Part shown: positions 1 to 37,333 of the stretch, piece after piece
Layout of the letters: every line of letters begins with the position of its first letter
Numbering within the stretch: the stretch's first letter is position 1
Source: a virus
Strand: one strand, 5' to 3'
DNA length: 37,333 bases
IMG/VR virus record: IMGVR_UViG_3300032893_000173
Coordinates: 1-37,333 of that record
Notes under the pieces: model-generated
Told to the model about the DNA's origin: nothing
What the model saw: only the letters and a program-made list of their open reading frames with translations
The model's database searches: none
Position numbers and translations under genes: made by a program

Positions 1-138
1 TGGCGCGCCGGGAGCTCAGGGCGCGCAGGGCGCCGCCGGCACGGCCGGACCTCAAGGAGCTCAGGGGGCGACCGGCCCGCAGGGGTCCCAGGGATCGCAG
101 GGGTCGCAGGGCTCGACGGGTACTGGCGCGCAAGGAGC
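1..138. repeat. Terminal repeat, left copy (circular closure or fibre-gene repeat)
   Basis: Bases 26-138 match 37221-37333 with one mismatch (133 versus 37328). Bases 1-15 also match 37319-37333 with one mismatch in an alternative register. Both lie inside Gly-X-Gln repeats of the same fibre gene and both joins keep the reading frame. The contig therefore probably closes on itself, but the number of collagen repeats at the junction is uncertain by roughly 100 bp. Confidence 0.7.
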
Positions 139-544
139 TCAGGGCGCGCAGGGAGCTCAGGGCGCGCAGGGAGCTCAGGGCTCACAGGGAGCGACCGGAT
201 CTGCCGGAACCATCTCCACGGCCACCACGACCTTCACCTCCAACGCCTACACGCTGGCCCTCGGAGACGCGAACACAGCGCAGCAGGCTTCCAACGGTTC
301 AACGGCTGGGACCATCACCGTCCCCACGAACGCCTCCGTCGCCTTCTCTGTCGGCACGGTCATCACGTTCACCCAGACTGGCTCGGGCAAGATCCAGATA
401 GCCGCGGCGGGTGGCGTGACCATCGAGTCGTCCGTATCGGGTGGGTTCTCGTCGGGATCGACCGGGTGCAGGGCGCAGTACTCCACCATCGGCCTGCTCA
501 AGACCGCGACGGACACCTGGGTTATGTCGGGGGACGCGGCGTGA
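2..544 (+). CDS. Collagen-like tail fibre, C-terminal part (5' partial)
   Basis: This open frame has no start in the window. It continues, in the same frame, the gene that begins at 36264 and runs off the right end. The first ~70 codons are Gly-X-Y triplets with Gln or Ala very often at Y, interrupted by a G-S-T-G-T-G break. They are followed by a ~110-residue Thr/Gly/Val-rich, probably beta-structured domain ending S-G-D-A-A. Collagen-like triple-helix stalks with globular tips are usual in phage fibres, and the role here is inferred to be receptor binding or a fibre stalk. The stop codon at 542-544 overlaps the GTG start of the next gene by three bases, which suggests translational coupling. 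Confidence 0.85.
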
Positions 545-1248
545 CCGCGGGTTCTCGCCTCGGCCTGTGGTACGAGTCCCTCTCTCCGCTCAGTACCGGC
601 TTTTCCACCGCTCCGTCGTTGCGTGGGCACAACGCCGTCTATTTCAAGACCTCACCGGTTAGCATCACGCTCCCAGTCACCACCAATGCCGGTGACTGCA
701 TCATCATGTGCGTGGAAGGCGACCTCGGCGCTTCTGGTCCGGCCAGCGGATCTGGAGCCGGTGCCACCTGGGTTACCACTTCCTCAAACGGCGCCACCGG
801 CACATACAACTACTTAACGCACCTGGTGGTCGGGTACAACACCTCGGCTTCGCAAACGACCTGTAGCGTCACCCTGCCGGGTTCGGGCACCACCCAAATC
901 AACATCCAGACGAGCGTGTGGAGCAACTGCAAGACCAGCGGCAGCCCAGTTCATGCCACCGCGGTGAACTATGGGGACAGCATCAGCTCGTTGTCGGTAG
1001 GACCATTGTCCTATGTCGCCAACCAGCTCGTTATCGAGGCATACGGTTCGCCCAACGGCGGCAACAACGGCAACACCTGGTCGAACAGCGCGACGAACAA
1101 CTCGATCAACGACGTGGGAAGCAACCCTCGATTCACACTCAACTACATCATCCCCAACAGCTCGGGCAGCACCTCTTTGACATCATCAAATAACAACGGG
1201 CCGGCCACTGAGGGCCTGGTGTTAGCCACCATCGACCCCACCCACTGA
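541..1248 (+). CDS. Putative beta-rich virion or fibre-associated protein
   Basis: The product is 235 residues from GTG 541, whose first bases overlap the stop of the collagen-like fibre gene (GTGA). It is rich in Ser, Thr, Gly and Asn with alternating hydrophobics, has no signal peptide or membrane segment, and ends in T-I-D-P-T-H. The composition resembles phage fibre-tip, head-decoration or adhesin proteins, but I recognise no family. Position directly after the long fibre gene, with coupling, suggests a fibre tip, a fibre chaperone or an accessory adhesin. Four cysteines are present without a metal-binding pattern. A longer frame back to 466 would overlap the fibre gene by 79 nt and is less likely. 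Confidence 0.75.
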
Positions 1249-1260
1249 GAAGAGAGTCAC

Positions 1261-1477
1261 ATGCCAGTTCTCGGACCAGGACCCACTTCCGGTGACCTCT
1301 ACACGGTCGGGTATCTCATCAACCGGACCTTCGACCTCCTGCTCGTACGCCGCCCGGGAGGATCTCTCGGTGCTCCAGACCGGCATCGGCACGGGCGACA
1401 CCACGCTCACTAACCTGCACGCGCTCTGCTTGTGGTCCGATGGCACCTCCAACTGGCTCACTCTCGCAAAGACGTAG
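1261..1477 (+). CDS. Small fibre-associated gene, apparent +1 frameshift
   Basis: ATG 1261 follows a purine-rich RBS (GAGAAGAGAG) and reads 50 codons to TAA at 1411-1413. Its first ~30 residues look protein-like (PTSGDLYTVGYLINRTFDLLL). After about 1350 the sensible sequence moves to the +1 frame, open from GTG 1292 to TAG 1477, which encodes DLSVLQTGIGTG, then LCLWSDGTSNWL, resembling the end of a fibre-associated domain. Either the gene needs a frameshift (programmed or an assembly error) near 1340-1355, or the real gene is the 61-codon frame 1292-1477. It ends immediately before the convergent minus-strand gene at 1478. No family is recognised. Confidence 0.45.
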
Positions 1478-2053
1478 TCAGTAGGTCACGTCGAAGAAGA
1501 ACAGTTGCACGAGCCGGCCGAGCTCGTTGCTCGCCTCGAAGGCCGAATAGCTCTCGGCCGAGTGGATGAGGGACGCGTCCCAGATCACCAGGCGGTTGTA
1601 CACGCCGGCCACGGTCTCGACGAATTGCCACGAGTCCCGATCGGTGTAGCAGGCGGGGTCCGACGCCATGGTGACCGAGTCCCGGCCGCGCCGGGCCCGG
1701 TTCTCGGGGTCGCGCCAGAACGAGGTCCCCGACTCGGTGTGCGGGTTCAGGTAGATGGCCGCGGCGTAGTCCTGGTTGTCGGAGTGGTACACGAGCTCGT
1801 CGTCGGCCGTGGTGAGCTGGAACACGCCGTTGGCGTCGTACTCGGTCCAGCGGCTCACCGGCGTCCCGAGCAGGCGGCCGAATTCTTCGCGCAGGTACGG
1901 CCACAGGTGGCGCTCGGTCGATCGCCGGCCCTTGAACCAGCGCAGATCCTCGTGGTACAAGCACCCGAGCGCGAGGTCACGCACACCCTCGGGGTCGGTC
2001 AGGAAGTCGTCGACGACGACGAGCTCGGGCAGGGCACCTTGGCGAAAGTCCAT
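1478..2053 (-). CDS. 2-oxoglutarate/Fe(II)-dependent oxygenase-like protein (DUF6445-like)
   Basis: The protein has 191 residues and the layout of the double-stranded beta-helix 2OG/Fe(II) oxygenases. A candidate iron triad is H90-x-D92 (in VYHSDN) plus H164 (in SLIHSAESY), with R180 as the candidate 2-oxoglutarate-binding Arg. The stretch AAAIYLNP between the metal ligands is typical of prolyl-hydroxylase-like or DUF6445 proteins. I infer hydroxylation of a protein, sugar or base; the substrate is unknown. It is transcribed away from the glycosyltransferase gene, with only 38 bp between the two start codons. A TAGGGT box six bases upstream of the ATG suggests a leaderless transcript. It converges with the fibre genes. 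Confidence 0.7.
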   Translation of the reverse strand: MDFRQGALPELVVVDDFLTDPEGVRDLALGCLYHEDLRWFKGRRSTERHLWPYLREEFGRLLGTPVSRWTEYDANGVFQLTTADDELVYHSDNQDYAAAIYLNPHTESGTSFWRDPENRARRGRDSVTMASDPACYTDRDSWQFVETVAGVYNRLVIWDASLIHSAESYSAFEASNELGRLVQLFFFDVTY

Positions 2054-2065
2054 GCCATGACCCTA
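2054..2065 (-). promoter_or_regulatory. Candidate leaderless promoter for the oxygenase gene
   Basis: On the minus strand a TAGGGT -10-like box (2065-2060) is followed by six bases and then the ATG of the 1478-2053 gene. A weak -35 (ATGCCA, spacer 18) lies inside the divergent gene's start region. There is no Shine-Dalgarno sequence. Confidence 0.4.
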
Positions 2066-2078
2066 ACCCAGCCTGGGA

Positions 2079-2091
2079 TACAGTGGCATAC
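2079..2091 (+). promoter_or_regulatory. Leaderless promoter (TACAGT-N7-ATG) for the glycosyltransferase gene
   Basis: TACAGT at 2079-2084, preceded by GGGA, is followed by GGCATAC and ATG 2092. A TGAC-containing -35 (ATGACC 2057-2062) sits 16 bp upstream. The same block occurs before the gene at 5360. It decides the start: the upstream GTG at 2083 lies inside the -10 box. Confidence 0.6.
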
Positions 2092-3270
2092 ATGCCCAGC
2101 GTGTCCCTGTTCACCCCCAGCCATAACCCTCGGTTTCTCGACGAGGTCTATGACTCGCTCCTGACCCAGACACGCGGCGACTGGGAGTGGATCGTCCTGC
2201 TCAACAACGGTGCGTCGTGGGCGCCGCCGGTCGACGACCGGGTCAAGGTCCACACGGCCGGCCCCGTCCCGGGCGTCGGCGCCGCCAAGAAGCTCGCCTG
2301 CTCCTACGCCACGGCCGAGATCCTCGTGGAGCTCGACCACGACGACCTCCTGCTCCCGGCCGCCGTGGAGGCCATCGTGGCCGAGTTCGAGCAGGAACCA
2401 GGGGCCTCGCTGGTCTACTCGGACTTTGCCCAGATGAACGAGGACGGGTCACCCAACTTCGACGAGTTCGACCCCGGCCCGGGCTGGCGCTACCACGACG
2501 AGGACAAGTGGCACGTCTGCGAGGCCCTGCCGGCCACCCCGCACAACGTCAGCTACATCTGGTACGCGCCCAACCACGTCCGCGCCTTTCGCCGGGAGGC
2601 ATACGAGCAGGTCGGAGGCTATGACGGGTCGCTCGGGGTGGTCGACGACCAAGACCTCATGTGCCGGCTCTACCAGGCGGGCGACTTCGCCGGCATCCCC
2701 GAGCTGCTCTATCTCCAGCGCATCCACCCGGCCATGACCCAGAAGGTCCGCAACGCCGAGATCCAGGTCAAGACGGTCGAGCTCTACGACCGCTACGTGC
2801 AGGACAACGCCCTGGCTTGGGCCGCTCGGAACAAGCTGCTCTGCCTCGACCTCGGCGGCGCCCACAACTCGCCCCCGGCCTACGTCCCGGTCGACTGGAG
2901 CCTCGGCTCCGACGCCCATCGGGTGCTCCACGAGCACGCCGGCCGAGTGGGGGTGATCCGTGCCGTGGACTTCTTGGAGCACAACGACGCCCTCAAGATG
3001 ATGACCGACATCTGGCGGGCCCTCGCCCCCGGCGGGATGCTGCTCTCCATGACCCCGTCGACGGACGGCCGCGGGGCCTTCTGCGACCCCACCCACATCT
3101 CGTTTTGGAACGAGCTCAGCTTTCGCTACTACACAGACCCCGAGTACTCGAAGTACCTCCCGGTGCCCCCGCCCCTGTTCCGCCTCTCCCGCCTGGCGAC
3201 GGTCTACCCGAGCCCCTGGCACGAGGACAACCAGGTCCCCTACGTCCTATCCAACCTCGTGAAGGAGTAG
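2092..3270 (+). CDS. Family 2 glycosyltransferase fused to a methyltransferase-like domain
   Basis: The product is 392 residues from ATG 2092. Residues ~3-215 form a GT-A family 2 glycosyltransferase: SLFTPSHN at the N-terminus, the metal-binding ELDHDD motif (D82, D84, D85), and VVDDQDLMCRL (~183-192) with the catalytic-base acidic pair. Residues ~248-390 resemble a class I SAM methyltransferase: LLCLDLGG as a motif-I-like loop, VDFLEH (~292-297), then ALAPGG (~310-315) and DPTHISFW (~332-339). The motif-I glycine loop is short, so the second domain may bind or modify a sugar without classical methylation. Lying between fibre genes and beside an oxygenase gene, it may decorate virion proteins, the host surface or DNA; the target is unknown. 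Confidence 0.8.
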   Translation: MPSVSLFTPSHNPRFLDEVYDSLLTQTRGDWEWIVLLNNGASWAPPVDDRVKVHTAGPVPGVGAAKKLACSYATAEILVELDHDDLLLPAAVEAIVAEFEQEPGASLVYSDFAQMNEDGSPNFDEFDPGPGWRYHDEDKWHVCEALPATPHNVSYIWYAPNHVRAFRREAYEQVGGYDGSLGVVDDQDLMCRLYQAGDFAGIPELLYLQRIHPAMTQKVRNAEIQVKTVELYDRYVQDNALAWAARNKLLCLDLGGAHNSPPAYVPVDWSLGSDAHRVLHEHAGRVGVIRAVDFLEHNDALKMMTDIWRALAPGGMLLSMTPSTDGRGAFCDPTHISFWNELSFRYYTDPEYSKYLPVPPPLFRLSRLATVYPSPWHEDNQVPYVLSNLVKE

Positions 3271-3275
3271 GGGGG

Positions 3276-3288
3276 TAGCATCTCGGCC
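3276..3288 (+). promoter_or_regulatory. Leaderless structural-gene promoter (TAGCAT-N7-ATG)
   Basis: GGTAGCAT (TAGCAT at 3276-3281) is followed by seven bases and ATGGC at 3289. The same arrangement precedes 19712 and 34589. No -35 hexamer is obvious and there is no Shine-Dalgarno sequence. Confidence 0.5.
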
Positions 3289-3990
3289 ATGGCTCAGGGA
3301 TCACTCACCACGTCGAAGGACCTGGCAACGCTGCTCAAGACCACGGTCACCCAGTTCCAGGGCACGGCCCCGACCTCGGACGGCCTGGGAGAACTCATCT
3401 CGGCCATCAACACGGCCATCTACGGCTTCTCGCCGGCCGGCGGCCGGCCCGCTCAGTACCTCGGGCCCACGGGCGCCATCGCTGAGACCATGGACCGGGC
3501 CTCGACCACGTTCGCCTACGCGTCAGTGGCCTCGGGCACGCTCTACTTCTCGGCCCTCTACCTCCCGGTCAACACTGTCGTATCGAACCTCAACACCGTG
3601 ACCGGGTCGACGGCGTCGAGCGGCGTGGCGCACAACTGGATGTGCCTGTGCGACAACAACCGGAACCTGCTCGCCATCTCGGCCGACAACACCAGCGCCG
3701 ACCTCACCGCCAACACGCTTGAGACCTACGCCATCGCCAACGTGGCGGCCGGCGCGGCGACCAGCTTCACGACCACCTACAGCGGGCTCCACTACGTCGG
3801 CTTCATGATCGCGACCGGGACCACCCAGCCGACGATCCAGGGGCAGACGGACCTGAGCTCGACCATGATGGGCCTGGCGCCCAAGCTCTGCGGAACGTCC
3901 GACACGTCGCTCACGACTCCGTCGACCTTCCCCAAGCAGTTCACGGCCATCACGTCGGCCGCGAGCCAGTTGTACATGTTCGTGTCCTGA
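3289..3990 (+). CDS. Putative tail fibre or head-fibre protein with shared N-terminal module
   Basis: The protein has 233 residues. Residues ~10-42 (LLKTTVTQF, then PTSDGLGEL, then AINTAI) closely match the N-terminus of the long collagen-like fibre starting at 36264, so this is probably a common virion-attachment module. The remainder is Thr/Ser/Ala-rich with predicted beta structure (YFSALYLP, HYVGFMIATG, QLYMFVS at the end), like compact fibre-tip or decoration domains. It is the first gene of the fibre/lysis block and has its own leaderless promoter, which may allow abundant expression. I infer a short fibre or receptor-binding role. Confidence 0.7.
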   Translation: MAQGSLTTSKDLATLLKTTVTQFQGTAPTSDGLGELISAINTAIYGFSPAGGRPAQYLGPTGAIAETMDRASTTFAYASVASGTLYFSALYLPVNTVVSNLNTVTGSTASSGVAHNWMCLCDNNRNLLAISADNTSADLTANTLETYAIANVAAGAATSFTTTYSGLHYVGFMIATGTTQPTIQGQTDLSSTMMGLAPKLCGTSDTSLTTPSTFPKQFTAITSAASQLYMFVS

Positions 3991-3993
3991 TCG

Positions 3994-4620
3994 GTGCCGA
4001 GCATTGAGGACTTCTGCACCCTGGCCATGGCCCAGGTCGGCGTTCCCTACGTCTACGGCGGCGTCAATCTCGCGAGCTCTCCTGACCCTGGCCTGGACTG
4101 TTCGGGGCTGCCCTATGCGGTTAGCTTGGCGCTCGGCCAGGAGATACCTCGAACCTCGGAAGCTCAGTTTGCGGGTCTCCCTCGTGTCGACGCGTCGGCC
4201 ATCCGGCGCGGCGATCTCATCTTCTACGACGTGCCTGAGGACACCGATCCGCAACCGGCCCACGTTGCGATCTGGTGGAACTCCCACACGGTGCTCCAGG
4301 CGCCGCACACCGGCACGGACGTACAGTTCTCGGCGCCTCTGCCGTACACCATCATGGGCTACGGCCGGCTGCCGTTTCCCGACGCTCCAATCCCCCCACC
4401 ACCACCCAAACCGGAGGCTTTGACGCAAATGGGAGTCGCAATCGCACAGAACGGGGACGTGATCTCGACGTGGGTCGGCAAGGACGGCACGCCGGCCGCC
4501 GGGCACGCGTTCGTGATGACACAGAAGGCCGGCACCCAGGGCCAGCCCCCGACCGGGCAGAACACCAGCATCATCGACGTGACGGCCACCTGGCCGTTCT
4601 TCCAAGTACAGGAGGGCTAA
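3994..4620 (+). CDS. NlpC/P60 cell-wall peptidase (lysin or virion-associated hydrolase)
   Basis: The product is 208 residues from GTG 3994. Residues ~4-127 form an NlpC/P60 cysteine peptidase domain: VPYVYGG, the catalytic Cys in DCSG (C36), the catalytic His in PAHVAIW (H90) and a candidate third polar residue H105 in QAPHTG. RRGDLIFY (~71-78) is the usual strand before the His. A Pro-rich linker (six prolines near residue 133) leads to a ~65-residue C-terminal domain that may bind the wall or mediate attachment. The family cleaves peptide stems of peptidoglycan. Immediate linkage to a holin gene supports an endolysin role. No signal peptide is visible, so release would depend on the holin. 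Confidence 0.88.
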   Translation: MPSIEDFCTLAMAQVGVPYVYGGVNLASSPDPGLDCSGLPYAVSLALGQEIPRTSEAQFAGLPRVDASAIRRGDLIFYDVPEDTDPQPAHVAIWWNSHTVLQAPHTGTDVQFSAPLPYTIMGYGRLPFPDAPIPPPPPKPEALTQMGVAIAQNGDVISTWVGKDGTPAAGHAFVMTQKAGTQGQPPTGQNTSIIDVTATWPFFQVQEG

Positions 4621-4624
4621 CGCC

Positions 4625-4876
4625 ATGAACACCCAGCAGATATCCGCGGTCGTCCGTCAGGTACTCGCCGTGGTGGCGGTCATCATGGGCGCACTCACCC
4701 AGGCGGTCAGCAACATCCACCTTCCGGTCGCCGTGTCCTCGGTGCTGGCCTTCGTGGGCGGCCTGATCCTGGTCGTCGAGCACTACGTGTCCGACCCCTC
4801 GACGGGCTCGACCACCCCACCGGCGAGCTCGACCCCGGCGGCCCCAGCCGGCGCCGAGTCTCTGCCACACGCCTGA
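4625..4876 (+). CDS. Putative holin
   Basis: This 83-residue protein has two hydrophobic helices (~8-27 and ~34-52) separated by a short polar turn, and a Ser/Thr/Pro/Ala-rich tail. That is the shape of a small two-helix holin. A strong RBS (AGGAGGG) lies just upstream, inside the last codons of the lysin gene, and only four bases separate the genes. It would make inner-membrane holes that release the peptidase. Confidence 0.75.
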   Translation: MNTQQISAVVRQVLAVVAVIMGALTQAVSNIHLPVAVSSVLAFVGGLILVVEHYVSDPSTGSTTPPASSTPAAPAGAESLPHA

Positions 4877-4895
4877 GCCCCATCGTGGTTGGGGA

Positions 4896-5156
4896 ATGGA
4901 GCTCGCGGGTATCGACCCAAACTGGATCATCGCTGGCCTCGCCGCAGCAGGGGCCTTCGTAGGTATCTGGAGGTTCACCGCGCATGTTCTCTCAGAGCGC
5001 CGCGAGCGCCGCAACCGCCAGGACCGCCTCTGGGAGGTCGTATTCGGCTCGGCGGCCGAGTCGGACCACGGTGTTGTCTACCGGGCCGAGACCGCAGGAC
5101 TCCTACAGCGTGTGGCATCCCTTGAAGCGCGAGCGGGCCATGAATCGACAGGTTGA
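4896..5156 (+). CDS. Small membrane-anchored protein of the lysis block
   Basis: The protein has 86 residues, with one hydrophobic helix near residues ~9-30 (WIIAGLAAAGAFVGIW), then an Arg/Glu-rich segment (SERRERRNRQDR) and an amphipathic tail (GLLQRVASLEA) that could be a short coiled coil. This resembles the small one-helix proteins encoded near holins in actinophages (DUF2746-like), which are proposed as accessory holins or spanin-like factors. The assignment rests on topology and position only. Confidence 0.6.
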   Translation: MELAGIDPNWIIAGLAAAGAFVGIWRFTAHVLSERRERRNRQDRLWEVVFGSAAESDHGVVYRAETAGLLQRVASLEARAGHESTG

Positions 5157-5328
5157 CCGCCGTGACCTCCTGCTCGGCGCCCTGGTGGCCTTCGTGGTGG
5201 CCCTGCTCGTCTTTCTGCTCGTGCTCGGGGCCCTGACCCTCCACGACGTGAGCACGGCCGGCACCAACCACTCCGAGACCGTCCACCTGCTCCACCAAAT
5301 CTGCCGGGCCGTGCACGCGACCTGTTGA
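5140..5328 (+). CDS. Small one-helix membrane protein, lysis block
   Basis: ATG 5140 overlaps the preceding gene by 17 nt and encodes 62 residues: a basic N-terminus (MNRQVDRRD), a long hydrophobic helix (~10-36, Leu/Val-rich) and a polar C-terminus ending H-A-T-C. The positive-inside N-terminus predicts N-in/C-out topology. It may be an accessory lysis protein such as an antiholin or spanin subunit; no family is recognised. Its stop codon overlaps the -35 box of the next operon. Confidence 0.6.
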   Translation: MNRQVDRRDLLLGALVAFVVALLVFLLVLGALTLHDVSTAGTNHSETVHLLHQICRAVHATC

Positions 5329-5359
5329 CAAGTCACACTCTCGGGATACACTGGGATAC
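5325..5359 (+). promoter_or_regulatory. Strong leaderless promoter of the early/replication operon
   Basis: A perfect TTGACA (5325-5330), a 16-bp spacer, TACACT (5347-5352), seven bases GGGATAC and then ATG 5360. Transcription should start at or next to the ATG, and no Shine-Dalgarno sequence is present. This is the best-matched promoter in the window. Confidence 0.8.
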
Positions 5360-5647
5360 ATGGAACAGGAACCCAGCAGATTCGAGATCCGCTACACGTC
5401 CGAGGGCTGGCGCGTGTGGGACCGCAAGTGGGAGATGTACCACGGCTCCCCCGAGCTGAACTACTCGTCGGCCGACAAGAAGTGCCGGCTGATGAACCAC
5501 CAGGATCGGTGTCCCCCGCCCCGGCCCGCCATGGACGGCACCCGCCAGGTCGACGTGTCCAACAACGGCTTCGACCCCGTGAACGGCTCGCCGGGCTACT
5601 GGCTGAGCGACCGGGGCGCCGACCGGATGTTCGGGGGCGAGTACTGA
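5360..5647 (+). CDS. Hypothetical early protein
   Basis: The 95-residue, Trp/Tyr/Asp-rich soluble product (FEIRYTSEGWRVWDRKW near the start) is the first gene of the replication operon and is read from a leaderless message. Two cysteines do not form a clear metal site. No family is recognised. Its stop (TGA 5645-5647) shares an A with the ATG of the ERF gene, so the two are probably translationally coupled. A role as a DNA-annealing partner or an early host-takeover protein is possible but unproven. Confidence 0.7.
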   Translation: MEQEPSRFEIRYTSEGWRVWDRKWEMYHGSPELNYSSADKKCRLMNHQDRCPPPRPAMDGTRQVDVSNNGFDPVNGSPGYWLSDRGADRMFGGEY

Positions 5648-6315
5648 TGGAGACCTCCGAGCAGACCAACGAGATCCAGGCGGCCCTGGTGGCCTTCCAC
5701 CTGGAGCACCCCGACGTGAAGAAGGATTCCCAGAATCCCCATTTCCGCAACACGTTCGCCTCCCTGGCGGCCAACATCAACGCGGCCGACGAGGTCGCGG
5801 CCAAGCACGGCCTGTGCGTGGTGCAGCTCATGGACACGCTCTCGACCGACGACCGCATCTACGACGCCCTCACGACCCGCATCTGCCACACGTCGGGCCA
5901 ATGGATGCAGGCCACCATGCGACTCCACTTGCCCAAGGACGACCCCCAGGGTCAGGGCTCGTCGATGACCTATGGCCGCAGGTACAATTACCAGGGCGCG
6001 TACGGTCTGGTCGCCGAGGACGACGACGCCGAGGCGGCCGTGGCGCCGGCACGCTCGGCCCCCGCACAGTCGAGCTCCTCCGGCTTCTCGGGCTCCTACG
6101 ACCGTTCGCCGGCGGCGCCGTCCGGCCAGGCCACCACCAAGCAGATCAATTGGACCCGGCGCCTGTTGCGGGACAACGGCTACCTGAACCCGTCCGACGT
6201 GATCGCCTACGTCAAGACGCTCAAGGTCGACTTCCCGGCCAACTGGGACGGTGACGCCGGCACGGCTCCCCGCGAGCTCGTGTCGGCCATCATCGACGAC
6301 CTCAAGGATCAGTGA
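5647..6315 (+). CDS. erf: ERF-family single-strand annealing recombinase
   Basis: The product is 222 residues from ATG 5647. The N-terminal domain (~1-128) carries the ERF hallmark: FRNTFASLAAN, a beta-strand core, then GQGSSMTYGRRY and GAYGLVAEDDDA (~102-128), matching the conserved S-x-x-T-Y-x-R-R-Y...EDDDA pattern. A Ser/Ala/Pro-rich linker leads to a C-terminal region (~155-222, TTKQINWTRRLLRDNGY) typical of ERF partner-binding tails. ERF proteins anneal complementary single strands during phage recombination, circularisation and concatemer formation. With no phage DNA polymerase visible, this is the central DNA-metabolism protein here. The start at ATG 5647 is supported by overlap with the preceding stop. 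Confidence 0.9.
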   Translation: METSEQTNEIQAALVAFHLEHPDVKKDSQNPHFRNTFASLAANINAADEVAAKHGLCVVQLMDTLSTDDRIYDALTTRICHTSGQWMQATMRLHLPKDDPQGQGSSMTYGRRYNYQGAYGLVAEDDDAEAAVAPARSAPAQSSSSGFSGSYDRSPAAPSGQATTKQINWTRRLLRDNGYLNPSDVIAYVKTLKVDFPANWDGDAGTAPRELVSAIIDDLKDQ

Positions 6316-6383
6316 CCTATTTCGTGCTCGGGGTGCTCGTCACCCTGGGCCTGTTCGCTCTGGCCTACGCCATCGCGGACTGA
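6312..6383 (+). CDS. 23-residue one-helix membrane microprotein
   Basis: GTG 6312 overlaps the ERF stop by four bases (GTGA) and encodes 23 residues that are almost entirely one hydrophobic helix (FVLGVLVTLGLFALAYAI), ending A-D. No function is known. The same layout, a tiny helix after a soluble gene, recurs at 6863 and 7347. Confidence 0.55.
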   Translation: MTYFVLGVLVTLGLFALAYAIAD

Positions 6384-6400
6384 CCCGTGGCGCCGGGTCG

Positions 6401-6447
6401 TTGACACAGTGTTGACGGTAGGTTCATAATCGGTAGAGAACAGGAGG
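6401..6447 (+). promoter_or_regulatory. Overlapping promoters and strong RBS for the 6456 gene
   Basis: TTGACA (6401-6406) pairs with CATAAT (6425-6430, spacer 18). A second TTGACG (6412-6417) pairs with TAGAGA (6434-6439, spacer 16). They precede a canonical RBS AGGAGG (6442-6447) eight bases before ATG 6456. Unlike the leaderless genes, this message has a leader. The leader segment 6438-6449 is perfectly complementary to 11459-11470. Confidence 0.65.
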
Positions 6448-6455
6448 TGCTCACC

Positions 6456-6863
6456 ATGTTGAGACTCGACACGGAACAGTACGACCGGGCGGCCGAGGTG
6501 CTGGCCAAGGCGCTCGTTGTCTGCGAGGACGCCGGCTACCGGACCAAGCTCGCGCAGGCATACCAGCTCCTCGAGGCGCTCGGGGAGGACTTCGACGTGG
6601 AGGCCATCGACGAGGGGCCCTGGAAGGACCGCAACGTGGTCGTGCCCGGCACGAGCTACATCGGCACGGTCTACTCGGAACCCAACGCGGTGGGGAACGT
6701 GCGGGTCGACTACCAGGACTGGACCGGGCGCCACCTCTGGGGCTCCTACAACTGTGCCGACCTCCAGCCGGCCCGGCCGCTGGCGACCGACGAGGCCGAC
6801 TGGGCCATCGCAGAGGCGGCGGCCATCGTGGCAGACCACAACCGGGCGCTCGGGGCCGACTGA
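6456..6863 (+). CDS. Hypothetical early protein, acidic
   Basis: The product is 135 residues from ATG 6456, chosen over an upstream in-frame start at 6447 because AGGAGG lies eight bases before it. The N-terminal half is helical (EQYDRAAEVLAKAL, then KLAQAYQLLEALGEDF). The C-terminal half contains a probable beta segment (YIGTVYSEPNAVGNVRVDY, then GRHLWGSYNCADLQPA), which resembles a small SH3-like fold. No family is recognised. It shares an A with the next start codon. Confidence 0.7.
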   Translation: MLRLDTEQYDRAAEVLAKALVVCEDAGYRTKLAQAYQLLEALGEDFDVEAIDEGPWKDRNVVVPGTSYIGTVYSEPNAVGNVRVDYQDWTGRHLWGSYNCADLQPARPLATDEADWAIAEAAAIVADHNRALGAD

Positions 6864-7015
6864 TGCACGTCCTACTCGACCTGTTCCGGCTCGTCGGCTT
6901 CGTCGGCGCGCTCGTGTTCCTCGGGTGCGGTGTCGTTGTGTTCGTCGCTGAGACCCGCCGGCGCCGGCCGTGGTGGCGCGAGGAACGGCACCAGGACTGG
7001 CGGCGCAGGTGGTAG
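6863..7015 (+). CDS. 50-residue membrane microprotein with basic tail
   Basis: ATG 6863 overlaps the preceding stop (TGATG). Residues ~3-28 are hydrophobic (LLDLFRLVGFVGALVFLGCG) and residues 31-50 are very rich in Arg and Trp (TRRRRPWWREERHQDWRRRW). One membrane helix with a cationic amphipathic tail is expected. It may act at the host membrane, but no family is recognised. Confidence 0.55.
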   Translation: MHVLLDLFRLVGFVGALVFLGCGVVVFVAETRRRRPWWREERHQDWRRRW

Positions 7016-7350
7016 CGCGCTCGGAGGGCGAAGAACTGTTGGTGTGGGAGCTCAAGGCCAACCGCATCCCCTTCGAGCGTGAGGTCCCGGTCTGCGCCGA
7101 TCGCAACTGGCGGTTCGACTTCGTGCTCCCTGACGTGGGCTCCAACCGGCCTCACTGGTTGGCCGTGGAGATCGACGGCGGCGCCTACAGCGGCGGTCAC
7201 CGGCGAGGCGCTGCGGCCGACAGCGAGTGCGAGAAGATGAACCGGGCCGCCATGGACGGCTGGACCGTGCTGCATTTCACGCCGGCCATGGTGCGTGACG
7301 GCCGGGCCATTGTCACAATCAAAGAGACCCTCGGAGGTGAGTGGGCATGA
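7009..7350 (+). CDS. PD-(D/E)XK-fold nuclease (VSR/DUF559-like)
   Basis: The product is 113 residues from GTG 7009; an upstream in-frame GTG at 6970 would add 13 residues but overlap the previous gene more. The fold is indicated by SEGEELLVWELKANRIPFEREV (helix then strand), WRFDFVLPD with the metal-binding Asp, and WLAVEIDGG with the E-x-D metal motif, followed by a histidine-containing helix start (YSGGHRRG) and GWTVLHFT. This order is that of small VSR or DUF559-type nucleases and of phage Holliday-junction-like nucleases. In an operon with ERF it probably processes recombination or replication intermediates. Confidence 0.75.
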   Translation: MVARSEGEELLVWELKANRIPFEREVPVCADRNWRFDFVLPDVGSNRPHWLAVEIDGGAYSGGHRRGAAADSECEKMNRAAMDGWTVLHFTPAMVRDGRAIVTIKETLGGEWA

Positions 7351-7445
7351 CGTTCGAGCGTGCCGTAGGTCTGTTCCTTATCGGTCTGGTGGCCGGCGTG
7401 GGCCTGTTCGTGTTTATGAGCATCATCGGGACCGCCACTCCGTGA
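7347..7445 (+). CDS. 32-residue one-helix membrane microprotein
   Basis: ATG 7347 overlaps the nuclease stop (ATGA). The peptide is a single hydrophobic helix (VGLFLIGLVAGVGLFVFM) flanked by a short N-terminus (MTFERA) and a polar tail. Its stop overlaps the GTG start of the DnaA-like gene. It is one of several such peptides in this genome; function unknown. Confidence 0.55.
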   Translation: MTFERAVGLFLIGLVAGVGLFVFMSIIGTATP

Positions 7446-7762
7446 ACCGACTCCCGACCCCCAACGATGCACTCGCCGCGGTCCGCTACGTGGTGGGCGT
7501 CGACCCCATGGTGAAGAACCGCCGGCCCGTGGTGATCCGAGCTCGCCGGCTGCTGATCCACGCGCTGCACGAGATCCTTGGCCTGGGCCCCACCGAGATC
7601 GGCCGGCTGCTCGACCAGAACCACGCGACCATCCACCACCACCTCCAGGTGCCCTACGAGTACGACGTGATGCAGCTCGTGATTCAGAGAATGTCCGACG
7701 TGCTCACCGACGAGCACCGGAGGCTCCAGCAAGAAAGGGCAACGGAATGGCTGATGCGGTGA
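7442..7762 (+). CDS. DnaA domain IV-like DNA-binding protein
   Basis: The product is 106 residues from GTG 7442 (GTGA overlap with the previous stop). Residues ~25-65 match the DnaA C-terminal domain: RARRLLIHALHEILGLGPTEIG, then NHATIHHHLQ, which corresponds to the basic loop, helix-turn-helix and signature helix (D-H-S-T-V/I consensus) that reads DnaA boxes. The ATPase domain of DnaA is absent, so it should bind DNA without driving origin opening by itself. It could target host or phage origins, compete with host DnaA, or act as a repressor. It overlaps the next gene by 16 nt. Confidence 0.7.
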   Translation: MNRLPTPNDALAAVRYVVGVDPMVKNRRPVVIRARRLLIHALHEILGLGPTEIGRLLDQNHATIHHHLQVPYEYDVMQLVIQRMSDVLTDEHRRLQQERATEWLMR

Positions 7763-8052
7763 TCCAAGACGACCTGTTCTCCCAGCCGCCGGCCGTGGCG
7801 GCCGAGACCTCGAAGGCTGCCGCGGAGCAGATCGTCCCCAACGTGGCCTCTCTGCGCCGGGCGGTCTACGACTTCTTGCGCATCCCGGCGACCGACGAAG
7901 AAATCGCGCACGGGCTCGCGCTCAATCCGTCGACGGCCCGGCCTCGACGTGTCGAGCTCGTGGCGGCGGGTCTGGTGCGTGACTCGGGCACCCGGCGCCG
8001 CACGGTGTCGGGCCGCCAGGCGATCGTGTGGGAGCGCTCTCCCGAGCTCTGA
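7747..8052 (+). CDS. Winged helix-turn-helix DNA-binding protein
   Basis: The protein has 101 residues. After a flexible N-terminus, residues ~32-95 form a winged helix: ASLRRAVYDFLR, then TDEEIAHGLALN, then STARPRRVELVAAGLV (recognition helix), and a wing DSGTRRRTVSGRQAIVW. The pattern T-A-x-P-R-R-x-E-L followed by G-L-V-x-D-S-G-x-R is common in small phage wHTH proteins found in replication modules. It is the last gene of the plus-strand early operon, facing the minus operon. It could be a replication initiator or the regulator of the dyad sites near 10.5-10.8 kb. Confidence 0.75.
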   Translation: MADAVIQDDLFSQPPAVAAETSKAAAEQIVPNVASLRRAVYDFLRIPATDEEIAHGLALNPSTARPRRVELVAAGLVRDSGTRRRTVSGRQAIVWERSPEL

Positions 8053-8053
8053 G

Positions 8054-8146
8054 CGCCCACCCCGGTAGCGAACCGGGTGCGATCCTCTCGTGGGCGGGTG
8101 TGCGTACCCGTTGACCTTTCGGCCCCCGGGCATTTTTTCGGTTCCG
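8054..8146. terminator. Nested hairpin and T-run between convergent operons
   Basis: CGCCCAC (8054-8060) pairs with GTGGGCG (8090-8096), enclosing a second perfect stem CCCGGT/ACCGGG (8061-8066 with 8072-8077). A run of six T follows GCCCCCGGGCA at about 8134-8139. The position between two convergent operons supports termination, although the T-run is not adjacent to the nested stem. Confidence 0.4.
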
Positions 8147-8551
8147 TCAGACGTACTCTTGCGCTTCGGGCACTCGGGCGACGACCGCCAGCAGTGCCCG
8201 GGCCTCGCCCATCGCGAGCCGTACACTCTGGCGCGTGTTCCGTCGATACTGACCGGCAGCGGTTCGTATCTCGTCGGCCGCCACAGTCGCCAACTTGGTG
8301 ACGGCCCGCGCCTCGTGCGGAGTCAGGCCGGCCCGGCCGCCGGGCACCCACTCGCCGGCCACGGCCACCACTTCGGTAATGCGCTTGAGTTCGGGCGCCC
8401 AGCTCCCGGGCCCGTCGAGCGGCATTGTGCGGCCGTCGGCACCGATGCCTGCCAGCAACCGGCCGGCGGTCTCTTGCGCCTCGTCGGGCGCGAGCGCCTC
8501 GACGGTCCCCACGAGCTCGACGCGGTACGTGCGGATGATCTGCTCTGACAC
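8147..8551 (-). CDS. Hypothetical protein of the minus-strand operon
   Basis: The product is 134 residues from GTG 8551, preceded by an RBS (ACAGGAGGA). The start has beta character (SEQIIRTYRVELVGTVEALAPDEAQETAGRLL), reminiscent of small proteins with a strand-helix repeat. Residues ~75-125 are helical and basic (TPHEARAVTKLATVAADEIR, then NTRQSVRLAMGEARALL). No family is recognised. It is the last gene of the minus operon and faces the wHTH gene. Confidence 0.7.
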   Translation of the reverse strand: MSEQIIRTYRVELVGTVEALAPDEAQETAGRLLAGIGADGRTMPLDGPGSWAPELKRITEVVAVAGEWVPGGRAGLTPHEARAVTKLATVAADEIRTAAGQYRRNTRQSVRLAMGEARALLAVVARVPEAQEYV

Positions 8552-8649
8552 TTGGGGTCCTCCTGTCCTTCTGCGGGTCGCGCCGGCCGATCTGACCGGC
8601 GGCCCCTCGGGCGGCCGAGCTCGTGGGGACTCGGGCGCCCTGGGGGCAA

Positions 8650-8787
8650 TCAGCCGAGGACGTACAGCGCCACCACGACGGCCAGGCAGGCCAGCATGAG
8701 GCCGGCGGCCCGGCCGAGGTTCGCCACGACCTCACACCATTCCTCGTGCGTCAGGCCGGCGAGCTCCCGGCGTAGGCGCCGCCTCAC
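8650..8787 (-). CDS. 45-residue one-helix membrane microprotein
   Basis: GTG 8787 overlaps the stop of the upstream gene by four bases (GTGA). The peptide has a basic start (RRRLRREL), a polar stretch (THEEWCEVVANLG) and a C-terminal hydrophobic helix (GLMLACLAVVVALYVLG), predicting a tail-anchored membrane protein. A longer frame to 8982 would be antisense-like and proline/arginine-rich, so I prefer the short form. Function unknown. Confidence 0.55.
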   Translation of the reverse strand: MRRRLRRELAGLTHEEWCEVVANLGRAAGLMLACLAVVVALYVLG

Positions 8788-9047
8788 TGGTCGTCCCCGA
8801 TCGGCTCCAGGCCGTCGAGCGCTACCAGGACGTGCGACACGAAGGACGTACGCTCCAGCAGGCCAACGGGAATGTCCGTGCGCACGTCGGCGCCGGGCAC
8901 GATGTAGCCGCGCTGGTCGGGGTCCAGTCGGACGATGTATCCCGAGCGGCGGCGGCGGTCGTCGGTGAGCCACGACCCCCACCCCACCAGGGTCCCGGTG
9001 CCGTTGCCGAAGCTCACGCGCTGGCCGTGGGCCAGTTCTCGTGCCAT
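8784..9047 (-). CDS. Small beta-rich hypothetical protein
   Basis: The product is 87 residues from ATG 9047, with a strong RBS in the repeated leader GAACAGGAGG. The sequence (GQRVSFGNGTGTLVGWG, then SGYIVRLDPDQRGYIV, then VSHVLVALDGLEPIG) suggests a small beta-barrel, KOW- or SH3-like, as in some phage inhibitor or DNA-mimic proteins. No family is assigned. It belongs to the minus operon and is coupled to the downstream membrane microprotein. Confidence 0.7.
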   Translation of the reverse strand: MARELAHGQRVSFGNGTGTLVGWGSWLTDDRRRRSGYIVRLDPDQRGYIVPGADVRTDIPVGLLERTSFVSHVLVALDGLEPIGDDQ

Positions 9048-9142
9048 GAGTGAATCCTCCTGTTCTTGTTCCGGCCCTGTTGCCGGCGGCCGGGTCCCTG
9101 TTGCCAGGTGGCCCGCCCGTTGACCTCAGGGACGCGGCCGGC

Positions 9143-9703
9143 TCACATGGTGCGCCGGTGCCCGGCCACGCGTGCCGGCCGACGCTCGACCGGCACGCGT
9201 GCGCCGCAGTAGAAACAAGGCACGTCGTCGGGCGACCAGGTGCGATCAGGCACGGACAGGGTCTCGACGGACGGCCGCGCCTGGTAGAGCTCGTCGTCGT
9301 CGTCGTCGTCGTGGTCGAGCAGCTCGGAGAATCGGGCCCTCATGTCGTCGTGCCCGGCCGTCGTCCTGGTCTCGTTCCAGTGTTCGCCGGCCCGGCGCAC
9401 CCATGCGCGCTCGGACTCGTCGGCCCGGCGGTCGAGCTCCCATCCACAGGTGCACGACGCCCGGCGGCCATCGTCGTCGAATTGCCAGGTGTGGCGCTCG
9501 GTGGCGCCGGCGTGGTCGGCCAGTCGGGCCCGAGCCGAGTCGATCTGGGCCCGGTGCTCGTCGTCGGCGGCCAGCTCGGCCGGCGTGCTCGGGCGTGCCG
9601 ACTGGAACAGGCTCGCCGCGGCGACGGTCGCACCGTCGGCCGTTGCGTACACGAGCTCGTCGCCGGCCGGGTCGCCCACGTCGAACAATGAATCCTGATG
9701 CAT
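9143..9703 (-). CDS. Hypothetical protein with cysteine pairs and poly-Asp tract
   Basis: ATG 9703 is chosen because AGGAGG lies upstream in the leader GAACAGGAGG; the open frame upstream to 9808 lacks an RBS and overlaps the previous gene. The product has 186 residues. It has an acidic Ala-rich N-terminal half, then RASCTCGWELD and, near the C-terminus, VPCFYCGARVPVE. The C-x-C and C-x-x-C pairs could form a zinc site. Between them lies a run of Asp residues encoded by a TCG/GTC triplet repeat. A metal-stabilised early protein is possible; no family is recognised. Confidence 0.65.
   Translation of the reverse strand: MHQDSLFDVGDPAGDELVYATADGATVAAASLFQSARPSTPAELAADDEHRAQIDSARARLADHAGATERHTWQFDDDGRRASCTCGWELDRRADESERAWVRRAGEHWNETRTTAGHDDMRARFSELLDHDDDDDDELYQARPSVETLSVPDRTWSPDDVPCFYCGARVPVERRPARVAGHRRTM
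9291..9312. repeat. TCG trinucleotide repeat encoding poly-Asp
   Basis: About seven tandem TCG units on the plus strand (GAC on the coding minus strand) encode the Asp run in the 9143-9703 gene. Such tracts are prone to slippage in whole codons. Confidence 0.8.
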
Positions 9704-9722
9704 CACGCTGTATCCCTCCTGT

Positions 9723-10280
9723 TCAAAACGCCGGTAGGTCCGGCACGGTCGAGAGTCGCTCCGTTTCGATGGCCCAGGCCTCGACGGCCCGAGCGTCGAA
9801 GATGTCACGTCCCGACAGTGTGGTCGCCGGGGCGGGGAACGGAACCGGAAGCTGCCCGCGGCGAGTCCTGGCGCGCCACTGGGCGACTGCGTTCGTGGTC
9901 ACTCCGAGCCATTCGGCGACCTCGGACGGCCCGAGCAGGTCGGCCAGCGTCGGCTCGGAGTCGTCGTAGAGCTCGTGCCGGCGGCCGTCCTGTAGGGCCA
10001 TGACGGCTCGCACGAGGCCATCCCAGAAGGTCTCAACGTCAAGGCCCATGTTCGCGGCGACCTGGTCGGGAGCGAACCCGCGGTGCGCATCGCACAGGTG
10101 CCGGCGGATGAATCGGCGCGTCCTGTCGTCGGCCAGGTAGTACGCGTCCCATTCGCCCGAGCTCGTGCCGGCACGCTCGGCCGTCGACGGGGCCGGTGGC
10201 AGTTCCAGGTACGTCCCGCCCATGTACGTGTCGAGCAGGTCGACGCGCTCGGCCGCCGTGGTGACGTGAAGGTCGGCCAT
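9723..10280 (-). CDS. Hypothetical protein with C-terminal MerR/excisionase-type HTH
   Basis: The product is 185 residues from ATG 10280. Residues ~1-105 are helical and acidic with no recognised family (HLCDAHRGFAPDQVAANMGL looks like an additional small helical motif). Residues ~110-175 resemble a MerR/AlpA/excisionase helix-turn-helix: DLLGPSEVAEWLGVTTNAVAQW, then RTRRGQLPVPFPAP, then IFDARAVEAWA, the usual helix-turn-helix then wing then helix order. The start overlaps the upstream stop by one base. It is a candidate regulator of its own operon, whose promoter carries a dyad site. Confidence 0.75.
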   Translation of the reverse strand: MADLHVTTAAERVDLLDTYMGGTYLELPPAPSTAERAGTSSGEWDAYYLADDRTRRFIRRHLCDAHRGFAPDQVAANMGLDVETFWDGLVRAVMALQDGRRHELYDDSEPTLADLLGPSEVAEWLGVTTNAVAQWRARTRRGQLPVPFPAPATTLSGRDIFDARAVEAWAIETERLSTVPDLPAF

Positions 10281-10486
10281 CAGATCCGCGCTCCGTTGAA
10301 GATGTCGTGCTCGTGGTCCGCCCAGCTGCGGCAGGTCGAGCAGGTGCGCCGGTCGCCGGCCGCCAGGTAGCCGAAGGACTCAAGCGTGTCCTCGAGGCCA
10401 ACTGCGATGTCGGCCCGGTCGGCCAGGTCGGCGCGGTCGAGCAGCTCGACGAGCCGGGCCGCTTCGGTGGGGTCCATGTATGTCAT
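10280..10486 (-). CDS. Small leaderless protein with C-x-x-C, first gene of minus operon
   Basis: The start ATG 10486 is chosen because a promoter (TTGACA-N16-GACAAT) ends seven bases before it. The longer frame to 10564 would run through that promoter. The 68-residue product is acidic and helical (PTEAARLVELLDRADLADRADI), with RTCSTCRSWADHEHDIF near the C-terminus containing C-x-x-C and two histidines, a possible zinc site. No family is recognised. It is read without a Shine-Dalgarno sequence. Confidence 0.65.
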   Translation of the reverse strand: MTYMDPTEAARLVELLDRADLADRADIAVGLEDTLESFGYLAAGDRRTCSTCRSWADHEHDIFNGARI

Positions 10487-10521
10487 GGTCTGCATTGTCT
10501 TTATGCAGGTCAGGGTGTCAA
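10487..10521 (-). promoter_or_regulatory. Leaderless promoter of the minus-strand operon
   Basis: Reading the minus strand: TTGACA (10521-10516), 16 bp, GACAAT (10499-10494), seven bases GCAGACC, then ATG 10486. The geometry is identical to the plus-strand leaderless promoters. The -35 box lies inside a 20-bp dyad (10515-10534), so repression by a dyad-binding protein is plausible. Confidence 0.7.
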
Positions 10522-10534
10522 GGTGCCGTGACAG
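10515..10534. promoter_or_regulatory. Dyad operator-like site O1
   Basis: GTGTCAAG-N4-CGTGACAG is a 20-bp imperfect inverted repeat that overlaps the -35 box of the minus operon promoter. It matches O2 and O3 in half-site sequence and in the 4-bp gap. Confidence 0.5.
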
Positions 10535-10658
10535 TGAACGCAGGATCGTTGCGCGAGGTTGCACGGATCGTGCGTCCCAGAGCCCGGCCGGCGCAACGGA
10601 TCGGCATTACCACGACGGCCGGTTGTCCACGCGCCACGAGCTCCCGACGACGGCGATC

Positions 10659-10678
10659 CTGTCATGCGTCCGTGACGG
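10659..10678. promoter_or_regulatory. Dyad operator-like site O2
   Basis: CTGTCATG-N4-CGTGACGG. The two halves are near-perfect inverted repeats (6 of 8 bases) and identical to both halves of O3. Confidence 0.55.
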
Positions 10679-10765
10679 TCCAGGCCAGCACCACCACCAG
10701 AGGCCGGCGCCACCTGGTCGAGCCCTACCGCCATCAGGCACCCGGCCGGCGGCCGTCCGTCCTGG

Positions 10766-11194
10766 TCAGACCATGGGGACTGTCATGGTGGCGTGACGGC
10801 TCTGGAGGCTCCCTCCCTCCCTCGGCTGGCGATGGGATGGGACCAGACCGTCACACCGGGGCCATCGACCGGTCGCATAGTCCCTGGTCAGAGGCTTGCG
10901 CCGGGCCCATTTGGCCCACCCAGCCAGGAGCAGTTGAAGCTGAGGCGTCATCCACCCACACGTTTCAGAAATTTTCGGGAGGGTGGCGAGCTCCCTGGCC
11001 TCGAGTTCCCGGGTTTCATGCGGCGCAGGAGCGCAGCCGCAGGCGAGCATCCGAGCATCAGGGCGCCAGCCCTGTGCCTTTCCTGCCTGGCGGCATAGAT
11101 CTGAGAAGGGGTTAGCGGCCTCGGGCCCAAGAAAATGATCCACGCGCTCGCAGAGCCTCAGCCGGGCCAACCCCTCGGGCACCTTGATTCCCAT
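10766..11194 (-). CDS. Doubtful 142-residue ORF in the gene-poor region
   Basis: An uninterrupted minus-strand frame reads MGIKVPEGLARLRL at the start and contains QLLLAGWAKWARRK. It has no RBS or leaderless promoter at the expected distance, uses AT-ending codons more often than neighbouring genes, and overlaps dyad site O3. It could be a real accessory gene with foreign codon use, a decayed gene or a chance frame. Nothing in it is recognised. Confidence 0.25.
   Translation of the reverse strand: MGIKVPEGLARLRLCERVDHFLGPEAANPFSDLCRQAGKAQGWRPDARMLACGCAPAPHETRELEARELATLPKISETCGWMTPQLQLLLAGWAKWARRKPLTRDYATGRWPRCDGLVPSHRQPREGGSLQSRHATMTVPMV
10780..10799. promoter_or_regulatory. Dyad operator-like site O3
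   Basis: CTGTCATG-N4-CGTGACGG, identical in both half-sites to O2 and 121 bp away from it. An additional lone half-site (CCGTCACA) lies near 10847. Confidence 0.55.
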
Positions 11195-11230
11195 CTCTGG
11201 GACAGCCCTAAGCGAACGCCCTCTTTAGCC
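10800..11230. other. Gene-poor stretch, no clear feature
   Basis: Apart from the doubtful minus-strand frame, I see only minor elements: a 10-bp palindrome CGACCGGTCG (10866-10875), a small hairpin GGGCC/GGCCC (10903-10917), another CAGGGC/GCCCTG (11059-11074), and a short AT-rich patch near 10970-10978. No tRNA, attachment site or repeated iteron array could be recognised. Confidence 0.5.
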
Positions 11231-11235
11231 AGGGT

Positions 11236-11247
11236 ACGAGCACTCGT
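11236..11247. promoter_or_regulatory. Palindrome upstream of the 11272 promoter
   Basis: ACGAG-CA-CTCGT is a perfect 5-bp inverted repeat with a 2-bp gap, located 25 bp upstream of the -35 box at 11272. It may be an activator or repressor site. Confidence 0.35.
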
Positions 11248-11248
11248 G

Positions 11249-11325
11249 TGCTTGAATCCTGCGGAATAGGGTTGCATTCTGCGCCTTCCGTGTTAGGATG
11301 TCAATGCTTGAATCCGCTGAATATG
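11249..11325. repeat. Direct repeat pair flanking a promoter
   Basis: TGCTTGAATCC occurs at 11249-11259 and 11305-11315, and each copy is followed by a similar ten bases (GCGGAATAGG after an extra T, and GCTGAATATG). The copies bracket the promoter at 11272-11299, and the second lies in the first transcribed bases. Confidence 0.55.
11272..11299 (+). promoter_or_regulatory. Promoter driving the structured RNA region
   Basis: TTGCAT (11272-11277), 16 bp, TAGGAT (11294-11299). Transcription should start near 11306, 18 bases before a long RNA stem. No convincing gene follows; the ATG-led frame 11298-11510 has unusual composition. Confidence 0.5.
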
Positions 11326-11371
11326 TAACGGCCCGGTGCTCCTACCCCTGGAGTGCCGGGTCGTTGCGCGT
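11306..11371 (+). ncRNA. Candidate structured RNA with 19-bp uninterrupted stem
   Basis: Bases 11324-11342 pair without a gap with 11350-11368, closing a 7-nt loop (UACCCCU). There are 14 Watson-Crick and five G-U pairs (11324-11368, 11326-11366, 11331-11361, 11337-11355, 11338-11354). On the opposite strand those five would be C-A mismatches, so the structure favours a plus-strand RNA, in line with the promoter at 11272-11299. It resembles no RNA family I know. It could be a small RNA, a 5' regulatory leader or a processing site. The 3' end is unknown, and the span may extend through the shorter CCGGG/CCCGG stem at 11372-11394. Confidence 0.55.
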
Positions 11372-11379
11372 CCGGGGGG

Positions 11380-11408
11380 TTGTCTTTCGCCCGGCCTTCC
11401 CTTACACT
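11380..11408 (+). promoter_or_regulatory. Promoter for a short RNA starting at a hairpin
   Basis: TTGTCT (11380-11385), 17 bp, TACACT (11403-11408), the same -10 hexamer as the 5325 and 11507 promoters. The expected start, seven bases downstream (11415), is the first base of a perfect 7-bp hairpin. No start codon follows. Confidence 0.45.
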
Positions 11409-11414
11409 GACCTC

Positions 11415-11506
11415 GACCGAGCCGCCTCGGTCTGCATGGTTGGTCGGGGGTCCCGGTTCACCTCCTGTTCTTCGGTGCGGCGCCAACGCACTCGGGCCGG
11501 GGCCCC
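11415..11506 (+). ncRNA. Candidate small RNA with anti-Shine-Dalgarno segment
   Basis: The inferred transcript begins with GACCGAG-CCGC-CTCGGTC (11415-11432), a perfect 7-bp stem with a tetraloop. It then carries CACCTCCTGTTC (11459-11470) in an apparently unpaired stretch, followed by a GTGCG/CGCAC stem (11475-11491) and a GC-rich end just before the next promoter. The 12-base segment is perfectly complementary to the leader and RBS of the 6456 gene (6438-6449). It is complementary over at least ten bases (GAACAGGAGG) to the leaders of the minus-strand genes starting at 9047 and 9703. Regulation of those genes by base pairing is a hypothesis. Alternatively the segment is the relic of a minus-strand RBS. 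Confidence 0.4.
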
Positions 11507-11542
11507 TTGACCATGCACCCCTGATGCATTACACTGGGATGC
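11507..11542 (+). promoter_or_regulatory. Leaderless promoter for the 11543 operon
   Basis: TTGACC (11507-11512), 17 bp, TACACT (11530-11535), seven bases GGGATGC, then GTG 11543 and ATG 11546. It is nearly identical to the promoter before 5360. Confidence 0.75.
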
Positions 11543-11878
11543 GTGATGCTCGGATTGGCGCTTCGACTCGGACTGGCCGCACCGCTGCCCTTCATGGTGC
11601 ACCACCAGGCCCCCGCGCCGCCGCCAGCCGCCATCCGCGTCGAGCTCCCGGCCGTGGCCACGGCACCCCCGACGGCCACCACCACCACCACCACGACCAC
11701 GGCCCCCGCCAAGTGCTCGCTCACCTGGACCCTGGTCTCGCCCTACTCGTTCGGCAACGCTGACGGCGAGCTCGCCCCGCCCGGCACCACCGGGACGTGG
11801 TCGGTCCCCTGCTCGGCCGTTCCCGCCACCGAGGCGCCCTTCCCCTCCGACACCGTGTTCGACGTGGAACATGACTGA
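11543..11878 (+). CDS. Secreted or membrane-anchored Thr/Pro-rich small protein
   Basis: The product is 111 residues from GTG 11543 (or ATG 11546), read leaderless. The N-terminus is hydrophobic (LGLALRLGLAAPLPF), like a signal peptide or anchor. A Pro/Ala/Thr-rich linker contains eight consecutive threonines encoded by an ACC triplet repeat. The last ~55 residues hold two cysteines (KCSLTWTLVSPYSFGNADGE, then WSVPCSAVP), perhaps a small disulfide-bonded beta domain outside the cell. A superinfection-exclusion or surface role is possible but not shown. It overlaps the HNH gene by 8 nt. Confidence 0.6.
   Translation: MMLGLALRLGLAAPLPFMVHHQAPAPPPAAIRVELPAVATAPPTATTTTTTTTAPAKCSLTWTLVSPYSFGNADGELAPPGTTGTWSVPCSAVPATEAPFPSDTVFDVEHD
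11677..11700. repeat. ACC trinucleotide repeat encoding poly-Thr
   Basis: Tandem ACC codons with one CG-containing interruption encode eight threonines in the linker of the 11543-11878 product. It can change length in whole codons by slippage. Confidence 0.75.
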
Positions 11879-12281
11879 CGCTGAGCGGTTTTGGTCCCGC
11901 ATCGTGGTGCGACCCTCCGGTTGCTGGGAGTGGCAGGGTTCTAAGAACGGCAAGGGCTATGGGTTCTTTCGTATCTGGGGCAAACAACGGCAACCTCACC
12001 GGGTTGCGTATGAGGTCTTTGTCGGACCCATCCCAGAGGGGTTCCACATAGACCACCTGTGCCGCAATCCTCCATGCTGTAACCCCGACCATCTGGAGCC
12101 GGTTACACCCAGAGAGAACGTGATGCGTGGTGAGGGGTTTGGCAGGGTGAACGCAGAGAAGGTGTCATGCCCAAGGGGTCATCCTTATGACGCCGTATCT
12201 ATTGACGGTGACCGTAGGTGCCGTCGATGTGATGCAGCGAACGCCAGGCGACGGTGGCACGCCAAGAAGGAGGCTTCGTGA
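11871..12281 (+). CDS. HNH endonuclease
   Basis: The product is 136 residues from ATG 11871. It opens with ERFWSRI, then CWEWQGSKNGKGYG (common N-terminal motif of phage HNH homing-type nucleases), QPHRVAYEVFVG, then the HNH core HIDHLCRNPPCCNPDHLEPV with catalytic H-I-D-H and a final N-x-D-H-L. A second Cys cluster (CPRGHPYD, then RRCRRCDAANARRR) is the usual C-terminal zinc finger. Free-standing HNH genes of this type are mobile elements that nick DNA. It lies at the head of the mosaic gene cluster and may have helped spread it. Its last codons (K-K-E) carry the AAGGAGG RBS of the next gene. Confidence 0.88.
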   Translation: MTDAERFWSRIVVRPSGCWEWQGSKNGKGYGFFRIWGKQRQPHRVAYEVFVGPIPEGFHIDHLCRNPPCCNPDHLEPVTPRENVMRGEGFGRVNAEKVSCPRGHPYDAVSIDGDRRCRRCDAANARRRWHAKKEAS

Positions 12282-12670
12282 CAAACGAACTACCCGACGA
12301 GATGGTGGCCGCCGCGATGGATGCCGTGAGTGTCTCCGGGTACGACTCAGCGCTGCCCTATGCCGAGGCCGTCGCCAGGCGGGTCCTCACCGCTGCCGGT
12401 GTCCCCGAGCTACTGGCCGACCGGGATGAATCCTACCGAGCCGCGGCTGACGCTGAGGAAGCCCGTGACGCCGCTGAGGCCACCATCGCCCAGCTACGAG
12501 AGGGGAAGTGGCGAGCGGAGGCGAACTACCTCGCCATCTGGGACCGCCTAGCTCTCGCCGTGGACGTGATTGAAGCCGCCAGAGGACACCGCCATTCATT
12601 CGGCGGCGGGGAACTAGATGACGCAATAACGGCTTATGACGCCGCCGCCCTCGCCACCAACCCCAAGTAG
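12278..12670 (+). CDS. Mosaic-cluster protein 1 (coiled coil, ATNPK tail)
   Basis: The product is 130 residues from GTG 12278, overlapping the HNH stop by four bases, with AAGGAGG (12267-12273) four bases upstream. Residues ~8-45 are helical (EMVAAAMDAVSVSGYDSALPY, then VPELLADRDES), followed by an Ala/Glu coiled coil with EATIAQLREGKW. The protein ends AALATNPK. Here the codon that is GAG (Glu) in the other cluster members is TAG, so the tail stops one residue early. No enzymatic motif is seen; its relatives are the following three genes. Confidence 0.7.
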   Translation: MTNELPDEMVAAAMDAVSVSGYDSALPYAEAVARRVLTAAGVPELLADRDESYRAAADAEEARDAAEATIAQLREGKWRAEANYLAIWDRLALAVDVIEAARGHRHSFGGGELDDAITAYDAAALATNPK

Positions 12671-12692
12671 GACGACGAGGAAAGGACCCCCG

Positions 12693-13046
12693 ATGAGTGA
12701 CGACTGGGATACCGAAAAAGGCGTGACGTGCGTGGTCTGCCCCAAGTGCGCATTCACGTTCGACGCTTGCCATGCAGACGAAGGCGGCGGGTACTCATGC
12801 CCAGCGTGCGCTGAGCTGGCCCAGGAGGCCACCATCGCCCAACTACGAGCCGAGAAGGACGCCCTGAGGCTAGACGTGGAGCGCCTGGACGAGGCTTTGG
12901 TGGTGACGTTGGAGCAAAACGCCCAACTACGAGAGGCGCTGGACCGAGCGATGCTTTCGGGCTGTTCGGGGTGCACCACGCAGGGCATCTTGCAAGCCGC
13001 TGCCGCCGCCCTCGCCACCAACCCCAAGGAGGACGGAGATGGCTGA
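12693..13046 (+). CDS. Mosaic-cluster protein 2 (zinc finger plus coiled coil)
   Basis: The product is 117 residues from ATG 12693. The N-terminus has a probable zinc finger: CVVCPKCAFTFDACH, then YSCPACAE. It is followed by a coiled coil (EATIAQLRAEKDALRLDVE, then EQNAQLREALDRA) built from the repeated cassette, a Cys pair (GCSGC), and the tail AALATNPKEDGDG. The AAG-GAG codons of that tail (AAGGAGG 13026-13032) are the RBS of the next gene, whose ATG lies six bases further on inside this gene. Function is unknown; a nucleic-acid or protein-binding adaptor is plausible. Confidence 0.7.
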   Translation: MSDDWDTEKGVTCVVCPKCAFTFDACHADEGGGYSCPACAELAQEATIAQLRAEKDALRLDVERLDEALVVTLEQNAQLREALDRAMLSGCSGCTTQGILQAAAAALATNPKEDGDG

Positions 13047-13404
13047 CCGACTGACCGAGCCGGTCATGGTCCGACTGACGCCCGAGGACTACGCCGCCCT
13101 CCTGGCCGATGCGGAAGAGCAGGAACGGACGGTGGCGCAGACGGTCAGACTCGCGGTGAAGCGTTACCTCGCCACCAAGATCGCGGCGGAAGGTGACGCA
13201 CTGACACACTCCTCGGCGGAAACGTCGGGTGGTGGGGCCATCGGCCCGCCGTCACTTTCCGCCGCCACCAACCCCAAGGAGCCGCACTGTCCGGGCTGCG
13301 GGCAACCGTTGACCGACGCCACGGGCGACTGGCAGTGCCATCGGTGCCAGAGGTTATGGCCCCGCAGTTACTTCGCCGCCACCAACCCCAAGGAGGACGG
13401 GTGA
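13039..13404 (+). CDS. Mosaic-cluster protein 3 (ribbon-helix-helix plus zinc ribbon)
   Basis: The protein has 121 residues. Residues ~1-45 look like a ribbon-helix-helix DNA-binding domain (EPVMVRLTPEDYAALLADAEE, then RTVAQTVRLAVKRYL). After a Ser/Gly linker comes an internal AATNPKE, then a zinc ribbon (HCPGCGQPL, then WQCHRCQRL), and a terminal AATNPKEDG. The internal copy of the tail suggests that two formerly separate genes were fused when the stop and start between them were lost. The terminal copy supplies the RBS (AAGGAGG 13390-13396) for GTG 13401. Confidence 0.75.
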   Translation: MADRLTEPVMVRLTPEDYAALLADAEEQERTVAQTVRLAVKRYLATKIAAEGDALTHSSAETSGGGAIGPPSLSAATNPKEPHCPGCGQPLTDATGDWQCHRCQRLWPRSYFAATNPKEDG

Positions 13405-13700
13405 AGATCGAAGTGGAACTGGAACAAGCTTTGGAGCTGGGGCGTGAACGTCAACACATGCGGGCCACCATCGCCCAACTACGAGCGGAGAAGGACGCCG
13501 CACTGGCTGTGGAGAAGGCGGCTATGGAGCGGTGCCGTGACCGAGGACGCATCATCGCCCAACTACGAGAGGCGCTGGCCGAGGCAACCGCAACCCTCAA
13601 TCTGTGGGCACCCTTCATTCACGCCACGAAGCATCCGACCAGCGGTGGCGAAGTCGAGTGGACCGCCGCCCTCGCCACCAACCCCAAGGAGGTCGGGTGA
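13401..13700 (+). CDS. Mosaic-cluster protein 4 (coiled coil, ATNPKE tail)
   Basis: The product is 99 residues from GTG 13401 (GTGA overlap). Most of the chain is a coiled coil containing two cassette copies (RATIAQLRAEKDAALAVE, then GRIIAQLREALAEAT). A short segment (LNLWAPFIHATKHP) and the tail AALATNPKEVG follow. The tail codons again hold AAGGAGG (13686-13692), four bases before GTG 13697. No family is recognised. Confidence 0.7.
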   Translation: MKIEVELEQALELGRERQHMRATIAQLRAEKDAALAVEKAAMERCRDRGRIIAQLREALAEATATLNLWAPFIHATKHPTSGGEVEWTAALATNPKEVG

Positions 13701-13780
13701 TCCACGCGCTAGCCGTTACCCTGGGACTGGCCTGGGGTATCTCCATGATCGCCTACGTGATATGGGACTATGTCAACTGA
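13697..13780 (+). CDS. 27-residue one-helix membrane microprotein
   Basis: GTG 13697 overlaps the previous stop by four bases and has AAGGAGG four bases upstream. The peptide is a single hydrophobic helix (ALAVTLGLAWGISMIAYVIW) with a short polar end (DYVN). It ends the mosaic cluster. Confidence 0.55.
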   Translation: MIHALAVTLGLAWGISMIAYVIWDYVN

Positions 13781-13792
13781 GAAGGAGACCCA

Positions 13793-14761
13793 ATGACTGA
13801 CACCACCCCCTCCCCCGAACCGGCGGCGCAGGTGCACTTGCCGGACCCTACGACCGGAGCCGATGCCGCTGCGGCGAGCGAACCGTCTGGTTCGCCGGCC
13901 GATACCGCTGCCCCGTCGAGCTCCGAGGGTTCGACCCCGACATCCCCGTCGTCCCTTCCCGAGTCGTCGACTACTGGCGATCCTGCCTCGTCGACTGAGC
14001 CGGACCCTACGCAGGCCGCGCCGGCGGCCTCTCCAGAGTCCAGCGACTCCGCGACGCCAGCCGAGCCCGTGACGACCGAGCAGCCCGCGGACCCGAGTGG
14101 TGCGACCAATGCCGAGCAGCCGGCGAGCTCGAACGAGCCGGTTTCGGAACCCTCGTCGGACTCTCCACCGGCCACGTCGGATTCCGCCCCCACCGCGACG
14201 GTCGAATCCCCGGCTCCTGGTTCCGAACCCTCACCCGTGTCCACTGAGGCCGGCGCGCTGGACCCTACCTCTGCCCCTGTGGAGACAGGGGCAGACACCC
14301 AACCCACCAGCGATCCCGCTGCCCCCTCCACGGAGGACTCACCGCCCAGCTCAAGCTCATCAAGCGGATCTGGAACTGAGGACCCTACGACGCCGGCCAC
14401 CGAACCCTCGGCGCCGGCTACCCCCTCACCTATCGACTCGGCCGTGACCCGCATCCGAGACAAGATCGTCGATCTCCTGGCCTCCGGTGAATCCGAGCTC
14501 GACGCGGTCGAGCACGCGGTGCGCGCCCACTACGAGGCGATCATCGCCGGCCAGCAGCTCCCCCCCGGCTCGACCGAAACCGTCGTGGCCCCGGGCGGGA
14601 ACCTCGCCATGCGCGGTGCGCTCGACCCCAACAACCCCATCGCCATCTACCAGGGCAAGATCGCCTCGCACTTCGACGAGGGTCTGCGCCTGGCGCACGA
14701 CGCCAAGGCGGCCATCGAAGCCCTCGAAGATTCGCTCAACCGGCTCCGTGTCGGATTCTGA
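13793..14761 (+). CDS. Long disordered Ser/Pro/Thr/Glu-rich protein with helical C-terminal domain
   Basis: The product is 322 residues from ATG 13793, with RBS GAAGGAGA. Residues ~1-220 are almost purely Ser, Pro, Thr, Ala, Glu and Asp, with no hydrophobic core, and so intrinsically disordered; D-P-T is repeated and GGACCCTAC recurs in the DNA. Residues ~222-322 look folded and helical (VTRIRDKIVDLLASGESELDAV, then HYEAIIAGQQLPPG, then AIYQGKIASHF, then KAAIEALEDSLNRL). It lies just upstream of the terminase genes. A virion or packaging accessory is likely by position. Disordered acidic regions of this length are unusual for phage packaging proteins. Confidence 0.65.
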   Translation: MTDTTPSPEPAAQVHLPDPTTGADAAAASEPSGSPADTAAPSSSEGSTPTSPSSLPESSTTGDPASSTEPDPTQAAPAASPESSDSATPAEPVTTEQPADPSGATNAEQPASSNEPVSEPSSDSPPATSDSAPTATVESPAPGSEPSPVSTEAGALDPTSAPVETGADTQPTSDPAAPSTEDSPPSSSSSSGSGTEDPTTPATEPSAPATPSPIDSAVTRIRDKIVDLLASGESELDAVEHAVRAHYEAIIAGQQLPPGSTETVVAPGGNLAMRGALDPNNPIAIYQGKIASHFDEGLRLAHDAKAAIEALEDSLNRLRVGF

Positions 14762-15161
14762 CGCGACCAAAGTCGCGCTCGAACTCGTAAAGCTCGTCCG
14801 ATGGATGGCAGAGAATCAGACCCGTACAGCGAGGGAACTGACCGCGACGATGACCTCGGTCCTCTCGGAGGTCTCGACGATTCACGCCCAGGCGGTCTCG
14901 GAGCTGGTCCTTGGGAGGATCACGCCCTCAGCCCCCACGAGCGAGCCATCATCGACCGAGCAGCCCGAGATCTGGGAGTCGAAGCCGGACGTGTGGAATT
15001 CGGCCGATATGCCTCCGCACATCCGAGCGACCTACGAGCGAGAAGCGGTGGAGGACTCACTGATGGAGATGCGGTCGACGCTCTTATCGACGCTGCCGAC
15101 CGATTCGGACTCGACGACACCGGACCTTCCATCGCAGAACGGGAGCGCCTCGTCGACGTAG
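14748..15161 (+). CDS. Hypothetical packaging-region protein
   Basis: GTG 14748 overlaps the previous gene by 14 nt. The 137-residue product starts with an amphipathic helix (TKVALELVKLVRWMAENQ, then LTATMTSVLSEVSTI), then a Ser/Pro/Glu-rich linker and PDVWNSADMPPHIRATYERE. Third codon positions are about 83% G/C, as in neighbouring genes, supporting real coding. A second frame (from 14801) stays open throughout its length. The stop TAG shares its G with the GTG of the next gene. A head-accessory role is inferred from position only. Confidence 0.65.
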   Translation: MSDSDATKVALELVKLVRWMAENQTRTARELTATMTSVLSEVSTIHAQAVSELVLGRITPSAPTSEPSSTEQPEIWESKPDVWNSADMPPHIRATYEREAVEDSLMEMRSTLLSTLPTDSDSTTPDLPSQNGSASST

Positions 15162-15382
15162 TGCTCGCGCAGAAGCACGCGGTCTCCTTCCCCTCGGCCC
15201 CCGACCCAAACGTCGCGACCTTCTGGGCCACGATCCCCAACGGCGGCATCACCACGAGCCGGGACAACGAGTGGATCATCAAGCTGCAAGTGGCCTGGGA
15301 GAACCGTGACGCCGCGCTGCGCCTGCTTGAAACGATCCCGATGGAACTGCTCGTGACCTTCGAGCGCCTGCCCAACGAGTGA
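15161..15382 (+). CDS. Hypothetical packaging-region protein (may start as early as 14801)
   Basis: The conservative start is GTG 15161 (TAGTG overlap, as at 15839 and 20535), giving 73 residues: DPNVATFWATIPNGG, then WIIKLQVAWENRDAALRLLE, then MELLVTFERLPNE. The same frame is open back to ATG 14801 and would give 193 residues with protein-like segments such as SPHERAIIDRAARDLG and AERERLVDVVLAQ. If the long form is real, 14801-15161 is read in two frames. No family is recognised. Confidence 0.6.
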   Translation: MLAQKHAVSFPSAPDPNVATFWATIPNGGITTSRDNEWIIKLQVAWENRDAALRLLETIPMELLVTFERLPNE

Positions 15383-15383
15383 C

Positions 15384-15839
15384 GTGGTCGACGAGCCTCT
15401 GACGCTGCCGGCCCCGATGCTGGCCGAGATCATCCGGCGCCTGCTGCGCGTCGGCGTGCCCCCGACCGCCATCGCCAACGCCTTCGATATGGAGGCCGGC
15501 CCGATCAAAGTCGTGGCGCGCAACCTGCGCCGGGAGGTCTACGGCACCGACGAGCTCGCGGAGGCGCACACCTACTTGAACTGGCGCTCGTTTGAGGAAC
15601 TGCAACTGATCCTGACCAACGGCTCGCCCGAGCTGCGGGCCAAGGTAGCCATGCAGATCCAGAGCAAGGCCATGGCGATCACGGCACGGCAGACCCCCGA
15701 AGAAGTCTCGCTCGCCCGGGCCGAGATGGCCATGCTGACCGAGGGCCTCGACATCACCGACGACGATCTCGAAGCCGAGGCCGCGGCCTACGACGAGATT
15801 CGGGCCCAGTTCGTGCCGAGTGACGACCTGGAGGAATAG
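15384..15839 (+). CDS. Putative terminase small subunit
   Basis: The product is 151 residues from GTG 15384. An N-terminal helix-turn-helix-like segment ([23 protein letters not shown], then [12 protein letters not shown]) is followed by helical, oligomerisation-type segments ([20 protein letters not shown], then [13 protein letters not shown]) and an acidic C-terminus. Its size, DNA-binding N-terminus and direct overlap with the terminase large subunit gene (TAGTG) support a small terminase that recognises the packaging site. Sequence identity to a known family was not established. Confidence 0.7.
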
Positions 15840-17542
15840 TGCAACCGCGCAAGAAGCTGAACCTGTTTCCGTGGATGCGCACACTGTCCATCAAGAACAA
15901 GGACGCCAAGCTGGAGCGGTTCCCGCTCTACGAGGGGTCGGAGTTCTACTGGGCCCAGTCCGTGTTCCTGCGTGAGGTCGAGCGGCAGTACAACGCCGGC
16001 AAGCCCATCCGCATCATCGTGCTCAAGTGCCGCCAGATCGGCATTTCGACGGCCACCGAGGGACTCCTGTTCCTGTGGTCGTTCCTGTTCCCGGGCACCA
16101 ACTCGCTCGTGTTGTCCAAGGACCGGGAGAACACCGAGACCATCTTCGAGATGACCAAGCTGATGTGGGACACCTGGGCCTTCAAGTCCCTGTTCACCAC
16201 GAGCCGAAAGAGCTCACGCCGGCTGTCCTTCGAAGAAACGCTGTCGAACATCCGAGTGGCCACGGCCAAGGGCGACCAGGTCGGCCGAGGCACCACGGTG
16301 CGGGCCGTCCACGGATCGGAGGTCGCCTTCTGGGAGGACCCCGACGCCATCATGGGCCCGCTCACCGAGGCCATCCCCCACAAGCCGGGCACCATCATCG
16401 TGCTGGAGTCCACGGCCAACGGTGTCGGCGGGTTCTTCTACGAGACCTGGATGGCGGCCGAGCGCGGTGAGTCAGAGTACGTGCCCCTGTTCTTCCCGTG
16501 GTGGCGCCACTCGGAGTATCAGGTCAAGAAGCACAACCTGACGCCACGCATGTTGACCGAGAAGGAGAAGGCGCTGGCCGAGCGCTTCGACCTGAACCTC
16601 GCACAACTGGCCTGGCGCCGGCGCAAGATCCGCACGACGTTCAACGGCGACGAGGATCTGTTCGACCAGGAATACCCGGCCTCGCCCGAGATGGCGTTTC
16701 TCTCGACCGGCCGCAACGTGTTCGACCTCGAATCACTGGCCGACTGCTACCTCGCCCCGGGCGCCGCCAACAAGGCCGGCCAGGTGGTCGGTGTCACCCG
16801 CGGCCGGTTGATGAACCACGGCGGAACGCTCAAGCTCTACCACGAGCCCAAGGGCGAGCTGCTCGTGTTCAAGACCCCCGACCCTTCGGGGCGGATCAAG
16901 TACGTGGTGGCGGCCGACCCGGCCCGCACCACCGAGGGCGACCCGTGCTGCATCCAGGTGCTCCGACGCGACACGCTCGAACAGGTGGCGGTGTGGCACG
17001 GCTGGGCCACCCAGAACGTGCTGGCCGAGGAAATCGCCAACCTCGCCCACTGGTACAACGACGCCATTGTGAACTGCGAGATCGAAGGTGGGGGTGGTGG
17101 TGTGATCGCCGTGCTCCAGCATCTCGGGGTCCCGAACATCTGGCGCTGGCGCCTGCCCGACCGCCCGCTGCACAAGCGTGGCAACGTGCTCGGGTGGTCG
17201 ACCAACTTCAAGACGAAGTCCTGGGGCATCGGCCAGCTCCAGCACTACATCTCCAAGCGCCAGCTGATGCTGCACGACGCCACGACCTACCACGCCCTGC
17301 GTGAGTACGTGAACATCGACGGGGTCGAGATGGGCCCCGCCGGCCGGGACGGCCACGACGACTCGGTCATGGCCCTGATGATCGCCCTGATGACCACCAT
17401 CACCGAGGACCCGGTCAACTACGCCGAGATCTACGGCATGGGCCAGCTCGCCATCGACCAGATCCGAGCTGAGCAACCCGCGGCCAACTACGATCCTGTG
17501 GAACTGGAGATGGACACCGGAGGCTGGGGAGAGATTGAATGA
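15839..17542 (+). CDS. terL: Terminase large subunit
   Basis: The product is 567 residues from GTG 15839. ATPase domain: Walker A-like KCRQIGIST (~63-71), Walker B SEVAFWED (~160-167) and coupling motif LESTANG (~189-195). The nuclease (RNase H-like) domain has YVVAADPARTTEGD (first metal Asp), NCEIEGGGGGV (second acidic residue) and GRDGHDDSVMALM (third, Asp). It pumps genomic DNA into the prohead through the portal and cuts concatemers. Length and motif order are typical for phage TerL. It overlaps the FmdB-like gene by 4 nt. The sequence looks intact. Confidence 0.93.
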   Translation: MQPRKKLNLFPWMRTLSIKNKDAKLERFPLYEGSEFYWAQSVFLREVERQYNAGKPIRIIVLKCRQIGISTATEGLLFLWSFLFPGTNSLVLSKDRENTETIFEMTKLMWDTWAFKSLFTTSRKSSRRLSFEETLSNIRVATAKGDQVGRGTTVRAVHGSEVAFWEDPDAIMGPLTEAIPHKPGTIIVLESTANGVGGFFYETWMAAERGESEYVPLFFPWWRHSEYQVKKHNLTPRMLTEKEKALAERFDLNLAQLAWRRRKIRTTFNGDEDLFDQEYPASPEMAFLSTGRNVFDLESLADCYLAPGAANKAGQVVGVTRGRLMNHGGTLKLYHEPKGELLVFKTPDPSGRIKYVVAADPARTTEGDPCCIQVLRRDTLEQVAVWHGWATQNVLAEEIANLAHWYNDAIVNCEIEGGGGGVIAVLQHLGVPNIWRWRLPDRPLHKRGNVLGWSTNFKTKSWGIGQLQHYISKRQLMLHDATTYHALREYVNIDGVEMGPAGRDGHDDSVMALMIALMTTITEDPVNYAEIYGMGQLAIDQIRAEQPAANYDPVELEMDTGGWGEIE

Positions 17543-17883
17543 GGTTCTACGAGTTCAAGTGCCCCAACCACGGCACCTTCGACACCAGGAACTACGGCCA
17601 GCACCAGCCCTGTCCCTCGTGCGGAGCGAGCTCGCCCCGGTTCTACGGCTCGGTCACGTTCGGCGCCGTGCTCCACGAGCACTACAACCCCGCCTTCGGG
17701 ACCGTGGTCCGTTCCCAGCGCCACGCCCGGGAGCTGGCCAAGGTCGCCTCCGCTGAGAAGTCGGCCCAGCTCGGGATGTCCGTCGACCTCGAAGTCGTCG
17801 ACGCCGCCGACCCCGACGTGCACAAGATCGACAAGGCCGAGATGGAGCACTACGCCGCGGAGACCGCAAAGGCCAACGCATGA
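17539..17883 (+). CDS. FmdB-like zinc-ribbon protein
   Basis: This 114-residue protein opens with MRFYEFKCPNHGTFD, then CPSCGASSPRFY, the C-x2-H/C...C-x2-C ribbon of the FmdB/putative regulatory family. The C-terminal half is helical (RHARELAKVASAEKS, then KAEMEHYAAETAKA). Such small zinc-ribbon genes are often found between terminase and portal genes in phages, where their role is not established. ATGA overlaps join it to both neighbours. Confidence 0.75.
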   Translation: MRFYEFKCPNHGTFDTRNYGQHQPCPSCGASSPRFYGSVTFGAVLHEHYNPAFGTVVRSQRHARELAKVASAEKSAQLGMSVDLEVVDAADPDVHKIDKAEMEHYAAETAKANA

Positions 17884-19682
17884 CCATGACCATGACCCAG
17901 CAAGGGTCCCTGCCGCGCTCGCCCGACGTGGAGCTCACCGACCGGCTCTACGAGATGTACCAGACGGCCCGGCGGGCCAAGCAGACCAAGCTGGAGACCT
18001 GGCGCCGGAACTACCTGCTGGCCATGAACCGCTGGGGCCGCTCGCCCGACGACCCCCGTGACTCGGAGATCTACCCCATCCTGCGCGCCCGGGCCTCGTG
18101 GATGACAGACCAGGAGACCCGCTTCAACATCGACCCGGCCACCGAGCCCTATTCGACGTTCTACGACTACGAGATGAAGCTGGGCGACCAGCTCGAAACC
18201 CTGCTCAACTCGGCCTACCGGGTGGGGTCATGGAACCGTGACATCGCCATGGCACTCTGGGACGCGCCGATCTACGGTGCCGGCATCCTCAAAGCCGGCT
18301 GGGACTCGGGCGCGCTCGGGGGCCTGGGCGACATCACGCTCGCCCGGGTCGACCCGTGGGGGTTCTACCCCGACCCCAACGGCACCAGCGACGAGGACTG
18401 CGGGTACTACTTCGAAGTCCACAAGTGGGGCATCGACGAGATCACCCGCCGCTTCCCCAACGTTCCGCTCGAGCGCCTCGAAGCAGCGATCGCCGCCGGC
18501 GACCGGGGCCAGATGGACGGCTCGCCGCAGAAGCAGGAGTTTCCCCGCTACACCCGTGACGGCATCCCGCTGAACCTGGGCCAGGGCCCGGTCGCCGTGG
18601 GTCTGCCCGGCCAGGGAACCACGCAACGAGCTCTGCTGAACCAGGGCGTGAACGTCTACGAGTGCTGGGTCCACGAGAACGTGGAGACCGAGCGCGAGTC
18701 GACCGACCCGAACCACGAGTCCCCCGAGGTCGTCATCAAGGACCAATGGCGTGTGATCGTGTTCACGAACGACGTGATCCTGCTGAACGAGACCGCCGAG
18801 GATCTGTTCGACATCGACCGTCACCCCTACTTCCGCTTCGTCGACGACGAGATCGGGGAATTCTGGTCGACCGCCCTGGTGTCGCACCTCGCGCCCCTCC
18901 AGCTGTTCATCAACCAGCTTCTCTCGGCCGCCGCCTCGAACATCCTGCTGATCTCGAACCCGGTGTTCGTCGACTACGAGGACTCGGGAATCGGGCGCAC
19001 TGCGATCACCAACCGGCCCGGGCAGCGCCTCACGCTCAAGAAGTCGATCGGCCAGCAGAACCTCAAGCCCGACTGGCTCTCGCCCCCGCAGATGTCCCAG
19101 GACATTCCGAGCCTCATCGAGTTTTCGATCGGCCGCATGGAGAACATCGCCGGCCTCTCGGCCGTGTCGAAGGGCCAGCAGCCGGCCGGGCGCCAGGCCC
19201 AGCAGACGATCCAGTCCGTCCAAGAGTCCGGCTTCGTGTCCATCCGTGGGTCGCTGCGCAACCTGGAGACCACGCTCTCCAAGCTGGGCGAGTACCTGAT
19301 CCACATCCTGATCGTCAACTACGACATCCCCCGGGTGGTCGCCATCGTGGGCCAGGAGGGCGAGGCGCCGGCGCTGCGACTGGCTGCGTGGCACTTCTGG
19401 GTCCCGACCAAGGAGGGCAAGGTCCCCCTCAAGTGCGCGCTGACCGTGAACGCCGGCAGCTCGGCGCCGACCTCCCGACAGGCCCGGGTGGCCGAAGCCG
19501 ACGCGCTCTACGCCATGCACGCCATCCCGCGCAAGTACCTGCTGGAGACCCACCGCATCCCCCACGCGTCCGAGATGGCGCAGGAGATGGACCAAAAGGA
19601 CGCCGAGGCGGCCCAGGCGGCGCTCGCCGCCAAGGGTGGGCAGGGCCAGCCACGGGGCCCGGGCACCGGCCATCCCCACTGA
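17880..19682 (+). CDS. Portal protein
   Basis: The protein has 600 residues and three near-consecutive in-frame ATG codons at the start (M-T-M-T-M-T). Features typical of portals of short-tailed phages: an N-terminal helical domain (TDRLYEMYQTARRAKQTK), a beta-rich wing (GAGILKAGWDSG, then LARVDPWGFYPDPN), the middle segment GEFWSTALVSHLAPLQ, then NQLLSAAASNILLIS (stem/crown helices), and a Gln-rich RQAQQTIQSVQESG followed by an Ala/Gln/Gly-rich tail. It forms the dodecameric DNA channel at one capsid vertex. Position right after terminase and before scaffold supports this. Confidence rests on layout and fold-type features more than on exact motifs. Confidence 0.85.
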   Translation: MTMTMTQQGSLPRSPDVELTDRLYEMYQTARRAKQTKLETWRRNYLLAMNRWGRSPDDPRDSEIYPILRARASWMTDQETRFNIDPATEPYSTFYDYEMKLGDQLETLLNSAYRVGSWNRDIAMALWDAPIYGAGILKAGWDSGALGGLGDITLARVDPWGFYPDPNGTSDEDCGYYFEVHKWGIDEITRRFPNVPLERLEAAIAAGDRGQMDGSPQKQEFPRYTRDGIPLNLGQGPVAVGLPGQGTTQRALLNQGVNVYECWVHENVETERESTDPNHESPEVVIKDQWRVIVFTNDVILLNETAEDLFDIDRHPYFRFVDDEIGEFWSTALVSHLAPLQLFINQLLSAAASNILLISNPVFVDYEDSGIGRTAITNRPGQRLTLKKSIGQQNLKPDWLSPPQMSQDIPSLIEFSIGRMENIAGLSAVSKGQQPAGRQAQQTIQSVQESGFVSIRGSLRNLETTLSKLGEYLIHILIVNYDIPRVVAIVGQEGEAPALRLAAWHFWVPTKEGKVPLKCALTVNAGSSAPTSRQARVAEADALYAMHAIPRKYLLETHRIPHASEMAQEMDQKDAEAAQAALAAKGGQGQPRGPGTGHPH

Positions 19683-19696
19683 CGTGACAGGCCGGG

Positions 19697-19711
19697 TGTA
19701 GCCTTCGCGCC
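19697..19711 (+). promoter_or_regulatory. Leaderless structural-gene promoter (TAGCCT-N7-ATG)
   Basis: GTGTAGCCT (TAGCCT 19699-19704) then seven bases and ATGGC at 19712. It matches the boxes before 3289 and 34589. No clear -35 or Shine-Dalgarno sequence. Confidence 0.5.
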
Positions 19712-19885
19712 ATGGCAGAGCGTGGTGGGTACAACCCAGTGTCGAACCCCAATCCCGACGTGTCGTACCGGCGCACCGGGGTGCTGGCGGCGTTCGACGG
19801 CAACATCCGTCCCGACACGGCCAGCGACCTCCCGGCGAACGTCCGCTACCGCGACGGCATCGACTACGGGGAGTCGGAGGTTTGA
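19712..19885 (+). CDS. 57-residue hypothetical virion-region protein
   Basis: ATG 19712 directly follows a leaderless promoter. The peptide (GGYNPVSNPNPDVSYRRTG, then LAAFDGNIRPDTASDLP, then DYGESEV) is polar and non-repetitive, without membrane segment or metal motif. It is the first gene of a cluster of tiny genes between portal and scaffold. No family is recognised. Confidence 0.6.
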   Translation: MAERGGYNPVSNPNPDVSYRRTGVLAAFDGNIRPDTASDLPANVRYRDGIDYGESEV

Positions 19886-19896
19886 GGCACGGGCGC

Positions 19897-19971
19897 ATGA
19901 TGCGCAAGCCCGGGTCTCGTCACCAGATGCGGCGCTTCGGAATGAGGCGCTCCCTCAAAAGGAGAATGTGA
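19897..19971 (+). CDS. 24-residue very basic peptide 1
   Basis: Tandem ATG codons (19897, 19900) open a frame with ten Arg/Lys among 24 residues (MRKPGSRHQMRRFG, then RRSLKRRM). Its stop is followed at once by the ATG of the next basic peptide, and AAAAGGAG inside it is that gene's RBS. If made, it should bind nucleic acid or the acidic capsid interior. Short length keeps confidence low. Confidence 0.4.
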   Translation: MMRKPGSRHQMRRFGMRRSLKRRM

Positions 19972-20049
19972 ATGAAGCGTCGTGGCAAGGGCAAGATGGT
20001 CGCTCGCACGCTCGCCCGAAAGGGCGGTCGCGGAAAGCGCGCCTGCTGA
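19972..20049 (+). CDS. 25-residue very basic peptide 2
   Basis: ATG 19972 has an AAGGAG RBS about ten bases upstream. The peptide (MKRRGKGKMVARTLARKGG, then RGKRAC) is protamine-like, with about eleven basic residues and no acidic ones. Its stop shares an A with the next ATG. A DNA-condensing or minor virion role is inferred from charge and position. Confidence 0.5.
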   Translation: MKRRGKGKMVARTLARKGGRGKRAC

Positions 20050-20240
20050 TGCCGCTCAAGCCGGGCTCTGATCGCAAGACTGTGTCTGCGAACATCAAAG
20101 AGATGATGGGCTCGGGTCACCCCCAAGATCAGGCCGTGGCGGCTAGCCTCTCGAATGCACGTCGCCACCCGGGACGAAAGGGGGTGAGGCAAATGGCTCG
20201 ACGGGGACACCGTCGCTCGAAGCGGCACGGCAAGCGCTGA
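20049..20240 (+). CDS. DUF6496-like small phage protein with basic tail
   Basis: The 63-residue product from ATG 20049 matches a recurrent small phage family: MPLKPGSDRKTVSANIKEMM, then GHPQDQAVAASLSNARR, which corresponds to the common pattern M-P-L-K-x-G-x-S...I-x-x-M-x-x-S-G-H-P-x-x-Q-A-V-A-x-A-L. The C-terminal 20 residues are extremely basic (RRGHRRSKRHGKR). Members lie near head genes, and a virion or capsid-interior role is presumed. It is followed by the 13-bp hairpin at 20265. Confidence 0.75.
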   Translation: MPLKPGSDRKTVSANIKEMMGSGHPQDQAVAASLSNARRHPGRKGVRQMARRGHRRSKRHGKR

Positions 20241-20264
20241 GCTAGCCGTGCCTTGAGCACGCAA

Positions 20265-20306
20265 GTGGTGGGGTGGGAGAACCGGCCAGGTAGCCCACCC
20301 CACCAC
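20265..20306 (+). promoter_or_regulatory. 13-bp perfect hairpin between micro-genes and head genes
   Basis: GTGGTGGGGTGGG (20265-20277) is perfectly complementary to 20294-20306 across a 16-base loop. No T-run follows, so a simple intrinsic terminator is unlikely. It lies in a 115-bp gap upstream of the 20356 gene and could be a processing, attenuation or mRNA-stability element. Confidence 0.6.
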
Positions 20307-20355
20307 CACATCATCACCAAGCAGCACCACGCATCATCGAACGAGAGAAGGAAAC

Positions 20356-20535
20356 GTGGCACAGAACACCGGAGACAGCGTCAACCGGATCAAGAACGGG
20401 GCCGTCCTGCCGACCGGCGGGGGCAACGTGAAGATCGAGCTCCAGGGTCTCGGCACGCGTGGCAGCTACGGTTCGGAGACCTTTGAGGACCGGATCATGG
20501 CCAGCCCGCCGCAGACCGAGCAGCTTCTCCCCTAG
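20356..20535 (+). CDS. 59-residue hypothetical head-region protein
   Basis: GTG 20356 with RBS (GAGAGAAGGAA) upstream. The peptide (DSVNRIKNGAVLPTGGGNVKIELQ, then YGSETFEDRIMAS, then EQLLP; shown in parts) has a Gly-rich turn and no recognised family. Its stop TAG shares its G with the next GTG. The position before the scaffold suggests a minor head protein. Confidence 0.6.
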   Translation: MAQNTGDSVNRIKNGAVLPTGGGNVKIELQGLGTRGSYGSETFEDRIMASPPQTEQLLP

Positions 20536-20903
20536 TGGCCAAAGGCACCGGCCAGGGGGACACGCTCCAGGGCACGCTGATGGATGCGGCCCAGGCGTTG
20601 ACGCGCGCGCTCGGTACTCCCGAGGCCGCGAACCCTCAGATCGCCTCCGCGATCGGCAAGCTGCAAGCGGTCACGCTTCAGCTCGCTCGCGGAGGTGGCG
20701 CACCGCCCCCCGGGGCACAGCCCGCACCTGGCGCTCCCGGCGCCGGAATGGGGCCCCCGGGGGGAGGCGCCGCAAACCCGGCCATGCCGGCCATGACCGG
20801 CGGCCAGCAGATGCCTCCCTCCCCGGGGTCAGGCGCGACCATGGGTATTCCCCAGCCCACTCCCGACGACCTGCGACGGATGATCGCGCAACAGACTGGA
20901 TAG
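20535..20903 (+). CDS. Gly/Pro/Ala-rich hypothetical head-region protein
   Basis: The product is 122 residues from GTG 20535 (TAGTG overlap). Residues ~8-50 are helical (TLMDAAQALTRALGTPE, then SAIGKLQAVTLQLARG). Residues ~52-105 are low-complexity Gly/Pro/Ala, and the end is PTPDDLRRMIAQQTG. It may be a minor head or scaffold-associated protein; no family is recognised. Confidence 0.6.
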   Translation: MAKGTGQGDTLQGTLMDAAQALTRALGTPEAANPQIASAIGKLQAVTLQLARGGGAPPPGAQPAPGAPGAGMGPPGGGAANPAMPAMTGGQQMPPSPGSGATMGIPQPTPDDLRRMIAQQTG

Positions 20904-20910
20904 GACCGCC

Positions 20911-21810
20911 GTGTCGGACACTTTCCCTCGTGAAATCGAACAGGACGAGGCGACCGCGATCGCCCTCGACACCGACGCCATGCTGGCCGAGCTCCACGAG
21001 CTCACCGGCGTGCTCGCCGTCGACGAAGAATCTCCCACCCGCGAGGGGGTGGAAGAACAGCCGGCGGGGGACGAGCCGGTCGTTGGGGAACACGACGACG
21101 CGTCCGACACCGCGCCGTCAACACCGGCCGTCCCCCCTGGCTACCTTGAGTTCGAAGGGCGCATCTTGCCCGTCGAAGAAGTGCGGGCCCTGCTTGCGCT
21201 GAACGAGCGGATGAAGGCCGAGCCCGAGGTCGCCTACAGGATTCACCAGGCGGTCACCCCGACCCCCACCGCGCCGGCCGCCGAGACCATTCCCGACTGG
21301 GTCGACCAGGACGACCCGTTCCAGGTCAACATGTGGCGCGAGCAGCAGCGCACCCGGGCCGAGGCCGAGGCCGCCCAGGCCCGCCTCGCCGCGCAAAGTG
21401 AGACCGAGCGCCGGGCCCAGGTCGTCGACTCGTTCCGAGCCGGCATGGCCGAGTTCCGTTCGCAGTACCCGAACCTGACCGACGAGCAGGCGGCCATGGT
21501 GGCCGACCTCGCCGGCCGGGCCGGCATCCTCGACGGTCTGGAGCGCTCCGAGGGGAGCCTCAAGGCCGCGTTCGTCAAGGGCATGGATATGACGTTGTGG
21601 GCCACCCCGCAGCTACGGTCCGCGGTTCTTGGCGGAACGGGGGCTACAGTTCCCCCCAATGGCAAGTCAGAGGACCGCAAGGTGAAGGCTGGAGCGCTGG
21701 CCCCCGGTGGGGCGCCCGCTTCCAAGTCCGCGACTCCTGAGCGCCCAAAGACCCGAGAGCAACTGATGGACGCGATGCTCGCGGACGTGCGTGCATCCAT
21801 GCAGGAGTAG
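20911..21810 (+). CDS. Putative scaffolding protein
   Basis: The product is 299 residues from GTG 20911. It has an acidic disordered N-terminus (EIEQDEATAIALDTDAML, then EHDDASDTAPST), a central segment (GYLEFEGRILPVEEVRALL) and a long Ala/Glu/Arg coiled coil (QQRTRAEAEAAQARLAAQSE, then RRAQVVDSFRAGMAEF). It ends with a basic helix (KTREQLMDAMLADVRASMQE). Charge pattern, helix content and position immediately before the capsid gene are those of phage scaffolds, which assemble the prohead and then leave it. No protease motif is visible. Confidence 0.75.
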   Translation: MSDTFPREIEQDEATAIALDTDAMLAELHELTGVLAVDEESPTREGVEEQPAGDEPVVGEHDDASDTAPSTPAVPPGYLEFEGRILPVEEVRALLALNERMKAEPEVAYRIHQAVTPTPTAPAAETIPDWVDQDDPFQVNMWREQQRTRAEAEAAQARLAAQSETERRAQVVDSFRAGMAEFRSQYPNLTDEQAAMVADLAGRAGILDGLERSEGSLKAAFVKGMDMTLWATPQLRSAVLGGTGATVPPNGKSEDRKVKAGALAPGGAPASKSATPERPKTREQLMDAMLADVRASMQE

Positions 21811-21826
21811 GGAGTAAGGAGCCCAA

Positions 21827-22795
21827 ATGGCCACGCCGATCTGGGGTACAAACACCCTCACGTCGCTGTCGAACCGCTGGATCATGCCGTTCATCACCGA
21901 CGTAGTGTTCACCTCAAGCCCGTTGACCTTCCGTTTCAAGGCCCGCAACAAGATGGTCATCAAGGGCGGCCTCTGGATTGAGGTTCCGTGGATGTACGCC
22001 AAGCCCAACTCGGGCGGGTGGTACTCCGGTCCCGAGATCCTCCAGACCATCCCCTTCGACGTGGTCCAAGACGGGTCGATGCCCTGGGCCCAGCTCTACG
22101 ACAACGTCACGGTCGACGGCCTGACGCTGAACCAGGCTGAGTCCGAGGAAAAGGCCATGGACTACCTCACGGCCCAGTTCGAGATGTCCAAGCTGAACTG
22201 GCTGGACAACCTGGCCTACGGCTTCTGGTCGGACGGGACCAACACGAAGTCGATGGTGGGCCTGCTGGCCGCCGTCGACAACGGCACCGTGGCGCCGACC
22301 TACGCCGGCCTCACCCGGTCGTCGAACACCTGGCTCAACTCCCAGGAGGACACGACCACCACCACCATGACGCTGAACGCGCTGAACAACCTGTTCGGCT
22401 CGTGCACCACCGGCGGCCGGGCCCCGACCCTCATCATCGGGACGCGCGCCAACTACGTGCGCTACCAGAACCTCAACGTGACGATCCAGCAGTTCCCCAC
22501 GGCTCCGGGCCTGCGGGACCAGCAGTTCGCCGCCGCCGGCTTCGACCACCTCGTGTTCAACAACGTGCCCTGGCTCGTGGACGACCACATCCCGACCACC
22601 GGGACCGAGGGCAACCTGTTCATGCTGAACGAGGAATACTTCAAGTTCATCGTGGGCAAGGGCGGCAACTTCGTCATCGAAGATTTCGTGAAGCCCCCGA
22701 ACCAGGACGCCATGACGGCGATCATGAAGCTCTACTGCCAGCTCGTCTGCACCAACCCCCAGCGCCAGGGCAAGTTCACGGCGCTGGCCGCGTAA
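21827..22795 (+). CDS. Major capsid protein (HK97 fold)
   Basis: The 322-residue protein has a strong RBS (AAGGAG) seven bases before ATG 21827. The order of segments fits an HK97-type capsid protein of short-tailed phages: an N-arm (TSLSNRWIMPFITDVVFTSS), an E-loop/beta region (RFKARNKMVIKGG), a P-domain helix (AMDYLTAQFEMSKLNWLDNL), a Thr-rich loop, an A-domain (APTLIIGTRANYVRYQN, then GFDHLVFNNVPWLVDDH), and a C-terminal strand (DAMTAIMKLYCQLVC). No large N-terminal delta domain is present, consistent with a separate scaffold. It would be the most abundant virion protein. Confidence 0.85.
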   Translation: MATPIWGTNTLTSLSNRWIMPFITDVVFTSSPLTFRFKARNKMVIKGGLWIEVPWMYAKPNSGGWYSGPEILQTIPFDVVQDGSMPWAQLYDNVTVDGLTLNQAESEEKAMDYLTAQFEMSKLNWLDNLAYGFWSDGTNTKSMVGLLAAVDNGTVAPTYAGLTRSSNTWLNSQEDTTTTTMTLNALNNLFGSCTTGGRAPTLIIGTRANYVRYQNLNVTIQQFPTAPGLRDQQFAAAGFDHLVFNNVPWLVDDHIPTTGTEGNLFMLNEEYFKFIVGKGGNFVIEDFVKPPNQDAMTAIMKLYCQLVCTNPQRQGKFTALAA

Positions 22796-22805
22796 GGAGG
22801 CTCCG

Positions 22806-23360
22806 TTGCCCACTGATGTCATCTCCAACCCGGCATGGGCCAACAACCCTCCCGGTGCTCTGCTCACCCCGCAGACCGACGACTACTGGGCGCTGGACCC
22901 CAACGTGTCCGTGTCCACCCTCACGTCGCTGATCCCGACCGTGCTGCCGAGCGGCCTCACGGCCCCGGGCGCCGGCGTGGGCGTCGTCGTCGAGCTCCAG
23001 AGCTGGAACGGCTCGACCTCGGGCGCCTCGGGCTCCCCCACCCACCCCACCGTGAAGCTGTCGGCCACCACGGCTGACGGCCTGATCGTCGGCGTGACCC
23101 AGGGGACCACCACCGGCCTCCAGGCGGCCACCACCACCGGCCAGGTGTTCAAGACGCGGCGCTACGGCATCGGCCTGGTGCTCGTCGACAACACGACCAC
23201 GGTCGGCCACGCGCTCGTCCAGAGCACCGGCACGGCCGGCGTGGCGCACGACTCGGGTGGCGTGACCGGGACGACCAACGAGACCATCGGGGTCGCCCTC
23301 CAGGCGCTCACGGTCAATGCGGGCATCGGCATCATCTACGCCCTCATCAAGTTGACCTGA
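22806..23360 (+). CDS. Putative capsid decoration or head protein
   Basis: TTG 22806 is used as the start because AAGGAGG lies five bases upstream, giving 184 residues. The protein is rich in Thr, Gly, Ala and Val and beta-structured (GVGVVVELQSWNG, then TVKLSATTADGLIVGVTQG, then RYGIGLVLVDNTTTVGH, then IGVALQALTVNAG). This is typical of the small head decoration or cement proteins encoded just after the capsid gene. No family is firmly recognised. Confidence 0.7.
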   Translation: MPTDVISNPAWANNPPGALLTPQTDDYWALDPNVSVSTLTSLIPTVLPSGLTAPGAGVGVVVELQSWNGSTSGASGSPTHPTVKLSATTADGLIVGVTQGTTTGLQAATTTGQVFKTRRYGIGLVLVDNTTTVGHALVQSTGTAGVAHDSGGVTGTTNETIGVALQALTVNAGIGIIYALIKLT

Positions 23361-23364
23361 CGCC

Positions 23365-24063
23365 ATGACCACACAGGCTCCCTCGCGCCTACAGTTCAAC
23401 GTCGCTCCGAACCTCTACGAGGACCCGAGCATCGCGTTCAACGACCTCCAAGAGCAGCTGATGGTCGCCAACGTCGACCACCGGCCGATCACCTGGCGCT
23501 ATGCCCAGCGCGACTACGTGCTCGAACCGGGCGCCCGGCCCCGGCCGGTCAAGCTGGAGATCATCATCAAGTACCTGGGCGACCCGCGCTCGGCGCCGGG
23601 CATCCAGAACGTGATCCGCGTCCCGGGCGAGCAGGTCCCCGCCACGGTCCCCGACCGCTACAAGGAGCTGCGCCGGCTGTCGGTGCTCTACGGCGTCTAC
23701 GAGGGCATGATGGAGCGGCTGGCCGACCTCAAGTTCAAGGATATGCCCAAGGACCGCACGGACCCGAGCCGTGACCTCTGGCAGGGCATGGACCCCAACT
23801 GGTACGTCGTGCCGCGCTTCAAGGTGCTGAACCTCGACGCGGTCGAGATCAAGTTCCCCGCCTACTACCCCGACGCGCACCCGTACCGCTACGAGTCCGA
23901 CGCGAACGAGATGATGGGCGACGTGCGCTCCGAGCTCGACCGGACCCGGGCCATCCTGGCCAAGTACCAGGACCGGATCGAAACCCTCGAAGAACTGGCC
24001 ACCAACGGTCAGGCCGAGATCCCCGGCGCCACGGCCGACACCGTTCAACCGCCGCTGGCGTGA
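23365..24063 (+). CDS. Hypothetical head protein
   Basis: The product is 232 residues from ATG 23365. It has an N-terminal domain (SRLQFNVAPNLYEDPSIAF, then RPITWRYAQRDYVLEPG), helical segments (YKELRRLSVLYGVYEGMMERL), and a C-terminal coiled coil (RSELDRTRAILAKYQDRIETL). No enzyme motif is seen. Between the decoration-like gene and tail genes, it may be a head-completion protein. The stop overlaps the next GTG (GTGA). Confidence 0.65.
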   Translation: MTTQAPSRLQFNVAPNLYEDPSIAFNDLQEQLMVANVDHRPITWRYAQRDYVLEPGARPRPVKLEIIIKYLGDPRSAPGIQNVIRVPGEQVPATVPDRYKELRRLSVLYGVYEGMMERLADLKFKDMPKDRTDPSRDLWQGMDPNWYVVPRFKVLNLDAVEIKFPAYYPDAHPYRYESDANEMMGDVRSELDRTRAILAKYQDRIETLEELATNGQAEIPGATADTVQPPLA

Positions 24064-24410
24064 ACCCGCGTGAGTACCCCACGCTCACGCCGGGGGAGCT
24101 CCGGGGAGAACTGGCCACGCAGGTCGACTTCCTCTGCGCTGAGCACGTTCGCCTGGCCCGGTGCCTTTCGGATCACCAACGGGCCTACTGGCACGCCTAC
24201 CAGCAGTCAGACGGTACATCTGTATCCGCCCGCCAACAGGACGCCTCTCGTTTCTCGCTGCCAGATTGGTGCGAGGTCCTCGAAATCCGAGGCGAGATCA
24301 ACGCCACGGCGGTCAAGGTGGACCTTCTTCGGGCGCTTCTCGGGCTAGACGGGAAGGTCTCCCAGCGGGACACCTTTCCACCCGACAAGATGGTCACGGC
24401 TCTAACCTGA
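24060..24410 (+). CDS. Hypothetical helical head/tail-region protein
   Basis: The product is 116 residues from GTG 24060. It is mainly helical (GELRGELATQVDFLCAEHVRL, shown partly: VDFLCAEHVRLARCL, then HQRAYWHAYQQSDG, then CEVLEIRGEINATAVKVDLL). Its last codons overlap a TAACCT box that precedes the next gene. No family is recognised. Confidence 0.6.
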   Translation: MNPREYPTLTPGELRGELATQVDFLCAEHVRLARCLSDHQRAYWHAYQQSDGTSVSARQQDASRFSLPDWCEVLEIRGEINATAVKVDLLRALLGLDGKVSQRDTFPPDKMVTALT

Positions 24411-24414
24411 GGAC
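24403..24414 (+). promoter_or_regulatory. Candidate leaderless promoter (TAACCT-N6-GTG)
   Basis: TAACCT at 24403-24408 overlaps the stop of the previous gene and lies six bases before GTG 24415. There is no -35 consensus, and a GAGG just upstream might instead act as an RBS. Confidence 0.35.
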
Positions 24415-26106
24415 GTGGGCAACTCCATCACCAAGGGCGACCCGGCCCGTGATCCCCGCTCGGTAGACGCCTGGCTCCACATCGACGACTTCACCCCGGG
24501 CATCTGGAACAACCAATGGATCTCCACCCAGGGCCAGATCGTCCCGGCCCCGCTCGGCTCGGCCGTCGAGCTCGGTACGTGGTGCTGCGGCGCCCTGGCC
24601 GGCGGGGGTCTCGGCCCGCTCCCGGCCATGGATCAGTCGGCCAGCTACCCGGTCTGGGAGCCGGGGGTCACCACGGCCTACTGCACCGGGTTCTTGGTGA
24701 ACCCCGGCCTCGACAACGGCGACGACGAGATCATCCACATCTTCGAGTCGGACAACGGGACGACCCACTACCTCGATGTCTGGTCCCACATCCCCCAGAC
24801 CAACACCGTGACGAACATCTTGTCGTCGCCCTCTGGGACCACGCCGGGCTACTTCGGCTCGCCCTACCCGACCTTCACCCGCATGACTCTCGGGGGCACC
24901 GGGAACCCCCACCCCGAGGTCGTGTTCCCGGCGGCCGTGGCGACCGACTCACAGGGCACGGCCGGCCACCTCTACATCTACCCGCCGATCCTCTCCCCGA
25001 CATCCCCGAGCGTCCAAGACCTCATTGTCGGCCCGAGCTCGACCACGGGCCAGGTGATCGCGTACGGGAACCGGGTCATCGTGCTCACCGGCATCAACTA
25101 CGGCTGGCCGGTCGGCTCGGGCATCAACACGAACGAGAACATCAACTACACCGACCCCCCTCAGTCGACCACCTACGGCGACCAGCAGAGCGTGTTGGGC
25201 ACCGAGATCCCCTGGGGATACGGCGCCTGGGGGACTCAATCCGTGGGCGAGCTGATCCTCATCAAGAAGTACGGCGGGGCCGTCATGCTCAACGGCGACA
25301 TCGACGCGCCGAGCTCGGTCATCACGCTCCCGGCCGTCCAGTCCACGGGTGACTTCGTCGGCCAGGCGTGCTCGGACCGCATCGGCCTCATCTATTGCTC
25401 GGAGGATCAGGGCGCGTGGCTCTGGAACGGCGGCAACACGTCGCAGAAGATTTCGATGCCGGTACGGGACAACTTCTACGTCAACGCCGACACCGTGCCG
25501 AACTGCAACAACTACGGCTTCAACGCCCAGCGCTGGCAGGACTGGATCATCTTCTCGAACAACTGGCTCTACAACCCAGACACGAACTCGTGGTGGGTCC
25601 TGTACCCCTCGACAGGCAACGGCGACACGACCACGCCGGCCCAGCCCTTGTTCTGGTTCGACCAGAGCCGGTACGGCAACTTCATGTACGCCTCGCCCAT
25701 GGGCCTCGTCGACAACGGGACCCTGCAAGCCGACTGGCTTCTGCGGTTCAACTCGAAGCAGGGCGCCTCGCACTACAAGTGGACCATGACCCCCTACGCC
25801 GTCGGCTCACCCCAGCGCACGGCCGACATCCTCCAGGTGCTCGTGCGGGTTTCGGACCCGGCCAACACCGGCACGGCGCATTTCACGGTCTCGGTGCCCG
25901 GGACGACCTGGACCGAGAGCATCACGAGCGGGATCACCTCGACCCCGACCACTTTCCGCTTCAACATGGGGGCCGACACGCTCGGCCTCGACAACATCCA
26001 GATCGCCATCAACGGCGACAACACGACCTCGGGTGCAGCGGCCCCGGTGATCTGGTCGGTCGACATCGGCTACAAGGACCGGGCGCTCCAGCCCTCGCAG
26101 AACTGA
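24415..26106 (+). CDS. Large tail-hub or stabilisation-like virion protein
   Basis: The product is 563 residues from GTG 24415. It is beta-rich with many aromatic and Asn/Asp residues and repeating strand units (GNRVIVLTGINYGWPVG, then GELILIKKYGGAVMLNG, then DRIGLIYCSEDQGAWLWNGG, then QDWIIFSNNWLYNPDTNSWW), which suggests a beta-propeller. A C-terminal Ig-like domain (RVSDPANTGTAHFTVSVPG, then VIWSVDIGYKDRAL) follows. Propeller-containing hub or plug proteins seal the DNA channel in P22-like phages. Location after head genes and before the adaptor supports a tail-hub assignment, made on fold impression. Confidence 0.65.
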   Translation: MGNSITKGDPARDPRSVDAWLHIDDFTPGIWNNQWISTQGQIVPAPLGSAVELGTWCCGALAGGGLGPLPAMDQSASYPVWEPGVTTAYCTGFLVNPGLDNGDDEIIHIFESDNGTTHYLDVWSHIPQTNTVTNILSSPSGTTPGYFGSPYPTFTRMTLGGTGNPHPEVVFPAAVATDSQGTAGHLYIYPPILSPTSPSVQDLIVGPSSTTGQVIAYGNRVIVLTGINYGWPVGSGINTNENINYTDPPQSTTYGDQQSVLGTEIPWGYGAWGTQSVGELILIKKYGGAVMLNGDIDAPSSVITLPAVQSTGDFVGQACSDRIGLIYCSEDQGAWLWNGGNTSQKISMPVRDNFYVNADTVPNCNNYGFNAQRWQDWIIFSNNWLYNPDTNSWWVLYPSTGNGDTTTPAQPLFWFDQSRYGNFMYASPMGLVDNGTLQADWLLRFNSKQGASHYKWTMTPYAVGSPQRTADILQVLVRVSDPANTGTAHFTVSVPGTTWTESITSGITSTPTTFRFNMGADTLGLDNIQIAINGDNTTSGAAAPVIWSVDIGYKDRALQPSQN

Positions 26107-26120
26107 TATGGGGCATTGAT

Positions 26121-26897
26121 ATGGGACTCCCCAAGTGGTTGCTGATCTTCGGCAAGTCGGCTCGCAACGTCGAGCAGCCGGGATACGGCCAGGATATGAG
26201 GGCCATTGAGAACTGGGCCCACGCGCTCCAAGACAACATGATCCGAGAGATTGTGGCGGGCTCCAACGTCACCATCACGGACGGCGAGGGCCCGGTCGTG
26301 ACGGTCGCCGCGTCGGGCGGCTCGGGAGGCTACGCCTCTCTCACCGGCCCCGGCGAAGGCTCGACCCCCGGCGACCTGACACAGGCCGGCGGCTTCACGG
26401 TCAACGACACCCAAGGCCACGGGGTCACGGTCAACTCGAACCACGGGAACGTCGCGGTCTACACCAACACCGGCTACATCAATCTCGACGCGATCGGCTC
26501 GGGCAACATCGGCTTCCTTACCTCGTCGGGAACGGTGTCGGCCACTGTGGCCGGCGGGACAGTCCTCCAGTGTGCCGTGGGCCACTCCTTCATCGGCGCC
26601 TACTTCAACTTCGGCAGCTCCATCTACTTGTCAGACACCGGATCACAGGGCATCACCATCACCACCTCCGGCTCCCCGTCCGTGGGGTTCGGGTTCTGTG
26701 ACATCAACGCCAAGAAGTTCCGTGTCTACACCGGGGGCCCGAACACGGACGAGGTAATCGGGACCGACAACGACCTACACGGCAACGCCGAGCTCGGGTT
26801 CTTCGGGGCCACCCCGGTGACCCAGCAATCGTCCTCGGGGATTTCCACAGTGGCCGACCTGGTCACGGTCCTCAAGAACTACGGACTTCTGTCCTAA
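26121..26897 (+). CDS. Putative fibre or tail protein with beta-repeat body
   Basis: The product is 258 residues from ATG 26121. The N-terminus (LPKWLLIFGKSARN, then MRAIENWAHALQDNMIREI) looks like an attachment helix. The body has regular beta-repeats (TVNDTQGHGVTVNSNHGNVAVY, shown partly: GHGVTVNSNHGNVAVYTN, then GNIGFLTSSGTVSATVAGG), like a beta-helix or fibre shaft. It ends with STVADLVTVLKNYGLLS, a C-terminal helix of a kind often seen in fibre proteins. The role is inferred. Confidence 0.65.
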   Translation: MGLPKWLLIFGKSARNVEQPGYGQDMRAIENWAHALQDNMIREIVAGSNVTITDGEGPVVTVAASGGSGGYASLTGPGEGSTPGDLTQAGGFTVNDTQGHGVTVNSNHGNVAVYTNTGYINLDAIGSGNIGFLTSSGTVSATVAGGTVLQCAVGHSFIGAYFNFGSSIYLSDTGSQGITITTSGSPSVGFGFCDINAKKFRVYTGGPNTDEVIGTDNDLHGNAELGFFGATPVTQQSSSGISTVADLVTVLKNYGLLS

Positions 26898-26906
26898 AAT
26901 GCCGCT
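26895..26906 (+). promoter_or_regulatory. Candidate leaderless promoter (TAAAAT-N6-ATG)
   Basis: TAAAAT (26895-26900) includes the TAA stop of the previous gene and is followed by six bases and ATG 26907. No RBS or clear -35. Confidence 0.4.
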
Positions 26907-27629
26907 ATGACCTGGACCCTTCTCCAAGCGCGGACGGAGGCACGGAGTCTGTTGGACGAGGACACGGCCCAGTTCTGGACCGATTCCCAGCTCAACTCGT
27001 GGATCAACCAGGGATGTTCGGACATCTCCCGCCGGGCCCTCTGTCTGCGCCAGGAGGTCCAGGTCCCGGTCACGGCCAACGTGCAGAACTACGACGCCCC
27101 CTCGAACATGTACCAGCTCTACCGGGTCGAGTTCGCCCCGAGCGACAACACGTTCATCTACCCGCTCACCTTCATGGGCTACCAGGAGGCCGACCAGGCA
27201 TGGGGGACCTATCAGTCCTTCCCGGCCGCCTGGCCCGAGATCTTCACCCTCTGGATCAACCCCGGGCCGACAGCCGGCGCCGCCGCGCAGACCCCGTCAA
27301 ACCTCCAGATCCGCCTGTTCCCCGTGCCGGCCCAGACTGGCGTGCTCAACGTGTTCTTCTACCGCGAGGCCGTGGCGGTCACGAGCGACACCGACCAGAT
27401 CGACACGCTCCCGGGGTGGGAGGATCTGGCCGTCGAGTACTGCATCTACAAGGCCAAGCGCAAGGACAAGGAACCCGACTGGCAGGACGCCTTCAACTTC
27501 TACGAGCAGCGCTTGAACGACCTCATCATGGTGAGCTCGACCTTCCAAGACCAGCCCGGCACCTTCTCGACCGGGCAGAGCTCGTGGCCTCCGTGGGCGA
27601 ACGGGATGCTCAACTCGGGGGAGTGGTAG
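26907..27629 (+). CDS. Head-tail adaptor protein (SU10/gp4-type)
   Basis: The protein has 240 residues. The N-terminus LLQARTEARSLLDEDTAQFW, then LNSWINQGCSDISRRAL matches phage adaptor proteins (E-A/R-x-x-L-D-E-x-x-x-x-x-W-x-D-x-x-L-x-x-W-I-N). It continues with a beta domain (YDAPSNMYQLYRVEFAPSD, then LQIRLFPVPAQTGVLNVFF) and C-terminal helices (DLAVEYCIYKAKRKDK, then DAFNFYEQRLNDLIM). Adaptors sit below the portal and connect to the tail tube or hub of short-tailed phages. Confidence 0.8.
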   Translation: MTWTLLQARTEARSLLDEDTAQFWTDSQLNSWINQGCSDISRRALCLRQEVQVPVTANVQNYDAPSNMYQLYRVEFAPSDNTFIYPLTFMGYQEADQAWGTYQSFPAAWPEIFTLWINPGPTAGAAAQTPSNLQIRLFPVPAQTGVLNVFFYREAVAVTSDTDQIDTLPGWEDLAVEYCIYKAKRKDKEPDWQDAFNFYEQRLNDLIMVSSTFQDQPGTFSTGQSSWPPWANGMLNSGEW

Positions 27630-27631
27630 AT

Positions 27632-28558
27632 TTGCCCTACACCAAGCAGCTCGGGCCTGACGACCAGGCCGCCATCCGCTCGTCGCAGGCCGCCGCGACC
27701 AACCCCGGCGGCGCCCTCACCGGCACGCCGAACCTCTACGGGACCAACGCCGGGTTTCTCAACTCCCAGAACGCCGGCCAGGTGGCCACCGGGGTCGCCC
27801 TGGCGGGCGCCCTGCCGACGATCGCCGGCTCGGGCCTCTCCATGGCCGGCCTCCTGTCCGAGATCGGACTGTCGGGCCCGACCTCTCAGCTCTCGGCCGA
27901 CCAGCTCGCCCAGGAGCTCGCCTACTCCGAAGCCGGCCTCGGCATCAACCAGGAGCAGAACGCCATCTCCCAGCAGGGCAACGCGGCCCAGCTCGGCTTG
28001 CTCAACACCCAATGGGGCCTCGAGAACCAGGAATACGGGCTCCAGCAGCAGCAGTACCCCGAGCAGCAGGCCCAGGCGGCTCTCCAGCACCAGCTCAACG
28101 TGGCGGGGATGCAGGACCAGGGCGCCATCTCGGGCACGCTCAACACCCAGGGCTACGGGCGCCAGAAGTCGGCCGAAGCTCAGCAGTACGGGTGGCAGCA
28201 GGCCGACATCTCCCGGGCCCAGCAGCTCGCCCAGCTCAACCAGCAGGGCTCGGCGGCCCAGTACCAATACAACGTCGGGGACCTGGCGCGTGCCGAGCAG
28301 AATCTCCAGCTCGCCGCCCAGCAGAACGGCATCTCCTACGACCAGCTCCAGAGTCAGTTCGCGGCCGGCCTTAACCAGATCGGGATTCAGGGCGACCCCA
28401 CCCAGCTCTACCTCCAGTACCTCACCCAGCAATCGGGTCAGGTGGGGGGCCTCGGTCAGGCGGTCGGAGAAGCAGGGATCGTGAGCCCGGGGCAACTAGC
28501 CTCGGGTGCCATGGCCGGGGGATTCAACCCCACGGCCCTGTTCGCGGGGATCGGGTAG
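27632..28558 (+). CDS. Gln/Ala-rich internal virion (ejection) protein
   Basis: TTG 27632 is preferred because GGGGGAG lies about nine bases upstream; GTG 27623 (three residues longer, overlapping the previous stop) is the alternative. The ~308-residue product has a Gly/Ala segment (GVALAGALPTIAGSGLSMAG) and a long Gln-rich helical part (LENQEYGLQQQQYPEQQAQ, then AALQHQLNV, then SRAQQLAQLNQQG). Such Gln/Ala-rich helical proteins packed in the head and injected with DNA are typical of T7- and P22-like phages. It is followed by two further internal-protein candidates. Confidence 0.65.
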   Translation: MPYTKQLGPDDQAAIRSSQAAATNPGGALTGTPNLYGTNAGFLNSQNAGQVATGVALAGALPTIAGSGLSMAGLLSEIGLSGPTSQLSADQLAQELAYSEAGLGINQEQNAISQQGNAAQLGLLNTQWGLENQEYGLQQQQYPEQQAQAALQHQLNVAGMQDQGAISGTLNTQGYGRQKSAEAQQYGWQQADISRAQQLAQLNQQGSAAQYQYNVGDLARAEQNLQLAAQQNGISYDQLQSQFAAGLNQIGIQGDPTQLYLQYLTQQSGQVGGLGQAVGEAGIVSPGQLASGAMAGGFNPTALFAGIG

Positions 28559-29425
28559 ATGGCCAAGAAGAAGAACGAGAAGGCGCAGGACCCAGTCGCA
28601 GCCTTCCAGCAGGTCCAGCAGGGCCAGGGAGGCGACCCGCTCTCGGGCGTCGGTGACTTCATCAAGAATCACTGGAAAGAGATCGTCGCGAGCGGGTTCG
28701 TCCCCGGCGCCGCTCCCCTCTTTGAGGCCCAGGGTGTGACCAAGGAGCTCTCTCCGAACGACTCGGGCGCCAAGGGCAAGGCCAAGGGCAAGGCCGAGAA
28801 GGTCCCGAGTCCGACCACGGCGGCCCCGCAGGCCACCCAGCAGAGTCCCTTCGACCAGCTCATCAACTCCCTGGCCCAGTCCTACCTCACCCAGGCAGAC
28901 CAGCTCCAGAGCCTCGTATCGGGCGCAGCGGCCCCTCAGCTCCAGGCACAGGCCGCACAGGGAGCGGCGGGCCTTCTGGGCGGCTCACCGGCCGCTGGGG
29001 CCCTCCAGGGCCTTGCAGCTTCCGCACCGCCGATCCCCATGGCCGGCCAGGTGGCCAAGGACCAGCAGGCACAGGGCAACGCCTACGCTGCCGGCGCCCT
29101 CGGGGTGGCCGGGGCCATGCCCGCTCTCGGCCAGGCCGAGACCCAGTCCCTCGCCGCCGCGCCCTACCAGCAGTTGCTCACCGAGCTCGTGAACGAGGCC
29201 ACCTACCGGGCGTCGAACCCCCAGTACGGCGCCTCGGCGCTGGGCCTGACGAACCAGAACACGCCGAGCTGGCTGCAAACGGTCATGCGCAACCTCGGAG
29301 TCCCGGTCGGGAGCGCCACGAGCACGGTCAACAACCTGCTCACCAGCCCGAACCAGGCGGCGACCGGCGGACAGGGAGGTTCGACGAACGTCAACACCAA
29401 GGGCTCCACCGCGGGCGGGGGGTAA
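28559..29425 (+). CDS. Ala/Gln/Gly-rich internal virion protein
   Basis: The product is 288 residues from ATG 28559, directly after the previous stop. It has a basic start (MAKKKNEKAQDP), a segment GDFIKNHWKEIVASGFVPG, a Lys/Gly/Ala linker (AKGKAKGKAEK), and a helical Ala/Gln/Leu-rich remainder (DQLINSLAQSYLTQADQLQ, then AAAPQLQAQAAQGAAG). It ends in a flexible Gly/Thr tail. By composition and neighbours it is probably an ejected internal head protein. Confidence 0.65.
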   Translation: MAKKKNEKAQDPVAAFQQVQQGQGGDPLSGVGDFIKNHWKEIVASGFVPGAAPLFEAQGVTKELSPNDSGAKGKAKGKAEKVPSPTTAAPQATQQSPFDQLINSLAQSYLTQADQLQSLVSGAAAPQLQAQAAQGAAGLLGGSPAAGALQGLAASAPPIPMAGQVAKDQQAQGNAYAAGALGVAGAMPALGQAETQSLAAAPYQQLLTELVNEATYRASNPQYGASALGLTNQNTPSWLQTVMRNLGVPVGSATSTVNNLLTSPNQAATGGQGGSTNVNTKGSTAGGG

Positions 29426-29428
29426 CCC

Positions 29429-32400
29429 GTGGCCCTCAAGTCGAACTATCAGTCGTTCGAGCAGGACTGGAACAAGACGGTCGCCTGGGCCCAGACCCAA
29501 GGCATCAACCGCAACTCGTGGTACCCCATCTACCAGATGGATTCGGCGCGCCTGCTGGCCGGCGAGAACCCGATGTCGACCTCGGAGCGCACCCGGGCCA
29601 TCCTGGCCGCGCACAACCCCAACGAGGTCACGCCGGTCGCCTCGGACAAGCGGGACCCGACGAACATCATGGGCAACACGGTCACCGACCTGCGCAACAT
29701 CTTCACCGGCCTCTCGCCCAACCACCTCGTCGCCAACATCTTCGACACGGTCAAGGACACCGTCATTCACCCCTCGACGTTCATCCGGCCTACCGAAGAA
29801 GTCCTCGGGGGTGCCCTAAGCGGGAACACGAAGGAGCTCAAGAGCGGGCTGGAGCAGGCGGCCGGCCTCACCGGGCCCGGTTCGATCCTGTCGTGGCTCC
29901 CGGGCGTCTACGTGGCCGGCGAGGTCGCCCAGGGCGGCGTGGGCGAAGTCCTGTCCCGCCCGGTGTCATCGTTCCTTGACGTGGCCCCGTTCGCTGACAC
30001 CGGCGAGATCATCGCCCGGGCCGCCGGCGCCTCCCGGGCGGCGTCCCTGGCCGAGCGCCTCGGCTTCAAGTCGGTCGACGATCTGCGCCAGGCGTCGATC
30101 CCCGGCATGGCCAAGCAGTTCGCCATGACCCGCAAGATCGGGGACCTTCCCGAGTTTTCCCGCAAACTGACCGGCCCGTCGCTCGTGGAGGCAGACGGCT
30201 CGGTACGGACAATCGGTTCCATGATCGACAAGTGGATCACGGCACACACCGGCATGGGCAAGACCCTCGCCGCGCTGATGAAGGGGATGCTGGAGGTCAA
30301 CCAGCACCAGACCGACAAGGAGCTCGGCGGCTTCGCCCCCGGCGCCACGGCGCTGAACGAGCTCAAACCCGAGCAGTTCAATCAGGTCATGGCCATCGCC
30401 CACAAGACGGACCCGGCGACCAAGGGCATGAGCGAATACGAGATAGCGAACGACTCTCGCATCGACCCCAAGGTACGCACGGCCGTGAGTCTCTACAACG
30501 ACTCTCGGAACTATGTGACCGATCTGGCGCTCGCCGGCGGCCACGTCATCCCGCGTGCCCTGCCGGACGGCTCCGTGGCCATGCTCCACACGGTCGGGAA
30601 GTCCAAACTGATCGACGCCTCAGACGAGATGCAGGCGGCCCAGGACGACCTCCTGGCCGCGATGGAGCCCACCCACCGGCTCGTGACTCGCTCCATGCAG
30701 CTCGACGCCCAGGGCAATCAGATCCTCAAGCAGCTCAACGCCGCATGGGTCCAGTCCTACAAGGCGGCCCAGGAGCTCGACGGCAAGCAGCGCTGGGAGC
30801 GGGTGGCCGTCGAAGGCGGCAAGCGGCCCCGAGTGGTGGCCTACGACCTGCGCAAGGAGTCCGAGTTTCTGTTCGGCAAGACCGAGGACCCGGTCACCGG
30901 CACCCGCGACGAGGGCGTGGTTGGCCAGGTGGTCTCGGCCATCAACGACCGGGACTGGGCGGCGGCCAAGGCTATGTCGGCCGTGGCGCTGCGCCATCTG
31001 CGCAAGTCCGGCCCTGACGCCATCGCCGCGGACCTCCACCCCGCTTTCGGCTTGCTCCAGGGCTACATGAAGGCGGTCAACGACTGGGCGACCAAGCGCC
31101 TCGAATACGACACCAAGTTCCGCGCCGAGTTCGAGAAGGACGGGAAGTTCGGCAAGAAGGGCGGCCCGTGGGACCGCTACCTCAAGGCCCGCAAGAAGTT
31201 CGAGAAGCAGGCCAAGCTCCACCCCACGGCTGAGTGGACCGACGTGGTCAAGGATCTGTTCGTCAAGAACCTGCTCGACCAGGAGGACAAGTACCACCGG
31301 CTCGAAGTCATGGCCACGGCGCTGCGTGACCGCGGCTGGGCCGACGAGAAGGTCGAAGCCCTGCGCCACGACCCGGTCAAGTTCGCCCAGCTCGCCTACA
31401 TGGAGTACCGGGCACTCGGCACCATGCCCTACGGCGACCCGATTCTCACCCCGGGCGAAGAACGAGCTCTGTGGAAGTCGGCGCTCGACCAGGCCGACAA
31501 GCTGCGCAAGTCCGGTCACGACGTTCAGTGGCTCCCACGGGTGACCTCGCTCGACGAGCGGGACTACGAGGGCGGCCGCTACGGGGTGCACGTCGCCTCG
31601 ACCGGCAAGGCCCGGCGCTCCCGGCGGGCCTTCTCGCGCAAGATGGACATCACCGCCGAGCGCCACGACCCGGTCGCCGCCGTCCACATCGCCGCCAAGG
31701 AGATGCTCCAGATCGACGGCACGATCGAATACGCCGAGCGCTACCTCTCCCCGCACATCGTTGCCGGCGACGATATGTACCGGACGATCCTCGACGGCGG
31801 CTCGGGCCTCCAAGACGTGTTCACGGAGTACCTCCAGCAGGGCACGCCGGCCGACGCCATGCAGCGCATCATGCGGGATCACTTCAACATGGTCTCGTTC
31901 GATCCCAAGGGCCTGTTCGGCTTCACGCTGCCACGGTGGAACCCGGGCGAGACCGGGCTCTACATCCCCAAGTCGATAGCCGACGCCCTGCCGAAGATGC
32001 TCGACCGGGGCCAGTTCCCCCTCGACGGCGCCTACGACAAGGTCACCAACCTGTTCCGGTTCTCCATCTTGAAGATGAGCCCGCGCTACACGGCCCACGT
32101 TGTGTTCGGCGGCACGTTCCTGCTGGCGCTGCGCTCCACGCCGAACATCGTGCGGGCCTTCCCCGAGGCCATCAAGATCATGCGGGACCAGGGCGTCGTG
32201 CCACGTCAACTGTTCGACCGCACGGCCCCCCAGTTCGGCATCGACCCGGTCGAGTACCGCACCGTGAAGGCCGGCACGCTGCGCACGAGTGTCCCGGCGC
32301 ACGAGTACGAACCCACGCAGATCGACAAGAACCGCGCCGCCATGCTGGGCACCCCCGACGACCTGCGCACGTCGGGCAACCGGGCCTACCTGCACAAGAT

Positions 32401-33535
32401 GGGCGCCGACTCGGCACGCTGGCTGGCCGAGGAAAACATTGAGAAGGTCCAGGGCGTGAAGCTGGCCGCGGCGACCGCCATGCACCACCTCAAGGCGCTG
32501 GGCGACATCAACTACAAGTTCACCAACTGGGTCTCGTCGTTCCAGCGGGCGACGGCCTATGTCGACTACCTGGCCGGCGCCGAAAAGAAACTCATGCGCG
32601 ATCCGGTCACCGGCGAGTCGATTCCCATGACCAAGGACCGGGCCCACGCCGAGGCCATGCACCACGTCTACAAGGTGATGGGCGACCTCCAGGCCATGAC
32701 CCCGCTCGAACGGGGCGTGTTCACCAAGGTCATGCCGTTCTACGGCTGGACCAAGCACATCCTCGAGTACACCCTCACCTACCCGTCCGACCACCCGTTC
32801 CGAGCCTCCGTGCTCGCCGTGCTGGCCAACCAGGACTCCAGCTCGGTCGCGTCGGGCCTGCCGACCCGGCTCCAGTTCCTCATGTTCCTTGGCTCGCCCG
32901 ACGCCCAGGGCAACGTGAACGCCATCGACGTGCGGACCTTCGACCCGCTGCGTGACGTGGCCAACTACGCCACGCTCGGCGGGTGGATCTCGGCGCTCAA
33001 CCCGGTCATCACGGCCCCGCTGGCCATGGTCGACCCGAGCATCATCTACGGCGGGAACCCGCTGTACCCGAACGTCACCTACGATCAGTTCTACGGCATC
33101 GAGACCGCCGGCGCCCAGGGCAACGCCGTGACGGCCGTCGAGCAGGTCGTCCCCCAGGTCCAGGCGCTCCAGGCGGCTCTCCAGACCTCAGGCGAGTTCA
33201 AGCGGCTGGCGGCCACGAACCCCAACTCGTTCGCCAAGACGATCTTCAACGCCCTCAACATCCCCTTCGCCCAGGTCCAGCACCTCAACCTCAAGCAGAT
33301 CGCCGCGAAGGACGAGATGGACCGCTACCACACGGCCCTCCAGGCGTCCCAGAACGCATTTCAGTCGGGCGACTTCTCGGCCATCCAAGGCCTTGCGAGC
33401 GTCCCGCTCCCGACCAACGCCGAGTACGAGGTCACCCCGACCTACCTGGAGCAGCTCTACAAGACCCTGGCCGCCCAGTACCCGGGCCTGCCGCCCGCCG
33501 AGGTCGCACCCACCCCGCCACCACCCCCTCTGTAG
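29429..33535 (+). CDS. Large internal virion (genome-ejection) protein, 1368 residues
   Basis: GTG 29429 opens the largest gene in the window. The product is mainly helical and soluble. Recognisable blocks are an N-terminal region (SWYPIYQMDSARLLAGENP), a hydrophobic stretch near residue 150-175 (GSILSWLPGVYVAGEVAQGG), charged helices in the middle (KFGKKGGPWDRYLKARKKFE), and a C-terminal part with possible membrane-active segments (WISALNPVITAPLAMVDPS). It ends in a Pro-rich tail (PTPPPPPL). Size and position match gp16-type inner-core proteins of short-tailed phages, which form an ejection channel. I see no lysozyme or transglycosylase active site. It could also be a polyvalent protein with several activities. 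Confidence 0.7.
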   Translation: MALKSNYQSFEQDWNKTVAWAQTQGINRNSWYPIYQMDSARLLAGENPMSTSERTRAILAAHNPNEVTPVASDKRDPTNIMGNTVTDLRNIFTGLSPNHLVANIFDTVKDTVIHPSTFIRPTEEVLGGALSGNTKELKSGLEQAAGLTGPGSILSWLPGVYVAGEVAQGGVGEVLSRPVSSFLDVAPFADTGEIIARAAGASRAASLAERLGFKSVDDLRQASIPGMAKQFAMTRKIGDLPEFSRKLTGPSLVEADGSVRTIGSMIDKWITAHTGMGKTLAALMKGMLEVNQHQTDKELGGFAPGATALNELKPEQFNQVMAIAHKTDPATKGMSEYEIANDSRIDPKVRTAVSLYNDSRNYVTDLALAGGHVIPRALPDGSVAMLHTVGKSKLIDASDEMQAAQDDLLAAMEPTHRLVTRSMQLDAQGNQILKQLNAAWVQSYKAAQELDGKQRWERVAVEGGKRPRVVAYDLRKESEFLFGKTEDPVTGTRDEGVVGQVVSAINDRDWAAAKAMSAVALRHLRKSGPDAIAADLHPAFGLLQGYMKAVNDWATKRLEYDTKFRAEFEKDGKFGKKGGPWDRYLKARKKFEKQAKLHPTAEWTDVVKDLFVKNLLDQEDKYHRLEVMATALRDRGWADEKVEALRHDPVKFAQLAYMEYRALGTMPYGDPILTPGEERALWKSALDQADKLRKSGHDVQWLPRVTSLDERDYEGGRYGVHVASTGKARRSRRAFSRKMDITAERHDPVAAVHIAAKEMLQIDGTIEYAERYLSPHIVAGDDMYRTILDGGSGLQDVFTEYLQQGTPADAMQRIMRDHFNMVSFDPKGLFGFTLPRWNPGETGLYIPKSIADALPKMLDRGQFPLDGAYDKVTNLFRFSILKMSPRYTAHVVFGGTFLLALRSTPNIVRAFPEAIKIMRDQGVVPRQLFDRTAPQFGIDPVEYRTVKAGTLRTSVPAHEYEPTQIDKNRAAMLGTPDDLRTSGNRAYLHKMGADSARWLAEENIEKVQGVKLAAATAMHHLKALGDINYKFTNWVSSFQRATAYVDYLAGAEKKLMRDPVTGESIPMTKDRAHAEAMHHVYKVMGDLQAMTPLERGVFTKVMPFYGWTKHILEYTLTYPSDHPFRASVLAVLANQDSSSVASGLPTRLQFLMFLGSPDAQGNVNAIDVRTFDPLRDVANYATLGGWISALNPVITAPLAMVDPSIIYGGNPLYPNVTYDQFYGIETAGAQGNAVTAVEQVVPQVQALQAALQTSGEFKRLAATNPNSFAKTIFNALNIPFAQVQHLNLKQIAAKDEMDRYHTALQASQNAFQSGDFSAIQGLASVPLPTNAEYEVTPTYLEQLYKTLAAQYPGLPPAEVAPTPPPPPL

Positions 33536-33555
33536 CCTTCCGCATCCCGTTGGGT

Positions 33556-33568
33556 TACAATCAGGGGC
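33556..33568 (+). promoter_or_regulatory. Leaderless promoter (TACAAT-N7-GTG)
   Basis: TACAAT (33556-33561) is followed by seven bases and GTG 33569. A TGTAGCCT box, like the structural promoters, lies just upstream at 33531-33538 without a start codon at the usual distance. Confidence 0.5.
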
Positions 33569-33697
33569 GTGATAAAGGTGTGCCGGGGTTGCGGCGCGTG
33601 GTTCAGGGACGAAGCAGCAGAGAAGCGGTGTCCTCGCTGCCGCTCGGAGGCGCCCGTGTTCCCCCCGATCCCTCCTGACCTGGAGAAACACGCGTGA
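33569..33697 (+). CDS. 42-residue zinc-ribbon protein
   Basis: GTG 33569 directly follows a leaderless promoter. The peptide MIKVCRGCGAWFRDE, then EKRCPRCRSEAPVF has two C-x-x-C knuckles 13 residues apart, a minimal zinc ribbon. Its stop overlaps the next GTG by four bases (GTGA). The role is unknown; small zinc ribbons often bind nucleic acid or RNA polymerase. Confidence 0.65.
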   Translation: MIKVCRGCGAWFRDEAAEKRCPRCRSEAPVFPPIPPDLEKHA

Positions 33698-34113
33698 GAC
33701 CCCGGCACACCCGTCGCACCGACAAGGAGCTGGCCGGCGCCACGGTCCAGCGGGCCACCCGCCTGCCGGCGGCCCAGGTCGACGCCGTGCTCGAGGCCGT
33801 CGACCGTGGCATCCCCGAGGTCCATTCCTTCACCGACGCTGTCACCGACGCCCTGTGGCTCTGGCTCTACGAGCTCGACCGAACGGCCGTCGCCTACAAG
33901 GTGAGCCGGCCCGCCGCCGCTGCGCCCATTCAGGAGCGTCCCGAGCAGGTGCGCGAGTCGGGCCTGGTGATCCCCTCGACCGAACCTCAACCTGAACTAG
34001 AGGTTCAAGAGGACGGCACGATGGAGCTCGTGGGCGAGGACGAGATGGTCTGGACCGGGGCCTCCCGGCCCGACTTCGGTTCGATCCCGCTGCCGCCGGC
34101 CGATGGCGTTTGA
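33694..34113 (+). CDS. Hypothetical protein with possible ribbon-helix-helix start
   Basis: The product is 139 residues from GTG 33694. The first ~60 residues (RTDKELAGATVQRATRLPAA, then QVDAVLEAVDRGIPEVHSFTDA, shown in parts) are basic, then helical. Such a pattern can be a ribbon-helix-helix (RLPAAQVDAVLEAVDRG like a CopG helix). The rest is acidic and disordered (PSTEPQPELEVQEDG, then EDEMVWTGASRPDFG). It overlaps the next gene by 11 nt. A regulator or virion-assembly factor is possible. Confidence 0.6.
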   Translation: MRPRHTRRTDKELAGATVQRATRLPAAQVDAVLEAVDRGIPEVHSFTDAVTDALWLWLYELDRTAVAYKVSRPAAAAPIQERPEQVRESGLVIPSTEPQPELEVQEDGTMELVGEDEMVWTGASRPDFGSIPLPPADGV

Positions 34114-34564
34114 GGTCCAAGAGTCTGAGGGGCTCAAGATTGAGTGGGACGTGCCGGTCCCGGCGCGCCCGTTCATCACGGCCCGGGTCCAGAACGAGGG
34201 GCTCTGGACCAAGCGCCTGAACCCGTTTCGCCAGCACCCCGGCCGCAGGGCCCGCATCCTGGTCCTCCCTGGGAAGGTCCCGGTCAAGTCGAAGAACACG
34301 GTCGACAACATCAAGCGGGCCCTGGAGCGCCACGACCCCTACGAGATATGGAAGCTCGAACGGTTCCGCAACGACGAGGGCGACTACGAGATCTTCTGCA
34401 CCTACGAGGGCAAGATGTCCGAGGCCGAGTACCTCAAGAAGATGCGGCTCCGTGAGCAACGAGGCGACGTGATCCGACAGGGGCGGCTCAAGAACCAGCT
34501 CAAGAAGGAGAAGGCGCTGGCCCGTTCCATGCTGAGCGGATCGTTGCGTCCCCCCACTGTGTAG
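34103..34564 (+). CDS. Hypothetical basic protein
   Basis: The product is 153 residues from ATG 34103. It has a beta-type start (GLKIEWDVPVPARPFITARV), a basic middle (FRQHPGRRARILVLPGKVP), and a charged helical C-terminus (KMSEAEYLKKMRLREQRG, then RLKNQLKKEKALARSML). No family is recognised. It sits between internal virion and fibre genes. Confidence 0.6.
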   Translation: MAFEVQESEGLKIEWDVPVPARPFITARVQNEGLWTKRLNPFRQHPGRRARILVLPGKVPVKSKNTVDNIKRALERHDPYEIWKLERFRNDEGDYEIFCTYEGKMSEAEYLKKMRLREQRGDVIRQGRLKNQLKKEKALARSMLSGSLRPPTV

Positions 34565-34572
34565 CGCCTCGC

Positions 34573-34588
34573 TGTAGCATCCCTGTCC
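34573..34588 (+). promoter_or_regulatory. Leaderless structural-gene promoter (TAGCAT-N8-ATG)
   Basis: CTGTAGCAT (TAGCAT 34575-34580) is followed by eight bases and ATGGC at 34589, matching the boxes before 3289 and 19712. Confidence 0.5.
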
Positions 34589-34918
34589 ATGGCCGCTATC
34601 GGGCAGACCGTTTCCGTAGGGACCTCGGCAACCCAGTTGTTCCAGGTGCTCGACGCTGTGAGCTATCCCGCCTCCCCGACCGCCACCCAGTTCAAGGCCG
34701 GCTCGGCCAACGACCCGCTCCCGATCCTTCTCTCGGTACCATCGGGCGGCACGGTCTACCTGGGAGGCTCCACGGTGACCAACTCGGGCGGCGCTTCGCC
34801 CGGGTGCGCCGTGGCGGGGCCGGCGACCTTCTCGTACAACGCCATCGGTGACGACTCGCTGTACGCCGCGGCGTCCTCAGGGACGGTCTTGGTCGGCGTC
34901 TGCGTGATGAGGCAGTAG
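34589..34918 (+). CDS. Small beta-rich virion protein (decoration or fibre base)
   Basis: The 110-residue product is Ser/Thr/Gly/Ala-rich with regular strands (GQTVSVGTSATQLFQVLD, then PLPILLSVPSGGTVYLGGS, then GTVLVGVCVMRQ), like a small jelly-roll or Ig-like virion domain. Its own leaderless promoter suggests high expression. It precedes two collagen-like fibre genes and may be a base or cap of the fibres. Confidence 0.65.
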   Translation: MAAIGQTVSVGTSATQLFQVLDAVSYPASPTATQFKAGSANDPLPILLSVPSGGTVYLGGSTVTNSGGASPGCAVAGPATFSYNAIGDDSLYAAASSGTVLVGVCVMRQ

Positions 34919-34920
34919 GC

Positions 34921-36054
34921 GTGCCGCTCAACTCGGGTGGTGGCTGGGCCGGCGGCGGCGGGGGCGGCGGCGGTTCCCAGGGCGCGCAAGGAGCTCAGGG
35001 CGCGCAGGGCCCGTCCGGCGGCGCGCAAGGTTCCCAGGGCGCCCAGGGCGCCCAGGGCGCCCAGGGGGCTACGGGTACTGGCTCCCAGGGCGCCCAGGGT
35101 GCCACGGGCTCCCAGGGAGCTCAGGGAGCGACCGGGACCGGAGCACAAGGCGCACAGGGTCTCCAGGGCACTCAGGGCTACCAGGGCAACCAGGGGTCGA
35201 CCGGCACCCAAGGCTCGCAGGGCTCGGGCGGGTCGCAGGGCACCCAGGGCTCGCAGGGATCGCAGGGAGCACAGGGCGCCACACCTTCCCTCCCGCTGTC
35301 GATCGCCAACGGCGGCAACGGCCCGGGCGTCAACTACACGACCAAGAACACCAGCGCGCTCCCGTACACGTCGCTCTCAACCGACCTGGCCGTCGCCCTC
35401 ACCGGCTCCACGGCCTCGCAGACCCTCACGTTGGGCACGAGCTCGGTCCAGACCGGGCAGCGCATCTACGTCAAGAACGAGTCCAGCGTGGCGGTCACCG
35501 TCGCCGCGGCCACAGGGACGGTCGACAAGGTCTCTCTGGCGCCCAGCGAGGCGGTTGTCTACCTGTTCGACGGCACCAACTGGTATGCCTGGGCGACCTC
35601 GCAGGGCCTCTATCAGTACGGGCAGCGTGTCGCCTACGCCGTGGTCACGTCGACCTTCTCCTTCTCGGTCGCCACGGTCAACACCTGGACGGCCTCGGGC
35701 GGCTCGCCTCCGAGCATCACGCTTCCGAACGACGGCAACGTGTACCGGGTCGAGTTCCGCTGCGCGGCGGTCACCTCGAACCAGGCGCAGACCACGAGCA
35801 TCGGTATCGGCACGTCAACCTCGGCGGTGATTGCGGCCTCGGCCACGGGCGAGGGTGCGGTCAACCAGCTCGGCGTGCCCATGACGATCACGGCTCAGAA
35901 CGTCACCGGCACCGGGCAGACCATCTCGGTCTACGCCGCGTTCACCACGGGCTCGACGGCCGCCACGATCAACTGCGTGGCCACGGCCGCCGGCTCGTCG
36001 ACCAGCACCGGGTTCACCGGCCCGTGCGAGCTCGCCGCCTACCGGGTGGCCTGA
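34921..36054 (+). CDS. Collagen-like (Gly-X-Gln) fibre protein
   Basis: The product is 377 residues from GTG 34921. It starts with a Gly-rich segment (GGGWAGGGGGGGG), followed by about 100 residues of Gly-X-Y repeats, mostly G-A-Q, G-S-Q and G-T-Q. A ~250-residue beta-rich globular region (TLTLGTSSVQTGQRIYVKNE, then VVYLFDGTNWYAW, then YRVEFRCAAVTSN) completes it. Gln occupies the Y position that is usually proline in animal collagen, as in many bacterial and phage collagen-like proteins. It should form a trimeric stalk with a C-terminal tip. It lacks the P-T-S-D-G-L-G module found in the 3289 and 36264 proteins. Confidence 0.8.
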   Translation: MPLNSGGGWAGGGGGGGGSQGAQGAQGAQGPSGGAQGSQGAQGAQGAQGATGTGSQGAQGATGSQGAQGATGTGAQGAQGLQGTQGYQGNQGSTGTQGSQGSGGSQGTQGSQGSQGAQGATPSLPLSIANGGNGPGVNYTTKNTSALPYTSLSTDLAVALTGSTASQTLTLGTSSVQTGQRIYVKNESSVAVTVAAATGTVDKVSLAPSEAVVYLFDGTNWYAWATSQGLYQYGQRVAYAVVTSTFSFSVATVNTWTASGGSPPSITLPNDGNVYRVEFRCAAVTSNQAQTTSIGIGTSTSAVIAASATGEGAVNQLGVPMTITAQNVTGTGQTISVYAAFTTGSTAATINCVATAAGSSTSTGFTGPCELAAYRVA

Positions 36055-36263
36055 TGTCGGGCATCCACATCAATCCCGCCAACCGGGGCAAGTTCACGGC
36101 CTCGGCCAAGCGCGCCGGCGAGGGTGTCCAAGAGCACGCACGCAAGGTGCTGGCCAATCCCAACGCGTCGTCGACGGAGAAGAAGCGGGCCAACTTTGCG
36201 CGCAACGCGAAGAAGTGGGCGCGCAAGCACAAGCGCTCGTCGGGGCGCGCCAAGAGGCGCTAG
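36054..36263 (+). CDS. Small very basic phage protein (I-H-I...K-R-A-N-F-A motif)
   Basis: The 69-residue product from ATG 36054 (overlapping the previous stop) reads SGIHINPANRGKFTASAKR, then EKKRANFARNAKKWARKHK, then RSSGRAKRR. The pattern G-I-H-I-x-P...G-K-F-T...K-R-A-N-F-A-x-N-A-x-K-W recurs in small proteins of many short-tailed phages and uncultivated viruses. About a third of the residues are basic. A capsid-interior or DNA-associated role is likely but unproven. Confidence 0.7.
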   Translation: MSGIHINPANRGKFTASAKRAGEGVQEHARKVLANPNASSTEKKRANFARNAKKWARKHKRSSGRAKRR

Positions 36264-37333
36264 ATGCCCTCACAGTCTCAAGCACTCTCCGAGCTGCTCA
36301 AGGCGCTCGTGGTGGCCTTCGGCGCTCCGGTCCCGACCTCGGACGGCCTGGGCGAGCTGCTCACCGCGCTTATCGCTGCGGTGCAGAACAGTGAATCGGG
36401 CCCGCAGGGTCACCAGGGTGCGCAAGGTCTCCAGGGCGCCCAGGGCATCCAGGGTGCTATCGGCTCAGTCGGGAACCAGGGCGCCCAGGGTTCGACGGGC
36501 GCCGGCTTCCAGGGCGCCCAGGGCGCCGCCGGCACGGCCGGCTCCCAGGGCCCGCAGGGACCGCAGGGGTTCCAGGGCTCGTCGCAGGGCAACCAGGGGT
36601 TCCAGGGCAACCAGGGGTTCCAGGGCCCCTCGGGGGCCCCACAGGGCTCGCAGGGCAACCAGGGCTCGCAGGGGCCGCAGGGTCCCTCAGGCGGGAACCA
36701 GGGCTACCAGGGGTCGCAGGGAGCTCAGGGCTACCAGGGTGCGCAAGGCATCCAGGCGGCCCAGGGCGCCCAGGGCTCGGTCGGGGCGCAGGGGGCCCAA
36801 GGTCTCCAGGGAACGGCCGGCGTCCAGGGTTCGCAGGGCTCGGTCGGCACGCAGGGCGCCCAGGGCCTCGGCTTCGGCACCGTGGTGGCCAAGTCGGCCG
36901 ACTACACGGTCCTCACCGGCGACTCGGGCACCGAGCTCGTGTTCAACGGCACGGGCCTCACGGCCACGCTCCCGGCCTCTGCGCCGGCCCAGCCGTGGAT
37001 GGTCACCTTCATCAACCTGAACGCGTCGGCCCTCACGATCAACCCGAACGGCCTCACGCTCAACGGCTCGACCTCGAACCTTCTCATCTCCCAGAACGCC
37101 GGCACCTTCGTCTGGTCGAACGGCACCGGGTACAACTACCTCATCGCCCCGACCGGGCCCCAGGGGTCTCAAGGCTCGCAAGGGTCGCAGGGGTCGACGG
37201 GTACTGGCGCGCAAGGAGCTCAGGGCGCCGCCGGCACGGCCGGACCTCAAGGAGCTCAGGGGGCGACCGGCCCGCAGGGGTCCCAGGGATCGCAGGGGTC
37301 GCAGGGCTCGACGGGTACTGGCGCGCAGGGAGC
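36264..37333 (+). CDS. Long collagen-like tail fibre, N-terminal part (3' partial, continues at 1-544)
   Basis: ATG 36264 follows the previous stop directly. Residues ~6-42 (LSELLKALVVAF, then PTSDGLGEL, then ALIAAV) match the N-terminus of the 3289 protein and probably anchor the fibre. About 160 residues of Gly-X-Gln repeats follow, then a beta domain (DYTVLTGDSGTELVFNG, then TINPNGLTLNGSTSNLLIS, then FVWSNGTGYNYLI), then a second collagen stretch that runs off the contig. It continues in frame at the left end. Depending on how the junction repeats are collapsed the whole protein has roughly 490-540 residues: anchor, stalk, beta domain, stalk, beta tip. Confidence 0.85.
   Translation, partial: MPSQSQALSELLKALVVAFGAPVPTSDGLGELLTALIAAVQNSESGPQGHQGAQGLQGAQGIQGAIGSVGNQGAQGSTGAGFQGAQGAAGTAGSQGPQGPQGFQGSSQGNQGFQGNQGFQGPSGAPQGSQGNQGSQGPQGPSGGNQGYQGSQGAQGYQGAQGIQAAQGAQGSVGAQGAQGLQGTAGVQGSQGSVGTQGAQGLGFGTVVAKSADYTVLTGDSGTELVFNGTGLTATLPASAPAQPWMVTFINLNASALTINPNGLTLNGSTSNLLISQNAGTFVWSNGTGYNYLIAPTGPQGSQGSQGSQGSTGTGAQGAQGAAGTAGPQGAQGATGPQGSQGSQGSQGSTGTGAQG
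37221..37333. repeat. Terminal repeat, right copy
   Basis: This sequence matches 26-138 with one mismatch. The unit is itself partly tandem within the fibre gene (the segment from about 37186 begins to recur near 37302), so the match may be a true internal repeat as well as the circular overlap. Confidence 0.7.

Follow-up and report, generated by a model that had tools for sequence, protein, structure and literature searches.

What does a long, fully paired hairpin behind its own promoter do at the entrance to the late operon of a virus? The question is raised by a non-coding locus in the window analysed here (i.e., the whole 37,333-base IMG/VR virus record IMGVR_UViG_3300032893_000173), whose hairpin a preliminary description had read as a structured regulatory RNA of no known family. 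The genes that give the locus its context are as follows:

5416-6315: Erf-type annealing protein (PHROGs)
11543-11878, plus strand: ORF that opens the rightward operon (111 aa, GC3 0.89), with the HNH endonuclease gene next
11871-12281: HNH endonuclease (PHROGs)
15839-17542: terminase large subunit (TerL; PHROGs)
17880-19682: portal (PHROGs)

Downstream of the control region, the rightward packaging/structural operon carries the HNH, TerL and portal genes and that of a conserved protein in the capsid position (21827-22795), which is 93-94% identical to copies in several other contigs and is taken, from its position alone, to be the presumed major capsid protein. A 73%-identical copy of this protein is encoded by a contig assigned to an Acidimicrobiaceae MAG, so the host of this uncultured virus is probably an Acidimicrobiia bacterium. 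The sole host lead is L124 / G012:C197, a contig of a related phage within an Acidimicrobiaceae MAG; host-genome searches found TerL in one Acidimicrobiaceae MAG contig only, the sequenced part of which stops short of any recognisable control region. Blastn against cultured phages matched HNH genes only, and the comparison had no annotated relative to draw on because the TerL proteins of the cultured phages listed were merely 26-29% identical (i.e., remote relatives). Elsewhere in the window, a phage gene at 2083-3270, two genes ahead of a tail-protein match (3994-4620), carries a glycosyltransferase family 2 domain and a weak methyltransferase match.

The elements in and around the locus are listed below, with promoters and leaderless starts as predicted from sequence:

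10905-10985, plus strand: conserved upstream element GCCCATTTGGCCC..GCGTCATCCACC..AATTTT, the same element being found in four relatives
11249-11259, plus strand: copy 1 of the direct repeat, TGCTTGAATCC, 5' of the P1 -35 hexamer
11272-11299, plus strand: promoter P1, TTGCAT-N16-TAGGAT, the -10 running into TGTCAA; TANNNTGTCAA conserved in relatives
11276-11304, minus strand: leftward promoter-like site TTGACA-17-CAGAAT, face to face with P1, 10/12 consensus bases
11305-11315, plus strand: copy 2 of the direct repeat, TGCTTGAATCC, where the P1 transcript is predicted to begin
11324-11368, plus strand: hairpin B, a 19-bp stem-loop (fold, simulations, covariation, model search)
11370-11377, plus strand: GTCCGGGG tail directly 3' of hairpin B, identical in the relatives L115 and L113
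11434-11516, plus strand: second long hairpin, directly upstream of P2 (z -3.7)
11507-11535, plus strand: promoter P2, TTGACC-N17-TACACT, 7 nt upstream of a GTG start, predicted leaderless

As described earlier, the arms of hairpin B (11324-11342, TGTAACGGCCCGGTGCTCC; 11350-11368, GGAGTGCCGGGTCGTTGCG) pair completely, forming 19 gap-free pairs, five of them G-U, around the 7-nt loop TACCCCT. This is the longest gap-free stem of the window with both strands considered, and none of 300 first-order Markov versions of the 37,333-base window reached 19 pairs (maximum 18). The folding-energy check proposed in the preliminary description bore out its view of a strand-specific structure, with the plus-strand RNA of 11324-11368 folding at -35.4 kcal/mol (z -8.5) vs an unremarkable z of -0.75 on the opposite strand (11325-11377). 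No Rfam 15 family was found at or above its gathering cut-off, ARAGORN made no tRNA or tmRNA call, and the exact stem sequence had no match in IMG/VR. The overlapping ORF at 11298-11510 has a GC3 of 0.70 vs 0.91-0.95 in the structural genes checked, on which grounds a small ORF across the stem was rejected; the ~280 bp described as lacking a convincing gene do lack one, but the non-coding stretch is longer and extends at least to 11542. Measured against a canonical (L-shaped) intrinsic terminator, hairpin B has the stable GC-rich hairpin and lacks a U-run directly after the stem, where the window continues GCGTCCGGGGGG; the terminator scan did not list it. Other strong hairpins occur elsewhere in the window, coding DNA included, and the strongest 50-nt fold on the minus strand (9162-9211, 16-bp stem, -42 kcal/mol) lies within a leftward ORF or at its end.

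Relatives were collected by TerL and capsid searches as contigs with the same gene order, which gave nine phages: the window, G003 (L115), G011 (L113), G001 (L002), G007 (L114 reversed), G008 (L112), L053, L055, and L041. The order P1, strong hairpin, predicted leaderless start was found in all nine, a count that is a description and not a blind test because the layout elements were chosen by eye before distances were measured. The module lies downstream of an element of the 10905-10985 type or, where that element was not found or fell off the contig, at the matching place upstream of TerL. The hairpin is always positioned between P1 and the first rightward gene, 25-76 nt from the -10, and the sequence between P1 and hairpin is unconserved and unrelated among the relatives. 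The start codon follows the hairpin by exactly 24 nt in four phages and by 175-197 nt in the window and L041, and a second -10 (TANNNT) stands 6-7 nt upstream of the start codon in 9/9 phages. Comparison of these genomes thus shows that P1, its bracketing repeats, the hairpin, and the predicted leaderless start form a conserved module at the sequence level. Among distant TerL relatives, automated hairpin listing was usable for L053 and L055 only, being too noisy in the others. Strong hairpins also occur between the portal and capsid modules in the window (20260-20309, z -4.8) and L002 (7868-7913, z -7.4), and at about the same position in L005 (11128-11172), and may represent a conserved attenuator within the structural operon.

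The upstream promoter claimed in the preliminary description is present, and its support rests on conservation, since P1 agrees with the consensus at 8/12 bases (i.e., weakly) and was not listed by the promoter scan. Five phages have a P1 -10 of TAGGAT, TACCAT, TAGGTT, TACTCT or TACGCT followed by GTCAA, and in these five TANNNTGTCAA, the P1 -10 region, occurs exactly once per contig or contig piece, on the plus strand and always at P1. G001 has TAGAGT-GCAAC, L055 keeps TGTCAA and lacks TANNNT, and G008 and L041 have different promoter-like sequences at this position, so that P1 is best supported in six. The TTGACA of the leftward site (TGTCAA on the plus strand) is kept in G003, G011, G007, L053, and L055, which suggests divergent transcription. 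Between hairpin B and P2, the window carries both the second hairpin and an additional promoter-like pair (TTGTCT-17-TACACT, picked out by eye at about 11381-11409), and it is therefore ~150 nt longer here than most relatives. The second hairpin resembles the 3' arm of the relatives' hairpins (CCGGGGCCCCTTGACCATG vs CCGGGGTCCTTGCATG); hairpin B is taken as the ortholog on the strength of a model search and of its GTCCGGGG tail.

Further upstream, the intergenic element GCCCATTTGGCCC..GCGTCAT..AATTTT is common to five genomes including the window, and lies 0.4-1.3 kb upstream of P1 in the four relatives. At 10905-10985, where the leftward gene block gives way to the rightward one, it comprises an inverted repeat (GGGCC-CATTT-GGCCC), GCGTCATCCACC, and an AATTTT tract, and may be an origin, operator or promoter region. 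The predicted product of a minus-strand ORF at 9723-10280 weakly matches a helix-turn-helix domain (HTH_23) and is a candidate regulator of the control region; L112 has a homologue at 3722-3892.

The 11-bp direct repeat reported to bracket the promoter was likewise found, as TGCTTGAATCC on either side of P1, and has no third exact copy in the window, so that scattered operators of the stoperator type were rejected. Bracketing repeats recur in six relatives (L115, L113, L002, L053, L055, and, gapped, L114), each with a different sequence, i.e., TGGCAAGTTCC, GCGAAAGTCC, TGCAAGGTCC, TCGGTCGTAGCA, CCGTCGACCTG, and the gapped GCCATAA(AA)GTCTCC of G007; G008 and L041 have none. Taken alone, the window repeat is moderately unusual, as a repeat of equal length was found at 9/244 control places. 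Control places with as long a repeat numbered 0/78 in G003, 7/78 in G011, and 2/82 in G001, and the exact core of the G007 repeat was reached at 35/128 (not significant). It is the recurrence at the same place, rather than these single-case statistics, that argues for functional repeats. In three relatives (G003, G011, and L053), a small 5'-terminal RNA hairpin carries the downstream copy in its loop, and one of its stem positions reads G-C, U-G, and U-A across the three.

The window stem (GTAACGGCCC..GGGTCGTTGC-GCGTCCGGGG) was aligned with its counterparts in G003 (GCAAG(TC)GACCCCGG..CCGGGGTCCTTGC-ATGTCCGGGG), G011 (GCAAG(TT)GAGCCCGG..CCGGGCTCCTTGC-ATGTCCGGGG), and L053 (GTGACGGCCCCCC..GGGGGGTCGTTGC-GCGTTTTTGG). 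With G001 added (five phages), two-sided changes were present at 10/15 pairs and 94.7% of cells were paired vs 33-51% with the partner slid, and a four-phage alignment gave 6/15; N padding and manual anchoring make these alignments lean towards structure. In the covariance search that had been proposed, a model built from L053, G003, and G011, with the window left out, returned the window stem as its best match of the window (E=1e-5), and one built on the window, G003, and G011 hit L053 at the right spot without significance (E=4.4). The possibility that the stem varies without compensating changes, raised beforehand as a refutation, was thus looked at and did not materialise, within the limits of the hand anchoring and the L053 E value. 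An exact search for L053-type clamps found L053 only. A model match in L050 (E=0.008) lies downstream of TerL and was not counted as a member, and the four weak matches among 296 Acidimicrobiia genomes, two of which sit just past stop codons, were rejected as family members and read as host terminators or chance. Taken together, the compensatory changes, the strand asymmetry, and the independent-model match make a structured plus-strand RNA well supported, and show, as far as sequence comparison reaches, that the relatives preserve the hairpin as a fold of the plus-strand RNA.

Because hairpin and layout are kept despite sequence change, we consider the hairpin a real control element and most likely a transcription stop signal. 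In its specific form, this reading takes hairpin B to be the terminator-type hairpin of a short P1 leader transcript, immediately upstream of the late operon, and to this we give about an even chance of being right. The P1 transcript would start at about 11300-11306, and a phage-specific protein may bind both repeats and control P1. RNA polymerase from P1 would mostly halt at the hairpin, releasing a small RNA of ~65-110 nt, and the late genes would then be transcribed from P2 as leaderless mRNA, or by a modified P1 polymerase that reads through. The hairpin would thereby act between P1 and the late genes as a gate or insulator, and in the window would not be the last barrier because the second hairpin is nearer P2. 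GCGTTTTT follows the L053 hairpin, i.e., three bases and then five U, which is close to a canonical terminator; the window and the other relatives have no U-run after the hairpin. Of the regulatory RNA proposed in the preliminary description, the plus-strand structure, the promoter, and the absence of a gene stand, but a regulatory RNA in its own right was not established. A terminator-type leader is simpler, as the hairpin always closes the stretch between P1 and the leaderless start, L053 has its U-run, and two of the four chromosomal matches lie just past stop codons.

Several other readings were weighed against a terminator-type leader. Hairpin B could be the stabilising body of a free-standing regulatory small RNA, a stable 65-240-nt P1 product acting in trans on phage or host targets, and its conserved promoter, lack of an ORF, covarying hairpin, and, in several relatives, extra small 5' hairpin all fit this. 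Yet the interval from P1 to the hairpin varies over 25-76 nt of unrelated sequence, GTCCGGGG after the stem is the only conserved single-stranded seed, and the hairpin is always found at the late-operon entrance, which makes such an RNA unlikely. Somewhat less probable still is that hairpin B sits in the 5' UTR of a late mRNA started at P1 and protects the message or tunes translation of the first gene without termination. A stable hairpin near the 5' end can stabilise a transcript, and the hairpin-to-start distance is a constant 24 nt in four phages; however, the start codon is 175-197 nt away in the window and L041, and a -10 placed 6-7 nt before each start predicts leaderless, hairpin-free mRNAs.

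The leftward promoter overlapping P1 offers another possibility, namely an antisense switch in which the 5' ends of the two divergent transcripts, complementary over 10-12 nt because the repeats are in direct orientation, would pair. The minus-strand TTGACA is kept with P1 in most relatives, copy 2 is displayed in the 5' hairpin loop of G003, G011, and L053, and in G007 copy 1 reads GGAGACTTTTATGGC on the leftward strand, a ribosome site plus ATG. This pairing nonetheless appears improbable, as the leftward -10 elements are poor outside the window, the leftward copy has no consistent loop placement, in the other phages no leftward start codon could be matched convincingly to the repeat, and protein operators account equally well for paired repeats. 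Slightly more speculative again is an RNA late switch, in which pairing of these 5' ends would decide whether polymerase passes the hairpin; the repeats are displayed in a hairpin loop of the rightward RNA in several relatives, and a switch of this kind is not known to have been described in phages. That the inverted repeat arose by chance, or acts purely at the DNA level with no RNA role, seems very improbable: the genome is GC-rich and holds the further strong hairpins noted above, but 0/300 simulations, stability on the plus strand only, and compensatory changes all stand against it.

Among known systems, the lambda pR' / 6S leader RNA / tR' arrangement likewise places a promoter, a short leader, and a terminator hairpin immediately ahead of the late operon, whereas the locus described here has a second, predicted leaderless promoter beyond the hairpin. 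The Q-type layout of late promoter, short leader, hairpin, and late operon is present, by sequence layout only. Phage 21 QBE is alike in having direct repeats at the promoter, but those are 6 bp long and lie between -35 and -10 (PMC6606751), whereas here repeats of about 10-12 bp flank the whole promoter, a position on which a Q-binding element was rejected. No Q-type antiterminator was found among 20 selected ORFs searched against PHROGs and 20 against Pfam, Q families being very divergent. We did not file the locus under Q-dependent antitermination because the repeats flank the promoter and the scanned ORFs include no Q-like gene. U-less ('I-shaped') actinobacterial terminators share the strong GC hairpin without a U-run, and chromosomes of the host lineage carry similar hairpins past stop codons, whereas hairpin B stands in a leader ahead of genes and not after a gene. 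Such terminators have been described in mycobacteria, although the same review cites work in which mycobacterial polymerase requires a U-tract, and termination by these hairpins is disputed in the literature (PMC12288462). In mycobacteriophages L5, D29, and StarStuff, the early promoter Pleft drives an abundant non-coding RNA, which lends some weight to the small-RNA reading; this Cluster A RNA (L5, D29) is alike in lacking an ORF and in a promoter that heads a transcription unit, but it is an early RNA of about 500 bp encoded at the right end of the genome, without an evident stem-loop terminator (PMC5712189).

To our knowledge, no late-gene control has been described for phages of uncultured Acidimicrobiia. 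The layout found in nine members, with its fixed geometry of repeat, promoter, repeat, hairpin, and leaderless start, marks a predicted control site at which termination vs read-through is directly testable, and the phage-specific repeats would provide a handle on each phage's regulator.
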